DNA of 64,000 bases from Gammaproteobacteria bacterium (GTDB lineage: Bacteria; Pseudomonadota; Gammaproteobacteria; Enterobacterales; Alteromonadaceae): positions 1 through 64,000 of the forward strand of contig JAHJZX010000014.1 of the NCBI GenBank assembly GCA_018826295.1, read 5' to 3'. Positions 1-64,000 of the stretch are shown piece by piece (the first letter of the stretch is position 1; each line of letters starts with the position of its first letter). Made by a program: the position numbers and the translations under genes. The notes below the pieces were generated by a model. The model saw only the letters and a program-made list of their open reading frames with translations, was not told where the DNA came from and did no database searches.

Positions 1-12
1 ACCGCCAGGCTC
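1..12 (+). rRNA. rrf: 5S rRNA, last bases only (partial)
   Basis: The first bases (ACCGCCAGGCT) match the 3' acceptor strand of gammaproteobacterial 5S rRNA, which commonly ends in CACCGCCAGGC. They are followed at once by a strong rho-independent terminator. The window therefore probably opens at the end of an rRNA operon. Only the tail is present, so this rests on a short match plus context. Confidence 0.5.
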
Positions 13-26
13 CTCATTAAGTAAAC

Positions 27-57
27 AAGCCCGTCTCGAAAGAGGCGGGCTTTTTTG
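27..57 (+). terminator. Rho-independent terminator after the 5S rRNA
   Basis: An 11-bp stem (27-37 pairing with 42-52, one G-U pair) closed by a GAAA tetraloop runs into six T residues. The very stable GC-rich stem with a GNRA loop is typical of the end of an rRNA operon. Confidence 0.85.
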
Positions 58-242
58 CTTTATGTTGCCCTGATGGTAAACCTGCCCGAGCCAGCGAACG
101 CTATGCGACCAGTTCGTCCGGAACGAACTGGGACAGCTTCAGCTGGCCGCGGAGCGGCGAACCCCCATGGAAGGGGTGAGCAATGTAGTTCACCGCCAGA
201 CGTTCACCGCTGGATGGCCAGCCCCGCAGCCACCTCATTCAA
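58..242. other. rRNA-distal spacer, no convincing gene
   Basis: This GC-rich spacer lies between two terminators. It can be read open on both strands, but no reading has a ribosome binding site or a family resemblance. Positions 185-201 (GTAGTTCACCGCCAGAC) resemble the 3' tail of a 5S rRNA at 15 of 17 positions, using the usual GTAGGTCACCGCCAGGC as I remember it. A decayed second 5S gene is therefore possible. Confidence 0.35.
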
Positions 243-277
243 GCAAAAGGCCTACCCTAACCGGTAGGCCTTTTTGC
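243..277 (+). terminator. Second terminator of the rRNA-distal region
   Basis: The arms AAAAGGCCTACC and GGTAGGCCTTTT form a stem of about 11 bp with a short loop, followed by T residues. It would stop read-through from the rRNA operon before the S9 peptidase gene. The A-rich left arm also lets it work on the other strand. Confidence 0.75.
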
Positions 278-376
278 GTTTTATCTCTGCGACAATTCAC
301 TCTGGCGAAATCAATTAGCCAGCTGCTGTAATTCGGTTAGTATCAAATGGCACCTATAATAATAAATCCGGATGCC

Positions 377-2416
377 ATGATGAAGATACCCCGTATAGCT
401 AATCCTTTCTATTTAACTGCTAGCTTACTGTTGGCCTTAGGTAGTACAGCCCAGGCCGCTAAGCCACTGCAATATGAAGATGTGTTTAACCTGGAGTTTG
501 TATCTGATCCGCAGCCTGACAGCAAAGGCGAGCAAATTGTTTTTGTACGCAACTGGATGGACAAGCAAACCGACCGTCGTCGTATGACGTTATGGCTCAG
601 TTCAGCCGATGGCAAAACACTGCAAGCGTTAACCGACAAAGATATTAACGCCAGTTCGCCGCGCTGGGCGCCCGATAACAAACGGCTGGCGTTTATTGCT
701 AATGGCCAAATTCATGTTAAATGGCTTGATAGTGGCCGCACGTCACAGTTAGGCCAGCTAACGCAGAGTCCTTCGAATTTAAGCTGGTCACCAGATGGCA
801 AATGGCTGGCTTTCACTATGTTTACACCGAAGCAGGTTAAAGCACCAGTAAGTTTACCCGGTAAGCCGGAGAAAGCAGACTGGGCTAAAGCGGCAATATA
901 CATCGACAACAAACAATACCGCGCCGATGGTGCCGGTTATCTAAAAGCTGGCTATCAGCATATTTATGTAATGCCGGCTGATGGTGGTAGCGCTATTCAA
1001 TTAACTGAAGGTGATTTTAATCACAGCGGTGCACTAAGTTGGAACCGCGATAGCAGTGCGCTGTATTTTTCCGCCAACCGACATGCCGACTGGCAGTCAA
1101 AACCAGTCAACAGCGAAATTTTTAAACTTACCCTGGCTGGGCGTAAACTGACACAGCTAACAGATCGCAATGGCCCTGACACGCGCCCGGCGCTATCTCC
1201 TGACGGCAAGTTAGTGGCTTATCTTGGCTATGATGATCGTAAGCTGGCACATCAGGCTGACCGTTTATATGTGATGAACCTTGATGGCAGCAATATCCGT
1301 AATCTTACGGAAGATTTAGACCGCGCTATTGATGATTTCCAGTGGCTGCCTAACAGTAAAGCGCTGTATATCTCTTACGATAGCGAAGGTAAAGGTGTAA
1401 TAGCTGAGCAAGCTTTGTCCGGCAAGCGCACTGTACTGGCCGAAGATTTGGGAGGAGGCTCTTACGGCCGGCCTTATAGTGGCGGCCAGTTTGCTGCAGC
1501 GGATAATGGTTTGATAACCTATACCCAAATGCATACGCAGCGGCCGGCTGAGCTGGCGGTTATTCATAAGCGGAAAAAGCAGACACTAACCAATTTTAAT
1601 GCAGATCTGTTGTTTGCTAATGATATCGGCGAGGTAGAAGAGTTTTGGTATAGCTCATCAATTGACGAGCGTAAACTGCAAGGCTGGGTTATTTATCCGC
1701 CGAAGTTTGATCGCAACAAAAAATACCCGCTGATCCTGGAAATTCATGGTGGGCCACATACCGCTTATGGCCCGCATTTTGCGATGGAGCTACAGCTAAT
1801 GGCTGCCCAAGGCTATGTGGTGCTGTATACCAACCCGCGCGGCAGTACCAGTTACGGCGAAGCGTTTGCCAATCTTATCCACCATAACTACCCCAGTCAG
1901 GATTATAACGATCTGATGGATGGGGTCGATACAGTAATAGCCAAAGGTTTTATCAACGAAAAAGAGCTGTTTGTTACCGGCGGTAGTGGCGGTGGTGCGC
2001 TAACGGCCTGGATTGTCGGTCACACCGATCGTTTCGCCGCTGCTGTGTCTGTAAAACCGGTAATTAACTGGTTTAGCTTTGTATTAAATGCCGATATGTA
2101 CAGTTACTTTACTCAGTACTGGTTCCCGGCCATGCCGTGGGAAAACCCGCAGCATTACTTAAAGTATTCGCCTATCAGTTATGTCGGTAATGTTACAACC
2201 CCGACTATGCTGATGACCGGCGAAGCTGATCACCGCACGCCAATCTCTGAAACCGAGCAGTTTTATCAGGCATTGCAATTGCGTGGCATTGATACGGCTA
2301 TGGTGCGGATCCCGGAAGCCTCGCATTCCATTTATAGCCGCCCGAGCAATTTAATGACGAAAACGGCTTATATTTTGTACTGGTTTGAAAAGTACCGCCA
2401 GAAAGACAAAGAATAA
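377..2416 (+). CDS. S9 family prolyl oligopeptidase / dipeptidyl aminopeptidase, exported
   Basis: This is a serine peptidase of the prolyl oligopeptidase clan, which cleaves oligopeptides, often after proline. Numbered from the ATG at 377 it has 679 residues: an N-terminal signal peptide ending near TAQA, a WD40/TolB-like beta-propeller in the first 400 residues, and a C-terminal alpha/beta hydrolase domain. The catalytic triad is visible as Ser537 in GGSGGG, Asp618 in GEADHRTP and His650 in EASHS. An in-frame ATG at 347 would put ten unlikely residues before the signal peptide, so I prefer 377; neither start has a strong ribosome binding site. The gene follows the rRNA operon and stands alone. 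The periplasmic location is inferred from the signal peptide. Confidence 0.9.
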   Translation: MMKIPRIANPFYLTASLLLALGSTAQAAKPLQYEDVFNLEFVSDPQPDSKGEQIVFVRNWMDKQTDRRRMTLWLSSADGKTLQALTDKDINASSPRWAPDNKRLAFIANGQIHVKWLDSGRTSQLGQLTQSPSNLSWSPDGKWLAFTMFTPKQVKAPVSLPGKPEKADWAKAAIYIDNKQYRADGAGYLKAGYQHIYVMPADGGSAIQLTEGDFNHSGALSWNRDSSALYFSANRHADWQSKPVNSEIFKLTLAGRKLTQLTDRNGPDTRPALSPDGKLVAYLGYDDRKLAHQADRLYVMNLDGSNIRNLTEDLDRAIDDFQWLPNSKALYISYDSEGKGVIAEQALSGKRTVLAEDLGGGSYGRPYSGGQFAAADNGLITYTQMHTQRPAELAVIHKRKKQTLTNFNADLLFANDIGEVEEFWYSSSIDERKLQGWVIYPPKFDRNKKYPLILEIHGGPHTAYGPHFAMELQLMAAQGYVVLYTNPRGSTSYGEAFANLIHHNYPSQDYNDLMDGVDTVIAKGFINEKELFVTGGSGGGALTAWIVGHTDRFAAAVSVKPVINWFSFVLNADMYSYFTQYWFPAMPWENPQHYLKYSPISYVGNVTTPTMLMTGEADHRTPISETEQFYQALQLRGIDTAMVRIPEASHSIYSRPSNLMTKTAYILYWFEKYRQKDKE

Positions 2417-2437
2417 ATCAAAACCAGAGTACGCAAA

Positions 2438-2460
2438 GCCCGGTAGGCAGACTACCGGCC
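2438..2460 (+). terminator. Hairpin after the S9 peptidase gene
   Basis: CCGGTAG (2440-2446) pairs with CTACCGG (2452-2458) around a five-base loop, about 20 bases after the stop codon. There is no T-run, so termination would be weak or Rho-assisted. Confidence 0.4.
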
Positions 2461-2538
2461 TTATGTTAGGCTAAACACCTGATTTCGCCCTGAATGCTCG
2501 TTTTATATGCAGTTGAAAGTATTAGCACAGCTTTTTGC

Positions 2539-2566
2539 TTTACCTTTGAAGCGGCTTTTGTATAAT
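2539..2566 (+). promoter_or_regulatory. Sigma70 promoter of tRNA-Trp
   Basis: A perfect -10 hexamer TATAAT (2561-2566) lies 16 bases after TTTACC (2539-2544). The tRNA begins 15 bases after the -10 element. The GC-rich sequence between -10 and the start (GGCGCG) is typical of stable-RNA promoters under stringent control. Confidence 0.65.
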
Positions 2567-2581
2567 GGCGCGACCAGCTAC

Positions 2582-2658
2582 AGGGGCATAGTTCCAATTG
2601 GTAGAACAGCGGTCTCCAAAACCGATGGTTGGGGGTTCGAATCCCTCTGCCCCTGCCA
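2582..2658 (+). tRNA. trpT: tRNA-Trp (anticodon CCA)
   Basis: The acceptor strands AGGGGCA (2582-2588) and TGCCCCT (2648-2654) pair perfectly. They are followed by discriminator G and an encoded CCA end (2656-2658). The anticodon loop CTCCAAA presents CCA, and the T-arm carries GGTTCGAATCC. The layout and sequence closely follow tRNA-Trp of other gammaproteobacteria. It is a single tRNA, with holD starting nine bases later, so the two may share a transcript. Confidence 0.97.
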
Positions 2659-2667
2659 CTTCTTTTT

Positions 2668-3009
2668 ATGAAAACACTGTCTTCTTCACAACAGCAGTTG
2701 CTTAAGGTGTTACAAATAACACCACTTGAGCTGGTGCCTGCATTTTTCCGTGAAACGTCTACTACCGCTCTGGCTGAAACTGAAGTAGTCACTGAATCAG
2801 AGACATTAGCCGTTGCCGACTTAACGTCAGAGCTGGCACAGGATATTAATCTGGCATTACCAGACGGCTTTAGCTGGCACATTAACCCGCAAAGTATTGC
2901 TGCAGAGCTAACAGACAAGCAGCTAATCACGCCGACACTAACCGTATTACAACAGGCCGAAGTAAAGCGTGCGCTGTGGCACATTTTAGGGGCGCTTGAT
3001 GAAAATTGA
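2668..3009 (+). CDS. holD: DNA polymerase III psi subunit HolD
   Basis: This 113-residue protein would be the psi subunit of the clamp-loader complex, linking chi and the gamma/tau ATPase during replication. Psi is poorly conserved. The call rests on size, on an N-terminal helix (QQQLLKVLQITPLELV) of the kind that binds chi, on the C-terminal region, and on the overlap with rimI, which is the holD-rimI order known from E. coli. I start at the ATG at 2668, nine bases after tRNA-Trp, because an upstream reading would begin inside the tRNA. There is no strong ribosome binding site. The stop codon overlaps the rimI start by 11 bases, so translation is probably coupled. Confidence 0.75.
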   Translation: MKTLSSSQQQLLKVLQITPLELVPAFFRETSTTALAETEVVTESETLAVADLTSELAQDINLALPDGFSWHINPQSIAAELTDKQLITPTLTVLQQAEVKRALWHILGALDEN

Positions 3010-3439
3010 ACTGTTAAGCCCATATGATATCCCGCGCCTGATAGAAATTGAACAGCAGGCCAACCCTTATCCGTGGCAGCAAAGTGCCTTTGACAGTAGC
3101 TTTGCTGACAGCTACTTCAGCTATAAATTGTTTGATGACAACGGTGAGATCCAGGGCTTTTACTTTGCCCAGCTGATCCTTGAGCAACTGGAGCTGTTTA
3201 ATATCTGTGTTGCACCCGCAATGCAAGGCAAAGGCTATGGTAAGGCGCTACTGCAACATTTTCTACAGGAAGGCGCCAGCCGGGGGGCCACTGAAGTGTT
3301 TTTAGAAGTGCGCAGCACTAACCACAATGCTATAGCACTGTACGAAAAATGCGGCTTTAGCAAAACCGGAGTGCGTAAGAACTACTATGTCGCGGGAGAC
3401 AGCAAAGCAGATGCGGTTTTAATGGCAATAGTGCTATAA
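2999..3439 (+). CDS. rimI: Ribosomal protein S18 alanine N-acetyltransferase RimI
   Basis: A 146-residue GNAT acetyltransferase that would acetylate the N-terminal alanine of ribosomal protein S18 using acetyl-CoA. The acetyl-CoA loop Q-x-x-G-x-G/A is seen as QGKGYGKALL, followed by EVRSTNHNAIALYEKCGF, the characteristic RimI signature with the conserved NxxAxxLYEKxGF stretch. The ATG at 2999 lies inside the end of holD, making a coupled pair. A TTG directly before it is in frame but less likely. No terminator is obvious after the gene; the next gene is convergent. Confidence 0.92.
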   Translation: MKIELLSPYDIPRLIEIEQQANPYPWQQSAFDSSFADSYFSYKLFDDNGEIQGFYFAQLILEQLELFNICVAPAMQGKGYGKALLQHFLQEGASRGATEVFLEVRSTNHNAIALYEKCGFSKTGVRKNYYVAGDSKADAVLMAIVL

Positions 3440-3498
3440 CACCTCTGTTTGCTGCTCCGTCATTAAAGTCGGTACGCTTTAATCCGAAATGTCAATTC

Positions 3499-4623
3499 TC
3501 AGTTAATTTCAGCGTATATTTTTAGTAAAGTGTCGGCCAGATTTTCCCCAAGCTGTTTCGCCGCTCGATGATCCCAGGGTATGGCCTGAGCTTTCTGACG
3601 TAGCGGTTTAAACGATGCCTCCAGTAACAAACTTGGTACACCGAACTGCAGATCTACAAAACTGGTGGCTTTTTGCTGGCCGCAACTGGAGCCGCAACTA
3701 CCGGCACCACAGCCCACGGCAACATTGCTATAGTCGTATTCGGTTTGAAAGTTGCTATCCAGTTCGGCCAACGCTTGCTTTAGTTGGCTAGCTAACGGGT
3801 GTTCCGCCTCTGCCATCATAAAGTTGTAGGGCAGGGTTTCATCACCATGGATATCGATAAAGGCATCTACGCCATATTTAAGCATCGCCTGTTTTACCAG
3901 ATACACTTCAGGGCATAGTAGCGGATCGGGCGTAGCCCAATGCCGGTTTAAATTTATGCCATTGGCATTGGTACGGTGATTGCCCAGTGCTGCGCCATCC
4001 GGGTTCATATTGGCGACAATATAAAAGCTAACAGCGGCGGTACTGAAATGTTGTGCAGCAAAGTGTTCAGCCAACTGCCAGATTACGCCTTCTGCAATCC
4101 ACTGCGCCATAGTCTCGCCTGGATGCTGGCGGGCAATTAACCAGATTTTTTTTGCCTCAGCAGAAGCGGAGCCAATACGCAGCAAGCTAATGTCACGACC
4201 TTGCGCTGTTTGGCCCAGTACCTCAAGCTGTGCCGCTGGCATGCTGGCAACGTGCTGTAGCAGTGCTGTCTGGCGTGTTAGCGGATAAGGCACAAAGTAG
4301 GCGTAATATACTTTGCTGGCTTTAGCCTCTAATGTCAGCACCAGCTCGCCGTCCTGGTACTGGGTGTCGATACGAAACCAGCTCTGGTTATCGTAGGAGG
4401 CAAATGCCTGATAGCCATCCCATGCGCCGCTAAAGCTTACCTTGTCAGCGTTAACCAGCCGGATGCGTTGCAAGGTGCCGCTGATACTCTCGACTGCAAA
4501 ATAAAACCATTGCCGGGTGCAGCTTTGATTGTCTTTGTTTATTTCAAGCTGAATATTATCGGCCTTGTCTGCATTGATGAAACTGATCGCGCCACCATCA
4601 AAATCTGAGCTTACCTTAACCAT
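3499..4623 (-). CDS. M14 family zinc carboxypeptidase (cytosolic type)
   Basis: A 374-residue metallocarboxypeptidase with an N-terminal beta-sandwich (residues 1-120) and an M14 catalytic domain. Zinc ligands are His167 and Glu170 in HPGE and His259 in DIHGDE. Asn226-Arg227 (NLNRHW) would hold the substrate carboxylate, and Glu335 (LLLEAS) is the likely general base. There is no signal peptide, so it should act in the cytosol, removing C-terminal residues from peptides or proteins. It has an unusual Gly/Cys stretch with Cys305, Cys310 and Cys314 in the catalytic domain. It lies 18 bases after the permease gene on the same strand, so it is probably the last gene of the arsR-permease operon. 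An AGGAG-like site precedes the ATG. Confidence 0.88.
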   Translation of the reverse strand: MVKVSSDFDGGAISFINADKADNIQLEINKDNQSCTRQWFYFAVESISGTLQRIRLVNADKVSFSGAWDGYQAFASYDNQSWFRIDTQYQDGELVLTLEAKASKVYYAYFVPYPLTRQTALLQHVASMPAAQLEVLGQTAQGRDISLLRIGSASAEAKKIWLIARQHPGETMAQWIAEGVIWQLAEHFAAQHFSTAAVSFYIVANMNPDGAALGNHRTNANGINLNRHWATPDPLLCPEVYLVKQAMLKYGVDAFIDIHGDETLPYNFMMAEAEHPLASQLKQALAELDSNFQTEYDYSNVAVGCGAGSCGSSCGQQKATSFVDLQFGVPSLLLEASFKPLRQKAQAIPWDHRAAKQLGENLADTLLKIYAEIN

Positions 4624-4641
4624 GTTATTACTCCTGTTTGC

Positions 4642-5661
4642 TTAAACCAATAAATCAATGCTGATACCGGTAATGCAGGCGGTTAACAGCACCAGCAGTA
4701 CAAAGGCAAGCAGCAGCGGCCAGTGGAATATTTTTTTCAGCATAATCATCTCGGGTAGGCTGGCACCGGCGCCGGCAATGGTGAGTGACATCACACTACC
4801 CATGCTTAAACCCTTAGCCAGCAAAGAGGTCGCGATAGGGATCATGGTAGAGGCGCGCACATAAAGAAAAATACCAATAAGTGCCGCCAGCGGGATCACG
4901 AAGAAGCTATTTAACGAGGCCAGCTGACTGAATAAGCTAACCGGTACAAAGCCATGTAAGGCCGCGCCAACGGCGACGCCTAACACCATATAAGGCAACA
5001 TAGTACGCAGCTGACTAAGCGCATCATGCGTTAACTGTTTTATAGGCAGTGTCGCCAAACGGCCAGGCTGCTTTACGCTGGCTGTTGCTGTACAGCAAGA
5101 CACCGCAGCAGGTTGGGCTGGGGCTTCGCAACAGCTGCTGGTTGCTGACAGGTTGGTGCTGCTGTTGCATGCAGTGCTGGAATCTGTTGTTGCACCGCTA
5201 TTGGTTGGTGTGGCGTTTTGCAGCAGTTCCTGGCGGATATAGCGCTCAAAACCCAGCTGCTGCAGCAGATAACCAGCGCTGGTGGCTATCAAAACTACAC
5301 AAAAGCTATATAGCAAGGTTACTTTAGCGCCAAAGGTCAGCCAGAACAGCGCAATAACGAATGGGTTTAGCAGTGGCGAGGTGATTAAAAAAGCCATCAG
5401 CGGGCCAAAGGCGGCGCGGGCTTTAAGCAAACCCAGCAGCATCGGCAGGGTTGAGCAGCTGCAAAATGGCGTTACTGCGCCCAGTGTAATGGCAACGCCA
5501 TAGCCGCGGTTACCTGATAATAGTGTTCGCACTTTACTGGCTGGCAGATAATAGTTAATCACGCTGACCAGCAGGCTTATCAGTACAAACAGCACAGCCA
5601 GTTCGGCAAAGGTACTGACAAAAAACTCAGTAGCAGCCTGCCATGGGGTGGGTGTGGTCAT
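4642..5661 (-). CDS. Metal-efflux permease of the PF03773 / SO_0444 type
   Basis: A 339-residue polytopic membrane protein with four to five N-terminal and about four C-terminal hydrophobic segments. Its TPFCSCSTLP motif (Cys67 and Cys69) in the second segment is the hallmark of the PF03773 permeases, which include ArsP and the SO_0444-type Cu/Zn exporters. The middle hydrophilic loop (residues 150-200) is rich in Cys, with Cys165 and CC pairs at 177-178 and 189-190; these probably bind soft metals. Which metal or metalloid is exported cannot be read from the sequence. An AAGGAG site lies eight bases before the ATG. It is co-directional with and downstream of an ArsR gene, and has its own operator-like element. 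Confidence 0.82.
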   Translation of the reverse strand: MTTPTPWQAATEFFVSTFAELAVLFVLISLLVSVINYYLPASKVRTLLSGNRGYGVAITLGAVTPFCSCSTLPMLLGLLKARAAFGPLMAFLITSPLLNPFVIALFWLTFGAKVTLLYSFCVVLIATSAGYLLQQLGFERYIRQELLQNATPTNSGATTDSSTACNSSTNLSATSSCCEAPAQPAAVSCCTATASVKQPGRLATLPIKQLTHDALSQLRTMLPYMVLGVAVGAALHGFVPVSLFSQLASLNSFFVIPLAALIGIFLYVRASTMIPIATSLLAKGLSMGSVMSLTIAGAGASLPEMIMLKKIFHWPLLLAFVLLVLLTACITGISIDLLV

Positions 5662-5683
5662 AGTTTACTCCTTATTTTTATGA

Positions 5684-5704
5684 TTCCAGAAATGTCGAAA
5701 TATA
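5684..5704 (-). promoter_or_regulatory. Operator-like element before the permease gene
   Basis: TTCCAGAAATGTCGAAATATA (written in two parts: TTCCAGAAAT and GTCGAAATATA) matches the element at 6044-6064 before the arsR gene at 17 of 21 positions. It lies 23 bases before the permease start codon. It is probably a second binding site for the ArsR repressor encoded next door. Confidence 0.5.
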
Positions 5705-5715
5705 AGTTAAATGTT

Positions 5716-6003
5716 TTAACTGCCTAAGCAGCATTCGTCCGATAAAAAATGGATCAGTTTGTCCAGCTGCTGATACTGCGCCTGACAGCGCAACACCCTG
5801 CCTTCACGGGTCTGGCTTACCAGCCCGACCTTTACCAGCCGCGCTATATGATGCGACAGCGTAGAGCCGGGGATATCCAGTTGCTGCTGAATAGCCGATA
5901 CCGCCAGGCCATGCTGACCTGCCCGCACTAAAGCGCGGTAGATCTGGAGCCGGGTAGTATGGCCCAATTCGGCCAGTTGCTCTGCTGCGGTATCTATATT
6001 CAT
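5716..6003 (-). CDS. ArsR-family transcriptional repressor
   Basis: A 95-residue winged-helix protein. The helix-turn-helix with SAIQQQLDIPGSTLSHHIARLVKVGLV is clearly of the ArsR/SmtB family, dimeric repressors that leave DNA when they bind metal ions. Possible metal ligands are Cys73 and the C-terminal pair Cys91-Cys92 (DECC); the classical ELCVC motif in the recognition helix is absent, so the sensing site is different. It is followed, on the same strand, by the permease gene 54 bases later. A perfect palindrome upstream suggests self-repression. Confidence 0.88.
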   Translation of the reverse strand: MNIDTAAEQLAELGHTTRLQIYRALVRAGQHGLAVSAIQQQLDIPGSTLSHHIARLVKVGLVSQTREGRVLRCQAQYQQLDKLIHFLSDECCLGS

Positions 6004-6039
6004 GCGCGCAGTGTAATGCGCGCGTTTTTTAAATGCAAT

Positions 6040-6064
6040 ATATTTCTAGAAATATGGAAATATT
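6040..6064 (-). promoter_or_regulatory. ArsR operator: perfect 16-bp palindrome
   Basis: ATATTTCTAGAAATAT (6040-6055) is a perfect palindrome 36 bases before the arsR start. It extends into a second half-site GGAAATATT (to 6064). AT-rich palindromes of this kind are typical ArsR/SmtB operators. It shares a 21-bp element with the site before the permease. Confidence 0.65.
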
Positions 6065-6091
6065 TAACGGCTATCCTGAGCCTGCACTAGG

Positions 6092-7345
6092 TTAATCATT
6101 ATGGGCAACTGTGAATGCAATCGTCAGATAAAACCAGTTATCGCGAATACAAGAATTTAGCTGCCATTGGTAGCCCTGGCAGATACGGTTAACCAGATGC
6201 AGGCCCTGACCTATGCCTTCACTACTATGGCCTTTTACGCCGGGGCTGTGGATATCTGCCGGGCTGCCTGTCGCTACCGGGTTGGCGATACACAGCTCAT
6301 CGCCATTAAGGCTAATCTCCAACTGGTTGGCGCTGGCATGGTTTAGTGCATTGTCGATGATATTATTCAGCAGAATATGCAGTAAATTCTTATTGGCGCT
6401 AATATGGTAGTTTGCAGCTACGGTTAGCTGCAACTGCAGATCGCTTTGGCGCATTAACCTGGGGTTATTTACCAGGCAGTGTTCAATTTCTTCCAGCAAA
6501 CACAGCGGTTGTTGTTGCATCGATTCTTCTCGTGCCAGCGCCAGCAGCACATGAATGGTTTGCTCCATTTGCAAGGCGGCTTGCGTTAATTGTGTCAATG
6601 TTTGCTCATCGGGTGCCTGGCTGCTGTTTAGCCGGCTCAGTACCATTTTTAGTACGGTAGCGGGTGTGCGCAGCTCATGGCTGATATCGCGGGTAAAATC
6701 GGTTTCACGTGCCAACGCGGCTTGTAGCTGGGCAATATTGTGTTGAATGGTTTGGCCCAGATAGCCAATCTCATTGTCCGGTAGCGTATCATCTAAGTTA
6801 AGCGCGGTGCCGGGTTGATGCTGTTTTACCCGGTTACTTATCGCTTGCAGAGGCCGGATAATTTTCAGGCTTAGATAACGTGATAGTGCAAAGGCCATCG
6901 CCAGTACCACGGCCAGCGCTAAGCCTAAATAAGGTAGGAGTTTGGGCAGATAATCACGGGTCACTTCAAAGGCGGTGACATCTGCCGCCAATATCCAGTC
7001 TGTGTTGCCAAGCGCTATAGTTTGCAGGTGCAAGGTACCACCGCTGCCATTGGGAAACTCTACCCGCTGTGGCGCCAGCTGGCGCAGTTGCTGGATCTCG
7101 CCGGGCAGCGCCTGCCAACCGGCATGCAAGGTCATAAAGGGTTGGCTGGGGGCAATGACATTGCCGGTTTGCTGATACTGCCGGCTGATATGCTCAGCTT
7201 CTGCCGTCACCAGGCGGTTAAACACGTTATCTTCCACCACCCAGGCGTAGCCGAGCATGAGCAGCATTAAACACAGCGCCAACAGCAAACTAAACAATAC
7301 TATGCTGCGCTGTAAGCTGGTTTTTAAACTATGAGATGCCAGCAT
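6092..7345 (-). CDS. Two-component sensor histidine kinase
   Basis: A 417-residue inner-membrane kinase with transmembrane segments near residues 13-35 and 136-156. These enclose a periplasmic sensor region of about 100 residues, followed by a HAMP linker. The H-box DISHELRTPAT carries the phosphorylated His223, and the C-terminal ATPase domain shows an N-box (NIIDNALNHA) and a G-box ending in GIGQGLHL. It lies two bases after its response regulator gene, so they form one operon. The periplasmic part has no domain I recognise, so the signal is unknown. The family layout resembles QseC/PmrB-type kinases. Confidence 0.92.
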   Translation of the reverse strand: MLASHSLKTSLQRSIVLFSLLLALCLMLLMLGYAWVVEDNVFNRLVTAEAEHISRQYQQTGNVIAPSQPFMTLHAGWQALPGEIQQLRQLAPQRVEFPNGSGGTLHLQTIALGNTDWILAADVTAFEVTRDYLPKLLPYLGLALAVVLAMAFALSRYLSLKIIRPLQAISNRVKQHQPGTALNLDDTLPDNEIGYLGQTIQHNIAQLQAALARETDFTRDISHELRTPATVLKMVLSRLNSSQAPDEQTLTQLTQAALQMEQTIHVLLALAREESMQQQPLCLLEEIEHCLVNNPRLMRQSDLQLQLTVAANYHISANKNLLHILLNNIIDNALNHASANQLEISLNGDELCIANPVATGSPADIHSPGVKGHSSEGIGQGLHLVNRICQGYQWQLNSCIRDNWFYLTIAFTVAHND

Positions 7346-7347
7346 GC

Positions 7348-8031
7348 TTAGCCTTGTACTTGCAGTTTAAAGCCGATGCCGTGCAAGGTTGCCAGCATCG
7401 GTGTAGCAAAGGGTTTATCCAATGCCTGACGCAGCGTATAAATATGCGAGCGGACAACGTCGCTGTCTGGCGTGTCATCGCCCCATATTTTGTTTACCAG
7501 CTGTTGGCGGCTCACCGCATTCGGGTAAGCCTGTACCAATAACAGCAGAATGGCAAAATCCGTGCTGCTAAGCTTCAGGTGTTGCCCCTGTCGCTCGGCA
7601 AGCTGCTGCTTTTCATTTACAGCCAGCTCGCCAATCACAATAGTTTTCGACTGGTGCAACTGATGGCGGCGCGCTAACGCCTGGCAACGCAGTAACAACT
7701 CAGTCAGGTCAAATGGCTTCGTCAGATAGTCATCCGCGCCGGCATCAAAGCCCAGGCTTTTGTCGGTAATGCTGTCGCGTGCTGTCAGCATCAATACGGC
7801 CGGCAGCGGATCACAGCTTTGCTTCAGTGTTTTGCACACCGCAACGCCATTGATATCCGGCAGCATCACATCCAGCACGATGACATCGTAATGTTGTTGC
7901 TGCGCCAGTGACAGCCCAAGACCTCCCGTAGCAGCGTAATCTACCTGCATGCCTTGTGTGGCAAGAAAGTCACACACTTCGCGGCCAATCTCCGGGGTAT
8001 CTTCAATCACCAGTACCGACAATATTGTCAT
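7348..8031 (-). CDS. OmpR-family response regulator
   Basis: A 227-residue regulator with a receiver domain (phospho-acceptor Asp54 in VLDVMLPDI, acidic pocket Glu10-Asp11, Lys in TKPFD) and a C-terminal winged-helix DNA-binding domain ending in RQALDKPFATPMLATLHGIGFKL. It partners the kinase gene that follows two bases later. An S41 peptidase gene ends only 37 bases upstream on the same strand, so the order is peptidase, regulator, kinase. Confidence 0.93.
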   Translation of the reverse strand: MTILSVLVIEDTPEIGREVCDFLATQGMQVDYAATGGLGLSLAQQQHYDVIVLDVMLPDINGVAVCKTLKQSCDPLPAVLMLTARDSITDKSLGFDAGADDYLTKPFDLTELLLRCQALARRHQLHQSKTIVIGELAVNEKQQLAERQGQHLKLSSTDFAILLLLVQAYPNAVSRQQLVNKIWGDDTPDSDVVRSHIYTLRQALDKPFATPMLATLHGIGFKLQVQG

Positions 8032-8068
8032 TAGGCTTGTTCTCAGTTGTCGTTAATCTGACTGTTAA

Positions 8069-9481
8069 TTATTGCAGCTTATCATGGTTGTCGGCGGTAC
8101 CCAGGTGTTGTAGCACCTGCTGCAACGTGGTGTCGATGGCGTTTTGCTGATCTTGCAGCTTATCTGCAACAGGCAGATCCGGTATCACAGCGCTTACCGA
8201 GGTATTGCCGCTTGGTCTAACCAGCAAGCGGGTTGCAACATAGGCCCTCAGCTGCGAGTGGGGTAAGTTAAACAGGTTACCCTGCGCACTCTGGTTGGCA
8301 AAACCGCCGGTGGCTTTGCCGGCCAGTAAGCCAAACTGGTTATCCTGCACTGTGGTGGCAAACACGATAGCGGCAGAGTAACTAACCGGGCCAATAAGCA
8401 CGATTACTTTACCTTTAAAATGATTAGCCGAGGCGTTTGGCTTAACGTAGTCATGCCATTCGCTATTGATAATCTCACCGATGTCACCTTTATAACCAAA
8501 CAGGCCGCGATTGTCTGCGTTAAGCTTCTCTGTCATTTGCGACACCAGGCGAAATGGCTTGTCGGCGATATAGCTGGCCAGCTCAGTAGCCGTATCGGTA
8601 TTGCCGCCAGTGTTATGCCGGATATCAATAACCAGTGCTCTGACGTTGTCTTTGGCAATCTGGCTAAAGGCCGCTTTTAGCTGGTCAGAGAACGCATCCG
8701 GCTCTACATCAAAACTGGTTACCTCCAAATAGCCGGTTGCATCATCTAAACGACGATATGTTAGGTCTGCATTAGCATTATCTTCTTTAGCTGTAACCTG
8801 CCAGCTTTGCTGGTTATCAATTAACAGGCGCTGTGTTTTACCCTGATAGTTATATTCAATGTCGAACTTATCAATAAAACCATATACCGCCCACAGCAGA
8901 AACGGCAAGCGTTCAGCGACAAAGGCCTGGCGCAGCAGTGCAGTTTCGCCACCAACGTAGCGCTGGGCGTTTGTAAAAATATCGGTAACTGCAACGCCGT
9001 TAATGCTGATTAATTGGCTACCTGCGGGAAGTTGTTGGTTCTGGTATTGGTAGTGTTTAGCAACAAAGACGCCATTACTACTGAGTTTTACCAGAAACGG
9101 GAAGGGTTTACTGCCTTGCTCACGCAGTGCGTTCAGTTCCTGATAGGGCCAGATTAAGAAGCTATGACCATCCTGAAACAGATGTGACAGCTGGCCAATA
9201 TGGCGGAAAAATTCTACCCGTGTCATCGGGGTGTTGATACTAGCTTTGAGCGTCGCGACCTGCTGATACAACCCAACTTCGTCGGCATAGCCGGCAAAAT
9301 CCGGATGGCGCAGTTTTACCCCTGCAACCAGTGCATCAATATCCTGATGTAATAATTCAGGCGCAATTTTCTGCTGCATCAGAGCAGGGTTTTCCAATTC
9401 AGGAAAAATATCCAGATGTGCACCGGTGCAACCGCTTAACAGCAGTATCGTACTGAATAATAAACTAACAACAGCTTTCAT
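8069..9481 (-). CDS. S41 family peptidase, lipoprotein
   Basis: A 470-residue protein with a lipobox (LLLSGC, Cys18), so probably an envelope lipoprotein. Residues about 260-440 form the S41 (C-terminal processing peptidase / tricorn) core, with VIDIRHNTGGNTDTA and GPVSYSAAIVFATTVQ; the serine of SYSAA is the expected nucleophile. S41 enzymes cut near protein C-termini or degrade peptides. An AGGAG site precedes the ATG. It is upstream of, and co-directional with, a response regulator and kinase, which suggests a link between envelope proteolysis and that two-component system; that link is inference. Confidence 0.85.
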   Translation of the reverse strand: MKAVVSLLFSTILLLSGCTGAHLDIFPELENPALMQQKIAPELLHQDIDALVAGVKLRHPDFAGYADEVGLYQQVATLKASINTPMTRVEFFRHIGQLSHLFQDGHSFLIWPYQELNALREQGSKPFPFLVKLSSNGVFVAKHYQYQNQQLPAGSQLISINGVAVTDIFTNAQRYVGGETALLRQAFVAERLPFLLWAVYGFIDKFDIEYNYQGKTQRLLIDNQQSWQVTAKEDNANADLTYRRLDDATGYLEVTSFDVEPDAFSDQLKAAFSQIAKDNVRALVIDIRHNTGGNTDTATELASYIADKPFRLVSQMTEKLNADNRGLFGYKGDIGEIINSEWHDYVKPNASANHFKGKVIVLIGPVSYSAAIVFATTVQDNQFGLLAGKATGGFANQSAQGNLFNLPHSQLRAYVATRLLVRPSGNTSVSAVIPDLPVADKLQDQQNAIDTTLQQVLQHLGTADNHDKLQ

Positions 9482-9553
9482 AGCCCTTACTCCTAAGTTT
9501 CAGCTATCAAGCCTACCAAAGTCAGCGTGAAGATTTTGTCGCAGGAATAGTGC

Positions 9554-9590
9554 TTCACACATTTACGACATTTGCTTTGCTAGCTTGCGG
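9554..9590 (+). promoter_or_regulatory. Shared upstream box, copy C (before the esterase)
   Basis: Begins TTCACACATTTACGACATT and continues with GCTTTGCTAGCTTG. It matches the copy at 10884 at 30 of 37 positions and starts 68 bases before the ATG at 9622. A second shared block, GCGTnAAGnTTTTGTC, lies upstream (9525 here, 10845 in the other). Function is inferred: a promoter or activator site for genes of this block. Confidence 0.6.
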
Positions 9591-9621
9591 TAGTCACCCT
9601 AGCTAAGCAGGAATCTATACT

Positions 9622-10782
9622 ATGCAAAGATCATCTTTTAAAACGCTACTTGTCTGCATTGCGGCCGTTGCTGTGATGTCTTGTGGTTCAGGCAGAGAAA
9701 CCTCTTCGAAAGGTACTAAGCGAGAGACATACTGGAGCCTGGACGTGCCCAGTTTTATGCGGGATGCGGATACTCCTGTTATTGAGCTGGTCGGGCCGAA
9801 AGTGATCCAGCTGCAGGTTGGTGAAGCTTACGTTGAACTGGGGGCGACAGCCATTGATGCGCAAGATGGTGATATCAGCTCAGATATTACGGTGGTTAAT
9901 CAATTAAACAGCCAGATAGCAGGTGACTATTTTGTGCGTTATCAGGTAACGGATTCGTCAGGAAAGGTGGCGTTGGAGCAAGTTCGCCTGATCAGAGTGT
10001 TCGATGATCAACCAGCTATGATGGCCAAACGACCACATGGCAGCACGCAATCTCATTTGGGCTATATCGAGAGCTTGCCGGCAAATTACGGCATGGATGA
10101 AACTCAACAATACGCCCTGCTGATCTTTAATCATGGCAATGGCGCTAACGCTGAAATAAGCGGCAATGACCCCGATTTGGCATTAGATCAGATTATAGCC
10201 GGAGCCGGACCTGCCTGGTTACAGTATACCGGTAAATGGGATGCCACTATGCCGGTCATTACACTTAGCCCGCAAATGTATGGCATAGGCCGTGGTAACG
10301 AGATGGCTCGGCTGGATGCCTTTATCGACTATGCCATTAACACTTACAACATCGACCCGTCGCGTATTTATATTACCGGTTGGAGTCAGGGCGGTTTTGT
10401 CAGCTTTTTGTATGCGGCAACTTATCCACAAAGGGTTGCGGCGGCGGTATCAATCTCCGGTGGCTTGCCGTCAAATCCTAGTGAAGCGCCTGCCAATATC
10501 TGTGCCCTGGAGACTGTGCCAATTTGGGCCTTTCACGCCAAAGATGATGAGGTGGTGTCGTTTAATTCAAGTGTCAGAACCATTGATTATGTCAGCCAAA
10601 ACTGTCAGGCGACAGTGGCACCTAAATTGACATTATTTGAAGCCGGCGGACATTTTATTCATCATGCAGTTTATGATCTCAGAGCAATGGACAATGGTAG
10701 TGCAGGTTTAGAAGCCGACCCAACACGCCAGCGTTACGACATTAGCTTGTTTGACTGGTTACTGCAGCATCAGACTGAATAA
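9622..10782 (+). CDS. Lipoprotein esterase (PHB-depolymerase-like) with DUF5011 domain
   Basis: A 386-residue exported esterase. It has a lipoprotein signal ending at Cys21 (VMSC), then an Ig-like DUF5011 module at about residues 48-125 (PVIELVGP...DGDISSDITVV...GDYFVRYQVTDSSG). The alpha/beta hydrolase domain of the feruloyl-esterase / poly-hydroxybutyrate depolymerase type follows. The catalytic triad is readable: Ser255 in GWSQGG, Asp308 or Asp309 in AKDDEVV, and His344 in GGHFIHH. The substrate cannot be named. An AGCAGGAA site precedes the start. It carries the shared upstream box and stands divergent to the S41 gene. Confidence 0.85.
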   Translation: MQRSSFKTLLVCIAAVAVMSCGSGRETSSKGTKRETYWSLDVPSFMRDADTPVIELVGPKVIQLQVGEAYVELGATAIDAQDGDISSDITVVNQLNSQIAGDYFVRYQVTDSSGKVALEQVRLIRVFDDQPAMMAKRPHGSTQSHLGYIESLPANYGMDETQQYALLIFNHGNGANAEISGNDPDLALDQIIAGAGPAWLQYTGKWDATMPVITLSPQMYGIGRGNEMARLDAFIDYAINTYNIDPSRIYITGWSQGGFVSFLYAATYPQRVAAAVSISGGLPSNPSEAPANICALETVPIWAFHAKDDEVVSFNSSVRTIDYVSQNCQATVAPKLTLFEAGGHFIHHAVYDLRAMDNGSAGLEADPTRQRYDISLFDWLLQHQTE

Positions 10783-10883
10783 CCGGCGGTATGCAAGCAA
10801 ATAAAAATTGGCAATATCGTGGTGCAACAAAGCGTAAGCTAGCCGCGTTAAGGTTTTGTCAGCGTTAGATAACTTTCTAAAGT

Positions 10884-10920
10884 TTCACAATTTCACGACA
10901 TTGGCTTTGTTAGCTTGTCG
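10884..10920 (+). promoter_or_regulatory. Shared upstream box, copy A (before the MBL-fold gene)
   Basis: Begins TTCACAATTTCACGACATT, then GGCTTTGTTAGCTTG. It starts exactly 61 bases before the ATG at 10945, the same distance as the copy at 19198 from its own ATG. The palindrome AACTTTCTAAAGTT lies just upstream (10871-10884). Confidence 0.6.
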
Positions 10921-10944
10921 TGACGGTATAACAGGAAATTGTTT

Positions 10945-12429
10945 ATGAAAGTAAAAACGTATTTGGCAGGCAGCTGTATGGTATTAGGGCTGGTTACATT
11001 CTCTGGTATGGCATCTGAAAACAATACAGTAGCTAGCACTTCAACGGTAGGTACGGTGTCGTCGATCATTGATAAAATGCTTACAGCCTACGGTGGCGAT
11101 ACGTTACTGCAGGCGAATAACATCAAAGTCGTCGACTACAATAAAGGCCCCTGGCCCGGCGAGGGCGAATCACCAGATGTGCCGGAGCTGTGGCGTATTA
11201 ACGAAGAGCTGACCATCGACTATAAAAACCAGCGTAAGAGCTTACTATCGTATCGGGTACCGCGTAGCACGCTGGATTTGGAAAAGTGGGTGCAGCAGGG
11301 CGATAGCACCATCATGTACGACATTCTGCACCAAAAATACTCTGAAGAAAGCTGGGCCAACTTTGACCGCTTAGGCGCATCGTTAGAGCGCAGTAGCGAT
11401 ACGCTGCAAGCTAAACGCTTAGCCGGCCTGACAGCAGAGCTGGAATACAGTGGCAAGGAATATTACCGTGGCCGCTTGCAGCAAAAACTCATGCTGCAAC
11501 ATGCATCCGGTGAGCGCTATACCTACTTTGTTGATAACACGTCCGGGCTTATCCATAAAATACTGCGCCAGCACCCACGGGCAGGCGATATGTTGTATGT
11601 GTTTTCTAATCACAACACCGCCGCTAAATTGCCCTATGCCCGCGATATGAATTTCTTTGTTAATGGTCAGCTGCGGCTAAGCTCAGTGCATCGCGATCTC
11701 GAGCTAAACCCTGATCTGAGCACAGTCTTTAACGGCTTTGACCACTTTACGCCCTGGGGTGAAACCATTGATGGCTCTGAATTTACTGCGAAAAAGCTCA
11801 GCGATGGCGTTTATCAGGCCGGTAAAGGCCGGGCGCTAACAGTATTTATTGAACAAGCAGACCATTATATTGCTATGGGCGCCGCGGAGGCGCTGGCTGA
11901 TAATTTTGCCGAAATTAAAAAGCTGTCGCTGCAGGATAAACCGCTAAAGTACTTTGTGGTAACGCACCATCATAATGCCAACGTGCGCGGCTTAAATAAC
12001 GCTGTGGCACTGGGTGCAACACTGGTGGTTGCTAAGCAGCACCAGGCTACCATTTTAAAACATGCCACTACTGCCCAGGCGGATAACCTGCTGGTAATCC
12101 CAGAACGTGCAGCATTCACGCTGGGTGATCTGATGCTATTTGATATCGCTACGGCACATGCACAACATTATTTGCTGGCGTATTTACCCGGCAACCGGAT
12201 GGTGCTGGCAGAAGATCACTATGTCACCGATTTAAAAACGGCTAAGCCTCGTATTTACCACGATATGGTGCGCTTTGCCCAGGCATTAGATGAGCTAAAA
12301 CTCGATGTAAACACCCTGGTGGATATCCGTGGCTGGCGCCAGTTCAGCATGGCGGAGTTCAGGCAATGGACAGACGACTTTAGGCCGAAAACCTGTCCGG
12401 CGGGTTATGATATCTGCGCCAAGGGATAG
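10945..12429 (+). CDS. Exported MBL-fold-like protein with degenerate metal site
   Basis: A 494-residue protein with a signal peptide (cleavage near GMAS). The C-terminal 220 residues resemble a metallo-beta-lactamase fold of the kind that ends in VVTHHHNANVRGLNNAV. The usual THxHxDH motif is here T340-H-H-H-N-A345-N346: the Asp is Ala and the last His is Asn, so normal two-zinc binding is unlikely. It also keeps the later strand LAYLPGNRMVLAEDHY. The N-terminal 250 residues match no domain I recognise. I start at the ATG at 10945, preceded by ACAGGAAA; an in-frame TTG lies two codons earlier. It is followed nine bases later by a broken esterase gene. Confidence 0.72.
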   Translation: MKVKTYLAGSCMVLGLVTFSGMASENNTVASTSTVGTVSSIIDKMLTAYGGDTLLQANNIKVVDYNKGPWPGEGESPDVPELWRINEELTIDYKNQRKSLLSYRVPRSTLDLEKWVQQGDSTIMYDILHQKYSEESWANFDRLGASLERSSDTLQAKRLAGLTAELEYSGKEYYRGRLQQKLMLQHASGERYTYFVDNTSGLIHKILRQHPRAGDMLYVFSNHNTAAKLPYARDMNFFVNGQLRLSSVHRDLELNPDLSTVFNGFDHFTPWGETIDGSEFTAKKLSDGVYQAGKGRALTVFIEQADHYIAMGAAEALADNFAEIKKLSLQDKPLKYFVVTHHHNANVRGLNNAVALGATLVVAKQHQATILKHATTAQADNLLVIPERAAFTLGDLMLFDIATAHAQHYLLAYLPGNRMVLAEDHYVTDLKTAKPRIYHDMVRFAQALDELKLDVNTLVDIRGWRQFSMAEFRQWTDDFRPKTCPAGYDICAKG

Positions 12430-12438
12430 AGGCATACG

Positions 12439-12940
12439 ATGAAACACAGACTATTGCTGCTGATGGTTTTTATTGGTCAATGCGTTGCAGTTAACGCACA
12501 AACGCTAACTGCAGAGACATTGTCTATTGGTGAGGTGATAACCCTGCAATACCCGTCAGCGGTGTTGCAGCAAAAGCGCCACTTTATATGGGCACTCTTT
12601 AGCTGCGTATTTTACCGTTGATTTACTATCAACCCAGCCAGCGCTATTTGACCGATATATCGCGGCCAGCCCACCGCTGCAGCGTCATGTAAAGGATCTT
12701 TATCAACAACTGATTGGGCAAACGTTAGCGTCGGGCAAGACGCTGTACATCACTATGGCAGAGCCGGTAATGGAGGGGGAGCAAGTGTACAACGCTTATC
12801 TGCAGTTTACCCGCTTACTGTCTGACCAAGCGCCGTCTGGCTTAACATGGCAGGCCGAGGTTATGCCGGGCGAGAGCCATATCAGCAACTACTACATCAG
12901 TTTTTTCAAAGGTATTTTCAACGTCTATAGCAATCCATAG
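12439..12940 (+). pseudogene. Remnant of an exported alpha/beta hydrolase (Fes/IroE-type esterase)
   Basis: The first frame (from the ATG at 12439, preceded by AGAGG) gives a signal peptide and then SIGEVITLQYPSAVLQQKR, the usual N-terminal strand of esterases of this type. It stops at 12618. From about 12578 the next frame continues without a start as TLYGHSLAAYFTVDLLSTQP and runs to the stop at 12938. It contains the nucleophile elbow GHSLAA and the late His in PGESHIS. About 100 residues that normally lie between the two parts are missing, so the gene has both an internal deletion and a frameshift at about 12575. It was probably the second gene of the operon headed at 10945. Confidence 0.8.
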
Positions 12941-12970
12941 TAAAAGTTTTCAGACATTAACGGCTACAGC

Positions 12971-14266
12971 TTATACGACGCTGAGTATTGGTAATGCCAA
13001 TGAGAATTGGCAGCCTTGCGGGCTGAGGTTAACCACGCTAAGTTGGCCGTCGTGTGCCTGGGCGATGCGCTTACAAAGATACAGGGCCAGTCCGACCCCT
13101 TTGCTGTTTCTGTGCTGGATGTCAGCGGCATTAAAAAATGGCGTAAATAAGCTGTGCAGCCGGTGTTGCGGTATGCCCTGGCCCTGATCTGTCACACTCA
13201 GTATCAATGCTTGTTCCGTGAGGGTTACCGCTAGTTGCACCTTTTCTGACGTGTTGCCATGCTCGATGGCGTTTTGCAGTAAGTTGCGTAAAACAAATTT
13301 GATTCGGCCGGTATCAAGTTTTACCGCAATTTCTGGTAGGTCAGTCGTAATAACAACCTGTTCTGAAAAACCATTTTCGCTTAACACATCCTCTATTAAC
13401 ATCGGCAGATAGCAATTAGTGATGTTTAATACTCTTGCACCTTGTTCAAGCCGTTCGCCTTCCAGCAACTGGCCAATAAGGTTATTCATGTAATTGATAT
13501 CGTTGTTCAAATCTGTGCTGATATCGTTGTTATCCAGCAGCGCCAGTGACACTTTCATCCTGCCTAACGGGGTTCTGAGCTCGTGGCTGATAGCCATTAA
13601 CATGTCATTCTTGGCGGCGAAAAGTTTTTGCAGATCCTCCGCCATTTTATTCAGGCTGTGGGTTAAGCGCGCCAGCTCCGTTTTGGGATGTTGGGTTATG
13701 CGATAACCTAAATCGCCGCTACTAATGCGCCTGGCGCTGTCTATTGCCTGATTGATCGGGTCGAGTAGGGTTTTTAGCACATAGTAACTTGCGATTAGCA
13801 CCAGCATCGCCAGGATCCATGGCCATAAAATTAGCCATTGTGGGTAGACAATGAGATTCGCAATGTTGGATGTGACCGCAATATGGCTATCGGCAATGCT
13901 GGCATGCAAATAATACTTTGAGCCAACTTTACTAAATAACAATGGGCCTATTGGCTCGGCCGCAGCGAGTAAAACAGCACTGTTTGGAAAGTTTTTTGTC
14001 GTTGCATAAAGCTGCTCACCACGCTTAACCATAATACTGACACGATTGTTCTTAGCATCCTGGTTAAGCTTTTCGATATCGACTGGTTTGTCGGCAATAT
14101 CTTTTACCATTTGAAACAGCTGCGTTTGGCGCTCACTGATAAAGCGTTTTGCTTCAGCTTCACTGATAACAAAATAGCCTAAGGCAATGCAGGCTGAAAC
14201 AATAACTGTGGTGATTGAAAACAGCAGCAGTAAGCGGCCAAACAGGCCCAGATGGGGAATTTTCAT
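12971..14266 (-). CDS. Two-component sensor histidine kinase (Rst/Cpx-like)
   Basis: A 431-residue membrane kinase with transmembrane segments at about 8-34 and 145-165. It has a periplasmic region of about 110 residues, a HAMP domain (ISSGDLGYRITQHPKTELARLTHSLNKMAEDL), His228 in AISHELRTPLGRMKV and a HATPase domain (NLLQNAIEHG, DQGQGIP, GVGLALYLCKRI). Its start codon overlaps the regulator's stop in ATGA (14263-14266), so the two are translationally coupled. The layout matches RstB/CpxA-type kinases. The gene order with a Spy/CpxP-like gene suggests envelope sensing. Confidence 0.92.
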   Translation of the reverse strand: MKIPHLGLFGRLLLLFSITTVIVSACIALGYFVISEAEAKRFISERQTQLFQMVKDIADKPVDIEKLNQDAKNNRVSIMVKRGEQLYATTKNFPNSAVLLAAAEPIGPLLFSKVGSKYYLHASIADSHIAVTSNIANLIVYPQWLILWPWILAMLVLIASYYVLKTLLDPINQAIDSARRISSGDLGYRITQHPKTELARLTHSLNKMAEDLQKLFAAKNDMLMAISHELRTPLGRMKVSLALLDNNDISTDLNNDINYMNNLIGQLLEGERLEQGARVLNITNCYLPMLIEDVLSENGFSEQVVITTDLPEIAVKLDTGRIKFVLRNLLQNAIEHGNTSEKVQLAVTLTEQALILSVTDQGQGIPQHRLHSLFTPFFNAADIQHRNSKGVGLALYLCKRIAQAHDGQLSVVNLSPQGCQFSLALPILSVV

Positions 14267-14955
14267 GAGGCTTTAGCAATGAAGGTGTAACCCACATTCC
14301 TTAGTGTTTTTATAAACTTAACCTGTTTAGGGTCGTCTTTGAGTTTTTGCCGCAAACGACTCATCAGAATGTCGATAGAGCGGCTGTAAATTTCCGCGTC
14401 TATACCTTTTAGCTCATTTAACAGTTGATCACGGCTGAACACTTCTCCCGGGTGACTGGCTAACAGATGCAGCAACTTAAATTCCATGCCGGTAAGGCAT
14501 AAATCTTCACCGTCCAACGTTGCCTGATGGCTGCTGGTAAAGATGTGTAAATCGCCAAAACGCATTGAATTCGGTTCTTTCACTGTTGAGGTGTTGCGCC
14601 GCAGTAATACCTGGATTCTGGCGACAAGTTCGCGCGGTTCAAACGGTTTGGCCAGATAATCATCGGCACCCAGCTCCAGCCCCAACACTTTATCTGACAG
14701 CTCGCCACGCGCAGTAAGCATAATAATGGGAATGTTGCTGCTTAAGCGGATTTGTTTGCATAACGTAAAGCCGTCTGTCTCTGGCATCATAACGTCAAGC
14801 AATAACAGGTCGGGCTTTCTAAGCGTTAGCTGCCTTAGACCGTCGGCAGCAGCATTGGCGATAAGAAGCTGGATACCAAAGTTAGCAAAATAGCTTTCAA
14901 GCCGGGCACATAGCGACGTATCGTCGTCGATTATCAGCACGCTTATTGTCATCAT
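14263..14955 (-). CDS. OmpR-family response regulator (RstA/CpxR-like)
   Basis: A 230-residue regulator with receiver domain (Asp10-Asp11-Asp12 pocket, phospho-acceptor Asp54 in LLLDVMMPETDG, conserved Lys in AKPFEP) and a winged-helix output domain. The C-terminal part (LKGIDAEIYSRSIDILMSRLRQKL, then KTLRNVGYTF) looks most like RstA. It follows the Spy-like gene by 79 bases that contain a hairpin, and precedes its kinase with a four-base overlap. Two ATG codons open the gene; either could be used. Confidence 0.93.
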   Translation of the reverse strand: MMTISVLIIDDDTSLCARLESYFANFGIQLLIANAAADGLRQLTLRKPDLLLLDVMMPETDGFTLCKQIRLSSNIPIIMLTARGELSDKVLGLELGADDYLAKPFEPRELVARIQVLLRRNTSTVKEPNSMRFGDLHIFTSSHQATLDGEDLCLTGMEFKLLHLLASHPGEVFSRDQLLNELKGIDAEIYSRSIDILMSRLRQKLKDDPKQVKFIKTLRNVGYTFIAKAS

Positions 14956-14976
14956 GTCACCCTATTTAATTAAGCG

Positions 14977-15010
14977 CGGCTCTTGCTTACAAAAGGCAAT
15001 GCAAGAGCCG
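14977..15010 (-). other. Hairpin between the Spy-like gene and the response regulator
   Basis: CGGCTCTTGC (14977-14986) pairs with GCAAGAGCCG (15001-15010), a perfect 10-bp stem with a 14-base loop and no T-run. Such a structure inside an operon can protect the upstream message or lower downstream expression, which would make the Spy-like protein more abundant than the regulator. Confidence 0.5.
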
Positions 15011-15034
15011 TAGGTTATGATTTATCCGCAATAA

Positions 15035-15433
15035 TTATTCTGCCTTGGCATTTGCCTGCAGCAGTTTTTGCAACAGTGCTTGCCTTTGCTCAACGCTAAG
15101 TTCAGCATGCAACTGGCTCATGGCTTCCAGCAGCTGCAGTACTTTACCATCAATGTTTAACTGCCATTGTTTATATGCCTCAAATGCGGCGGCTGCATCA
15201 AGCTGATCACTCTCTGCTACGGTTGCAAAGTAGTCTTTTAAACCACCTTTGCTTGATTTAGCTGCGTCGGCAACCTCTTTAAATGAGGCATAAACGTCTA
15301 ATGCCAGTTCTTGCTGCTGTTCACTAAAGCCGTGACTTTGCACCAACAGTTTTACCAGAGTTTCATTTGCCGACGATGATGCCGATGTAACAGTTGCCAG
15401 CACAAACAGCACTATAGTAAGTAATTTAGTCAT
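15035..15433 (-). CDS. Periplasmic Spy/CpxP-like protein
   Basis: A 132-residue protein with a clear signal peptide (cleavage near ASSSA) and an all-helical, Gln/Leu/Ala-rich mature part. The stretch LSVEQRQALLQKL resembles the LTxxQ motif of the Spy/CpxP family, periplasmic chaperones and signal dampers. The start at 15433 is set by AAGGAA eight bases upstream; a longer reading upstream lacks a site. It is the first gene of a likely operon with a response regulator and kinase, which is the arrangement expected for an accessory protein that inhibits the kinase. Family assignment is tentative because of the low conservation. Confidence 0.65.
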   Translation of the reverse strand: MTKLLTIVLFVLATVTSASSSANETLVKLLVQSHGFSEQQQELALDVYASFKEVADAAKSSKGGLKDYFATVAESDQLDAAAAFEAYKQWQLNIDGKVLQLLEAMSQLHAELSVEQRQALLQKLLQANAKAE

Positions 15434-15528
15434 AACATGAGTTCCTTTAATAGCACAATCCTGCGTATTGCAGTGCAGACCATTATCAATAAATAAAAAA
15501 ATGCTGCTTCTCATGCCGGCAACGGAAT

Positions 15529-15543
15529 GTAACATTAAGTAAC
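15529..15543 (-). promoter_or_regulatory. Direct repeat GTTAC-N5-GTTAC for the Spy-like operon
   Basis: On the minus strand this reads GTTAC-TTAAT-GTTAC, two pentamers repeated every 10 bp, 95 bases before the Spy-like start. OmpR-family regulators bind such one-turn direct repeats (the CpxR box is GTAAA-N5-GTAAA). Probably the site of the regulator encoded at 14263. Confidence 0.55.
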
Positions 15544-15617
15544 ACCGCTGCGATGTTGGGTGTTTTTTGGCTTTCCCTGGCTAAAACGCAACGTCAGTTG
15601 TTGCACTGATACACTCC

Positions 15618-15632
15618 GTTACATAGCGTTAC
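15618..15632 (+). promoter_or_regulatory. Direct repeat GTTAC-N5-GTTAC for the divergent membrane gene
   Basis: Reads GTTAC-ATAGC-GTTAC on the plus strand, 82 bases before the ATG at 15715. It is the mirror of the site at 15529-15543, so each divergent promoter has the same repeat in its own direction. Confidence 0.55.
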
Positions 15633-15714
15633 CGCAGCGCAACCAGCGCTGGTGCACCTTTAATTATGCTGTGCGTCATCAAAATGCACTTCAGATGAGT
15701 AAAGGTGAAAGTAG

Positions 15715-16431
15715 ATGCAAAATATTAAGTTAAGTAAGGTAGTAGGGGTATTGTTGCTACTGCAAATGGCAGGCGGCATATTTCTGAATTTCAGTTTTTT
15801 AACCATCTTTAAAACCGATATTTTTACAGTACAGCACGATGATTTAAAGCTTGCGCTCGGCGTTGCCACAATTTTGGCGCTAGGCCTCAGTGGTATTAAT
15901 GTGCTTGTTGCTGCAATTGCGTCGCAGCGGTTTCGTCATAGCAACGCTGTGCTGTGCTTACTGCTTGTGGTATTTGCGGCTTCAGGCTTACTGGCAACAG
16001 GCTTTGAATATGCCGATTTGGCCAACTATACCGCCTTCATACACGATATTCGCGCACAAGGGTTACAGGAATTAAGCCCGCTGCATGAGTTAATGCGCTT
16101 GCAGGTAATCTCAACCCGTAATGAGTCACATCATCTGGCACTATTTTTATCCAGCCTGAGTTTATTGCTGTTTTATGTTGTGCTGTATCGCACCACTCAT
16201 ATCGCAAAACTGTTACTGGCCTTTGCAATTATGGCTTGTTCACTACAGCTTATCGCCTTAGGCAACACCTTTTTCCAGGGGCAGGTAATAGCGGCAATCC
16301 AGTTACCCTTGTTCGTTACACAGCTGGTGATGCCAATTTACTTTATTACAGTTGGCTTTCGCGCTAAAGCAAGCGTTGCTGAGGTATCGGATGCAGGCAC
16401 AGCAACACAAAATAAAGCCGCAGGAGCCTAA
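15715..16431 (+). CDS. Multi-pass membrane protein, DUF4386-like
   Basis: A 238-residue protein with about seven hydrophobic segments and the opening KLSKVVGVLLLLQMAGGIFLN, which recalls DUF4386 proteins. The function is unknown. An AAAGGTG site lies nine bases before the ATG. It is divergent from the Spy-like operon, shares a symmetric control region with it, and is followed two bases later by another membrane protein gene. It is therefore a likely member of the same regulon. Confidence 0.65.
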   Translation: MQNIKLSKVVGVLLLLQMAGGIFLNFSFLTIFKTDIFTVQHDDLKLALGVATILALGLSGINVLVAAIASQRFRHSNAVLCLLLVVFAASGLLATGFEYADLANYTAFIHDIRAQGLQELSPLHELMRLQVISTRNESHHLALFLSSLSLLLFYVVLYRTTHIAKLLLAFAIMACSLQLIALGNTFFQGQVIAAIQLPLFVTQLVMPIYFITVGFRAKASVAEVSDAGTATQNKAAGA

Positions 16432-16433
16432 CC

Positions 16434-17099
16434 ATGTCAGCAATTTTCTTGGGGTTACATATCACTGCGGGTATTGTCGGCCTGATTGCTGGCTTTACGG
16501 TGATTTTTTTGCAAAAGGGCAGTGTCACACATAAAAATACCGGCTGGGTTTTCCTGCTTGCCATGCTGGTGTTAGGGTTAACAGGGAGCATAATTGCCTA
16601 TGCGAAGCATATTCCGCTATCGATGCTAAATGGTATGCTGCTGTGTTATTTGTTGCTGACATCTTTAACCACCATCAGAGCAGCGTCTTCTGTTAGCGCT
16701 CTGCTTAATAAAGCGCTTTTCGGCTTAGCTGCGACGCTTGTAGCTGGCTATGGTTATTATTTTTATCTGGCGATTGGCGTAAGCCCTGCTAAATTGGCTG
16801 GTTTTGGCCCGGCAGCATATGCAGTGTTTGGGGTGATCACCGTCTATGCCTTAGCTGAAGATATTGTCGTGCTGTGTTCTGAGCGCTTATCCAGCAGAAT
16901 GACGCTTATAAGACATCTCTGGCGCATGTTGTTTGTATTGTTTATGGCCACAGCTGCCGTGTTTTTGGGCCAGGCTAAGCTGTTTCCGGCGCCGTTAGTA
17001 CAAAGCGGCGCTATTTTTGTGCCAGTGGTGTTTGTCTTGCTAAGTCTGTTCTATTGGTTGTTTAAGGTATTGTTTAAAAAACAAATCATAAAAAATTAA
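16434..17099 (+). CDS. Multi-pass membrane protein, DUF2306-like
   Basis: A 221-residue protein with six to seven hydrophobic segments. The opening LGLHITAGIVGLIAGFTVIFLQKGSVTHKNTG has the short polar loop with a His that is typical of DUF2306-type membrane proteins. No catalytic residues are recognisable. It begins two bases after the previous gene, so the two are translated from one message, and it ends before a serine hydrolase gene. Confidence 0.65.
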   Translation: MSAIFLGLHITAGIVGLIAGFTVIFLQKGSVTHKNTGWVFLLAMLVLGLTGSIIAYAKHIPLSMLNGMLLCYLLLTSLTTIRAASSVSALLNKALFGLAATLVAGYGYYFYLAIGVSPAKLAGFGPAAYAVFGVITVYALAEDIVVLCSERLSSRMTLIRHLWRMLFVLFMATAAVFLGQAKLFPAPLVQSGAIFVPVVFVLLSLFYWLFKVLFKKQIIKN

Positions 17100-17191
17100 G
17101 TGCTGAGTTATAAATAACTGGCAATTCAGGGGGCTGTTTAACGGAATTGCTTAGACTTACAGCGACAGAAGATATAGGGTTACTTTCAGTA

Positions 17192-18835
17192 ATGTCAGCG
17201 AAATTTTTAACACTGCTATTGATTGTGTTAGCTAGTCTTTCCTCTACAAAGATCGTTGCTGCAAAACCTGACCCGGCAGAGGTATGGCTGCACTATAGCA
17301 AGCCAGAGCAGGCGGGTGTGCTACCTGAAAAATTACACAAGGCACAGCAGCTATATCAGCAACATGCTTTTGCCAGCGTATTGGTGATTAAAAATGGCGC
17401 TGTGGTGTTGGATTGGGGCGAGAACACTCGCCGCTTCCCCATTCATTCTATTCGAAAAAGCTTACTTAGCGCGCTATACGGTGTGCACTCGGCGCAGATT
17501 GATTTGCAGGCAACGCTGGCCGAATTAAATATTACCGATACGCCGCCCCTGACGGAACAAGAACGCATGGCAACCTTGTTCGATGTGCTGGCATCACGCT
17601 CTGGCGTATACCTGCCTGCCGCTGCCGAAACCAGCAATATGACACAACAGCGGCCCGCCAGAGGCAGCCACCCGGCAGGCCAATATTGGTGGTATAACAA
17701 CTGGGATTTTAATGTTGCCGGCACATTGTATCGGCAACTTACCGGTGAAGAGATATTTTCGGCTTTTGCTACCCATTTAGCCAAGCCGTTACAGCTTGAA
17801 GATTACCGCGAGTTTGATGGCTACTACCTTAAGTCAGGATCTGAACATGCGGCATTTCAATTCCGTATGTCGTCGCGTGATTTAGCCAGAGTTGGTTTGT
17901 TGTATGCACGTGAAGGCAACTGGCGTGGTACGCAAATTATTCCGTCAGCCTGGATAAAACAGAGTACCCAGGCGATAAGTCAGACCAATATGGGGGCAAA
18001 ATATCCTGCTGGCTACGGCTTAAGTTGGTGGGTTGATAGCCATGATAGCTATAGCGCCCGCGGCGCTGGCGGCCATGTGCTGGCGGTTTATCCTCAGCAG
18101 GATTTAGTTATTGTGCTGCGGGTTAATAGTTATATTGACCAGTCGGTGCCGCAAAGCGCAATAAAAAACTTACTCTCGCGACTTGAGTCAGCAATGCAAG
18201 GCCCGGTTGACACTAATCCTGAATTAGCGCCAGCAGAGCCCGATGTTGCCAGCGAACAGCCGCTACCAGCACGTTATCATTTGGCAGAAGCGTCAATCAG
18301 TTTGCCAAACGGGCAGGTTGTCACACTGAAACAACGGCAAGGGCGGTTATTTATCAATTATGGCCGTGGTGATTTTGAGTCGTTTTATGTGAATGACGAT
18401 CAGTTTGTTATTGCTGACCTTAATGAACCCCTGCAGCTGGAACTCGATAGCGCGGGGACGCTAACCGACATATTAACGCCACGGGTGTTCTATCTCAGGG
18501 CTGCTGAGGCGGCTAAAGCTGGCGATCTAACGCAGGCCCAAATGTGGGTGCAGCGCGTGATTGATATGATGCCAAATTCGTCAATCGCCTATACCAATCT
18601 GGCGAAAGTGTTGTTAGCACAACAACTTAATCAAGACGCTAGCAAGAACCTTGATATTGCGCTGCAACTAGACCCAGACAACAAACAAGCTGAAAATTTA
18701 AAGCAAAGTTTGTTGATTAAACAATGGCTTCTGCCAAGTCTATTCATCGTAACAATATTTGTATTGTTTTGGTTTGCAATAAAAAGGCGAAGCAGAGCAA
18801 AGTGGCTTAAGCAACAGCCTCCACACGGAACTTGA
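17192..18835 (+). CDS. Beta-lactamase-fold serine hydrolase with TPR and C-terminal membrane anchor
   Basis: A 547-residue exported protein. After a signal peptide (cleavage near IVAA) it has a class C beta-lactamase-type hydrolase domain, with the catalytic S86-I-R-K89 motif and Tyr168 in YNN. The third motif is replaced by RGAGGHV. A small beta-rich segment follows, then TPR-like helices (residues about 440-510) and a C-terminal transmembrane segment ending in RRSRAK. The protein would thus be anchored with the enzyme outside the cytoplasm. Such hydrolases act as esterases or D-amino-acid peptidases; the substrate is unknown. I start at the ATG at 17192 for the signal peptide; the upstream TTG at 17147 is less likely. 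Confidence 0.82.
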   Translation: MSAKFLTLLLIVLASLSSTKIVAAKPDPAEVWLHYSKPEQAGVLPEKLHKAQQLYQQHAFASVLVIKNGAVVLDWGENTRRFPIHSIRKSLLSALYGVHSAQIDLQATLAELNITDTPPLTEQERMATLFDVLASRSGVYLPAAAETSNMTQQRPARGSHPAGQYWWYNNWDFNVAGTLYRQLTGEEIFSAFATHLAKPLQLEDYREFDGYYLKSGSEHAAFQFRMSSRDLARVGLLYAREGNWRGTQIIPSAWIKQSTQAISQTNMGAKYPAGYGLSWWVDSHDSYSARGAGGHVLAVYPQQDLVIVLRVNSYIDQSVPQSAIKNLLSRLESAMQGPVDTNPELAPAEPDVASEQPLPARYHLAEASISLPNGQVVTLKQRQGRLFINYGRGDFESFYVNDDQFVIADLNEPLQLELDSAGTLTDILTPRVFYLRAAEAAKAGDLTQAQMWVQRVIDMMPNSSIAYTNLAKVLLAQQLNQDASKNLDIALQLDPDNKQAENLKQSLLIKQWLLPSLFIVTIFVLFWFAIKRRSRAKWLKQQPPHGT

Positions 18836-18844
18836 AGTAACCGC

Positions 18845-18881
18845 TTCACATTTTAACGACATACACACTGATAATGTGTTG
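18845..18881 (+). promoter_or_regulatory. Shared upstream box, copy D
   Basis: TTCACATTTTAACGACAT and following bases match copy A at 25 of 37 positions, with the first 18 bases best conserved. It lies only 40 bases before the possible small gene at 18885, so its spacing differs from copies A, B and C. Confidence 0.4.
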
Positions 18882-18884
18882 AGT

Positions 18885-18989
18885 ATGGTATCTGTGCTAG
18901 CCATAGGGCTTTGGAGCACAAACTTGATTTATCGCAACCGCCATTATCGTCAACCGATCCGCTTTAAGCTAAGCACCATCACCATCTAA
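18885..18989 (+). CDS. Possible small membrane-type protein, 34 residues
   Basis: ATG to TAA encodes 34 residues: a short hydrophobic stretch (MVSVLAIGLWSTNLIY) followed by a basic tail (RNRHYRQPIRFKLS). This looks like a single-span small protein, but the ribosome binding site is poor (GTTGAG close to the ATG) and I know no homologue. It sits directly after a copy of the shared box. It may equally be chance. Confidence 0.25.
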   Translation: MVSVLAIGLWSTNLIYRNRHYRQPIRFKLSTITI

Positions 18990-19197
18990 CCAACTTAAGT
19001 GATATGCCCTCCTTGGCAAATGATCACGTTAGCGGCGGTGTGTTAAGCGTGGTTTATGCTTTCTAACTTTGTTAGTTTCAATATGTAACCGAAAATCATA
19101 AAGTTACATTGTTCAGAGTTGCGGGTTAAAGCTAAATGTCGGGCAGATATTCTGCGTTTCTGGCCAATTTAGCAGCTTAATGTCCGTGTTATTTGTC

Positions 19198-19234
19198 TTC
19201 ACAAGGTTACGAAAGTCGATTTGTTAGGCTGCAC
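19198..19234 (+). promoter_or_regulatory. Shared upstream box, copy B (before the DJ-1 gene)
   Basis: Begins TTCACAAGGTTACGAAAG and continues with TTTGTTAGGCTG. It matches copy A at 25 of 37 positions, including an unbroken TTTGTTAG. It starts 61 bases before the ATG at 19259, identical to copy A. Confidence 0.55.
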
Positions 19235-19258
19235 CTGTTACATAACAGGAGTAATTCA

Positions 19259-20353
19259 ATGAGATTGTTAACCTTAATACTTACCGGCATGATACTGGTT
19301 AGTCCCTTAGTGTCTGCTGAAGAAAAACGTGTACTGATGTTAATTTCCAGCTACGGCTCTGAAGCGAATCCCGAATTGAGTTACGATTTGGAAGAGCTGG
19401 CACAGTCGTATCTGGTGCTGCATGACAATGGCGTAAAACTGGATATTGCCAGCCCGAAGGGCGGTGCTGTGCTGGTAAAAAACAATAAAGACGCACTGGA
19501 TTATATTCAGCGCTTTAAATCGCTAGCTTCGGCGCAGTTAGCGAATACACTGGCCACAGCTGATACTGACATTAAGCAGTATGACGGTGTATTTATTGTT
19601 GGTGGCTCCGGCGCCATGTTGGATTTACCCAGCCATCAAGCAACACAGCAACTACTAACCAACGCAGTAAATAAAGACAAAGTTATTACAGCTGTCTGCC
19701 ACGGCCCGGCAGCGATTGCAGATTTAAAGTTAACCGATGGCAGTTATTTCGTGGCTGGTAAGCTGGTTAATGGCTTTACCAATAGCGAAGAGCAAGCGTT
19801 TAGCGGTGAACACTTATCATTGTTTCCGTTTTTGCTGCAAGACCGATTAGTAAAAAACGGTGCTCAGTTTGTGCATAATGCGCCGATGCTGCCTTATGTC
19901 GCGGTTGACGGTAAATTGATTACCGCGCAAAACCCAGGCTCGGTAGCCAAAGCTGCCGAGGCTATGCTATTGGCGCTGGGTTTACCGGTTAGCGTCCGTC
20001 AACCTTTCTCGGACGAGCGCACTATGGCATTGCTGTCAGAGGCCAGGCAAAACGGCCCTGTGGTCATTGATTTGGCGTTGCAACAACCTGGGCACAATAT
20101 CGATATTAACTATCTGGCGCTGTATGGCTTTTACGCCTTTAGGTTGGCTGATGACGCGGACAAAGGCCGTGAGCTGATGCTTATGCATACCATCAGCAAG
20201 CACTTCTCACACCCGGAGTTTGATGCCCAGCTTATCGTACAATCTTTAGAGCAGGGGCTGCTAGCGCAGGCTAAGGCGGGATATCAGCAGTTTGTGCAGC
20301 GTTACCCTGAGCATAAATACGTCGCCGAGCTTAAAACGCAGTTAGCGCTGTAA
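19259..20353 (+). CDS. Exported DJ-1/PfpI-family protein with C-terminal extension
   Basis: A 364-residue protein with a signal peptide (cleavage near VSAE). The DJ-1/PfpI domain spans residues about 23-240. Its nucleophile elbow AVCHGPAA gives Cys147, and the segment VFIVGGSGAMLDL forms the usual GG turn. The layout resembles Hsp31/YajL-type glyoxalases or deglycases, but export is unusual for them. The last 110 residues are helical, TPR-like (AKAGYQQFVQRYPEHKYVAEL) and not part of the core fold. An ACAGGAG site sits seven bases before the ATG at 19259. It carries the shared upstream box. Confidence 0.82.
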   Translation: MRLLTLILTGMILVSPLVSAEEKRVLMLISSYGSEANPELSYDLEELAQSYLVLHDNGVKLDIASPKGGAVLVKNNKDALDYIQRFKSLASAQLANTLATADTDIKQYDGVFIVGGSGAMLDLPSHQATQQLLTNAVNKDKVITAVCHGPAAIADLKLTDGSYFVAGKLVNGFTNSEEQAFSGEHLSLFPFLLQDRLVKNGAQFVHNAPMLPYVAVDGKLITAQNPGSVAKAAEAMLLALGLPVSVRQPFSDERTMALLSEARQNGPVVIDLALQQPGHNIDINYLALYGFYAFRLADDADKGRELMLMHTISKHFSHPEFDAQLIVQSLEQGLLAQAKAGYQQFVQRYPEHKYVAELKTQLAL

Positions 20354-20363
20354 TTGGTTTTCG

Positions 20364-20388
20364 GCACGCCCGCTAACTGCTGGCGTGC
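20364..20388 (+). terminator. Hairpin after the DJ-1 gene
   Basis: GCACGCC (20364-20370) pairs with GGCGTGC (20382-20388) around 11 bases. Only a short TT follows, so it is a weak terminator at best. Confidence 0.4.
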
Positions 20389-20435
20389 TTATGCCATAAT
20401 GTCATGCATCCGCTCTGTGCCCATGCCTTTCAAGC

Positions 20436-20444
20436 TGCTATAAT
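20436..20444 (+). promoter_or_regulatory. Extended -10 promoter of the prfC operon
   Basis: TGCTATAAT combines a TGn extension with a consensus -10 hexamer (20439-20444), about 80 bases before the prfC ATG. No good -35 hexamer is present, as expected for extended -10 promoters. Confidence 0.5.
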
Positions 20445-20522
20445 CGCGCGCATTATAATTTTACCTCCGGGTTTTACCCGACACCGTAGCCGGATGCCTG
20501 CGGTAACAGACTATTGGATATT

Positions 20523-22109
20523 ATGAGCACAGATAATTTTTTAGCCGAAGTAAATAGCCGGCGCACTTTTGCGATCATTTCGCACCCCGATGCCGGTAAA
20601 ACCACCATTACTGAAAAAGTATTGTTATTCGGACAACTGATCCAAAAAGCCGGTACCGTTAAAGGCAAAAAATCTGGCCAATATGCTACCTCCGACTGGA
20701 TGGAGATGGAAAAAGAGCGGGGTATTTCGGTTACTACCTCTGTGATGCAGTTTCCGTACAATGATTGTCTGGTAAACCTGCTCGATACCCCGGGCCACGA
20801 AGACTTCTCGGAAGATACCTACCGTACCCTGACGGCGGTAGACTCCTGTCTGATGGTTATCGACGGCGCCAAGGGTGTTGAAGATCGCACCATCAAACTG
20901 ATGGAAGTCACCCGCTTACGCGATACGCCTATTATCACCTTTATGAACAAAATGGACCGCGATATTCGCGACCCGATCGATTTGCTGGATGAAGTTGAAA
21001 GCGTACTGAAAATCGCCTGTGCACCTATTACCTGGCCAATTGCCTCAGGTAAAGAGTTTAAGGGCGTGTACCATATTTTGCGTGATGAAATCATTCTGTA
21101 TAAGTCTGGTATGGGGCATACCATTCAGGATCTGGATGTTATCAAAGGCCTGAATAACCCTGAGCTGGATAAGCGCATTGGTTATTACGCCCAGCAACTG
21201 CGTGACGAAATGGAGCTGGTGCAGGGTGCCAGCAACGAATTTAACCAGGAACTGTTTTTAAAAGGCGAGTTAACACCGGTATTTTTCGGTACAGCATTAG
21301 GTAACTTTGGTGTTGACCATATGCTGGACGGTTTAACGCAGTGGGCACCCGCGCCGCAGTCACGTGCAACCGACAGCCGTACTGTTGAGCCTGTTGAGAC
21401 CGGCTTTAGCGGTTTTGTGTTTAAAATTCAGGCCAATATGGACCCGAAACACCGCGACCGGGTTGCGTTTTTACGCATAGTGTCGGGCAAGTACGAAAAA
21501 GGTATGAAGGTGCGCCATGTGCGCATTGGTAAAGACGTGCTGATCCCACAGGCGTTGACCTTTTTAGCCGGTGATCGGGAGCACTTAGAAGAAGCCTATC
21601 CCGGCGATATCATTGGTTTACATAACCACGGCACCATTAAAATAGGCGATACCTTTACCACCGGTGAAAATATGCAGTTTACCGGTATCCCTAACTTTGC
21701 GCCTGAGTTGTTCCGCCGCATCCGCCTGCGTGATCCGCTAAAGCAAAAGCAGTTACTTAAAGGCCTGGTACAGTTATCCGAAGAAGGCGCAGTGCAGGTG
21801 TTCCGCCCGCTGGACAATAACGATTTAATCGTTGGCGCTGTTGGTGTACTGCAGTTTGACGTGGTCGTTAGCCGGTTAAAGTCAGAATATAACGTTGATG
21901 CACTTTATGAAGCGGTAAACGTCTCAACAGCACGCTGGGTTTACAGTGATGACGGCAAAGCGCTGGACGAGTTTAAAAATAAAGCCAGTCAGAATTTAGC
22001 ACTGGATGGTGGCGATGCCCTCACTTATATCGCGCCAACCATGGTAAATCTGAATCTGGCGATAGAACGCTACCCGAAAATAAAATTCCACAAAACCCGT
22101 GAACACTAA
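20523..22109 (+). CDS. prfC: Peptide chain release factor 3 (RF3)
   Basis: A 528-residue translational GTPase that removes RF1/RF2 from the ribosome after termination. G1 is SHPDAGKTT, the switch I region has [13 protein letters not shown]3 is DTPGHEDF and G4 is NKMD. The protein ends with the family's FHKTREH and is close to E. coli RF3 throughout. I use the ATG at 20523; a TTG three codons upstream is in frame. It begins a run with argS, pdxH and a TatD-type gene. In E. coli prfC lies next to holD-rimI-yjjG; here they are 17 kb apart. Confidence 0.98.
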
Positions 22110-22121
22110 CAGGCTGAGCGC

Positions 22122-23861
22122 ATGAATATTAAGCATTTATTAACCGAAAAAACTCAGGCCGCTTTTGTTGCACTGGGCTTACCTGCCGACACCAATGCTG
22201 CGGTTACGATAAGCACCAAGCCGGAGTTTGGTGATTATCAGATTAACGGCGCTATGGCTGCGGCCAAGTTGTTAAAAACCAACCCGCGTCAATTAGCCGA
22301 GCAGTTAGTGCAGCAGCTTGATTTAGCCGGAATAGCTGATAAAACTGAGATCGCCGGCCCGGGCTTTATTAACGTTACATTGAATAAAGCCTGGCTGGCC
22401 GCACAGCTACAAATCGCCAGTACTGATGAGCGTTTGGGCGTGTCGGCTAATTCTGCGCCGCAAACTGTGGTAGTGGATTACTCGGCACCTAACCTGGCTA
22501 AAGAAATGCACGTCGGCCATTTGCGCTCGACCATTATCGGTGATGCTGTAGTGCGCACACTGGAGTTTTGGGGCGATAAGGTTATCCGCCAAAACCACAT
22601 GGGCGACTGGGGTACCCAGTTTGGTATGCTGATCGCACACCTGGAAGATAAGCTGGCCGCCGGTATCGACTTAGAGCAGGTCGCTCTGGCCGATCTGGAA
22701 GATTTCTACCGTGAAGCGAAAAAACGCTTTGATGATGAAGCCGGTTTTGCTGACAAATCCCGTGATTACGTGGTGAAGCTACAAAGCGGTGATGCGCATT
22801 GCCAAAAGCTGTGGCAGCTGTTTATCGACACCTCGGTAAAACACAGCGAAGAAGTATATGAAAAACTGAACGTCACGCTAAGCCATGCCGATATTAAGCC
22901 GGAAAGTGCCTATAACAGTATGCTGCAAGGCATAGTGGATGATTTAAAATCTAAATCGATGGCCGTGGAAGATCAGGGCGCCTTAGTGGTGTTTCTGCAG
23001 GAGCTGGCCGATAAAGAAGGCAAGCCATCGCCCTTTATCGTACAAAAAACCGGTGGTGGCTTTTTATATTCGACCACTGATTTAGCCGCCTGCCAGTACC
23101 GCAGCCATACGCTAAACGCCGATCGGGTTATTATTTTCACTGACGCCCGTCAGGCTTTACATTTTAAACAGGTCGAGCTGGTGGCGCGTAAAGCCGGTTA
23201 TCTGCGTGATGCTACGGTTTATGATCATTGCCCGTTTGGCACCATGATGGGCGAAGACGGCAAACCGTTTAAAACCCGTACCGGCGGCACTGTTAAACTG
23301 GCCGAACTGCTGGAAGAGGCGGTCGTGCGCGCCAAAGCCGTAGTACAGGAAAAAGCCTCTGATTTAACCGCTGACGAAATAGCTGAAGTGGCACGTAAAG
23401 TAGGCATTGGTGCGGTGAAATTCGCCGATTTATCGAAAAACCGCACCAGCGATTACATTTTCAGCTGGGATGCAATGCTAAGCTTTGAAGGTGCCACAGC
23501 ACCTTATCTGCAATACGCTTACACCCGCGTGCGCAGCATTTTACGCCGTGCAGATATCACCGATAGCTTCAGTGCCGCCCTGGTCATTGAGCAGGAGCAG
23601 GAAAAACAGTTAGCGGTTAAATTGCTACGCTTTGAAGAAGCACTGCAACAGGTAATGAAAGATGCGCAGCCAAACCTGCTGTGTAACTATCTGTATGAGC
23701 TGGCCAGTTTATATATGGCGTTTTATGAAGCCTGCCCGATATTAAAAGACGGTGTTGAACCGGCACAGCGCGACAGCCGTTTAATGTTGAGTATTGTTAC
23801 CGCCAAGCTGTTACAGCAAGGCCTGGATTTGCTCGGTATTGAGGTTATGGAGCGTATGTAA
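22122..23861 (+). CDS. argS: Arginyl-tRNA synthetase
   Basis: A 579-residue class I aminoacyl-tRNA synthetase that charges tRNA-Arg. The N-terminal tRNA-binding domain is followed by the HIGH-type signature, here [12 protein letters not shown], and a catalytic core with [28 protein letters not shown]. It has a C-terminal anticodon-binding domain ending in [12 protein letters not shown]. It starts 12 bases after prfC and ends two bases before pdxH, so it is co-transcribed with both. Confidence 0.98.
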
Positions 23862-23863
23862 TC

Positions 23864-24502
23864 ATGAAAATCGACGATATTCGCCGCAATTACACTAAAG
23901 AAAAGCTGGATTTTGACAAGCTAAATGCCGATCCGATAGCGCAGTTTGAGCTGTGGCTAAAAGATGCCATAGCGGCAGAGCTGCCGGATCCGACGGCAAT
24001 GTGTGTGGCGACTGTCGACGAGCAGGGCCAGCCGTCACAGCGGCTGGTGCTGTTAAAAGATGTGGATCAGCAAGGTTTCACCTTTTATACCAACCTTGGC
24101 AGCCGCAAGGCTACCGAGCTTGGCGCTAACCCTAAAGTGTGTCTGCATTTTCCCTGGCATCCGCTGGAGCGCCAGGTCATCGTTTATGGCACGGCAGAGC
24201 GGGTAAGTGCAACGCAGGTGGCGAAGTACTTTTTATCGCGGCCAAAAGAAAGCCAACTGGCCGCCTGGGCGTCAGAGCAAAGCCGGCCGGTGTCTACCCG
24301 TCAGGCATTGCTACAAAAATTTGCTGAAATAAAACACAAATTTGAGCACGGCGACGTGCCGCTGCCATCCTTCTGGGGCGGCTTTTTAGTACGGCCGCAT
24401 AAAATTGAGTTCTGGCAGGGCGGCGAGCACCGCTTGCATGACCGCTTTATGTACAGCAAGTCAGCAGATGGCAGCTGGAGCATTGACAGGTTATGTCCGT
24501 AA
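23864..24502 (+). CDS. pdxH: Pyridoxamine/pyridoxine 5'-phosphate oxidase
   Basis: A 212-residue FMN enzyme that oxidises pyridoxamine or pyridoxine phosphate to pyridoxal phosphate, the last step of vitamin B6 synthesis. Family marks are [30 protein letters not shown], the [16 protein letters not shown] stretch and the C-terminal [13 protein letters not shown] plus a final RLCP (usually RLAP). It starts two bases after argS and overlaps the TatD gene by 10 bases. Confidence 0.97.
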
Positions 24503-25338
24503 CGGCCCCGTCCGTTTTACCGGCTGCTGCCAGCAATACAGTTGACGGTAGTCAACCACTTAAACTTTTCGACACCCATTGCCACTTCGACTTGCCGGAA
24601 TTAGCCTCTGAACAGCAAATGCACTGGCACAACGCACAGCAGGTCGGAGTGTCTGCTTTACTGATACCTGCCGTGCAACAATCGGCCTGGCAAAACCTGC
24701 TGAATTTACAAAAACAACGACGCCACTGGCATATTGCGCTGGGTATTCATCCCTGGTGGGCAGCGAAGGCTAAGCCAGAAGCGGTGACAGAGCTTGAGGC
24801 GCAGTTAATACAGCATTTATCACAGATTGCAGCCGTGGGTGAAATTGGCCTCGATTTCGCGTTAGACACCAGCAGCTTTGATGTGCAGCAAATGTTGTTT
24901 AGCCGTCAGCTTGAACTCGCCGGCAAATACCATAAGCCGGTAATTTTGCATCATCGTAAAAGTCAGCCACAGCTTTTAGCAGAGCTTAAACGCCAGCAGT
25001 TTACTGAAGGCGGTATTTTACATGCCTTTTCCGGCAGTCAGCAGCAGGCGATGGCCTTTGTCGATTTGGGTTTTAAGCTCGGGATCGGCGGTACCATTAC
25101 CTATGACCGTGCAGAGAAGACACGACGTAGCGTGAGTAAGTTACCGCTAAGCAGCTTTGTGCTGGAAACCGATGCGCCGGCAATGCCACTGGCAGGCTTT
25201 CAGGGCCAAATAAATACCCCGGCACAGCTGGCGTTGGTTTTTGCTGCTTTTTGTCAATTACGGCCAGAGCCGCCAGAGCACATTGCCGCCAGTCTATGGC
25301 ACAACACTATGGACATTTTAAGGCTTGGTACGGCGTAA
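24493..25338 (+). CDS. TatD-family metal-dependent hydrolase (YjjV-like)
   Basis: A 281-residue TIM-barrel hydrolase. The first metal ligands are in DTHCHFD. Glu in AVGEIGLDF, His in VILHHRKS and the Asp of ETDAPAMPL complete the TatD pattern. TatD proteins are DNases or deoxyribonucleases; YjjV-like members are less studied. The N-terminal 25 residues precede the core and may not all be translated, but the ATG overlapping the pdxH stop supports coupling. The 3' end overlaps the convergent ytjB gene by 21 bases. Confidence 0.88.
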
Positions 25339-25911
25339 GCGCAGCGACTGACGGGAAAAACGTGAAAAACCGCGGCGCAGCAAAAAGCCAACTATGCCTG
25401 CCAGCACCAGCATCGCCAGAAGCTGTTGCATCAGTTGTTGCCATGACCGCACCACAGGTGACAAAGACGCATCCAGGCGCAAACTCAATTTAATATAACC
25501 CAGCAACTGCGCACCCTGCATTATCGGCTGCACCATGGCCATGAGCGGCTCTGCCTGCGCCGGCGAATACAAAATGCGTGCTGGCGCACTGTTTTGTGAC
25601 CAGCTCATGCGCATACCATTAGCGTCATACACCACGACATCATGTAAATACGGGCTTTGTGCAATATGCTGGGTAAGTTGCTCCAGGCCATCGAGCTGAT
25701 CGTTTTCTATTAAATAGGCGGCGGTATGGGATAAGGTCACCAGCGTTTCCCGGGTAAGCTGGGTACTTTGCTGCTGAAACAACACCTTGCCTTGTTGTTG
25801 CGTCCAGACCCAGCTATGCAGTAACAGCCAGATCCCAGCAATGGCAATACTAATCTGCAATAACTTAATAGTGCTTGAAGTCGTATCCGGTATTGGGCTA
25901 TCGTTCTGCAT
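25318..25911 (-). CDS. ytjB: YtjB/AhpA-family membrane protein
   Basis: A 197-residue protein with an N-terminal transmembrane segment (residues 14-35), an extracytoplasmic region of about 120 residues and a second membrane segment near 165-182 followed by a basic tail. It matches the YtjB (Smp) family, and, as in E. coli, is divergent from serB. The start at 25911 is supported by GGAG nine bases upstream; earlier in-frame starts lie at 25926 and 25944. The molecular role is not established. Confidence 0.82.
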   Translation of the reverse strand: MQNDSPIPDTTSSTIKLLQISIAIAGIWLLLHSWVWTQQQGKVLFQQQSTQLTRETLVTLSHTAAYLIENDQLDGLEQLTQHIAQSPYLHDVVVYDANGMRMSWSQNSAPARILYSPAQAEPLMAMVQPIMQGAQLLGYIKLSLRLDASLSPVVRSWQQLMQQLLAMLVLAGIVGFLLRRGFSRFSRQSLRLRRTKP

Positions 25912-25991
25912 AATTTTTAACTCCATTCGGCTGGCCAAGTTCAATCAATCCAACCACAGGATGTCGCCGGGGTAGCAAGTACAGGTGCCAA

Positions 25992-27035
25992 GTGTCGTTT
26001 TTTTATCAGATCTCTGCAACTGATTTTAGTCAGTCAACGCCTTTAGCCATTTTACCCGCTCAGTTTCAGCTGCAGCTGGGTGCTGACGGCAGTATTAGCC
26101 TGAACAGCAACCATGCATTACCTTTGCCTGCCGCAACGCCTTTTGCTGATCCTGCCGCATCGCCGGTGGCGGTGTTGCGTGTTTTTGGTGCCGAACTTAG
26201 CTGGGCAGTATTGCAGCAGTTGATGCAATTAGCCGCGCCAGATAAGGTGTTGTCGGGTCGCTGGTTTCAGCCTCATCCGTTATTAGCCCAAGCATTGGAA
26301 TTACAACTTAGCGAGCAGCCGACACCGGCACTGCTGGCAGAGCTTGATGCGTTGGCGGCAGACCAGGGGATTGAACTGCTGTGTTTAACCGCCCGCCCCA
26401 CGCTGAGTCAGCCGGGCTTGCTGGTGATGGATATGGACTCTACTGCAATTCAGATAGAGTGTATTGACGAAATTGCCAAACTGGCCGGAACCGGCGAGCA
26501 GGTTGCTGCGGTAACTGCGCGGGCAATGAATGGCGAGCTGGATTTTGGCCAAAGCTTGCTGGCACGGGTTGCTACGTTGCAGGGCGCGCCAGAGAGCATA
26601 TTGCGTCAGGTATTGGATGCGGTGCCTTTAATGCCGGGTTTGACTGAGCTGGTGCAGCATTTACAACAGCAGCAGTGGCAGGTCGCTATTGCTTCTGGTG
26701 GCTTTACCTATTTTACTGAAGCACTAAAACAGCGGCTGGGCTTAACCGCTACATTTGCCAATGTGCTGGAAATTATTGATGGCAAGCTTAGCGGCCGGGT
26801 AGTGGGCGATATCGTTGATGCCAATACTAAAGCGCAAGTGGTGCATAAACTGGCAAGCGATTTTGCCATTGCGCCATCACAAACCGTTGCCATAGGCGAT
26901 GGTGCTAATGACATTCCTATGCTTAATGCTGCAGCGCTTGGTGTTGCCTTCCATGCTAAACCCAAAGTACAGGCCCAGGCTAAAGCGGCTATTCGCCGTG
27001 GTTCTTTGTTGCAGCTGCTGTATTTGCTGGATTAA
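25992..27035 (+). CDS. serB: Phosphoserine phosphatase
   Basis: A 347-residue HAD phosphatase for the last step of serine synthesis. The nucleophile motif is MDMDST (Asp147, with Asp149 as acid/base). Motif II is ASGGFTYF and motif IV is AIGDGANDIPML. The N-terminal 130 residues form an ACT-like extension, as in longer SerB proteins. The start is a GTG at 25992. The divergent ytjB and radA nearby reproduce the E. coli ytjB-serB-radA neighbourhood, with two extra genes inserted here. Confidence 0.96.
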   Translation: MSFFYQISATDFSQSTPLAILPAQFQLQLGADGSISLNSNHALPLPAATPFADPAASPVAVLRVFGAELSWAVLQQLMQLAAPDKVLSGRWFQPHPLLAQALELQLSEQPTPALLAELDALAADQGIELLCLTARPTLSQPGLLVMDMDSTAIQIECIDEIAKLAGTGEQVAAVTARAMNGELDFGQSLLARVATLQGAPESILRQVLDAVPLMPGLTELVQHLQQQQWQVAIASGGFTYFTEALKQRLGLTATFANVLEIIDGKLSGRVVGDIVDANTKAQVVHKLASDFAIAPSQTVAIGDGANDIPMLNAAALGVAFHAKPKVQAQAKAAIRRGSLLQLLYLLD

Positions 27036-27037
27036 GC

Positions 27038-27931
27038 ATGAAGCATCAGCAAAGTTCCTATTATTTGGATTTACAGCAGTATCAGCTGCATTTGCGCCGG
27101 CTATTACCTCTGCAACAGGGGCTGGCGCCGGTGTTAATGTTGCACGGCGCCATAGAAAATGGCCGTATTTTTTACAGTAAGTCAGGTAAAGGCTTAGGCT
27201 GCTTTTTGGCGGATCAGGGCTTTATGGTGTATTGCGCTGATTTTGCCGGCCGGGGGTTGTCTAAGCCGCACGTGTCAGAAGGGTTTGCACAAAGCCAGCA
27301 GCAGATGATCACCCGCGATATCCCTGCCTTAATTGACCACCTGTATCAGCTGCACCAGCAAAAGGTAATACTGATTGCCCATTCCTGGGGTGGCGTGCTG
27401 GCTTCAGCTTGCCTGGCCCGTTTTCCGGCGTTGGCGGCCCGGGTTGCTGTGCAAGTGTGTTTTGGCACTAAAAGAGTCATTAGCGTTAACAATGCTGAGC
27501 GCAAGCTGAAAATAGATCTGGTATGGAACACTGTGGCACCCTGGCTTAGCCGTCGCTATGGTTATTTTCCGGCCCGTAAATGGCGCTTGGGTGCTGATGA
27601 TGAACCGGCACAGTTTTTACAGGATACTGTGCAATGGATAAAAGGTGCCGGTTACACCGATCTGTGCGACCAATTTGATTATGCCGCTGCCAGCAAGCAA
27701 CTTAGCTGGCCACCGGTATGGCATTTTGCCGCCCAGAACGATCGCTTGTTAGGCCATCCACAGGATGTTAAAGCCTTTATCGCTGAAACATCGCCGCAGG
27801 CCCGCTTTACGCTATTGGGCAAGGCCAGCGGCTACCTGCATGATTATGATCATATTTCGATGCTGACACATCCGGCGGCACTATCCGATCACTTTGTCGA
27901 ATTACGGGACGGCTTGCTGCAGTTTATTTAG
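27038..27931 (+). CDS. Alpha/beta hydrolase
   Basis: A 297-residue hydrolase starting two bases after serB. The oxyanion region is MLHGAIENGRIFY, the nucleophile elbow is AHSWGG, the acid is probably Asp in AQNDRLLG, and the His lies in YDHISML. There is no signal peptide. The substrate is unknown; lipase-like or thioesterase-like activity is possible. Its end overlaps the convergent PilZ gene by 30 bases. Confidence 0.85.
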   Translation: MKHQQSSYYLDLQQYQLHLRRLLPLQQGLAPVLMLHGAIENGRIFYSKSGKGLGCFLADQGFMVYCADFAGRGLSKPHVSEGFAQSQQQMITRDIPALIDHLYQLHQQKVILIAHSWGGVLASACLARFPALAARVAVQVCFGTKRVISVNNAERKLKIDLVWNTVAPWLSRRYGYFPARKWRLGADDEPAQFLQDTVQWIKGAGYTDLCDQFDYAAASKQLSWPPVWHFAAQNDRLLGHPQDVKAFIAETSPQARFTLLGKASGYLHDYDHISMLTHPAALSDHFVELRDGLLQFI

Positions 27932-30421
27932 CAAGCTCTGCTGGCGTTGCTGCTGGCGCTGATAGACGTCGCTGGCAGCACCATAGCGCCAGGGCACTTC
28001 ATCACTAATGTCTACCGCATCTATCATGCCGGCTACACTCCACAACTCCTCTTCTAACAACTTAGCTTTATGAATGGCGTAAGCGCTGATATAGCTTAAT
28101 TCTGCGGCAATAAAGTCGACATCCGGCCGGCCGGTGCGGCATAACTGCAAACGGTAACTAAAGATAATTTTGTGTTGTAACGCATTAAGCACAAACTGAC
28201 GTTTATGCTGTTCGTCACGAAACTCATAATCGAACATACAACTAAGTTCTGCAGTGTCATTAGTCTGGCTGATAACCAGAAACATCTCATAACTTTTCGG
28301 TGCCTCCAGGCGCTTCATTTGCTTTAAATGCTGAGCAAAATGCAGGCTGGCGGCGTTATTTTGCAGAATTAGCGCCAAATCTTGTTTGTTTATATCTGCG
28401 CTAAACAAGCTGAGTAACAGGTGCAAACTAGCCGGATTATTGCCCTGGGTAACAGTATTAACTTCGTAGCGAATACCTTTACGGTGCAGGTACAGCGTAA
28501 AATGGTTTTGTACGTTGAGATACATATTGCGTAAAGCTGTCGACAGGCCGGGATAGCGTGGACTTTCTTCTGCCGGGGTCAGTTTAGCCCTGTTATTCTG
28601 GATCAGCTGTTGAAAGAATAACCGGCCGGTGTGTGGCTCGGCGCCCTCATGTGCGCGTAAATTCATAATAGTACGGCTTTTACTGACAGCCATCACCTCA
28701 TAGGGTAAGGCCGTCAAAGGGTACTTGTTGCTGATTTTTTGCATATCGGGTAGATCTAACAGCAGCACATCGCCTTTTTGAAACCGCACCGGCAGGGTGG
28801 TTTCCAGCTGTAATCCTTTGGACGAAAAATCACGGCTATGACCGGTTAACGGTGCCGGCTGTTCTTTATCACTGATGGCAATACTGGTTTTATACAGATA
28901 GCGTGATTCGGAGCGCAAATTAACATATTGCATAGCAACAGCTTCACAAGGCGGCTGTTGTGGCGTTTTTTTATGGCCAAACCGGGCCAGATTTTTTAGT
29001 AGCTGTTGATCAACCGGATAATTCTGATACCAGTCGGTACTGCGATCAGAGCTGATATCGCTTAGCGTCGCAATGTAGCGGATATCCTGAATATATTGCT
29101 TGATCAAACTGGATAGCCCGGCGTTTTTCTGGCCGTTGTCAGCCTCTGGCACTGTAGGCGGCATTTCGGCCATTGCCGGGTTAACACGTTGTATATTCAA
29201 CTGAAATACCCGCCATCCGGCCTTGGTTGCACCAAAGCCAAAAAACAATTGCCGCAGGGCGTCGTCTTCAAGTAGTTCTTCACTGGTGGCGGTATAAAAA
29301 AACAATTTACCTTTAACTGCATGGGTAAAGCTGTACAAAATAGTACTTTTGTCTTGCTGCGGCAGCTGCAAAATGGCTTTGAGGCGGCGCACCGACAGCA
29401 CAGTATTAAAAACCGCCTGATGCTGTTCATCGAGAAAATGTTGCCAGGTGGCTTTGTTAAAGTCTGTGGTTAGGGCGCAAAGTGGCAGCGGAGCACCATC
29501 GCGTACGGCAATGTACACCGGCAAACTGCTAAGCTTGGGTAAGTAAAACTGCTCATAGCCCTTACTTAATAAGCTTTGGCTGACACTATCTAAATTCACT
29601 TTGTAACGGCGTTTATTGCCACTGATAAATTTCTGCAAAAAAGTGGCAAACTGCTGCTCATCATTACCCGGTAAACGTTGCATGCGCCAATATAAATTGG
29701 CACCTTGCTGCTCGGTGTCTACAAGCCGGTATAAAATACCGGCAGCAAATCCCAGCATATATTCTTGTTCCAGGCCGGTAAAATGCAGGCGTACCTGCTG
29801 GCCTGGTTCTAACTGCAGCGGTTGTTGCAGTTTTAATTTGCAGCCGGACACCGATAAATCAGAGGTACTGGCGCGGTATCTTTTGCCGGCTAACTCCAGT
29901 TCAACGTCAATGCTAAAGTGCATCCGCTCATCGCGTCTGACGGTGTAGTTGCCAATTGGGATAATGCGGGCATACTGGTTGTGCACCGCTGTGGGTTCTT
30001 CAGCCTCGGCTTCACTGCTACCCGACTGTTGCAAGGCAGTTTTTACTCGTTGTTCGGTTTGCTTGCGGTGCATTACCCGAAAGTTATTTTCGGTATTCAT
30101 TACCTCTTCATACAAGCCGACGGTATAGGCACCGTATTGTTTCAGGCCACGTTCAAACACATTAACGGCATTGGCATCCATGTAGTGAGTTTTGCCCTGG
30201 TGCTCATAGGCTCTGACATCGCCATCGACATGGCCGCGTAAGTCGATATAGAAGTTACATGGCTGCGCCATGCGTTTTAATTCCATTTTCAGCAGAAACT
30301 GCTTGGATTTTGGTAGATCTGAGGTTAGTAAACTGAATACCTGATCAAAGTCGGCAGAGTTAAGCGAGCTTTTCATCCGCTCAATGACGCCAATATATTC
30401 CTGTAAATCTGCTGTTGTCAT
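27902..30421 (-). CDS. Large protein with two PilZ (c-di-GMP-binding) domains
   Basis: An 839-residue cytoplasmic protein. The first PilZ domain has R162xxxR166 and D188xSxxG193 (SDLSVSG). The second, near residue 510, has RSESR and RDFSSKG. Both keep the residues that bind cyclic di-GMP. An N-terminal region of 150 residues, a central region of about 300 and a C-terminal region of 220 match no domain I recognise. The role is probably to change motility, attachment or polysaccharide output according to c-di-GMP. It sits between serB and radA on the opposite strand, an insertion relative to E. coli. Confidence 0.85.
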   Translation of the reverse strand: MTTADLQEYIGVIERMKSSLNSADFDQVFSLLTSDLPKSKQFLLKMELKRMAQPCNFYIDLRGHVDGDVRAYEHQGKTHYMDANAVNVFERGLKQYGAYTVGLYEEVMNTENNFRVMHRKQTEQRVKTALQQSGSSEAEAEEPTAVHNQYARIIPIGNYTVRRDERMHFSIDVELELAGKRYRASTSDLSVSGCKLKLQQPLQLEPGQQVRLHFTGLEQEYMLGFAAGILYRLVDTEQQGANLYWRMQRLPGNDEQQFATFLQKFISGNKRRYKVNLDSVSQSLLSKGYEQFYLPKLSSLPVYIAVRDGAPLPLCALTTDFNKATWQHFLDEQHQAVFNTVLSVRRLKAILQLPQQDKSTILYSFTHAVKGKLFFYTATSEELLEDDALRQLFFGFGATKAGWRVFQLNIQRVNPAMAEMPPTVPEADNGQKNAGLSSLIKQYIQDIRYIATLSDISSDRSTDWYQNYPVDQQLLKNLARFGHKKTPQQPPCEAVAMQYVNLRSESRYLYKTSIAISDKEQPAPLTGHSRDFSSKGLQLETTLPVRFQKGDVLLLDLPDMQKISNKYPLTALPYEVMAVSKSRTIMNLRAHEGAEPHTGRLFFQQLIQNNRAKLTPAEESPRYPGLSTALRNMYLNVQNHFTLYLHRKGIRYEVNTVTQGNNPASLHLLLSLFSADINKQDLALILQNNAASLHFAQHLKQMKRLEAPKSYEMFLVISQTNDTAELSCMFDYEFRDEQHKRQFVLNALQHKIIFSYRLQLCRTGRPDVDFIAAELSYISAYAIHKAKLLEEELWSVAGMIDAVDISDEVPWRYGAASDVYQRQQQRQQSLLNKLQQAVP

Positions 30422-30541
30422 AGTTCTGTCAGGTTGAATGCCAAAATTACGGCACCTTAGGGTTATAATCTGTAGTACGCTACGTTGTTACATTTTGAAA
30501 AGCAATATCCATGCCTTTCATTTAGTTCAGGATAATTAATT

Positions 30542-31903
30542 ATGGCAAAGGTTAAAACCGCCTACGTCTGCAGTGACTGCGGTGCAGATTTTGTGCGCTG
30601 GCAAGGCCAGTGTACAGAGTGTGGCGCCTGGAATACGGTAAGTGAAGTACGGCTGGGCACTGCCAGCAGCAAAAATGCCCGCTTTGAAGGCTATGCCGGC
30701 GCTGCAGTGGCTAAAGTGATGCGGCTGGATGAAGTAGACTTACAGGATGTACCGCGCTTTAGCAGCGGTTTTGCTGAGTTTGACCGGGTGCTTGGGGGCG
30801 GTATTGTGCCGGGTTCGGCCATTTTAATTGGCGGCCACCCTGGCGCCGGTAAAAGTACCCTTTTATTACAAATTATGTGTGGCCTGGCGCAACAAGGCGG
30901 CGCGCTTTATGTTACGGGTGAAGAATCGCTGCAGCAGGTCGCTATGCGGGCACAGCGCCTGGGGTTGCCAACTAATGCGCTAAAGATGCTGGCTGAAACC
31001 AATGTCGAGACAATTTGCCAGCTGGCGCAGCAGGAAAAGCCACGCATTATGGTTATCGACTCGATACAGGTGATGCATTTAGCGGATATTCAGTCCGCGC
31101 CGGGCAGCGTGTCGCAGGTGCGTGAAAGTGCGGCCTATTTAACCCGTTTTGCCAAGCAGCACCATATTGCCATTATTATGGTGGGCCATGTGACTAAAGA
31201 CGGCTCACTGGCCGGCCCCAAGGTGCTGGAGCACTGTATAGATTGCTCGGTAATGCTCGATGGTGACAGCGACAACCGCTACCGCACTATGCGCGGTAAT
31301 AAAAACCGCTTCGGCCCGGTAAATGAGCTGGGGGTTTTCGCCATGACCGGTCAGGGCATGAAAGAAGTAAAAAATCCGTCGGCCATTTTCTTAACCCGCG
31401 GAAAGGAAGATCAATCCGGCAGTATTGTAATGGTGCTGTGGGAAGGCACCCGGCCGCTGTTGGTTGAAATTCAGGGCCTGGTCGACTATTCGCCGCTGAA
31501 CAACCCGCGCCGGGTAACTTTGGGCATGGAGCAAAACCGCATTTCTATGTTATTAGCGGTAATGCATCGCCATGCCGGTATACAGATGGCCGATCAGGAC
31601 GTGTTTGTTAACGTGGTCGGTGGTGTAAAAGTGAATGAAACCAGCGCCGATCTGGCAACTTTACTGGCGCTGGTGTCGAGCTTTCGCGACAAACCGCTGC
31701 CGAACGATTTAGTGGTGTTTGGTGAAGTAGGCCTGGCCGGTGAAATACGCCCGGTACCCAGTGGCCAGGAGCGGCTGCGTGAAGCGGCCAAACACGGCTT
31801 TAAACGCGCCATAGTGCCGCTGGCCAATGCACCGAAAGAGGCTATCAGTGGCATGGAGGTTATTGGCGTCAGTAAACTTTCTGAAGCGCTTGAGGCTATT
31901 TAA
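30542..31903 (+). CDS. radA: DNA repair protein RadA
   Basis: A 453-residue RecA-related ATPase that drives branch migration in recombinational repair. It has an N-terminal C4 zinc finger (CSDCGADFVRWQGQCTEC), Walker A GGHPGAGKST, the RadA motif KNRFG and a C-terminal Lon-protease-like domain (GEVGLAGEIRPV). It has the usual length for the family and is well conserved. The ATG follows CAGGATAATTAATT. The gene stands alone between the divergent PilZ gene and convergent bamD. Confidence 0.98.
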   Translation: MAKVKTAYVCSDCGADFVRWQGQCTECGAWNTVSEVRLGTASSKNARFEGYAGAAVAKVMRLDEVDLQDVPRFSSGFAEFDRVLGGGIVPGSAILIGGHPGAGKSTLLLQIMCGLAQQGGALYVTGEESLQQVAMRAQRLGLPTNALKMLAETNVETICQLAQQEKPRIMVIDSIQVMHLADIQSAPGSVSQVRESAAYLTRFAKQHHIAIIMVGHVTKDGSLAGPKVLEHCIDCSVMLDGDSDNRYRTMRGNKNRFGPVNELGVFAMTGQGMKEVKNPSAIFLTRGKEDQSGSIVMVLWEGTRPLLVEIQGLVDYSPLNNPRRVTLGMEQNRISMLLAVMHRHAGIQMADQDVFVNVVGGVKVNETSADLATLLALVSSFRDKPLPNDLVVFGEVGLAGEIRPVPSGQERLREAAKHGFKRAIVPLANAPKEAISGMEVIGVSKLSEALEAI

Positions 31904-31906
31904 CGC

Positions 31907-31935
31907 TGAAAAAAAGCCCCGTTGTGACGGGGCTT
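31907..31935 (-). terminator. Terminator of bamD (minus strand)
   Basis: AAGCCCCGT (31914-31922) pairs with ACGGGGCTT (31927-31935) around TGTG. Read on the minus strand it ends in a run of seven T residues, so it terminates bamD. For radA there is a stem but no T-run. Confidence 0.8.
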
Positions 31936-31941
31936 AGGGGA

Positions 31942-32691
31942 TTAGAATTTACTGTTCTGTGGGTAGTTAAGTTTTAATACCTGATAGGTATCTTCTTTAA
32001 GTTTGGTTAAACCCAGCTTGTCGTAACTTTCTACCATCAGTTCCAGCGCTTGTTCTACCAGCGGCGAATCGCGATAGTATTCAACAATATATTTGCCCCG
32101 GTTAGCTGCAGCTAAATAAGCACCACGGCGCATATAGTAATCGGCAATAATCAGTTCATGCCGCGCCAGCGTATCTTTAATGCTTAACATGCGGTTTTTC
32201 GCTTCGGCAGCATATTTACTGTCAGGAAATGCACTTACCAGCTTCTTAAAATCATCAAATGCCTGGCGGGTGCTGGCCAGATCGCGATCGGCGCGATCGA
32301 TATTTAACATGTCGTGCAGCGTATTACTATCAGCCTTGAGATTGCTTAAACCACGCATATAGTAGGCGTAATCCAGCTCGGGATGATTAGGGTTCAAGCG
32401 GATAAAACGGTCAATGCCGGCCAGTGCTTTGTCGACATCACCCGACTGATAATAAGCGTAAATCAGATCAAGCTGAATTTGCCGGGCAAGAGGGCCAAAC
32501 GGATAGCGGCTTTCAACTGCAGTAAGTAATTCAATCGCTCTGTTATACAACCCGGTGTCCAATACTGCTTTGGCATCCTGATACAGTGATTGGGCAGTGC
32601 GGGTGTTACTGGCATCGGGTGTTTCCGGTTTACCTGTACAGGCACTTAGCGTCAGTGCCAGTACAGAAATCAGTAAAAAATTCGCTTTCAT
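31942..32691 (-). CDS. bamD: Outer membrane assembly lipoprotein BamD
   Basis: A 249-residue lipoprotein (lipobox LSAC, Cys18) of the BAM complex that inserts beta-barrel proteins into the outer membrane. The mature protein is made of TPR helices with the family signatures TAVESRYPFGPLARQIQLDLIYAYY, RFIRLNPNHPELDYAYYMRG and FKKLVSAFPDSKYAAEAKNRM. It is divergent from rluD, as in most gammaproteobacteria. Essential in E. coli. Confidence 0.97.
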   Translation of the reverse strand: MKANFLLISVLALTLSACTGKPETPDASNTRTAQSLYQDAKAVLDTGLYNRAIELLTAVESRYPFGPLARQIQLDLIYAYYQSGDVDKALAGIDRFIRLNPNHPELDYAYYMRGLSNLKADSNTLHDMLNIDRADRDLASTRQAFDDFKKLVSAFPDSKYAAEAKNRMLSIKDTLARHELIIADYYMRRGAYLAAANRGKYIVEYYRDSPLVEQALELMVESYDKLGLTKLKEDTYQVLKLNYPQNSKF

Positions 32692-32733
32692 TTAAAAATC
32701 CATTACTACTTGAGCTAAATGGCTGTCTAGTCG

Positions 32734-32775
32734 GGGGTAAAGTCGCTAAAATACACTTTATTGCGATTTTACCCC
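32734..32775. repeat. Inverted repeat in the bamD/rluD divergent promoter region
   Basis: GGGGTAAAGTCGC (32734-32746) and GCGATTTTACCCC (32763-32775) are complementary at 12 of 13 positions, with the remaining pair G-T. The 16-base spacer TAAAATACACTTTATT contains -10-like hexamers on both strands. A shared operator for both genes is possible. Confidence 0.5.
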
Positions 32776-32814
32776 AGACCCGCCGGGGTTGCACACAGGA
32801 TAACTGCTTCCGTC

Positions 32815-33789
32815 ATGACAAAACAGCTAAAACTTTCAGAAATTGTACCTGAGCATTTATTTGGCAAGCGCTTAGATCAGGTGCTGGCCGAAATGTTCCC
32901 GGATTATTCGCGTTCGCGCATAAAAGAGTGGATTTTGGCCGACGCGGTGAAAATAAATGGCGAATTGCACAACAAGCCGCGGGAAAAGCTGCTTGGCGGT
33001 GAGCAAGTGGATATTCTTGCTGAATTGCCCGAAGATCAACGCTTTGAAGCTGAAGCCATCGAGCTGAATATCGTTTACGAAGATGAACATATACTGGTGA
33101 TCAATAAACCGGCCGGGCTGGTGGTGCACCCTGGCGCTGGCAATGCCGATGGCACCTTGCTTAACGCCTTATTGCATCATTGCCCGGGTATAGGCGAAGT
33201 GCCGCGTGCTGGTATTATTCACCGCCTGGATAAAGACACTACCGGTTTGATGGTGGTGGCAAAAACCATACCGGCGCAAACTCATTTAGTAGAGGCTATG
33301 CAGGCACGGGAAATTACCCGCGAATATGAAGCGGTGTGCCACGGAGCCATGACCGGCGGCGGCACTATCGATGAACCTATAGGCCGCCATCCTACCAAAC
33401 GTACCCACATGGCCGTGACGCAATCGGGCAAGCCAGCCACTACACACTTTCGTGTAATGGAAAAATACCGCGCTCATACCCGCTTGCGCTTACGGCTGGA
33501 AACCGGCCGTACGCATCAAATCCGCGTACATATGACTTTTGTTAACCATCCGCTGGTGGGCGACCCGGTGTATGCCGGCCGGCCAAGGCCACCACGTAAG
33601 GCCAGTGAACAATTGCTGACTATTTTACGTAACTTCCGCCGTCAGGCGCTGCACGCCGCCATGTTACGGCTGGCGCATCCTATTACGCTGGAAATCCTCG
33701 AATGGCATGCGCCTATTCCGGATGACATGGTGCAGTTAACAGCAGAGCTGCGCGCCGACACTGCTGAGCACGGTTTGGATTTTGTCTGA
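32815..33789 (+). CDS. rluD: 23S rRNA pseudouridine synthase RluD
   Basis: A 324-residue enzyme that makes pseudouridines 1911, 1915 and 1917 in helix 69 of 23S rRNA. It has an N-terminal S4 domain (GKRLDQVLAEMFPDYSRSRIKEWI), the catalytic motif HRLDKDTTGLMVVAK with the essential Asp, and the family GRTHQIRVHM. I use the ATG at 32815; the longer in-frame reading from 32761 runs through the promoter-like repeat. It overlaps pgeF by eight bases. Confidence 0.96.
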   Translation: MTKQLKLSEIVPEHLFGKRLDQVLAEMFPDYSRSRIKEWILADAVKINGELHNKPREKLLGGEQVDILAELPEDQRFEAEAIELNIVYEDEHILVINKPAGLVVHPGAGNADGTLLNALLHHCPGIGEVPRAGIIHRLDKDTTGLMVVAKTIPAQTHLVEAMQAREITREYEAVCHGAMTGGGTIDEPIGRHPTKRTHMAVTQSGKPATTHFRVMEKYRAHTRLRLRLETGRTHQIRVHMTFVNHPLVGDPVYAGRPRPPRKASEQLLTILRNFRRQALHAAMLRLAHPITLEILEWHAPIPDDMVQLTAELRADTAEHGLDFV

Positions 33790-34522
33790 TAATAGCCCCA
33801 TTATAGTACCAGACTGGCCTGCACCGGCAAATGTGCGGGCTGTCTGCAGTACCCGTCAGGGCGGCTGCTCAGCCGGCGTGTATGCCAGCCTGAATTTAGG
33901 CCTGCATGTTAATGATAACCCGCAGCGGGTGCATGAAAACCGGCATCGTTATCAGCAATTGGCAAAGATGCCAGCTTCACCGGTATGGTTAGAGCAGGTG
34001 CACGGTGTGCGGGTGCTACCGCTTGATCGGCATACTGTATCAGGCGAAACAGCAGACGCCAGTGTCACAACTGAACCAGGTGTTGTGGCAACCGTCATGA
34101 CGGCCGACTGCTTACCGCTGTTACTTTGCGACACTCAAGGTACTCAAGTCGCCGCCGTCCATGCTGGCTGGCGTGGCCTGTGCAATGGCGTTATCGAAGC
34201 CACTGTAGCGCAATTCGCTGCGCCTGCGCAGCTGATGGTTTATCTTGGCCCGGCAATCAGTCAGCGTGCTTTTGAAGTAGGGCCCGACGTCCGGGCTGCC
34301 TTTATGGCACACAATGCTGCTGCAGAAGCCGCTTTCGTTGCCGCATCTAATGGCAAATTTTTTGCCGATCTGTATTTTCTGGCACGCCAGCGTCTGCAAC
34401 ACTGTGGTGTCAGGCAAATCTATGGTGGTAGCTTTTGTACCCACCAACAAACCGAGCTGTTTTTCTCTTACCGGCGGGATGGTCAAACCGGCCGTATGGC
34501 CAGTTCTATCTGGTTAGACTGA
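33782..34522 (+). CDS. pgeF: Purine nucleoside phosphorylase / peptidoglycan editing factor PgeF
   Basis: A 246-residue protein of the YfiH (DUF152) family. The zinc-binding and catalytic residues are in STRQGG, MTADCLPLLLC, AAVHAGWRGL and the C-terminal CTHQQTELFFSYRRDG. Members have laccase-like or purine phosphorylase activity, and the E. coli protein removes wrong L-Ser from peptidoglycan precursors. The start is a TTG at 33782 inside the end of rluD, judged by alignment with E. coli YfiH; there is no ATG before residue 60. Confidence 0.93.
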   Translation: MSDNSPIIVPDWPAPANVRAVCSTRQGGCSAGVYASLNLGLHVNDNPQRVHENRHRYQQLAKMPASPVWLEQVHGVRVLPLDRHTVSGETADASVTTEPGVVATVMTADCLPLLLCDTQGTQVAAVHAGWRGLCNGVIEATVAQFAAPAQLMVYLGPAISQRAFEVGPDVRAAFMAHNAAAEAAFVAASNGKFFADLYFLARQRLQHCGVRQIYGGSFCTHQQTELFFSYRRDGQTGRMASSIWLD

Positions 34523-34549
34523 TCTAAGTCAATTTTTTGACGTTTGTTG

Positions 34550-34578
34550 CTTGAATTTCCGGCAATAGCGCCCAATCT
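34550..34578 (+). promoter_or_regulatory. Sigma32 heat-shock promoter of clpB
   Basis: CTTGAA (34550-34555) and CCCAATCT (34571-34578) with a 15-base spacer match the heat-shock consensus CTTGAAA-N13-15-CCCCATnT. The clpB ATG is about 37 bases downstream, preceded by TAGGAG. Confidence 0.8.
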
Positions 34579-34614
34579 TAGGACACAACAGCGTTGTATC
34601 TATAGGAGCAAACT

Positions 34615-37191
34615 ATGCGTCTGGATAAATTTACCAGTAAGTTTCAGGAAGCCATTGCCGATGCGCAGTCGCAGGCACTGGGGCGCGATCAGCAATATAT
34701 CGAACCGGTGCATTTAATGTTTGCCTTACTGAATCAGGAAGGCGGCACAGTACGTGAGCTGCTAAACAAGCTGGCGATTAATTTTAATGAGCTGCGTTCT
34801 AAAGTCAGCCAGGCCATTGACCGCCTGCCACGTGTAGAGGGCGAGGGGGCTAACCTGCAGTTGTCACCGGCAACCGCCCAATTATTGCAGCAGTGCGATA
34901 AATTCGCGCAAAAACGTAAAGATCAGTTTATTTCCAGTGAGCTGTTTGTGTTGGCTGCCACGGAAGATAAATCGGATCTGGGCAAAATATTGCGCTTGTT
35001 AGGTGTAACCAAAGACGGCGTTGAAGCGGCCATTGAGCAAATGCGGGCAGGACAGAAAGTTGATGATGTTAACGCTGAGGATACCCGTCAGGCACTGACT
35101 AAATATACGGTTGATTTAACCGCCCGGGCTGAAGCCGGTAAGCTGGATCCGGTTATTGGCCGCGATGAAGAAATCCGCCGTTGTATTCAGGTCTTACAGC
35201 GGCGCACTAAAAATAACCCGGTATTAATTGGTGAGCCGGGCGTAGGCAAAACCGCTATTGTCGAAGGGCTGGCACAACGCATTGTTAATAAAGAAGTACC
35301 CGAAGGGTTAAAAGACAAGCGGGTGCTGTCGCTGGATATGGGCTCATTGCTGGCAGGGGCCAAGTACCGTGGCGAATTTGAAGAGCGGTTAAAAGCGGTG
35401 CTCAATGAGCTGGCCAAAGAAGAAGGCCAGGTTATTTTATTTATTGATGAAATTCATACCATGGTTGGCGCCGGTAAAGCCGATGGTGCTATGGATGCCG
35501 GTAATATGTTAAAACCGGCATTGGCGCGCGGTGAGCTGCACTGCTTAGGCGCCACGACGCTGGACGAATACCGCAAGTACATTGAAAAAGATGCAGCATT
35601 AGAGCGGCGTTTTCAAAAAGTGCTGGTCGGTGAGCCGACAGTAGAAGATACCATTGCCATATTGCGTGGTTTAAAAGAGCGCTATGCCTTACACCATGGC
35701 GTAGAGATCACTGATCCTGCCATTGTTGCAGCGGCGACCTTGTCGCATCGTTATGTGTCAGACCGGCAACTACCCGATAAAGCTATCGACTTAATTGACG
35801 AAGCGGCGTCCAGCATTCGCATGCAGATGGACTCTAAACCGGAAGAGCTGGACCGGCTGGAGCGGCGCATTATTCAGCTGAAGCTCGAAGATAACGCTCT
35901 AGCCAAAGAAACCGACGAGGCGACGAAAAAACGCCGCGATATTATTCAGGAGCAAATCAGCGAGCTGGACGCTAAGTACAATGAGCTGGATGAGGTCTGG
36001 GCGTCGGAAAAAGCCGCCTTGCAAGGTACGCAAAATATTAAAGCTGAACTGGAGCAAGCCCGGTTAGATCTGGAAGTGGCCCGCCGTGTCAGTGACTTGC
36101 AACGCATGTCAGAACTGCAATATGGCCGCATTCCTGAACTGGAGAAAAAGCTCGATTTAGCCTCCCAAGCTGAGATGCATGAAAACACCCTGCTGCGTAA
36201 CAAAGTTACTGAGCAGGAAATTGCTGATGTACTGTCTAAAGCAACCGGTATACCGGTCAGTAAAATGCTTGAAGGCGAACGGGACAAACTGCTGCGGATG
36301 GAGCAGGCACTACACGAAAAAGTTATCGGCCAGGATGAAGCTGTTACTGCTGTATCGCACGCGATTCGTCGCTCCCGGGCCGGTTTGGCCGATCCAAACA
36401 AACCGATCGGTTCGTTCTTATTTTTAGGCCCAACCGGTGTTGGTAAAACCGAGCTGACCAAATCTCTGGCCAGTTTTCTGTTTGACAGCCCCGATGCGAT
36501 GGTGCGTATTGATATGTCGGAGTTTATGGAAAAACATGCCGTATCGCGTTTAGTGGGTGCGCCACCAGGCTACGTCGGTTATGAAGAGGGCGGCTATTTA
36601 ACTGAAGCAGTGCGACGCAAGCCTTATTCGGTAATACTGCTTGATGAAGTCGAAAAGGCGCATCCGGATGTATTTAATATCCTGTTGCAGGTGCTGGATG
36701 ATGGTCGTTTAACCGATGGTCAGGGCCGTACCGTCGATTTTAAAAACTGTGTAATCATTATGACATCGAACATGGGCTCAGATCTTATTCAGGAGCACTA
36801 TCGCGAATACAGTTATAGTGAAATGAAAGACATGCTGATGGGCGTGCTGAGTAAACAGTTCCGGCCGGAGTTTTTAAACCGCTTGGACGAAACGGTGGTG
36901 TTTCATCCGCTGGATAACCGGCAAATTCGCAGCATTGCCAAAATTCAGCTGGCACGGCTGGAGCAGAGACTAGCAGAGCGGCAGTATAAGTTTGATATTA
37001 CTGATGCCGCGCTGGATAAACTGGCCGAAGTGGGCTTTGACCCGCTGTACGGTGCCCGGCCGCTGAAAAGGGCTATTCAGCAACATCTGGAAAACCCGTT
37101 GGCTCAGGCGTTACTGCAAGGTGATGTTGTCCCTGGCAGTACGATACAACTGCACCATGATGGCAGAGAGTTTGTCGTAAGCAGCCACTGA
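34615..37191 (+). CDS. clpB: ATP-dependent disaggregase ClpB
   Basis: An 858-residue Hsp100 AAA+ protein that pulls proteins out of aggregates together with DnaK. It has the N-terminal Clp repeat domain, a first AAA+ module (Walker A GEPGVGKT), the coiled-coil middle domain (residues about 410-530) and a second AAA+ module (GPTGVGKT, with GYEEGG in the pore loop). Length and sequence are fully typical. The TAGGAG site and the sigma32 promoter fit heat-shock control. The rluD-pgeF-clpB order is conserved with E. coli. Confidence 0.98.
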
Positions 37192-37213
37192 GTATCAGCA
37201 TAATGGCTAAATA

Positions 37214-37239
37214 AAAGTGACCGCTTCGGCGGTCACTTT
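37214..37239 (+). terminator. Hairpin after clpB
   Basis: AAAGTGACCGC pairs with GCGGTCACTTT around a TTCG tetraloop, a perfect 11-bp stem 22 bases after the stop codon. The T residues belong to the stem and no longer run follows. Confidence 0.6.
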
Positions 37240-37309
37240 GGCTTACAGGCTATGCATGCTAAGGTATGTCACTTATAATCTTAAGCAATTTCCTCTACTG
37301 AAGTATGAT

Positions 37310-38161
37310 ATGACAGAACCTAAAACCAACGATAGCGGTCCACGCAAGGGCATTTATTTACTACCTAACTTACTGACAACTGGCGGATTATTTTCAGGTT
37401 TCTTTGCCATAGTCGCCTCGATGAATGGCCGCTTTGAAGCAGCAGCAGTGGCAATTTTTATCGCCATGATTTTTGATGGCCTGGATGGCCGGGTGGCGCG
37501 TTTAACCAATACCCAAAGTGAATTTGGCGCCCAGTACGACAGTATGTCGGATTTAGTGGCCTTTGGTATGGCGCCGGCGCTGGTGGCCTATAACTGGGGG
37601 CTGGCCGATTATGGCAAATTTGGCTGGTTGGCTGCATTTGTTTATGTAGCTTGCGCCGCACTGCGTCTGGCGCGCTTTAATGCCAATCTGGGCGTAACCG
37701 ACAGTCGGTTTTTTCAGGGGCTGGCCAGTCCGGCCGGAGCCGGTATTATTGCTGGTATGGTATGGACCGGCAGTACTTATGAGGTAAATGGCGACAATAT
37801 TGGTTATCTGGTTGGCCTGATAACCATCGCATCCGGTTTACTGATGGTAAGTAATTTCCGCTACAACTCGTTTAAAGATTTAAATTGGCGCGATCGGGTG
37901 TCGTTCCTGACCATACTCATGGTGTTGCTGGTTTTTGTTGTTATTGCTTCGCGTCCGGCAGAAATGCTGTTTGGCATCTTCTTTATTTATGCCTGCTCGG
38001 GGCCGGTTACGACAATCCGCAGTGTGCGTAAATTAAAGCTGGAACACGTAGTGGGCGACTCGGACGATGCAGACTTTACTGATGTAGAAGGTACTGAGAG
38101 CAAGCCATCTACTGAGGCACAACCGCAACGCGATGACAGCTCTGCCGATAAAACCCCCTGA
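37310..38161 (+). CDS. pssA: CDP-diacylglycerol-serine O-phosphatidyltransferase
   Basis: A 283-residue membrane enzyme that makes phosphatidylserine, the precursor of phosphatidylethanolamine. The CDP-alcohol phosphotransferase motif is complete as DGLDGRVARLTNTQSEFGAQ followed by YDSMSD. About seven membrane segments follow, then an acidic, Ser/Thr-rich tail. It is the integral-membrane type, unlike the E. coli PLD-type enzyme. The ATG at 37310 is used; the longer reading from 37217 crosses the clpB hairpin. Confidence 0.95.
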   Translation: MTEPKTNDSGPRKGIYLLPNLLTTGGLFSGFFAIVASMNGRFEAAAVAIFIAMIFDGLDGRVARLTNTQSEFGAQYDSMSDLVAFGMAPALVAYNWGLADYGKFGWLAAFVYVACAALRLARFNANLGVTDSRFFQGLASPAGAGIIAGMVWTGSTYEVNGDNIGYLVGLITIASGLLMVSNFRYNSFKDLNWRDRVSFLTILMVLLVFVVIASRPAEMLFGIFFIYACSGPVTTIRSVRKLKLEHVVGDSDDADFTDVEGTESKPSTEAQPQRDDSSADKTP

Positions 38162-38162
38162 A

Positions 38163-38193
38163 AAAACAACCCCGCACTTGCGGGGTTGTTTTT
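38163..38193. terminator. Bidirectional terminator between pssA and the chemoreceptor gene
   Basis: CAACCCCG (38167-38174) pairs with CGGGGTTG (38181-38188), with an A-run on the left and a T-run on the right. It serves pssA and, on the other strand, the convergent chemoreceptor gene. Confidence 0.85.
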
Positions 38194-38225
38194 ATGGCGT
38201 CGTTTTTGTGACGTAGTTTTGTGGC

Positions 38226-39773
38226 TTAGTTGCCGAAGCTTTTATTTAAACCGGCTATCTGGCCGGTTTTTTGTTGCAGAGCCTTACTGTTTTCTGCAAC
38301 CACAGCAATATTAGCCAGATTTGATTCTGCAATCTGCTGAATATGGCTGACATTTTGTTGTACATCATGCGCCACAGCGCCTTGCTGAGTGGCGGCGGTA
38401 GCGATTTGTGATGACAGATGCGCTATCTGATCGATCATGGTGGAGATTTGCGTCAGTTGTGTCTGGCTTTGTTGGGTTTCGACTACACAGCTGTCAGCCT
38501 GCTGCCGGCTTTGCTGCATAACCTGGCCCCAACTGAGCAGCGTTTGCTGGATTTCACCAATAGACTGTTTAATTTGCTCGGTAGCTTTATGGGTGCGAGA
38601 TGATAAAGCCCGCACTTCATCTGCTACTACAGCAAAGCCACGGCCATGCTCACCTGCACGGGCGGCTTCAATAGCGGCATTTAGCGCCAGCAGGTTGGTT
38701 TGGTCAGCAATGCCTTGAATTTCTGTCATCACTACACCAATGCGCTCGGCTTCAACCGCCAGGCTATCAGCAGTGGCCGCTGCCCCCTGAACTTCCGAGG
38801 CTAGCTTTTGTACGGTGCCGGCGGTGTGCTGCATTACCTGTTGTGCGGTTTCACAAATTTTGTGGGTGTCATTAACCTGCTGGTGTGTTTGCTGCGTGCG
38901 CCCGGCAATATCCTGCACTGTGCTGTACAGCTGAGTAGTCGCGGTGACAATACTGCGCAGCTGATCGTGTTGCTGATGTATGCCTTGCTCCGTCATGCGC
39001 ACGGCTTCGCCCTGGGTTTCAGCGATAATATTCAGCGCATGAGTGCTGTCTGCGGTGCGGCCAAGTACAGTGCGTAGTCTGGCCTGGGCCATTTTCAGCT
39101 GAAAATCAGCAATACCGTAAGGGCCAAAACCTGAATATATCCAGCGTGATACACTGTCAAAATTACTGCGCGCCTGCTGCAATTTCGCCGGTATTAGCCA
39201 TAACTCATCGTAGCAACAGATAAACCATACCAGCGGCAACAGAGCGGCCAGCAAAAAGTGCCAGCCAAACCACATACTGCCAACGCTTAGCATTGCCAGT
39301 GTCAGCAACGCGGCTACAGCGCGTTTTAAGCCAAAGCGGCTGCGCCAGTCAGATGGCGTTTTGCCTTGCAACATTGCCGGATAACTGGCCTGTGCCCGTT
39401 GTACCATCTGGGCATCAGGCTTTACCCGCACTGACTGATAACCGACCAGCTTATTATTGTCATAAATAGGTGTAACAAAGGCATCAACCCAATAGTAGCG
39501 GCCGTCTTTGCAGCGGTTTTTAACCAGGCCGCGCCATGACTGGCCTTGTTTAAGTTTTTGCCACAAATCAGCAAAGGCAGCCGGTGGCATGTCGGGGTGA
39601 CGTACCAGATTGTGGTTTTTACCCAGCAGTTCTTCGACACTAAAACCAGCTACCTGACAAAATGCCGGATTGGCGTAAGTGATAACGCCACGTAAATCGG
39701 TGGTGGATACCAGTTCCTGCTCGGCGGTAAAACGCACTTCTTCATTAATGAGATCTTGATTGCGACGGTTCAT
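38226..39773 (-). CDS. Methyl-accepting chemotaxis protein with PAS domain (Aer-like)
   Basis: A 515-residue chemoreceptor. An N-terminal PAS domain (residues about 15-120, with [21 protein letters not shown] and ...[16 protein letters not shown]) resembles the FAD-binding sensor of Aer. Two close hydrophobic segments near 150-185 anchor it, without a large periplasmic domain. The signalling domain contains the hairpin [22 protein letters not shown]. It probably steers the cell by redox or oxygen state. No other chemotaxis gene is in the window. Confidence 0.92.
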
Positions 39774-39999
39774 GTTGTCTACTTATTCAGAGGTATTGTC
39801 AGTTAGCGAACAGCGCTGAGTGTAACCTATAACAGGGAATTTTTCAGCCGGCACTATACTGCTTCATCCCAACATGGCAGCCGGACAACGGATTTGATAT
39901 TGTTGAACGCTTATTTGCAGGCTAAATTAAGCTTCGCTCTTGAAGTTTGCGCCGGCGCCCCAATTTCTGCCGGATGCCCTTACCGATTAAGGAAATAAC
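39774..39999. other. 226-base region upstream of gshA, nothing recognised
   Basis: Divergent promoter region of the chemoreceptor gene and gshA. I see no convincing promoter hexamers, palindrome or small gene in it. Confidence 0.5.
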
Positions 40000-41595
40000 T
40001 TGGGTTCACTTCTTCAACAACGGCTGGCTCAGCTGTCAGCTACACATCCTCAGGCTATTGTAGGTATTTTGCACGGTATAGAACGCGAGACCTTAAGGGT
40101 AAATGCCGATGGCACCCTGGCGCAAACTCCGCATCATCAGGCGCTTGGCTCGGCATTGACGCATCCGTGGATCACCACCGATTTTTCTGAGTCGTTACTT
40201 GAATTTATTACGCCGGTCAGTGACAGCATTGAAACGACGTTGGCGCAGCTGGCCGATATCCACCACTTTACCGTCAGTAATCTGTCTGACGAGCAGTTAT
40301 GGCCGGCCAGTATGCCGTGTTTTATCAGTGATCAGCAGCAAATTCCTTTTGCCCGGTACGGCAGCTCTAACGTTGGCCGGATGAAAACCCTGTACCGCAA
40401 AGGTTTGCATAACCGCTATGGCAGCATGATGCAGGCCATTAGTGGCGTGCATTTTAACTTCTCCCTGCCGGACAGTTTTTGGCAGTTGTATCAGCAACAG
40501 CTTGCTGACAACAACAGCTTGCAGGACTTTATCTCGGAGCAGTATCTGGCGCTGATCCGCAACTACAAACGCAATGTCTGGTTGTTGGTGTATCTGTTTG
40601 GTGCTTCACCGGCGATGTGTAAATCGTTTTTAGAAGGCCGCGCCAGCCGCTATCCGTTTCAGTTGTTGGGCAAAGGCAGCTTATATTTGCCTTATGCGAC
40701 GTCACTGCGGATGAGTGATCTGGGCTATACCAACAGTGCACAGTCCAGCCTTAACGTGACCTACAACAGTTTGCCTGAGTATATTAGCGGTCTGCATGCC
40801 GCTATTAGTATGCCATCTGAAGAGTATCGCAATATTGGCGTTAAAGTAGACGGCGAGTACCAGCAACTTAATGCCAACGTATTGCAAATAGAAAATGAAT
40901 TTTACTCTACCATCCGGCCTAAACGCACAACCCAGTCCGGTGAGCGGCCAACATGTGCGCTGGCTAAACGCGGTGTGGAATATATCGAAGTGCGTTGTCT
41001 GGACGTCAATCCGTTTAGCCCTATTGGGATTACTGCCGAGCAGATGTATTTTCTCGATGTGTTCCTGCTGTACTGTTTGCTGCACGACAGCCCGGCTTTA
41101 TCAGCCGCAGAGCAAACGGTGACCGAGCAAAACCTGAAAAAGGTGGTGACCGATGGCCGGCGCAGTAATCTGGACTTGTTGTGCGATGGGCAGCCTCGTT
41201 TAATGCAAGACTGGGCTGAGCAACTGTTTGCCGACATGATGCCGGTGGCGCACTATCTGGATCAGGCACATCAACACAGTAAATATAGCGGCGCGTTAAA
41301 ACAGTTTTATCTGTCCTTGCTGGATCCGGCGCAAACTTACTCGGGAAAGTTACTCAATAGCTTGCTGGCCTCACAGCAAGATAACGGCAGTGTATTACTG
41401 CAGTTATCGGCGCAATACCGCCAGCAGCTTATGCAGCAACCTTATCAATATTATAATGAACAGCAATTTACCGAAGCTGCTGCTTTATCGATACAGGCCC
41501 AGCAGCAAATAGAGTTGCAGGATACGGTTAGCTTTGAGCAATACATAGCACAATATTATGCTGAAGTGCCGGCATGTGACAAAACTGCCGGATAA
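40000..41595 (+). CDS. gshA: Glutamate-cysteine ligase
   Basis: A 531-residue enzyme of the gammaproteobacterial GshA type that joins glutamate to cysteine with ATP, the first step of glutathione synthesis. Family marks are GIERETLRVNADGTLA, TDFSESLLEFITP, the MQAISGVHFNFS stretch and CALAKRGVEYIEVRCLDVNPF. The start is a TTG at 40000, supported by AAGGAA a few bases upstream and by the match to known N-termini; no ATG is available nearby. Confidence 0.96.
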   Translation: MGSLLQQRLAQLSATHPQAIVGILHGIERETLRVNADGTLAQTPHHQALGSALTHPWITTDFSESLLEFITPVSDSIETTLAQLADIHHFTVSNLSDEQLWPASMPCFISDQQQIPFARYGSSNVGRMKTLYRKGLHNRYGSMMQAISGVHFNFSLPDSFWQLYQQQLADNNSLQDFISEQYLALIRNYKRNVWLLVYLFGASPAMCKSFLEGRASRYPFQLLGKGSLYLPYATSLRMSDLGYTNSAQSSLNVTYNSLPEYISGLHAAISMPSEEYRNIGVKVDGEYQQLNANVLQIENEFYSTIRPKRTTQSGERPTCALAKRGVEYIEVRCLDVNPFSPIGITAEQMYFLDVFLLYCLLHDSPALSAAEQTVTEQNLKKVVTDGRRSNLDLLCDGQPRLMQDWAEQLFADMMPVAHYLDQAHQHSKYSGALKQFYLSLLDPAQTYSGKLLNSLLASQQDNGSVLLQLSAQYRQQLMQQPYQYYNEQQFTEAAALSIQAQQQIELQDTVSFEQYIAQYYAEVPACDKTAG

Positions 41596-41599
41596 AAAA

Positions 41600-41621
41600 A
41601 CGGCTACCAACAGGTAGCCGT
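41600..41621 (-). terminator. Hairpin after gshA with T-run on the minus strand
   Basis: ACGGCTACC pairs with GGTAGCCGT around AACA. The A-run is on its left side, so as an intrinsic terminator it points to the minus strand, where there is no gene; for gshA it is only a hairpin without a T-run. Confidence 0.5.
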
Positions 41622-41682
41622 AACGGTAGATCCAGGGAAAACAAAAAACTTGGTTGCATCCATGCGAGTGGTTAGAATAGGC

Positions 41683-42318
41683 ATGATGAGAAAAGTTCAA
41701 AATTTATACAAGCCATTTGCTATCGCCGTATTAAGCGCCGCCATGTTAGCGGGGTGTGCAACCCCGCCACCGAAAAACAGCTCTGACATCTGTCAAATCT
41801 TCGCTGAACACCGTGATTGGTACCATGCTGCGGCCAAAGTACGGGATAAATGGGGCGTGCCCATCCATGTGCCAATGAGCATCATGTATCAGGAAAGCAG
41901 CTTTAAGCACGATGCTAAGCCGCCGATGCGCTGGTTTCTTGGCTTTATACCCTATGGCCGTGCCAGCAGTGCTTACGGTTACTCGCAGGCAAAAACCGTC
42001 ACCTGGGATGAATATGTTAAAGAAGCCGATCGCTTCTGGGCCAGTCGGGACAATTTTGACGATGCCATCGACTTTATTGGTTGGTTTGTCGATAAAAGCC
42101 AGCGGCTAAATGGCGTATCTAAATGGGATGCTTATGCGCAGTACCTTAATTACCATGAAGGCTGGGGAGGCTATAAGCGCGGTAGTTACCACAAAAAAGC
42201 CTGGCTGGTTAGCACAGCAAAGCGGGTAGACAGCAGGGCCAAAGCTTATGCTTCACAGCTTAAAGGCTGTGAGGAAGATTTAAAACGCGGCTGGTTGTGG
42301 CGGCTGTTTTTTGGCTGA
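41683..42318 (+). CDS. Lytic-transglycosylase-like lipoprotein
   Basis: A 211-residue lipoprotein (signal peptide with LAGC, Cys25). The mature part has a lysozyme-fold look: MYQESSFKHDAKPP contains the catalytic Glu, followed by RASSAYGYSQAKTVTWDEY and YAQYLNYHEGWGGY. This resembles SLT-type transglycosylases that cut peptidoglycan, although the family is divergent. Two ATGs (41683 and 41686) open the gene; a longer reading from 41650 has no advantage. Confidence 0.75.
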   Translation: MMRKVQNLYKPFAIAVLSAAMLAGCATPPPKNSSDICQIFAEHRDWYHAAAKVRDKWGVPIHVPMSIMYQESSFKHDAKPPMRWFLGFIPYGRASSAYGYSQAKTVTWDEYVKEADRFWASRDNFDDAIDFIGWFVDKSQRLNGVSKWDAYAQYLNYHEGWGGYKRGSYHKKAWLVSTAKRVDSRAKAYASQLKGCEEDLKRGWLWRLFFG

Positions 42319-42325
42319 GTAAGGC

Positions 42326-42355
42326 AAAAAAAACCGGCGCTGCCGGTTTTTTTAT
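42326..42355. terminator. Bidirectional terminator between convergent genes
   Basis: AAAAACCGGC and GCCGGTTTTT form a stem with a GCT loop, with A- and T-runs on the two sides. It terminates both the lipoprotein gene and yfjD. Confidence 0.85.
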
Positions 42356-43624
42356 TTAATTTTTTTTCAGATGTGGCAGTAAGCGCACGGTTTTAATCAT
42401 ATTGTCCTGCACGTCTACCACCTCCATCGGGTAACCGGCCAGACGAATACTTAACTTGCCCTGCGGAATTTCTTCCAGATATTCCAGAATTAAGCCATTT
42501 AATGTTTTCGGGCCATCGGTTGGTAGCTCTAACTGCATTTCACGGTTTAAATCGCGCAGGTTAATACTGCCATCAACCAGATAAGAACCATCAGGCTGCG
42601 CCACTATATCTTCACTGCTGTCATCGCTGACATCGGTAGTAAATTCTCCCACTACCTCTTCAAGGATGTCTGCCAGTGTAACCAGGCCCTGAATATCGCC
42701 ATACTCGTCTACCACCAGGCCGATACGCTCTTTGGTTCGCTGAAACTTCAACAGTTGGGTATTTAACGGCGTGCCTTCAGGAATAAAATAAATCTCGCTA
42801 ACGGCACGCATCAATGACGCTTTAGTCAGCTGCTCTTTAATTAGCAGCCGCATTAATTCGCGCGGATGCACAAAGCCTACTGCATCATCGATGGTGTCGC
42901 GGTACAGCAGAATACGGCTGTACTGCATATTGGCTAACTGACGCTCAATATCTTTCCACTCGTCGTTAATATCAATGCCAACAATTTCATTGCGCGGCAC
43001 CATAATATCTTCCACGGTGGCATTTTCCAGATCCAGTACACCTACCAGCATGCTTTGGTGTTGCTCAGGAATAAGAGCACCGGCTTCATGCACCACAGTG
43101 CGCAACTCTTCAGCGCTTAAGCTGTTGCCCCGGTGTTTCTCCGGGCTGATGCCCATCATAGATAAAATGCCGTTGGTAATAAAATTAACCAGCCAAACCA
43201 GCGGATAAAACACTTTGAGCAGTAAGGTCAATAAGGCCGAACTGGGAAAAGCTATGCGTTCCGGGTGTAAAGCGGCAATGGTTTTAGGTGTTACTTCGGC
43301 AAACACCAGCACCACCATAGTTAAGGCTACCGTTGCAATGGCAATGCCGACATCACCGTACAAGCGCATACCAATAATGGTTGCAATAGCCGAGGCAGCA
43401 ATATTGACCAGGTTGTTGCCAATCAGAATTAAGCCGATTAACCGATCAGGCCGTTTTAGCAGTTCGCTGACCCGCAGAGCCCCTTTATGATTTTCGTTTG
43501 TTAAATGCTTTAAACGATAGGGGTTAACTGACATCATGCCTGTTTCTGATCCTGAGAAATAGGCAGATATGAATAACAGTACGCCAAGAATTATAAAAAG
43601 CGTACCCGTCGATATGTCGTCCAA
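42356..43624 (-). CDS. yfjD: CNNM/CorC-family membrane protein YfjD
   Basis: A 422-residue protein with an N-terminal CNNM transmembrane domain (SAYFSGSETGMMSVNPYRLKHL and three to four membrane spans), a pair of CBS domains (VPRNEIVGIDIND..., IGLVVDEYGDIQGLVTLADILEEVVGEF) and a C-terminal CorC domain. The family is linked to magnesium or cobalt efflux. The order ffh, ypjD, yfjD is conserved with E. coli. Confidence 0.93.
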   Translation of the reverse strand: MDDISTGTLFIILGVLLFISAYFSGSETGMMSVNPYRLKHLTNENHKGALRVSELLKRPDRLIGLILIGNNLVNIAASAIATIIGMRLYGDVGIAIATVALTMVVLVFAEVTPKTIAALHPERIAFPSSALLTLLLKVFYPLVWLVNFITNGILSMMGISPEKHRGNSLSAEELRTVVHEAGALIPEQHQSMLVGVLDLENATVEDIMVPRNEIVGIDINDEWKDIERQLANMQYSRILLYRDTIDDAVGFVHPRELMRLLIKEQLTKASLMRAVSEIYFIPEGTPLNTQLLKFQRTKERIGLVVDEYGDIQGLVTLADILEEVVGEFTTDVSDDSSEDIVAQPDGSYLVDGSINLRDLNREMQLELPTDGPKTLNGLILEYLEEIPQGKLSIRLAGYPMEVVDVQDNMIKTVRLLPHLKKN

Positions 43625-43689
43625 GAGTTAAATACCTGTATTGCCAAACACCTGTACTTGATATTACGAAGTGGCAGGTGAGTCAAGAA

Positions 43690-44505
43690 TTAAAGTGTAT
43701 TAAGCAGCACTTCGCGCACAAAACGACTGCCAAAATAGGCCAGTGTTAACAAAAAAGCACCGCTAATGGTTAAAAGGTTAGCGACTCTGCCACGCCAGCC
43801 CAGCCGGGCATGGCCCCAGCATAAAACTGCAAACACCACAAAACCAAGCAGACTAAACACATTTTTATGCAGGTTTTCTTTTGCCAGCCAGTTATCTAAA
43901 AACACTGCACCAATTAATAACGCCAGCCCTAATATTAATGTTCCGGCCAGCAGTAAACGAAACTGCAGTGTTTCAGCCTGTACCAGTGGTGGCATATGCC
44001 GGGTTACCGCACTAAAGTCTTTTTGCTTGAGCTTATTGCTGATATAGCTTACCTGAAAAGAGTACAGCATAGCCATAATTAACACCGCGTAAGCAATGAA
44101 CGCCAGCAAAATATGCAGCATCAGGCTAGGGTGGTGTTCAAAGTGTTGCACCGTTACGCTGTGCGGCAACAGTAATACCGCCAGTTGCATTAACGCCGCA
44201 AAGCCATATACCACGGGCAATAATAAAATAGTCGGGGTGCGCAGTGCAGTTAACGTTACCGCAACGGTAATAAGCCAGCACACTAAAGAGCTGACATTTA
44301 ATAAACTAAAATTTTGCCCGGGCCCGGCAAACAACATGGACACCAGTACCAGCATATGCAGCACTGTACCGGCCACCGCGGCGGTAAAGGTGGTTTTAAA
44401 ATGCGGGCCCTGCGGATGGAAAATACGCAGCAATACCGAGCCGGTGGCAACCAGATAAGCAAATAAGGCCAGAGTGGTTAACAAGCCGGTAGACATTAAT
44501 AGCAA
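43690..44505 (-). CDS. ypjD: CcsA-like inner membrane protein YpjD
   Basis: A 271-residue protein with eight hydrophobic segments, related to the cytochrome c assembly protein CcsA/CcmC. The WWD-type region is not evident, so it is a YpjD-type relative rather than a haem exporter. The E. coli gene (corE) has been tied to magnesium/cobalt resistance. It is divergent from ffh and precedes yfjD. Confidence 0.88.
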   Translation of the reverse strand: MLLMSTGLLTTLALFAYLVATGSVLLRIFHPQGPHFKTTFTAAVAGTVLHMLVLVSMLFAGPGQNFSLLNVSSLVCWLITVAVTLTALRTPTILLLPVVYGFAALMQLAVLLLPHSVTVQHFEHHPSLMLHILLAFIAYAVLIMAMLYSFQVSYISNKLKQKDFSAVTRHMPPLVQAETLQFRLLLAGTLILGLALLIGAVFLDNWLAKENLHKNVFSLLGFVVFAVLCWGHARLGWRGRVANLLTISGAFLLTLAYFGSRFVREVLLNTL

Positions 44506-44645
44506 TTCCTTTGGTTAGGCTAGCTTGGTATTGTATTGCAACTTTTAGCAGATGCCCAGCATCGAAGGCAACAGTTTCGTAACGGCTGCAGCGCGCGCTG
44601 TGGTTTGGTATACTCGGCAACATTACCACTATTGAGTGCAACGCT

Positions 44646-46013
44646 ATGTTTGAAAATCTTTCTGATCGTTTAAGCCGGAGCCTGAAAAACATCACTGGCC
44701 GTGGCCGCTTAACCGAAGACAATATTAAAGACACCCTGCGCGAAGTGCGCATGGCACTGCTTGAAGCCGATGTAGCCTTACCGGTAGTGCGTGACTTTGT
44801 CGCCAACGTAAAAGAACGCGCCATGGGGCTTGAAGTTAGCAAAAGTTTAACGCCAGGCCAGGAGTTTCTGAAAATCGTCCGTAAAGCTTTAGAAGAAGCC
44901 ATGGGCGAGGCCAATGAAGAACTCAAACTAAACACTCAGCCACCGGCCGTAGTGTTGATGGCCGGTTTACAGGGGGCGGGTAAAACCACCTCTGTCGGCA
45001 AGCTGGCAAAGTTTTTAACCGAGCGTAAAAAGAAAAAAGTATTAGTGGTATCGGCCGACGTTTACCGGCCAGCAGCGATTAAGCAATTGGAAACGTTAGC
45101 CAAAGATATCGGCGTAGAGTTTTTCCCCAGCGATATCTCGCAAAAGCCAATTGATATAGTCAATGCGGCTATTAATCATGCCCGTACCCGTATTTTTGAT
45201 GTGCTGTTAGTTGATACCGCTGGCCGCTTACATGTCGATGCCGACATGATGGATGAAATAAAAGCCCTGCATGCCGCAGTAAAACCGATAGAAACCCTGT
45301 TCGTGGTCGATGCGATGACCGGCCAGGACGCCGCCAATACCGCCAAAGCCTTTAATGACGCCCTGCCACTAACGGGTGTGGTGCTGACAAAAACTGACGG
45401 TGATGCCCGTGGTGGTGCGGCCTTGTCAATTCGGCATATTACCGGCAAGCCTATTAAATTTTTGGGAACCGGCGAAAAGACCGATGCCTTAGAGCCATTT
45501 CATCCGGATCGGGTGGCATCGCGCATTCTGGGCATGGGTGATGTACTGGGTCTGATAGAAGAGCTGGAACTTAAGGTCGATAAAGACAAAGCCGCCAAGA
45601 TGGCGCAAAAAGTAATGAAGGGTAAAGGCTTCTCACTGGAAGATTTTCGTGAACAGCTGGTGCAAATGCGCGGTATGGGCGGCATGATGTCGATGCTGGA
45701 TAAACTGCCCGGTATGAAAAACCTGCCGGCCGGCGCGATGAACCAGATGGGCGATAAACAGTTTGTAAAAATGGAAGCCATTATCAATTCTATGACGCCA
45801 AAAGAACGTGAGTTTCCGGATCTATTAAAAGGCTCGCGTAAAAAGCGTATCGCCGCAGGTTCTGGTACTCAGGTGCAGGACATTAACCAGCTGCTGAAGC
45901 AGTTTACCCAGATGCAAAAGATGATGAAGCAGATGTCAGGTAAAGGCGGCATGATGAAGATGATGCGCGCCATGGGCGGCAAGATGCCGCCAGGCATGTT
46001 GCCTCCGCGCTAG
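44646..46013 (+). CDS. ffh: Signal recognition particle protein Ffh
   Basis: A 455-residue GTPase that binds 4.5S RNA and signal sequences and delivers membrane proteins to FtsY. It has the N domain, the G domain (GLQGAGKTTS, DTAGRLHVD, TKTDGDARGG) and a Met-rich M domain ending in MGGKMPPGMLPPR. The 4.5S RNA gene is not in the window. A strong terminator follows. Confidence 0.98.
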   Translation: MFENLSDRLSRSLKNITGRGRLTEDNIKDTLREVRMALLEADVALPVVRDFVANVKERAMGLEVSKSLTPGQEFLKIVRKALEEAMGEANEELKLNTQPPAVVLMAGLQGAGKTTSVGKLAKFLTERKKKKVLVVSADVYRPAAIKQLETLAKDIGVEFFPSDISQKPIDIVNAAINHARTRIFDVLLVDTAGRLHVDADMMDEIKALHAAVKPIETLFVVDAMTGQDAANTAKAFNDALPLTGVVLTKTDGDARGGAALSIRHITGKPIKFLGTGEKTDALEPFHPDRVASRILGMGDVLGLIEELELKVDKDKAAKMAQKVMKGKGFSLEDFREQLVQMRGMGGMMSMLDKLPGMKNLPAGAMNQMGDKQFVKMEAIINSMTPKEREFPDLLKGSRKKRIAAGSGTQVQDINQLLKQFTQMQKMMKQMSGKGGMMKMMRAMGGKMPPGMLPPR

Positions 46014-46021
46014 ATTCAAAT

Positions 46022-46051
46022 AAAAAGCCCTGTTTATTACAGGGCTTTTTG
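46022..46051 (+). terminator. Terminator of ffh
   Basis: AAAAGCCCTG pairs with CAGGGCTTTT around TTTATTA and is followed by T residues. A-rich on the left, so it may work both ways. Confidence 0.88.
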
Positions 46052-46065
46052 CAAGGGCGAATAGT

Positions 46066-46452
46066 TTGAGTAAGCTATCAACAAAAGTATTTTTAATTTT
46101 CTTAGTGTCATTGGTCTACGTGATAACCGGTAGTGTTGTAGCAGGTTGGCTTGGAATTTTACCGCTTGTTATCGCGCTGTGTTTCCCTCGGATGCTCAAA
46201 GTTACACTGTTCTTTTACATTGCATTGGCTACATCGAACGTGTTTCTAATGCTTTATGTTGGTGCAAAAAACAGCTTTCTGGATGCTTTTCTTCACATAA
46301 TAGGCTTGCCCTATGGCAGTAATGAACTGGCTTTATTTTATGCTGCAAGAACTTGGGGCTTCGGGGTAGCTGGCTTTATGACGTTTATTGGTTATCACAA
46401 TTATAAAACTGTGATGATGGAAACACGAGAATCCATAAAAGTAGAGAGTTAG
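46066..46452 (+). CDS. Small four-span membrane protein, unknown
   Basis: A 128-residue protein with three to four hydrophobic segments and a charged C-terminus (MMETRESIKVES). It matches no family I know. Start is a TTG at 46066, preceded by AAGGGCG; there is no ATG before residue 43. It is flanked by the ffh terminator and a separate GAF gene, so it has its own promoter or none. Its base composition is more AT-rich than its neighbours, which hints at recent arrival. Confidence 0.55.
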   Translation: MSKLSTKVFLIFLVSLVYVITGSVVAGWLGILPLVIALCFPRMLKVTLFFYIALATSNVFLMLYVGAKNSFLDAFLHIIGLPYGSNELALFYAARTWGFGVAGFMTFIGYHNYKTVMMETRESIKVES

Positions 46453-46562
46453 GAACCACGAAGTATGTCAGCAATATCTCACAGTAACTGACGATTTTTG
46501 CTCTGTTCTGTTGCTTATTTTGAGAGTATGTTGCCGGTATGTAAAACCATGGAGGGTTTTGT

Positions 46563-47489
46563 ATGCAGGTATCTCTTAGTCAGTTATTGCACATTTATCA
46601 GATTATCGACCCTATTGACGATGTCATTACGCTTACACAGCGTAGCTGCGAGCTATTGGCGCAAGCGCTACAACTGCCGGATCAGGTGCTTTATCTTAGT
46701 AACGCCGGTAAGCAACTTCAGCAGGTGGCGGCCGCGGGGGCTAAGTTTGCCCCCGGTACGGGCGTATTGTCGCCATTGCGGCTGTCTTACGGTGAAGGTG
46801 TGGTTGGCCTGGCAGCACAACAGGCACAAAGCCTTTGCATTGCTGATACCCGCACTATGCCCGGCTATATTTGTGATGACGCCTGCCGTTCGGCAGAGCT
46901 TAGCGTGCCTATTGTCTATCAGGGGGAAATACTGGGCGTACTGGATGCAGAGCATGCCGAAGTAGGTTTTTTCGGCCCGGCACAACAGCAATTTACCGAA
47001 GCGCTGGCGGCCATGTTGGCACCACGGCTGGCGAACCTGGCTGCACGCCGGCGGATGGCGAAGCGCCGGCATTATTCCACGCGTACCGTGGCCCAGGCAA
47101 CTACAGCCAATGTCTGTTCTGAATATTGGCTGTCGCTGCAGCAGTTCAACAGCACTGTACTGCAGGCACTTAAGCATTTTTACAGCGATAAACGCTGGCA
47201 AACCTTACCTTTGGCACAGATGGCGTTGTTACGTGACGAGGGCAATGAACCCGCACTGCAACAAGCTGCACTGCAGCAAAAGCTTGTTGATGCGATCAGC
47301 GCAATGCAGCAACAAACGGCTACCCGGTTGTGGGGAAGCATTTTGTCAGCCCGTTATCTGGAAAAATGTGATCAGTTGTCTCTGGCCGAGCAACACTATA
47401 TGGCATTTAGCACCTTGCGGCGTCATCAGCAACTGGCGCAGCAGCATCTGTTGCAGCAGCTGTGGCAGGCTGAATTGTTGTTGCGTTAA
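46563..47489 (+). CDS. GAF domain protein
   Basis: A 308-residue cytoplasmic protein. Residues about 10-155 form a GAF domain, with GEGVVGLAAQQAQSLCIADTRTMPG and AELSVPIVYQGEILGVLDAEH, the pattern of small-molecule-binding GAF modules. The C-terminal half is Gln-rich and helical and is not recognised. No output domain is seen, so it may act through a partner. A GGAGG site precedes the ATG. Confidence 0.78.
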   Translation: MQVSLSQLLHIYQIIDPIDDVITLTQRSCELLAQALQLPDQVLYLSNAGKQLQQVAAAGAKFAPGTGVLSPLRLSYGEGVVGLAAQQAQSLCIADTRTMPGYICDDACRSAELSVPIVYQGEILGVLDAEHAEVGFFGPAQQQFTEALAAMLAPRLANLAARRRMAKRRHYSTRTVAQATTANVCSEYWLSLQQFNSTVLQALKHFYSDKRWQTLPLAQMALLRDEGNEPALQQAALQQKLVDAISAMQQQTATRLWGSILSARYLEKCDQLSLAEQHYMAFSTLRRHQQLAQQHLLQQLWQAELLLR

Positions 47490-47575
47490 TTTAAATGAGC
47501 ACTTTGTTAGCAGTTTGTTTTGGTGTCGCTGGTTAAACTTAAGGCGAGTGGACAAGTAGCAAACAGGAGGCTCAG

Positions 47576-49150
47576 ATGAAACTGCTCGCAATAGCAACAA
47601 CCTTAACTGCCATTGGATTGGCAATGCCGGCTTTAGCGGTACAGTATGATTTGCCGTTTAAAGGACAAAATTTTACTGACAATGAAAAAATCTACACCCG
47701 GGACCATGCTGTCACCACGTCGCAGCAATATGGCTTTGACTTTAGTGGTCGCCGTTATGATTTTGACAATTCACGCTGGACGTCGGTAAATACTACACTG
47801 GCTGTTTATGACGCCGCGCCGACTAACAACAAGCATACCATTTATAGTAAGTCCGTTTACGCTATGCGCGCAGGCAGAGTTGTCGGTTGCTGGCGCAATG
47901 CACCGGAAAATCCCCGGCCGAAATTATCCACTGATTCTGATGTTACCCGGCCATGGTTACATGCTGACTTTAAAGCCGGACTGATCCCCGGCGGAGGCAA
48001 TATGTTGTGGGTAGAGCATGATGACGGCAGCCGGATGTTATACGCTCATATGATCCCAGGCTCTATTGGCCAGGACTTGTGCCCGCACAATGCCAGTTTG
48101 TTTCCGGCCCCGAAGGGGCGTAACAGTGAGTTTATTTATGTCGGTGTGGAGCCGGCGCAGCAGGCGCTTATCAGTAAAGGGCAATATCTGGGCCGGGTTG
48201 GTAATAGTGGCAGTTCTACCGGGCCACATTTACATGTGCATTTGCAAAACAGTAGCGGCGTAGGCCAAGCAATAAGTTTTAGCCGCGGTATTGCTACTGT
48301 ACCGGATAACACTAAACCTTACGGCGGCCCCTGGGTGCGGTTTGCTGGCAGCACTATTCCTGCCGGGGCGCAACTGATTTGGGCTCCGCGCACGGTAAGC
48401 AGCCGCTATGCACGCCACGCAGTTAAGGCTGAAGCGTATCAGAGCCTCTTTACCCATTTGTCTGATTCTGGCTTTAAACCCAGCTGGCTGGACGGATATA
48501 ACGTCAGCGGTAACGTGTTTTACAATATGGTGTGGCAACCGTCTAACATTGGCTGGCGTTCATACCATGGCCGCAGCTCTGCGTCGTATCAGGCAGTGTT
48601 TAATGACGCAATTGCCGATGGTTTTGTGCCGGTACATGTTGACAGCCACATTACCGGGAGCGGGCCACGTTACAGCGTGATATTTGAGAAAAAAGCCTTA
48701 GCGACGCTGGCCCGGCATAATTTAAGCTATGCTCAGCATGCGCAGGTTATGGAGCAGGCTAAAGATTTAGGAATGCGGCCGGTAAGTGTGTCGGTAGTGT
48801 CCAGTGGCGGTGAACGTCGTTATACCACCTTGTATCATAATGCCCCGGTTGGTAGCTGGACTATCAGCTCGCAGTTATCTTCTGCCGCCTATCAGAATAA
48901 AGTGCTGAGTGAGGAAGCTGCAGGCCGGCGGCCCATTTACGTCACATCCTATCTGCATCATGGAAATGTCAATTACAGCGCGGTATTTGCACAGCTTCCG
49001 CTGAAAACCTGGGAGGCACGGCATGGCCAGAGTTCTGCAACCTATCAAAATAACTTTAATATGCTGGGCGGACAGGGTTTTGCCATTGACGTGGTTTCCG
49101 GCATAGATGGGTTGAATGTGCACCGCTTTGCCGCAATCTGGACCAAGTAG
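47576..49150 (+). CDS. Exported M23-type protein with five BTRD1 repeats
   Basis: A 524-residue exported protein (signal peptide ending near ALAVQ). Residues about 40-240 form an M23 (LytM/lysostaphin-type) domain with His158 in LYAHM and His218/His220 in GPHLHVH. The first zinc His is replaced by Gln51 (QYGFD55). Residues 276-524 are five repeats of about 47 residues of the BTRD1 type (for example YHGRSSASYQAVFNDAIADG with a later RYSVIFEK). The domain would bind or cut cell wall or matrix. The AGGAGG site is six bases before the ATG. Confidence 0.8.
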   Translation: MKLLAIATTLTAIGLAMPALAVQYDLPFKGQNFTDNEKIYTRDHAVTTSQQYGFDFSGRRYDFDNSRWTSVNTTLAVYDAAPTNNKHTIYSKSVYAMRAGRVVGCWRNAPENPRPKLSTDSDVTRPWLHADFKAGLIPGGGNMLWVEHDDGSRMLYAHMIPGSIGQDLCPHNASLFPAPKGRNSEFIYVGVEPAQQALISKGQYLGRVGNSGSSTGPHLHVHLQNSSGVGQAISFSRGIATVPDNTKPYGGPWVRFAGSTIPAGAQLIWAPRTVSSRYARHAVKAEAYQSLFTHLSDSGFKPSWLDGYNVSGNVFYNMVWQPSNIGWRSYHGRSSASYQAVFNDAIADGFVPVHVDSHITGSGPRYSVIFEKKALATLARHNLSYAQHAQVMEQAKDLGMRPVSVSVVSSGGERRYTTLYHNAPVGSWTISSQLSSAAYQNKVLSEEAAGRRPIYVTSYLHHGNVNYSAVFAQLPLKTWEARHGQSSATYQNNFNMLGGQGFAIDVVSGIDGLNVHRFAAIWTK

Positions 49151-49199
49151 TTACGCTGTGCTTATATTGCGTCACTAAGGGCGTAAACCGCGAAATACC

Positions 49200-49227
49200 T
49201 TGCAATTGCGCCCTAAATCAGTAAAAT
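49200..49227 (+). promoter_or_regulatory. Sigma70 promoter of the rpsP operon
   Basis: TTGCAA (49200-49205), 16 bases, TAAAAT (49222-49227). The sequence after -10 (GCTGCAGCCC) is GC-rich, as in stringently controlled promoters. Confidence 0.6.
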
Positions 49228-49232
49228 GCTGC

Positions 49233-49268
49233 AGCCCTTCGGTCCAACCGGGGGCTTTGTTATTTTTG
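49233..49268 (+). promoter_or_regulatory. Hairpin with T-run at the start of the rpsP leader
   Basis: Nested pairs AGCCC/GGGCT and CGGT/ACCG (49233-49256) are followed by TTTGTTATTTTT. Placed at or just after the predicted transcription start, it could be an attenuator or a 5' stability element; it may also just terminate the upstream gene. Confidence 0.45.
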
Positions 49269-49300
49269 ATAAAACCTGAACGATAAAATTAGAGGGCCTT

Positions 49301-49552
49301 ATGGTAACTATTCGTTTACAACGTGGTGGCGCGAAAAAGCGTCCATTTTACCAAGTTGTGGTAGCGGACAGCCGTTTTGCTCGTGATGGCCGCTTTATTG
49401 AGCGCGTGGGTTTCTTTAACCCAATCGCTGGCGGTACTGAAGAGAAACTGCGTCTGGACCTGGACCGCGTTAATCACTGGGTAGCACAAGGTGCTTCACT
49501 GAGTGACCGCGTGGCAAACCTGGTAAAAACTGCTGAAAAAGCATCTGCTTAA
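49301..49552 (+). CDS. rpsP: Ribosomal protein S16
   Basis: An 83-residue 30S protein, recognisable from [39 protein letters not shown] and the [16 protein letters not shown] stretch. First gene of the operon with rimM, trmD and rplS, the normal gammaproteobacterial order. Confidence 0.98.
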
Positions 49553-49581
49553 TCAGCTAACGGTCGTGTGGAGTAGTCAGC

Positions 49582-50109
49582 TTGAGTGAGAAAGATTTAG
49601 TCGTTCTTGGCAAATTTGGTGCGGTTTACGGCATCAATGGCTGGCTTAAAGTTAACGCTTACACCGACTTCCCGGAAGGGATTTTTGATTACACACCCTG
49701 GCAAGTTAAATTTCAGGGTAACTGGCAACCAGTGCAGGTTTCCAGCTGGAAGCGCCATAGTAATGGCCTGATAGCGAAACTGGACGGTGTCAATGATCGG
49801 GACTTGGCGCAGCGTTATGTAAATGCTGACATTGCCATAGCAAGCCAGGCGCTACCTTCATTAGAAGAGGGCGAATATTACTGGAAAGACCTGATGGGCT
49901 TAGCAGTAATAAACGAGGCGGGCTACCACTTAGGTGAAGTCACCGACATGATGGAAACGGGTTCTAACGACGTATTAGTTGTTAAAGCCAACCGTACCGA
50001 TGCATTTGGTCAGAAAGAAAGGTTGTTGCCGTTTTTAATGCATACAGTGATTAAAAGCGTTGATTTAACCGAGCGTCGCATTATCGTAGACTGGGATCCC
50101 GCGTTTTAA
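49582..50109 (+). CDS. rimM: Ribosome maturation factor RimM
   Basis: A 175-residue factor for maturation of the 30S head, binding S19. N-terminal RimM domain ([21 protein letters not shown]) and C-terminal PRC-barrel ([31 protein letters not shown]). The start is a TTG at 49582 with GGAG eight bases before it. The stop overlaps the trmD start by one base. Confidence 0.96.
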
Positions 50110-50897
50110 TGCCGGATGACACTAAGCTGTGGGTAGGGGTTATTTCCTTATTCCCGGAAATGTTTCAGGCAATAACGCAATATGGGGTAACCGGCCGTGC
50201 TGTTAAGCAGGGCATTATGCAGTTGCAATGTTGGAACCCGCGTGATTTCACAACGGACAAGCATCGCACTGTAGATGACCGGCCTTATGGTGGTGGCCCC
50301 GGTATGCTGATGATGGTGCAGCCGCTGCGTGACGCAATACGCGCCGCTAAGCAAGCTGCAGGTGAAGGTGTACACACGGTGTATTTGTCGCCGCAAGGCC
50401 GCAAGTTAGACCAACAAGGTGTTACTGAACTGGCGACGTATTCTAAGCTACTTTTGGTAGCTGGCCGGTATGAAGGCATTGATGAGCGCGTAATAGAAAG
50501 CGAAATTGACGCAGAATGGTCAATAGGTGATTACGTGTTAAGTGGCGGTGAATTGCCAGCGATGACATTGATAGATGCAGTGTCGCGCTTAGTACCAGGT
50601 GTACTGGGGCATGACCAGTCAGCAGAGCAGGATTCTTTTGCATCCGGTTTGCTGGATTGTCCACACTACACCAGGCCTGAAGTGTTATCAGACAAACAGG
50701 TTCCGTCAGTTTTACTGAGTGGTAACCATGAAAATATACGACGCTGGCGTTTAAAGCAGTCTCTTGGGAGAACCTGGCTTAGACGACCGGATATGTTAAA
50801 TCTCCTGGCTCTGACTGAGGAGCAACGACGGTTACTGGCTGAGTTCCAAGGTGAACATCAGCAAGAGTGCCGGACGGGGCAGCAAGAAGACAGTTAA
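50109..50897 (+). CDS. trmD: tRNA (guanine37-N1)-methyltransferase TrmD
   Basis: A 262-residue SPOUT methyltransferase that makes m1G37 in tRNAs with G36-G37, preventing frameshifts. The SAM-binding trefoil knot is marked by [23 protein letters not shown] and [17 protein letters not shown]. The C-terminal Gln-rich tail ([14 protein letters not shown]) is not conserved. Confidence 0.98.
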
Positions 50898-50919
50898 TTC
50901 CAGGTAAAGTGAGATTGTT

Positions 50920-51279
50920 ATGAGCAAAGTTAGCCAAAACATCATCAAAATGCTTGAAGACGAACAGTTAAAGCAAGACGTTCCTGCGTTCGCGCCGGGC
51001 GACACTGTAGTGGTTCAGGTTAAAGTTAAAGAAGGTGATAAAACCCGTTTACAGGCATACGAAGGCGTAGTTATCGCTAAACGTAACCGTGGCCTGCACT
51101 CTGCATTCACCGTACGTAAAATCTCTAATGGCGAAGGTGTTGAGCGTGTATTCCAGACGCACAGCCCAATGGTAGACAGCATCACCGTTAAACGTCGTGG
51201 TGCGGTTCGCCGTGCTAAGCTTTACTACTTACGCGATCGTTCAGGTAAATCAGCGCGTATCCGCGAAAAGCTTAACTAA
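50920..51279 (+). CDS. rplS: Ribosomal protein L19
   Basis: A 119-residue 50S protein near the intersubunit bridge B8. Family sequence [33 protein letters not shown], then [21 protein letters not shown]. Last gene of the operon, with a terminator right after it. Confidence 0.98.
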
Positions 51280-51288
51280 GCTACCCTT

Positions 51289-51315
51289 AAGGCCGACACT
51301 TGTCGGCCTTTTTTC
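51289..51315 (+). terminator. Terminator of the rpsP-rplS operon
   Basis: AAGGCCGACA (51289-51298) pairs with TGTCGGCCTT (51301-51310), followed by a long T-run. Confidence 0.92.
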
Positions 51316-51335
51316 TTTTTGGCATAGTGCACGCT

Positions 51336-51950
51336 ATGACCGATACTCAAGCTCCGCTTAACACAGCCATTCTTAACTTGTTGCAAGGCCAGCTGGAAAG
51401 CCTGATCCTGACATTTAAGCCGCAGCACAGCCCGATAGAAGAACAGTATTTGCTATCACGGCTGGGGTTAAAGTTACACAGCGATACGCTGCAAAGTGCT
51501 GATCTTGCCCGTTTTCAACAACACTTTGTGCTGTATCACTTGTTATACCGCATTCAGCAGCACTGGCTGACACAGCGCCACGGCTATTTAGCCATTGGCC
51601 TGGCCAAACTGCAGTTACTTCCGCCCACTGAAGCTTTGCCGCCTGACACAGACATCGGCCGGCAAGACTATTATCTGAACTGGCAGAACTTCTATGCCAT
51701 GACAGAGCAATTACTTGACCAACATCTGGATGCTTTCTGGCAGCAGCTACAACGGCCAAACGTGCAACCAAATGTATTGGCGCACAGCGAAGCGCTGGCT
51801 TTACTCAACTTACCCGCTGCGTTTACACCACAACAGCTGAAAAAAGCCTACCGCACTAAAGCATTACAACTGCATCCGGATCGCGGCGGTGAGCCGCAAC
51901 AATTTATTTTGCTGCGCCAGGCCTATCAGCAGTTGTTACAACATTTCTGA
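51336..51950 (+). CDS. DnaJ-related protein with C-terminal J domain
   Basis: A 204-residue protein. The N-terminal 140 residues match the DNAJ-related domain type, and the last 60 are a short J domain (EALALLNLPAAFTPQQLKKAYRTKAL) with HPD in LHPDRGG. It would stimulate DnaK on an unknown client. The start at 51336 is in frame with an upstream reading that crosses the rplS terminator; I reject the latter. Confidence 0.85.
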   Translation: MTDTQAPLNTAILNLLQGQLESLILTFKPQHSPIEEQYLLSRLGLKLHSDTLQSADLARFQQHFVLYHLLYRIQQHWLTQRHGYLAIGLAKLQLLPPTEALPPDTDIGRQDYYLNWQNFYAMTEQLLDQHLDAFWQQLQRPNVQPNVLAHSEALALLNLPAAFTPQQLKKAYRTKALQLHPDRGGEPQQFILLRQAYQQLLQHF

Positions 51951-51959
51951 TTACCACCT

Positions 51960-51977
51960 TGTACATTTATATTTACG
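51960..51977 (+). promoter_or_regulatory. TyrR-box-like site 1
   Basis: TGTACA-N6-TTTACG matches the TyrR consensus TGTAAA-N6-TTTACA at 10 of 12 positions and keeps the invariant G-N14-C (51961 and 51976). It lies about 107 bases before the predicted transcription start of aroF. Confidence 0.6.
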
Positions 51978-52032
51978 AAATTTCCATTGCTGATTTTTTA
52001 TCAGAATCTTGATTTTATTGGTTTGCAATGGG

Positions 52033-52061
52033 TTGACGCCTGATGGCCTGATCTTTATTAT
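52033..52061 (+). promoter_or_regulatory. Sigma70 promoter of aroF-tyrA
   Basis: TTGACG (52033-52038), exactly 17 bases, TATTAT (52056-52061). Predicted start near 52068, giving a leader of about 108 bases that contains two TyrR-box-like sites. Confidence 0.7.
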
Positions 52062-52069
52062 GCGCGAAG

Positions 52070-52087
52070 TGTATTTAATAAATTACG
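52070..52087 (+). promoter_or_regulatory. TyrR-box-like site 2 (weak)
   Basis: TGTATT-N6-ATTACG, 8 of 12 matches, with the invariant G-N14-C (52071 and 52086) intact. It is three bases from site 3 and overlaps the predicted start of transcription. Confidence 0.45.
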
Positions 52088-52090
52088 TTG

Positions 52091-52108
52091 TGTATATATA
52101 AGTTTACG
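52091..52108 (+). promoter_or_regulatory. TyrR-box-like site 3 (strong)
   Basis: TGTATA-N6-TTTACG, 10 of 12 matches with G-N14-C (52092 and 52107). Adjacent weak and strong boxes are the arrangement used for TyrR repression in E. coli aroF. Confidence 0.6.
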
Positions 52109-52175
52109 TAAGGGCGTGCTTAGCAACTTTGGCGTTTTTACCTATGCTTAATAAATTTTATGGTGGAGTTGTAGC

Positions 52176-53234
52176 ATGAGCAAAATAGTAGATGATTTAC
52201 GCATAGTGGCCGAAAAGCCGTTAAGTCCGCCGGCGGTATTGAAAAAAGTATTACCTTTGTCTGAGTCGGGCGCCGAGTTCGTGCAGCAAGCGCGCAACAC
52301 CATAGCCGATATAGTGCATGGCCGCGATAAACGCTTACTGGTGGTAACCGGACCTTGTTCCATTCATGATCCGGTTGCTGCTATTGAGTACGCTCAAAAG
52401 CTAAAGCAATTGCAGCTGGACTACGCAGATAGTCTGTACATAGTCATGCGGGTCTATTTTGAAAAACCGCGTACTACCGTAGGCTGGAAAGGTTTTATTA
52501 ATGATCCGCATTTAGATGACTCTTTCGATCTGGAAACCGGTTTAACCTGGGGCCGTGAATTGTTGCTGAAAATGGTGGATATGCAGTTGCCTACCGCAAC
52601 TGAAGCACTGGACCCGATCAGTCCGCAATATTTATCAGATTTAATCAGCTGGTCAGCCATTGGTGCCCGCACCGTTGAATCGCAAACGCACCGTGAAATG
52701 GCCAGCGGCTTATCAATGCCGGTTGGCTTTAAAAACGGCACCGACGGCAATTTAAATATCGCTTTAAATGCGCTGCAATCCGCTGCCAGTGGCCATAGTT
52801 TTATTGGTATTAATCAGCGTGGTGAAGTGAGCCTGGTGCAAACTGCCGGTAATCCTGATGGCCACATTATTTTGCGTGGCGGCGCTAAGCCAAACTACGA
52901 TGAGCATAGTATTGGTGAAGCATTGGCCAAGCTGGATAAATTACATTTACCACGCGGCATAGTAGTAGATTGTAGCCATGGCAATTCGAACAAAGATCAC
53001 AACCGTCAGGGCGAGGTAGCGCAAAACGTGCTGGCGCAACGACTGGCCGGCAACGCCGCTATTATCGGCATTATGCTGGAAAGTCATTTGCATGCCGGCC
53101 GGCAGGATTTAATTGACGGTAAAGCGGCTAAATACGGCGTATCGGTTACCGACGCGTGCATCGACTGGGACACAACGGCAACACTGTTAGCCAGTTTACA
53201 TCAGCAAATGCAACCGGCAGTAGCGGCGGCCTAG
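52176..53234 (+). CDS. aroF: 3-deoxy-7-phosphoheptulonate synthase (DAHP synthase, AroF type)
   Basis: A 352-residue class I enzyme that condenses phosphoenolpyruvate and erythrose 4-phosphate, the first step of aromatic amino acid synthesis. Signatures: GPCSIHDP, MRVYFEKPRTTVGWKG, IGARTVESQTHREMASGLSMP, CSHGNSNKDH and KYGVSVTDACIDW. It precedes tyrA by one base, the same pair as the E. coli aroF-tyrA operon, so the tyrosine-sensitive isoenzyme is most likely. TyrR-type sites lie upstream. Confidence 0.95.
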   Translation: MSKIVDDLRIVAEKPLSPPAVLKKVLPLSESGAEFVQQARNTIADIVHGRDKRLLVVTGPCSIHDPVAAIEYAQKLKQLQLDYADSLYIVMRVYFEKPRTTVGWKGFINDPHLDDSFDLETGLTWGRELLLKMVDMQLPTATEALDPISPQYLSDLISWSAIGARTVESQTHREMASGLSMPVGFKNGTDGNLNIALNALQSAASGHSFIGINQRGEVSLVQTAGNPDGHIILRGGAKPNYDEHSIGEALAKLDKLHLPRGIVVDCSHGNSNKDHNRQGEVAQNVLAQRLAGNAAIIGIMLESHLHAGRQDLIDGKAAKYGVSVTDACIDWDTTATLLASLHQQMQPAVAAA

Positions 53235-53235
53235 T

Positions 53236-54369
53236 ATGACCAATTCGCAAGCGGCGCAGGCTTTGTCGCCACTGCGCCAGCAAATTGATAGTATCGACAG
53301 CCAACTGGTAGCGCTGCTGGCGCAGCGCGCTAAAGTTACCGCTCAGGTTGGTAAAATTAAGCAGCAGTTTGCATTGCCGGTATATGTACCCGAGCGCGAG
53401 CAAGCGCTGCTGGCGGCCCGGCGGGAACAGGCTCAGGCGCTTGGTGTGTCGGCCGATTTAACCGAAGATGTGCTGCGGCGCATTATGCGTGAGTCATACC
53501 AAACCCAGGAAAGTGGCTTTGTTTGCTGCCGTGACGGCGCTGGCAAGGTTGTTATTGTTGGTGGCGCGGGCGCGCTTGGTGCCCGCTTTGTTAGCCTGTT
53601 TCAGCGCTCTGGCTACGAGGTGGCGCTGCTGGAGCAGCAAGACTGGCCAGAGGCTGAAGCAATTTGTGCCGATGCCGTGCTGGTGTTGCTGGCGGTACCT
53701 ATTACGCTGACCGTTCAGCTGATTAATAAGTTACCAGTGCTGGCAGCCAACTGCGTACTGGCAGACATTACCAGTATTAAACAACAGCCGCTTAATGCCA
53801 TGTTACAGCAGCACAAGGGCCCCGTGGTTGGTTTGCATCCTATGTTTGGCCCGGATATTACCAACCTGGTAAAGCAGGTGGTGGTGGTATGCCACGGCCG
53901 TGATGAAAGCCAATACCATTGGTTGCTAAAGCAACTGAATGTCTGGGGCGCAGAATTGGCAGTAAAGCAGGCGGCTGAGCACGATAGCGCTATGCAGCTT
54001 ATTCAGGCGATGCGCCACTTTTCTTCTCTGGTGTATGGTGTGCATTTGGCCGATGAAAACGCCGATCTTAATGAGCTTCTGCAGCTTAGCTCGCCAATAT
54101 ACCGGCTGGAGCTGGCGATGGTAGGGCGCTTGTTTGCGCAAAACGCTGAGCTATATGCTGATATTATGTTGTCATCCTGCGAAGTTGCAGCGTTGCTGCA
54201 ACGTTATCAGCAACGTTTTACCGCTCTGCTGCAACTGCTACAAGCTAAAGACAAAGCCGGCTTAATGGCGCAGTTTGGTAAAGGCCAGCAGTTTTTTGGT
54301 GAGCTGGCCGGCCAATTTTTACAAGAGAGTAAACAACTTCTGCAAAAAGCCGCAGATAGCCGCAGTTAG
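53236..54369 (+). CDS. tyrA: Chorismate mutase / prephenate dehydrogenase TyrA
   Basis: A 377-residue fusion: AroQ-type chorismate mutase at residues 1-90 (LRQQIDSIDSQLVALLAQRAKV, RIMRESYQ) and an NAD-dependent prephenate dehydrogenase, with the nucleotide-binding GGAGALGARF near residue 110 and GLHPMFGPD. It makes 4-hydroxyphenylpyruvate for tyrosine. Start ATG is two bases after the aroF stop. Confidence 0.96.
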   Translation: MTNSQAAQALSPLRQQIDSIDSQLVALLAQRAKVTAQVGKIKQQFALPVYVPEREQALLAARREQAQALGVSADLTEDVLRRIMRESYQTQESGFVCCRDGAGKVVIVGGAGALGARFVSLFQRSGYEVALLEQQDWPEAEAICADAVLVLLAVPITLTVQLINKLPVLAANCVLADITSIKQQPLNAMLQQHKGPVVGLHPMFGPDITNLVKQVVVVCHGRDESQYHWLLKQLNVWGAELAVKQAAEHDSAMQLIQAMRHFSSLVYGVHLADENADLNELLQLSSPIYRLELAMVGRLFAQNAELYADIMLSSCEVAALLQRYQQRFTALLQLLQAKDKAGLMAQFGKGQQFFGELAGQFLQESKQLLQKAADSRS

Positions 54370-54386
54370 CAGCGAACAGAGGCGTG

Positions 54387-55268
54387 TTAGCCGGGCAGTT
54401 GGTAGTAGTCCATTATCAGCTGCCAGGCTTGTTCTGGTGTATCGGCGTACTGGATCAACTCCAGATCCGAGGCGCTGATCACCCCTTCCTCTACCAGCAT
54501 GTCAAAGTTAATCAGTTTTTGCCAAAAAGCCTGGTCATACAGGATAACCGGTACCCGCTCGGCTTTTTTGGTTTGAATAAGGGTGAGGGTTTCAAATAGC
54601 TCATCTAAGGTGCCAAAGCCACCGGGAAAGGCCAACAGGGCGCGGGCACGCTGCAAAAAGTGCATTTTACGGATAGCAAAATAGTGAAACTGAAAGCAAA
54701 ACTGCGGCGTAATGTAGGGGTTTGGCTGTTGCTCTTTCGGCAGTACGATATTTAAGCCTATGCTCTCACCGCCGGCGTCCATCGCACCGCGATTGGCAGC
54801 TTCCATTACACCTGGCCCGCCGCCGCTGATAATGGTCATAGCGTAGCTGGGGTTGCAGCAGCTGTAACGGGTAGCCAGCGCCGCAAACTGCTGTGAGGCG
54901 GTGTAGTATTTGCTGTTTGCTAATTGTTTGTTGGCGCGTTGCAGGGCTAGTTTATTTTCTGCGGTATCGGCGTTAGCCAGCTGATGTTCTGCCAGGGCTT
55001 GTGCGGTCTTTGCCTGCTCTGGCGATAAAAACCGCGCACTGCCGAAAACCACTATGGTGGCATTAATGTTGTGCTGCTCCAGCACTAACTGTGGTTTTAA
55101 GTATTCTAACTGCAAGCGCACATGGCGCAGTTCGTCTTGCATTAAAAATTCATTGTCGGCAAATGCCAGCCGGTATGAGCTGTGGTGCTGTAATTTGGCT
55201 ATCGCTTCAACAGACTGTTGTGCCGACGCCAGATGACGTTGATGTAGCTGATGTGGATCCGTTGCCAT
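54387..55268 (-). CDS. LOG-family nucleotide hydrolase
   Basis: A 293-residue protein with the two LOG motifs GGGPGVMEAANRGAMDAGG and PGGFGTLDELFETLTLIQ. The family hydrolyses nucleoside 5'-monophosphates (cytokinin-type in plants, PpnN-type in bacteria). The N-terminal 90 residues are an extra helical part. Its physiological role here is unknown. Confidence 0.9.
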   Translation of the reverse strand: MATDPHQLHQRHLASAQQSVEAIAKLQHHSSYRLAFADNEFLMQDELRHVRLQLEYLKPQLVLEQHNINATIVVFGSARFLSPEQAKTAQALAEHQLANADTAENKLALQRANKQLANSKYYTASQQFAALATRYSCCNPSYAMTIISGGGPGVMEAANRGAMDAGGESIGLNIVLPKEQQPNPYITPQFCFQFHYFAIRKMHFLQRARALLAFPGGFGTLDELFETLTLIQTKKAERVPVILYDQAFWQKLINFDMLVEEGVISASDLELIQYADTPEQAWQLIMDYYQLPG

Positions 55269-55417
55269 TATCTGTTCTCCCCAAACGTACTGTTACAGCT
55301 GTTGCAATAAGCTTAAAGCAAAAGTGTGAAAACTAACATCTTGTTTGATATAGGCTAATCTTTAACGTCACGCTATGCGGTATAACAACAGCTACGATAC
55401 TGACAAGGATATTACTG

Positions 55418-56824
55418 ATGCCTCTTTCTGCTACGCTGGAATTTATCGGAGCCGCTCAGCAGGTTACCGGTTCCTGCTATCTTATCCGTCTGAATAATAA
55501 ACAGATCCTGCTTGATTGTGGCATGGTGCAAGGTGCTGACCAGGTGCGCGAATGGCATAAGTTTCGCTTTGCCTTTAAACCAAAAGATATTGATCTGGTA
55601 ATACTTTCACATGCGCATATCGATCATAGCGGCCTGTTGCCGCTTCTGGTGGCACGCGGTTTTGCCGGCAAGATTATCTGTACGCCGGGCACGGCAGAGT
55701 TGCTGCCGGTTCTGTTAAAAGACTCGGTGCATTTGTATTTAAAGGATCTGGAGTGGCAAAACAAAAAAGCCGCCCGCGCCGGTAAAAAAATACAAGATCC
55801 GGTGTTATCGGTACATGATGCTGAGCGGGTGCTGCAACTGTGCGAGACCCTCAGTTATAAAAAACGTATAACACCAGTGCCCGCTCTGGAACTGGAATTT
55901 GCCGATGCGGGCCACATTTTGGGCTCTGCTATCGTACAGCTGTGGCTTAAAGGCAATAAAGCCATGCGCAAACTGGTATTTTCCGGTGATTTAGGTAACC
56001 CGGCTACCGTACTGATGCATGACCCAACCGACATTGGCCAGGCCGATATCGTGCTGATGGAAAGCACCTATGGCAATCGTAACCACCAAAATATCGATAA
56101 TTCGCTGGACGAGATGGCTCAGGCTTTAGAGCAAGCCAATAAAGATGGTGGCAATGTGTTTATTCCGGCGTTCGCGCTCGGCCGCTCGCAGGAGATTTTA
56201 TATTATCTGGCACTGCTGCAGCATCAGGGTAGGTTAAAGCAGCGGCTGGTGTTTCTCGACAGCCCAATGGCAATTAGCATTACCAATATTTACAACGAAT
56301 ATCTGCACTGCCTGGATCAAAAAGACTTAGCGGCTATTGGTTATAAACCTGGTATGCAGTTGCAGGACTTATTGCCTATGTTGCGTTTAACCGAAAGCGT
56401 GGAAGAATCAATGGCGATAAACCGCGTCAGCGGCGGCGCTATCGTCATTGCCGGCAGTGGTATGTGTAATGGCGGGCGCATAGTACATCATTTGAAACAC
56501 AATTTATGGAAAAGCTCTAACCACCTTATCTTTGTAGGTTTTCAGGCTTATGGCACCCTGGGTAGACGTTTGGTAGACGGCGAGCGGCGGGTAAAGCTGT
56601 TTGGCCAGGAAATAATGGTAAAAGCCAAACTGCATACCATAGGTGGCTTTTCAGCCCATGCCGGCCAGCGTGAACTGCTGGACTGGGCACAAGCCATAGC
56701 CGGTAAACCAGAGCTATATCTGGTACACGGTGAACCTGAAGCACAAGCCGTGTTGCAGCAGGAGTTAGCGCAACTTGGCATCGCCGCGAAAATTCCGGCT
56801 AAAGGCGATGTTATTTCACTGTAA
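55418..56824 (+). CDS. Beta-CASP metallo-beta-lactamase hydrolase
   Basis: A 468-residue protein with an intact metal motif SHAHIDHSG, then GHILGSAIV, FSGDLGNP and the beta-CASP stretch with STYGNRNH, VFIPAFALGRSQE and IAGSGMCNGGRI, ending with SAHAGQRELL and LVHGEPEA. This is the RNA-processing-exonuclease-like class; the substrate may be RNA or another phosphodiester. It is intact, unlike the protein at 10945. Confidence 0.9.
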   Translation: MPLSATLEFIGAAQQVTGSCYLIRLNNKQILLDCGMVQGADQVREWHKFRFAFKPKDIDLVILSHAHIDHSGLLPLLVARGFAGKIICTPGTAELLPVLLKDSVHLYLKDLEWQNKKAARAGKKIQDPVLSVHDAERVLQLCETLSYKKRITPVPALELEFADAGHILGSAIVQLWLKGNKAMRKLVFSGDLGNPATVLMHDPTDIGQADIVLMESTYGNRNHQNIDNSLDEMAQALEQANKDGGNVFIPAFALGRSQEILYYLALLQHQGRLKQRLVFLDSPMAISITNIYNEYLHCLDQKDLAAIGYKPGMQLQDLLPMLRLTESVEESMAINRVSGGAIVIAGSGMCNGGRIVHHLKHNLWKSSNHLIFVGFQAYGTLGRRLVDGERRVKLFGQEIMVKAKLHTIGGFSAHAGQRELLDWAQAIAGKPELYLVHGEPEAQAVLQQELAQLGIAAKIPAKGDVISL

Positions 56825-56927
56825 TGGTAAAGATATATTTTGTTACTTGTGGCCTATAGTCAGGCCGCCTGCTCTGTCTTATAGTGCAGCTCATGTCAAT
56901 TACGGCACAGCGACACGGAGCAATACT

Positions 56928-57935
56928 ATGCGTTACAACAGAAGGCTAATTGGCAACAGCATGCCTGCTACTTTTTTGTTCTCCGGCCTGTTACTGCTAA
57001 GTAGTGCAGTTCAGGCTAATACTTCAGATCTGGCCAGCCAGGTTGAAACCTTGTGGCAGGCTAACGATTTTGCCGCAGCAGAGGCGTTGTTGGCACCGTT
57101 AGTAACGAAGAAAACCAAAGATGCTCAGCTACTGGCTTTATTGGGACGCACCCAGGCTGGTTTACAGAACATGGAGCGTGCTGAAGAGTTGCTGGAAAAA
57201 GCCATTAAATATGATGCCAACAACGCCGATTACCAGCACTGGTACGGGACGGCCAGTTGTAATCTGGCCAGCAATGCCAGTATGTTTAGCGCTTTGGGTT
57301 ATGCCAAACGCTGCAAAAAAGCCTATGAAGCCGCTTTGCAGCTGGCCCCGGAAAACCCGCGTAGTTACATTGCCTTGGGCAGTTATTTAGCGCAAGCTCC
57401 TGGTATTGCCGGTGGTGATAAAGAGCAGGCTTTAGTACTGGCGCAGCAGCTAAAGCAGCGTAATGAACTCCAAGGTTGGTTATTACAGCTAAAACTAACC
57501 GATATCGCAGATGATACTGCATTCAGCCAATTACTGGCTGAGGCTGCAGCGCTCAGAACCCGGCCTGAGCCCTATTTTAAGCGTGCCATGCAACTAGCCG
57601 GCAACGAAAACTACAGCTCAGCAGTAGCGCTATTGCAACAGGCGATACAGCAAACCGCTGAAGATGATGATGCCAAAGCATCTATCAATGAAAGCCTGTA
57701 CCAGCTGGCGCGCTGTGCAGTACTGGGGGAAACCGCTATTGCAGAAGGTATAGCGGCCATGCAGCAGTATTTGCAGGACAATCCCGCCTCAGATAGATAT
57801 GACTGGGCGCAGTTTCGCTTAGCCCAACTTTATCTGCTATCCGATCAGGCTGATAAAGCGGCTGCTATTACGCAACCGTTACTTGCCGCAACCGATGATG
57901 ACAAACTAAAGGCTGAGCTGAAAAAGTTACTCTGA
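56928..57935 (+). CDS. Exported TPR protein
   Basis: A 335-residue protein with a signal peptide (cleavage near VQANT) followed by TPR helices throughout (for example LLGRTQAGLQNMERAEELLEKAIKY). An Lys/Cys segment (YAKRCKKAYEAALQL) belongs to one of the repeats. Periplasmic, with no enzymatic part. I start at the ATG at 56928, preceded by CGGAG; a longer reading overlaps the previous gene. Confidence 0.8.
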   Translation: MRYNRRLIGNSMPATFLFSGLLLLSSAVQANTSDLASQVETLWQANDFAAAEALLAPLVTKKTKDAQLLALLGRTQAGLQNMERAEELLEKAIKYDANNADYQHWYGTASCNLASNASMFSALGYAKRCKKAYEAALQLAPENPRSYIALGSYLAQAPGIAGGDKEQALVLAQQLKQRNELQGWLLQLKLTDIADDTAFSQLLAEAAALRTRPEPYFKRAMQLAGNENYSSAVALLQQAIQQTAEDDDAKASINESLYQLARCAVLGETAIAEGIAAMQQYLQDNPASDRYDWAQFRLAQLYLLSDQADKAAAITQPLLAATDDDKLKAELKKLL

Positions 57936-57942
57936 TACACTT

Positions 57943-57969
57943 AGGTCTGAATTAATTCAGGCCTTTTTT
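57943..57969 (+). terminator. Terminator abutting the VOC gene
   Basis: AGGTCTGAA pairs with TTCAGGCCT (one G-U) around TTAA, and a run of six T residues ends one base before the next ATG. Confidence 0.85.
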
Positions 57970-58365
57970 ATGCCCAAACCTATACTGAGTGCGATTCATC
58001 ATGTGGCGATAATCTGCAGTGATTATCAGGCATCAAAGCGGTTTTACACTGAGCTGTTAGGGCTTGAGATCCTGGCGGAGAATTACCGCACTGCGCGCGA
58101 TTCCTGGAAGCTGGATTTAGCGTTACCCAACGGTAACCAAATTGAGCTGTTTAGCTTCCCCAATCCACCGCCAAGGCCAAGCAGGCCCGAAGCGCAAGGC
58201 CTGCGGCATCTGGCCTTTGTGGTAGACAACGTCGCCGATTTTGCCGATTACTTAACGCAAAACGGCGTTGATGTAGAACCCATCCGCATCGACGAGTTCA
58301 CCGGCAAGGCCTTTACCTTCTTTCAAGACCCCGATGGCCTGCCGCTTGAGCTATACCAGCGCTGA
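57970..58365 (+). CDS. gloA2: VOC-family protein (YaeR / GloA2 type)
   Basis: A 131-residue glyoxalase-fold protein, with HHVAIICSDYQASKRFYTELLGL, the ARDSWKLDLALPNGNQIELFSFP centre, the GLRHLAF stretch and FFQDPDGLPLELYQ at the end. It is very like E. coli YaeR. Function is uncertain; glyoxalase I activity is proposed for the family. The ATG directly follows a terminator T-run and has only an AGG in the hairpin as a ribosome site. Confidence 0.9.
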   Translation: MPKPILSAIHHVAIICSDYQASKRFYTELLGLEILAENYRTARDSWKLDLALPNGNQIELFSFPNPPPRPSRPEAQGLRHLAFVVDNVADFADYLTQNGVDVEPIRIDEFTGKAFTFFQDPDGLPLELYQR

Positions 58366-58587
58366 GTGCTGAGGGATCTTAACTATGCGCGTTACTACTT
58401 ATTTTGCCTTTACTTAACCGGGCTTAGCGTGATTGCTGTGTGGCAGCCTTGATTTAACCTGATACAGCAGCCTAGACTGGATAAAAGATTGGAACTTACT
58501 TCCTATGGTGCATGGCAAAGCTTTAACGCGCTGCTAGGTTATAACGCTTGATGACCAATGCAGGAAATCTGAAGTACGGGAGGATGG

Positions 58588-60453
58588 ATGATCCTAAGTA
58601 GTAAAAAGCGCGTGCTGGTAACCTGCCTGCTATCCATTGCTTTGCCTGTGTCTGCAAGTTGTTTGGGCAGCGGCGATGCAGAAATTGAAGCCTTAGCTAA
58701 GGACATAGGCCGCCAACCGCATCAGGCCTTACAAGCCATTGAACTGGCATTAACCCCTGAACGCAATTTAACGGTTGAGCGTCGAGCTTGGTTCGAGGTT
58801 GCCAGAGCTCAAGCCAAAAGGATGCTCGGCCTGGAAAAAGCTGAACTGCCGCAGGCTATTGAAGATGCTAAGGAACTGCCACAAGGGCACCCTGCATTGC
58901 TTAACTTGCAGATTGCAAATCTGTATGGTGCGGAGTTATCAACGTCAACCTTTGCGCTGGTTGACTCTTTTAAGCTGCAGCTGGCGCAACTACCGTCTAA
59001 CCAACCCACTACGTTATGTTCAAAGATCCGCCTGGCATCTGTAATGGCTGACTATAACGCCCTGAACGGGGAAACATTTGAGTTGGCTTCTGATGTATAC
59101 CATCACGCTAATACAGCTCAGTTAGCATGGATGCGTGCTGAGGCAGCGTCTGTTCTCGGGCAGGTGGCCCTCAGAGCCGATAATAACTATGGCCGCCAAC
59201 TAAACGAAGAAGCTCTGTTGTACTTCGAATCTCAGGGAATGTACGATATGGTGGCCAATGAGTTGTTTATGAGCGGACTGTCATGGGCTGGGCAACGGGA
59301 TAGAGATTCTCTGCAAAAGGCTGAACAACAATTCCTCCGCTCGGAAGCGGCAGCTGCTCTTGCGCTCAACCCTTTTGGAATTACATATGCCAAAGCTGGT
59401 TTGTGCAGAGTTCAGGTTGAGTTAGGGCGTATAGAGGAGGCACTGCATAGCTGTAGTACCAGCCTGCAGCAACTCAAAGGTATTGGCCACGTTACTGAAT
59501 ACAGCACGATTGTGAACTACGCCGCGGCCTTGCTGGCAGACGACAGTCCAGAGCAGGCCATGGATTTACTGGCACCGTTGACAAAAGAATGGCCCGGGTT
59601 TGATGTAAGTTATTATGGTTATCGTTTCTACGATACCAGAGGGCGAACACATGAAGCTCTGGGTAATGCTGATGCTGCGATTGCGGATTTGAAATTGGCA
59701 CTTCGCGAACTGCAAGATTACGAGAGCAACTCTTGGGAGCGCAATAATCGCTTAATGCAGTCCCGTTTCCGAGTTGAAGAGCTATTAGGCAATCTGGAAC
59801 GAAAAAAGCAGGAAGCTGAAGAAAGTGAAAAGCGTAATAGTTTATTGATTGGTGTTGGGATAATCATAGTATCCCTGCTTCTGATCATTGTCCGGATCCT
59901 GGTACGACACAGACGCATATACCGTAGCATGGCGTTCACCGATCCGCTGACGGGTTTAGCAAATCGACGCTATACCATGGTGCGGGCGCAGGAAGCATTT
60001 GAACATGCTAAAGCCAGGCAGCAGCAGCTATATATCGCTCTGATAGACCTTGACCGCTTTAAATCATGTAATGATCGCTACGGCCATGATGCCGGTGATG
60101 AAGCATTACAACAGTTTGCCCGGGTAGCTGAATCGGTATTGCGTCCTGGCGATTTGATCGGGCGTTGGGGCGGAGAGGAGTTTTTGCTGGTGTTGCAGGG
60201 AATAGATAAAGATACTGCTGCTAAAGTGCTGGAGCGCCTGCGTGATGCTGCCGCAAAGGTTCGGTTGACACTCGCGCCTGAGTATCCGCTGCAGTTTAGT
60301 GCCGGAGTGGTTGAGCCCAGTAGTGAAAACACCAGCATAGAAGAATTGGTCATGCTAGCTGACAAAGCTCTTTACCGAGCCAAGGAAGCCGGCCGCAACC
60401 GCAGCTGCTTTGCTGAGGTGCCTATGCAAAATGTACCTCAACCTTCAGCTTAA
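58588..60453 (+). CDS. Membrane diguanylate cyclase with periplasmic TPR-like sensor
   Basis: A 621-residue protein: signal peptide (SASC), a TPR-like periplasmic part of about 390 residues, one transmembrane segment (about 418-436) and a GGDEF domain with the active-site motif GGEEF (528-532). The inhibitory site RPGD (519-522), five residues before it, is present. It should make c-di-GMP and be feedback-inhibited. The GGGAGG site precedes the ATG. No PilZ or EAL gene is adjacent. Confidence 0.92.
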   Translation: MILSSKKRVLVTCLLSIALPVSASCLGSGDAEIEALAKDIGRQPHQALQAIELALTPERNLTVERRAWFEVARAQAKRMLGLEKAELPQAIEDAKELPQGHPALLNLQIANLYGAELSTSTFALVDSFKLQLAQLPSNQPTTLCSKIRLASVMADYNALNGETFELASDVYHHANTAQLAWMRAEAASVLGQVALRADNNYGRQLNEEALLYFESQGMYDMVANELFMSGLSWAGQRDRDSLQKAEQQFLRSEAAAALALNPFGITYAKAGLCRVQVELGRIEEALHSCSTSLQQLKGIGHVTEYSTIVNYAAALLADDSPEQAMDLLAPLTKEWPGFDVSYYGYRFYDTRGRTHEALGNADAAIADLKLALRELQDYESNSWERNNRLMQSRFRVEELLGNLERKKQEAEESEKRNSLLIGVGIIIVSLLLIIVRILVRHRRIYRSMAFTDPLTGLANRRYTMVRAQEAFEHAKARQQQLYIALIDLDRFKSCNDRYGHDAGDEALQQFARVAESVLRPGDLIGRWGGEEFLLVLQGIDKDTAAKVLERLRDAAAKVRLTLAPEYPLQFSAGVVEPSSENTSIEELVMLADKALYRAKEAGRNRSCFAEVPMQNVPQPSA

Positions 60454-60482
60454 GTGGGGTAAAAGTCGCTGCCTGAGAAAAG

Positions 60483-60506
60483 CCGGGACGCTTTATCGCG
60501 CCCCGG
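60483..60506. terminator. Hairpin between convergent genes
   Basis: CCGGGACGC pairs with GCGCCCCGG around TTTATC with one non-Watson-Crick position. There is no T-run on either side. Confidence 0.45.
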
Positions 60507-60558
60507 TGCAGTTATTCCATGCGATAGGGCATAACGACGCGCCCTGATTTTGCCTGAT

Positions 60559-61713
60559 CTAACCAGACGTCACCTGGGTAGGCTCGATATCTTCACTGGG
60601 ATAGCAACCTAACACCTTAATAAATTTGGTGATTTTATTAAGCTCTTCCAGTGCGCGGGTCATGGCGTAGTCGTTCAGGTTGGCAAACACATCAACGTAA
60701 AACATCTCTTCCCACGGGTTGCCGTTAATTGGCCGGGATTCCAGCTTGCCCATACTGATACCATGCTGCTTCAGCACTAACAAGGCATCTACCAGTGCGC
60801 CCGGTTGCTGGCCGGTGTACATAATAAAGGTAGTTTTTGCTGGTATGGCTTTGGCCACGGTTACCGGTTTACGTGCTACCACAATAAAGCGGCTGACGTT
60901 GTCTTTTTGGTTGGCTAAGTCGCGGGTTAGCACTTCAAGGCCGTATAGCTGGCCGCCTTCTTCGCCGCCGATGGCAACGACTGTCGGGTCTTGTTGCTGC
61001 TTAATGCGGTTAAAGGCATCTGATGAGCTGTCACAATATTCAATTTTAACCTGCGATAAACCTTGTAAAAACTGGCTGCACTGGGCGATGACCTGCGGAT
61101 GCGCACACACCTGACGGATCTTCGTTAAATCGGTGCCTGGCAGGCCAAGCAGACAATGGGCGATTGGGTGGGTTAGCTCGCCTACAATAGACAGCCGTGT
61201 ATGCTGCAGTATGTCATACACCTCATTGATGCTGCCGGACGACGTGTTTTCAATCGGCAGCAGGGCATAATCAGCATGGCCGGTTTCTACTGCCTGTACT
61301 ATCTCGTTAAAACTGTCGCAGCCTTGCTCGATAATACGCTCGGCGCGGCGGGTGAAGTATTTCTGTGTAGCCCAGTAACTGTAGGAGCCCTGGCCGCCAA
61401 GAAAGGCCACCCGCACTGCCGGGCTGTCGGTGCCGTTAAGCTGGCCCTGAATTTTAGCCTGTTGCTGTAATACCGAGTCTTCAATGATTACATGGTATAG
61501 CCGGGTAACATATTGGGCGTCGAGCCCCAGCGGTTTGCCCTGGCCGATGAGGGATACCAGCAGTTCCTGCTCGCGTTTTTGATCGCGGATTGGTTTGTTC
61601 TGTGCCAATTTAGCGTCGGCTACCGCCAGTGCCAGTTGCCGCCGTTTTGCCAACAGGGCCAGCAATTGTTGGTCGGTATCGCTTATTGCGTGGCGTATTT
61701 CATCCAGTTCCAT
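60559..61713 (-). CDS. pheA: Chorismate mutase / prephenate dehydratase PheA
   Basis: A 384-residue P-protein: AroQ-type chorismate mutase (LLALLAKRRQLALAVADAK), prephenate dehydratase (VAFLGGQGSYSYWATQKYF, ALLPIENTSSGSINEVYD) and a C-terminal ACT domain with GALVDALLVLKQHGISMGKLESRP, the phenylalanine-binding motifs. It makes phenylpyruvate and should be inhibited by phenylalanine. The start has AGAGAAC just upstream. A leader peptide and attenuator lie upstream on the same strand. Confidence 0.97.
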   Translation of the reverse strand: MELDEIRHAISDTDQQLLALLAKRRQLALAVADAKLAQNKPIRDQKREQELLVSLIGQGKPLGLDAQYVTRLYHVIIEDSVLQQQAKIQGQLNGTDSPAVRVAFLGGQGSYSYWATQKYFTRRAERIIEQGCDSFNEIVQAVETGHADYALLPIENTSSGSINEVYDILQHTRLSIVGELTHPIAHCLLGLPGTDLTKIRQVCAHPQVIAQCSQFLQGLSQVKIEYCDSSSDAFNRIKQQQDPTVVAIGGEEGGQLYGLEVLTRDLANQKDNVSRFIVVARKPVTVAKAIPAKTTFIMYTGQQPGALVDALLVLKQHGISMGKLESRPINGNPWEEMFYVDVFANLNDYAMTRALEELNKITKFIKVLGCYPSEDIEPTQVTSG

Positions 61714-61743
61714 GTAAGTTCTCTTTGTATTGGTAAAATAAGC

Positions 61744-61773
61744 AAAAAAAAACCTCCCGGTGTGGGAGGTTTT
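61744..61773 (-). terminator. pheA attenuator terminator
   Basis: Read on the minus strand: AACCTCCC, loop ACACC, GGGAGGTT, then nine T residues. It is 23 bases after the leader stop and 30 bases before the pheA start. The leader contains a second GGGAGG (complement of 61802-61807) that can pair with CCTCCC instead, giving an antiterminator. Confidence 0.85.
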
Positions 61774-61795
61774 CTGGTTTTACTGCGCGCGCAGC

Positions 61796-61858
61796 TCACC
61801 GCCTCCCGTTGGGGGTGGTAAAGTTAAAAAAGCTGAGCGCGATAAATACGGTGTTCAT
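61796..61858 (-). CDS. pheL: Phenylalanine leader peptide PheL
   Basis: A 20-codon reading frame on the minus strand with four Phe codons among the first 13 (positions 5, 10, 11 and 13): it begins MNTVFIALSFFNF and ends PNGRR. It is followed by the attenuator terminator and then pheA. This is the classic design for ribosome-mediated attenuation by charged tRNA-Phe. No clear ribosome binding site is seen. Confidence 0.85.
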   Translation of the reverse strand: MNTVFIALSFFNFTTPNGRR

Positions 61859-61865
61859 GGCTGCT

Positions 61866-61895
61866 AACATAATCCGTCCGGATGGCTAAAGTCAA
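61866..61895 (-). promoter_or_regulatory. Promoter of the pheL-pheA transcript
   Basis: On the minus strand TTGACT, 18 bases, TATGTT. The -35 hexamer overlaps the stop codon of the penicillin acylase gene. The predicted start falls at or just before the leader ATG at 61858. Confidence 0.5.
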
Positions 61896-64000
61896 CCCTG
61901 CGGTGTCAGCAGCAGTTGATATTTTTTCCCACCCGGCAAAAACGGTAATGCCACTTCGTTGAGCCAGTATTGATGATCAGCGCGGTAAAATGGCGATAAC
62001 GGATGGCCGGATTGGCCCGCTGGTATGGTTAAAATGCCCAAGTGTTCCTGCCCTGGTGCTACTACCATACGCTGCGACTGGCCAAAGCCGGGCCGCTGTA
62101 CTCTGGGCATATGGCTGTCGCCATTTAACGGTGTAGCCGGCATATTTAACCAGCCGCCCAGCAATGGCACAGCGGATGCCAGCGGGTGTTGGATACGGGC
62201 CTGATTAACGGCGCCCCAGTTGCTGGCACTCAGGTTGCCATTTTGCTGTTCAAGTTCACTCTTGCTTTGCAGTATGGCCTCGAGTAGCAACGCCTGCCAG
62301 TTGGCGTAATTGGCTGGTAAAGTGTCGGTGCTGCCTTGTTTTAGCAGCGACCAGAACGGCGTTTCCAGTGAAAATTTCAGATCCCGGCTGCGGGCGTCAT
62401 GTTGTTCTAAAAAGGATGACAGCGGAGCGAACTGTAGTTCAAGGGCTTTCAGGCGGAAGGCGCGCACTAGTGTGTAGCCGGTATCATTAATTGCTGCTTG
62501 CTGGTTGCTGTTAACCAGGTGCTGGCGGTAGGCCTGCAGGTGATGCTGTGCCACAATGTCTGGTGTCAGCGTATCGAGCAGTAACTGATACCAGGGTTGT
62601 AACATCAGGGCACGATTATCCAACTGAATACTGTGCAGTGCCTGCTCATCTGCCATCTGCAATGTGTCTAAGCCTTGTTTGATCTGCCAGCCTCGGGCGC
62701 CAAAATCATAACCGCCATTGCCAATCAGCTGATACGCTGCACCGCCTATCATGCGTGAATTCGCTGTCCATAAACGTTCGGCACCGGTTAATTGTGGTTG
62801 TTGCGAGGCGCTGACATAACCCAGCCAGCGCTGCTCGCCGTTACTCCAGTCCTGGGCAATATCAAAATTTGTCAGTTGCCGCTGCGGCACCGGCCCCATC
62901 AGGCTCCAGCCAATCTGGCCCTGGCTGTCTGCAACAAGCAAATTCTGTACTGGTATACCGGCGTTGGGGGCTATTGCTAAGGCCTGTTGTACAGAGTTAG
63001 CCTGCTCTAACTGCATCAGCTTAAAGTTTACTGCTACGTCATCATAGGCTACCCAACGCAGCGCATAAGCCGGGCTGTCGCCAAACTTTACCAGCGGCCC
63101 CCAGATTGTCTCTGTCAGTTTCAGTGTCTGATCTGGTTGTCCGGCAACTTTAATCGTTTCGTAATGGTATTGCAGTGCCTGCCATCCGTCTGGCGTCAGG
63201 TAGCGCTTACCGTCTTCTGATAATTGCAGTGATACCAGATCGTGCCAGTCAGCTGTGCTGTTGGTAAAACCCCAGGCAATGTTGCCATTTGAACCCGCTA
63301 CTACCGCAGGAGTACCCGGCAGAGTCAGGCCGGTGACAGTGCGGATTTTGCCATTTTCACGCCAGTTTAGCTGGGCTTTGTACCAGGTACCTGGCACACG
63401 GATGCTCAGATGCATATCGTCGGCCAGAATGGCACTGCCATGAGCGGTTAAACTGCCGGCAACCGCAAAATTATTGCTGCCAATATCGGCGGCATCATGC
63501 AACTGGCAGTTGGTACAGGCCAGGCTGCTGTCACGCAGCAGTGGTGGGTAGGGCAGATCTGGAATTGCCACAGTTGGCTCTATGCTGCCATCCAGTGCAG
63601 CCTGCCAGCTATCAGAATGCTGTTGTAAAAAGGCATACCACGGTGCTGGCACCGCCTGCTGCAATATGGTCATGGCATAGTCATCCCGCCCCAGTTTACC
63701 TTGCAGGTCCAGATACATTGAGTAGATGACCAAAAAGGCATCCTCATCCTGCCATGGCGCTGGCGCCTGCTGCAGCAGCAAGTATTCAAAGGGTTTTAAG
63801 GTAAGCGCGCTCAGCCCTTCGTTTACGCCGCGGCGATAATCAACAAGCAGCTGACGCTCTGGCTTGCTTAGCAAACTCAGCGCCTGTTGCGCTCTGGCAC
63901 GAAAGCGGTGTTGGCGTAAATCCTGGTCTGCCTTCAGGGCACGCTCGCCAAACAGGGCGGATAATTCGCCGGCGGCATTACGGCGTAGTAAATCCATTTG
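61892..64000 (-). CDS. Penicillin acylase family protein (N-terminus outside window)
   Basis: A partial gene of at least 702 residues, open to the window end. The visible start ...QMDLLRRNAAGELSALFG is internal to the usual N-terminal region. The Ntn-hydrolase core begins at the conserved IGSNNFAVAG, whose Ser is the catalytic residue exposed by self-cleavage into alpha and beta chains. HLSIRVPGTWY and NGNIAWGFTNSTADWHDL are also typical. The family cuts amide bonds of penicillins or acyl-homoserine lactones; which one is not readable. Probably periplasmic. Confidence 0.9.
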   Translation of the reverse strand, partial: QMDLLRRNAAGELSALFGERALKADQDLRQHRFRARAQQALSLLSKPERQLLVDYRRGVNEGLSALTLKPFEYLLLQQAPAPWQDEDAFLVIYSMYLDLQGKLGRDDYAMTILQQAVPAPWYAFLQQHSDSWQAALDGSIEPTVAIPDLPYPPLLRDSSLACTNCQLHDAADIGSNNFAVAGSLTAHGSAILADDMHLSIRVPGTWYKAQLNWRENGKIRTVTGLTLPGTPAVVAGSNGNIAWGFTNSTADWHDLVSLQLSEDGKRYLTPDGWQALQYHYETIKVAGQPDQTLKLTETIWGPLVKFGDSPAYALRWVAYDDVAVNFKLMQLEQANSVQQALAIAPNAGIPVQNLLVADSQGQIGWSLMGPVPQRQLTNFDIAQDWSNGEQRWLGYVSASQQPQLTGAERLWTANSRMIGGAAYQLIGNGGYDFGARGWQIKQGLDTLQMADEQALHSIQLDNRALMLQPWYQLLLDTLTPDIVAQHHLQAYRQHLVNSNQQAAINDTGYTLVRAFRLKALELQFAPLSSFLEQHDARSRDLKFSLETPFWSLLKQGSTDTLPANYANWQALLLEAILQSKSELEQQNGNLSASNWGAVNQARIQHPLASAVPLLGGWLNMPATPLNGDSHMPRVQRPGFGQSQRMVVAPGQEHLGILTIPAGQSGHPLSPFYRADHQYWLNEVALPFLPGGKKYQLLLTPQG

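Follow-up and report, generated by a model that had tools for sequence, protein, structure and literature searches.

A short box that stands before the esterase, MBL-like and DJ-1 genes is predicted to be an activator-dependent sigma-70 promoter module. Through this box RR1, a response regulator encoded in the same block, would activate these three genes and its own operon, and we put the probability of this reading at about 0.8. The boxes, their geometry, their conservation, their genomic restriction and their link to the regulator family of RR1 are established at the level of sequence. The window, meaning the whole stretch of 64,000 nucleotides that was analysed, carries the following copies on the plus strand.

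9554..9590, plus strand: box before the esterase/lipoprotein gene, TTCACA-N5-ACGACA-N10-TAGCTT, with the -10 at 9581-9586 and 68 bp to the ATG (9622)
10884..10920, plus strand: box before the MBL-like gene, with the -10 TAGCTT at 10911-10916 and 61 bp to the ATG (10945)
18845..18881, plus strand: orphan box
19198..19234, plus strand: box before the DJ-1/PfpI gene, with the -10 TAGGCT at 19225-19230 and 61 bp to the ATG (19259)

The sequence-only reading had reported these copies at 9554, 10884, 18845 and 19198. All four are present as it claimed, with identities to the 10884 copy of 30, 25 and 25 of 37, and the three spacings to an ATG that it gave (9554, 10884 and 19198 copies) are exact. The box consists of TTCACA, 5 bases, ACGACA, 10 bases and a -10 of the form TAnnnT, with the two half-sites 11 bp apart, and it is a predicted promoter. 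A search limited to ORFs of at least 100 aa found none in the stretch that separates the 18845 copy from the ORF of the DJ-1 gene. The 18845 copy aligns with the box at position 11626 of locus L028 in R. pleomorphica (41 bp, 95%) and looks like a putative orphan promoter.

Two other ways of reading the letters were rejected. A sigma-70 -10 at TATAAC/CATAAC, just before the MBL-like/DJ-1 Shine-Dalgarno, would place the start on the ribosome-binding site, and neither the 9554 copy nor the R. maricola SUMF copy was seen to be followed by this -10 in the corresponding position. An inverted repeat in the 10884 copy (TCACGACA...TGTCGTGA) was not seen in the other window copies.

The genes of the block and two further features on its minus strand are listed below.

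6092..7345, minus strand: HK1, sensor histidine kinase, the presumed partner of RR1
7348..8031, minus strand: RR1, OmpR/PhoB-family response regulator (Response_reg and Trans_reg_C), the proposed box binder
8069..9481, minus strand: S41-family peptidase encoded by the operon's first gene, lipobox-like N-terminus by eye
9510..9540, minus strand: S41-type box before the S41-RR1-HK1 operon, half-sites in swapped order, GACAAAATCTTCAC-N8-TGGTAGGCT
9622..10782, plus strand: alpha/beta hydrolase (esterase) with an Ig-like domain, lipobox-like N-terminus by eye
10847..10860, minus strand: degenerate S41-type box, read from the sequence as a relic, upstream of the box that precedes the MBL-like gene
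10945..12429, plus strand: MBL-like protein, signal-like N-terminus by eye
12971..14955, minus strand: HK2-RR2, a two-component pair that is not kept together with the boxes and is not the proposed binder
19259..20353, plus strand: DJ-1/PfpI-family protein, the most constant target, signal-like N-terminus by eye

The products of the box genes are predicted to be exported, as judged by eye from their N-termini. The product of 10945..12429 had no match in Pfam, NCBIfam or PDB sequences; the name MBL-like comes from a resemblance of motifs. RR1 matches full-length OmpR/PhoB-family structures by sequence, with 1kgs as the best match and BasR and KdpE also among the matches.

The minus-strand box ahead of the S41-protease/regulator/kinase operon is a fifth copy in the window, absent from the sequence-only reading, and is proposed as the predicted autoregulatory site of this operon. 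With at most one mismatch, the S41-type box has one match in its own genome, one in R. pleomorphica and 0 in 29 other genomes of the genus, and none was found when it was looked for in locus L124. Flanks were also compared among the window copies. Upstream of the box, the 9554 and 10884 copies agree at 14/16 bases, a score reached in 3/1000 shuffles, and these matching bases are the remains of the S41 box found on the minus strand. Downstream, the MBL and DJ-1 copies share ATAACAGGA (13/1000 shuffles). The remaining 10 of 12 flank comparisons gave nothing notable.

The core pattern TTCACANNNTNACGA, searched with at most one mismatch, had 4 matches in the window, all exact and all identical with the four sites. 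Shuffled windows gave a mean of 0.67 matches, and 4 were reached in 2/100 shuffles. A longer pattern derived from the 9554 and 10884 copies matched those two only in the window, and 0 matches were obtained in 100 shuffles. Genome-wide, the exact core occurred 5 times, 4 of them here, against 3 for the reversed-pattern control. A loose 18-base pattern used in the first search gave 20 matches versus 19 reversed, with no overall enrichment; only the clustering stood out. A 39-column box model, built from nine sites that included the window's four, was then applied to 150 of the 426 first-look candidates. On the own genome it gave E values from 2.5e-8 to 1.0e-5 for the four window copies and 1.46 for the next best site, and within these scored candidates it found no other good box site in the 4.57-Mb Rheinheimera genome. 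Its nine strong matches are the nine training sites themselves. No further strong ones followed the tenth match, which has an E value of 0.024, lies upstream of R. pleomorphica DJ1 and was outside the training set. A genome-wide scan had been suggested as a check, with absence of enrichment counting against the box. The box is indeed not spread over the genome but restricted to this locus; this restriction indicates a local regulon and does not refute shared control.

Conservation of the box before orthologues was the other check that had been named, and it bears out the claim, as boxes of the same kind precede the orthologues of the DJ-1, MBL-like and S41 genes in further genera. With a matrix from the 9 first Rheinheimera sites, the box was found in 17/20 independent upstream regions, and 0/500 shuffles were as good. 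Two regions failed with the same matrix, L103 DJ1 (64/500 shuffles) and L086 MBL (321/500), and the L085 DJ1 upstream region gave 2/500. A list of 30 boxes from 16 genomes was picked by score and by eye, with the training sites included and the L103 DJ1 and L086 MBL regions excluded; within it TTNACA is kept in 30/30, AC[AG] stands 11 bp on in 29/30, and the -10 has its last T in 30/30 and A at the second base in 28/30. The listed boxes have the direct repeat with a 10-11 bp period near the -35 that marks OmpR/PhoB-family operators. As far as sequence comparison goes, related bacteria appear to keep the same switch before the same genes, which encode predicted exported proteins of otherwise unrelated families.

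The sequence-only reading had named two response regulators of the block as possible binders. Comparison across relatives supports the one at 7348 and speaks against the one at 14263. The sequence comparisons give good support to common control of these genes by one of the block's own response regulators, and the predicted binder is most likely RR1 (7348-8031), which has both receiver and winged-helix domains and is encoded near the boxes, with R. maricola as the exception. RR1, at a minimum of 69% identity, was present in 6/6 of the outside genomes searched that carry the MBL-like gene. Around RR1 homologues elsewhere in the order, a 17-site matrix placed a box above background in 6 of 11 loci (L098-L101, L105, L106) and not in the other 5 (L102, L103, L104, L107, L108), where the regulator is 51-55% identical. 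Because the most diverged regulators sit at these five loci, they leave the odds for RR1 unaffected. A TTCAC-N6-TTCAC variant was seen by eye in L102 and L107. In R. maricola (G030) two boxes with high scores persist at a locus that lacks the S41 and RR1 genes and has a truncated HK1, and the closest RR1 relative is a 48% paralogue elsewhere in its genome. One of the R. maricola box copies is a SUMF copy.

The proposed mechanism starts with HK1, which would respond to an envelope signal and switch RR1 by phosphorylation. Phosphorylated RR1 would bind as a head-to-tail dimer to the two half-sites, TTCACA and, after N5, ACGACA. Since 10 nt separate the end of the second half-site from the -10 hexamer downstream, the bound dimer would lie over the -35 region. 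RNA polymerase would then be recruited at an extended -10, TGnTAnnnT or a close variant, and RR1 would switch the esterase, MBL-like and DJ-1 genes on rather than off. Through the box with its half-sites in the opposite order, RR1 may also drive S41-RR1-HK1.

The gene for RR2 (14263-14955) sits inside the block as well, and RR2 could in principle bind the box. The best matches to the RR2-HK2 pair at the relatives' box loci are an HK2 fragment of 40% (L082) and an RR2 match of 37% (L105), with no close relatives, and RR2 is 33% identical to RR1. Binding by RR2 is very improbable on this evidence. An extracytoplasmic-function sigma factor had been offered as the alternative reader, and a two-part box does resemble a -35 plus a -10. 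No sigma domain was found in the 17 proteins scanned in and beside the block, where a sigma gene beside its target promoters would lie. The 3' third of the box reads as a housekeeping -10 and is compatible with the extended form, and the 5' part has a direct repeat with the 11-bp spacing that OmpR-family dimers typically use. On the form of the box and the proteins in and beside the block, the sigma-factor reading is dropped as highly improbable.

RR1 might also act at the same site as a repressor or dual regulator, with dimers by the -10 blocking polymerase until the signal arrives. The box, however, ends 10 nt before the -10, in the position of class II activators, the last T of the -10 is retained in every listed box, and inspection by eye showed no good -35 at a suitable distance. 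ColR, a known relative, represses oprQ and PP0737 while activating others (PMC2689224). Repression or dual regulation by RR1 is considered unlikely. Another explanation is that the copies are alike mainly from duplication of the promoter region during gene insertion, in which the esterase came to lie between the MBL-like gene and S41; shared control would then be a by-product. The 14 upstream bases shared by the 9554 and 10884 copies, as a relic of the S41 box, favour this view; however, the DJ-1 and orphan copies have no upstream flank likeness to these two, and the boxes before DJ1 are retained in other genera. Duplication is compatible with regulation, but as the sole explanation it is contradicted by the cross-genus conservation and is quite unlikely. 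The earlier preference for shared control over duplication is supported, with the qualification that duplication of a promoter region may account for part of the strong likeness between the 9554 and 10884 copies.

A variant box, TTCACA-N5-TTCAC-N11-YANNNT, accompanies paralogous regulators. It had 24 matches in 31 genomes, of which 3 are sites used to derive the pattern, and the reversed pattern had 0. A family regulator gene lies within 12.5 kb in 24/24 and within 4.6 kb in 22/24. The variant box was present in 11/11 genomes with a regulator homologue of 46-50% identity (3 of which gave the pattern), in 2/10 genomes with only a weaker homologue (40-45%, a class that includes R. pleomorphica for its 45% homologue though RR1 is also present), and in 0/10 with none at E 1e-50. 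The half-sites would be TTCACA and TTCAC for the paralogue and TTCACA and CGACA for RR1. We tentatively suggest, with rather less than even confidence, that one cell holds two paralogous DJ-1-linked two-component systems (RR1, and the 48% paralogue on contig C33), insulated chiefly by one half-site change. Half-site order would be reversed at RR1's own operon, and a local regulon would have grown by promoter capture, as incoming accessory genes acquired the module.

No description of this two-component system or regulon was found in the literature searched. The system gains a predicted operator and a predicted target set, and DJ-1/PfpI proteins with signal-like N-termini are tied to what would be dedicated two-component control in several genera. 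Two paralogous regulators whose boxes are distinguished by a single half-site would offer a natural case of duplicated-regulator insulation, and the block illustrates a way in which a local regulator may gain control of new genes.

At class II promoters of the PhoB/PmrA type, tandem sites with an 11-bp period end about 10 nt before the -10 and replace the -35. The window boxes have the same layout, but their half-site letters differ from the PhoB and PmrA consensus. On the CreB model NF008296, RR1 scores 140.8 bits against a cut-off of 273, and among 10 proteins of the same model scan none was CreD by name. The cre/blr-tag, TTCACN6TTCAC, is the tag of CreB in E. coli and BlrA in Aeromonas (PMC3660660 and PMC4689548). 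As described there, it shares with the window boxes the half-site TTCAC, the 11-bp direct repeat, an OmpR-family regulator and a target beside the regulator genes. The second half-site of the window boxes is CGACA-like. The tag itself occurs only in the neighbourhood of the paralogous regulators, whose boxes in Rheinheimera read TTCACA-N5-TTCAC. The footprinted ColR box of Pseudomonas putida is (T/C)(T/C)NA(C/G)NN(T/C)TTTTT(C/G)AC (PMC2689224). The T-tract of that consensus differs from the 30 listed boxes, which have no TTTTT between the half-sites. In the same source the ColR targets include neighbours of the regulator gene as well as many membrane proteins, and more than 40 genes are predicted, versus about five sites at one locus here. 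Both the ColR box (PMC2689224) and the window boxes have a pair of TTCAC-like direct repeats at an 11-bp interval, one repeat being less conserved, and the likeness to ColR is at the level of box and targets.

The 37-bp upstream box that the sequence-only reading had placed at 9554, 10884 and 19198, with a weaker copy at 18845, was found at all four positions, and its claimed identities to the 10884 copy (30, 25 and 25 of 37) and spacings to the ATG codons (68, 61 and 61 bases) were reproduced. The core TTCACANNNTNACGA has 5 matches in the 4.57-Mb Rheinheimera genome, 4 of them inside the block, and the reversed-pattern control gave 3. In the window alone, four matches at one mismatch were reached in 2 of 100 shuffles; the real four are exact. 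The genome is assigned to Rheinheimera after the names of its two congeners, R. pleomorphica and R. maricola. A nine-site model was built from the four window sites, two of R. maricola and three of R. pleomorphica. In the own genome, it scored the four window copies at E 1e-5 or below, as must be the case for training sites, and then nothing before E 1.46 among the 150 scored of 426 first-look candidates.

When the copies are aligned, two half-sites ending in ACA are seen with a period of 11 bp, followed 10 bases on by the hexamer TAnnnT, often with TGn before it, which is a predicted extended -10. This anatomy of half-sites and -10 hexamer identifies the 37-bp box as a predicted operator plus -10 rather than a free-standing operator; we infer a start site about 20-30 nt upstream of the ATG. 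Thirty boxes from 16 genomes were listed by score and by eye, with training sites included and the failures upstream of the DJ-1/PfpI gene (DJ1) of L103 and the metallo-beta-lactamase-like (MBL-like) gene of L086 omitted. TTNACA is present in 30/30 and AC[AG] in 29/30. The first base of the hexamer is T in 26, the second is A in 28 and the last is T in 30; the G of TGn is present in 27, and the full TGnTAnnnT in 15. The 18845 copy is taken as a putative orphan promoter because no ORF of at least 100 aa lies between it and the DJ-1 gene and because a 41-bp alignment to the R. pleomorphica box at L028 11626 reaches 95%.

The S41-family peptidase gene (8069-9481, minus strand) is preceded by a fifth box:

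9510-9540, minus strand: S41-type box, from side-by-side reading of 12 S41 upstream regions

These regions carry GACAAARYCTTCAC or a near-match, then TKnTAnnnT or a near-match. The half-site order is swapped relative to the other boxes, whereas the 11-bp and 10-nt geometry is unchanged. At up to one mismatch, this box has 1 match in the own genome and 1 in R. pleomorphica, and is absent from the 29 other genus genomes. It is listed in 14/15 S41 loci, with patterns written per locus from its own sequence and so no independent test; it was not found in L124.

The expected conservation of the box before orthologues was observed. The nine-site Rheinheimera matrix finds it in 17/20 upstream regions outside training, with 0/500 shuffles as good, some gene starts being placed by eye from tblastn and the distances there approximate. 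In the other three, shuffles were as good in 2/500 (L085 DJ1), 64/500 (L103 DJ1) and 321/500 (L086 MBL). The best site of the locus falls before DJ1 in L122, L123 and L124. The MBL-like gene is present in 3/31 genus genomes, the same three with strong boxes, and outside the genus in 7 genomes plus two more (G268, G413). In Planctobacterium marinum and a Kangiella MAG (L080, L081), identity of the MBL-like protein reaches 83% and 76%, respectively, with S41, regulator and kinase genes nearby, which suggests horizontal transfer.

A regulator encoded in the block had been proposed as the binder. This is supported for the OmpR/PhoB-family response regulator at 7348 (RR1). Together with its presumed partner, the histidine kinase HK1, and with S41, RR1 occurs alongside the boxes in the window and in R. 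pleomorphica, Planctobacterium, Kangiella, Pseudidiomarina and others. The proposal is not supported for the regulator at 14263 (RR2), as RR2 and its kinase HK2 have no close relatives at box loci, the best being a 40% HK2 fragment (L082) and a 37% RR2 match (L105). RR1 is present in 6/6 searched outside genomes with the MBL-like gene, in three of them elsewhere in the genome and not in the first fetched flank. Homologues at E 1e-72 occur in 10 genomes among 394 drawn from the order. With a 17-site matrix, boxes above background were found in 6 of 11 loci around RR1 homologues outside the own genome (L098-L101, L105, L106) and not in the other 5 (L102, L103, L104, L107, L108). By eye, L102 and L107 carry TTCAC-N6-TTCAC-N11-TATGCT either upstream of DJ1 or at its predicted start. 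DJ-1 is the most constant predicted target, because the box precedes the DJ-1 gene of the S41-RR1-HK1-DJ1 cluster in L100, L101, L105 and L106 with regulators just 52-59% identical. The comparisons point to a real, conserved local regulon and identify its putative operator and regulator with good confidence. No report of an RR1 regulon was found in open-licence PMC papers.

R. maricola is without RR1, yet its two boxes score among the best. Its locus lacks RR1, S41 and the sensor part of HK1. The deletion may be recent, because the HK1 remnant (L026 15925-16647, catalytic core) has kept a 240-codon reading frame open; alternatively, the RR1 paralogue may serve the two boxes.

Paralogous regulators of 46-50% identity provided a prospective test, with the pattern taken from the DJ1 promoters of L109-L111. 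The variant box TTCACA-N5-TTCAC-N11-YANNNT has 24 matches in 31 genomes (3 being the source sites) and the reversed pattern 0. All 24 lie within 12.5 kb, and 22 within 4.6 kb, of a listed family regulator gene. It is present in 11/11 genomes with a 46-50% homologue (3 of which gave the pattern), in 2/10 with only a 40-45% homologue, a class holding R. pleomorphica by its 45% homologue though RR1 is also present, and in 0/10 without a homologue at E 1e-50. In the own genome:

G000, contig C33 (L110 9686-14915): variant boxes before the paralogue's DJ1-RR-HK operon and before an ABC transporter operon of YbbP-like permease and LolD-like ATPase

These positions before the two operons hint at envelope-stress control; the YbbP match of the permease is below the curated cut-off.

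At residue x of the YxLR motif in the DNA-binding domain, RR1 and its near relatives, which have CGACA-type boxes, carry Thr. The L109-L111 regulators (TTCAC-type boxes) have Gln there, and those of L102, L104, L107 and L108 have Ser; the relation of this residue to box type is confounded by descent. Two R. pleomorphica RR1 paralogues (L028 11569-12306, minus strand, 60%; L029 2205-2912, minus strand, 57%) have degenerate receiver domains, with Ser in the acidic pocket and Asn at what we take to be the phosphorylated Asp, and keep the DNA-binding part. Both may compete for the same boxes without needing phosphorylation.

Shared control had been favored over duplication. The conserved local regulon agrees with this; the likeness of the 9554/10884 pair may partly come from duplication, as only these upstream flanks are alike (14/16 bases, 3/1000 shuffles). 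The segment in common corresponds to the S41 box or a relic of it and suggests duplication of the divergent S41/MBL promoter region on arrival of the esterase gene. Downstream, ATAACAGGA is common to the MBL and DJ-1 copies (13/1000 shuffles); of the 12 flank comparisons, the remaining 10 gave nothing notable. A broken alpha/beta hydrolase gene lies 3' of the MBL-like gene (12439-12934) as two fragments in different frames, 57% and 93% identical to the R. pleomorphica homologue, whose residues 54-143 have no match. The MBL-like protein (10945-12429) has no match in Pfam, NCBIfam or PDB sequences. Compared with the HxHxDH motif, its HHHNAN is without the Asp and last His; the protein may therefore not be a standard metallo-hydrolase.

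The cre/blr-tag, TTCACN6TTCAC (PMC3660660, PMC4689548), and the ColR box (PMC2689224) have half-site, period and regulator family in common with the window boxes. RR1 scores 140.8 bits with the curated CreB model, whose cut-off is 273, and so is not CreB by that model. On the tests made, the RR1 system would work like both, yet belong neither to cre/blr nor, judged by its boxes, to ColR.
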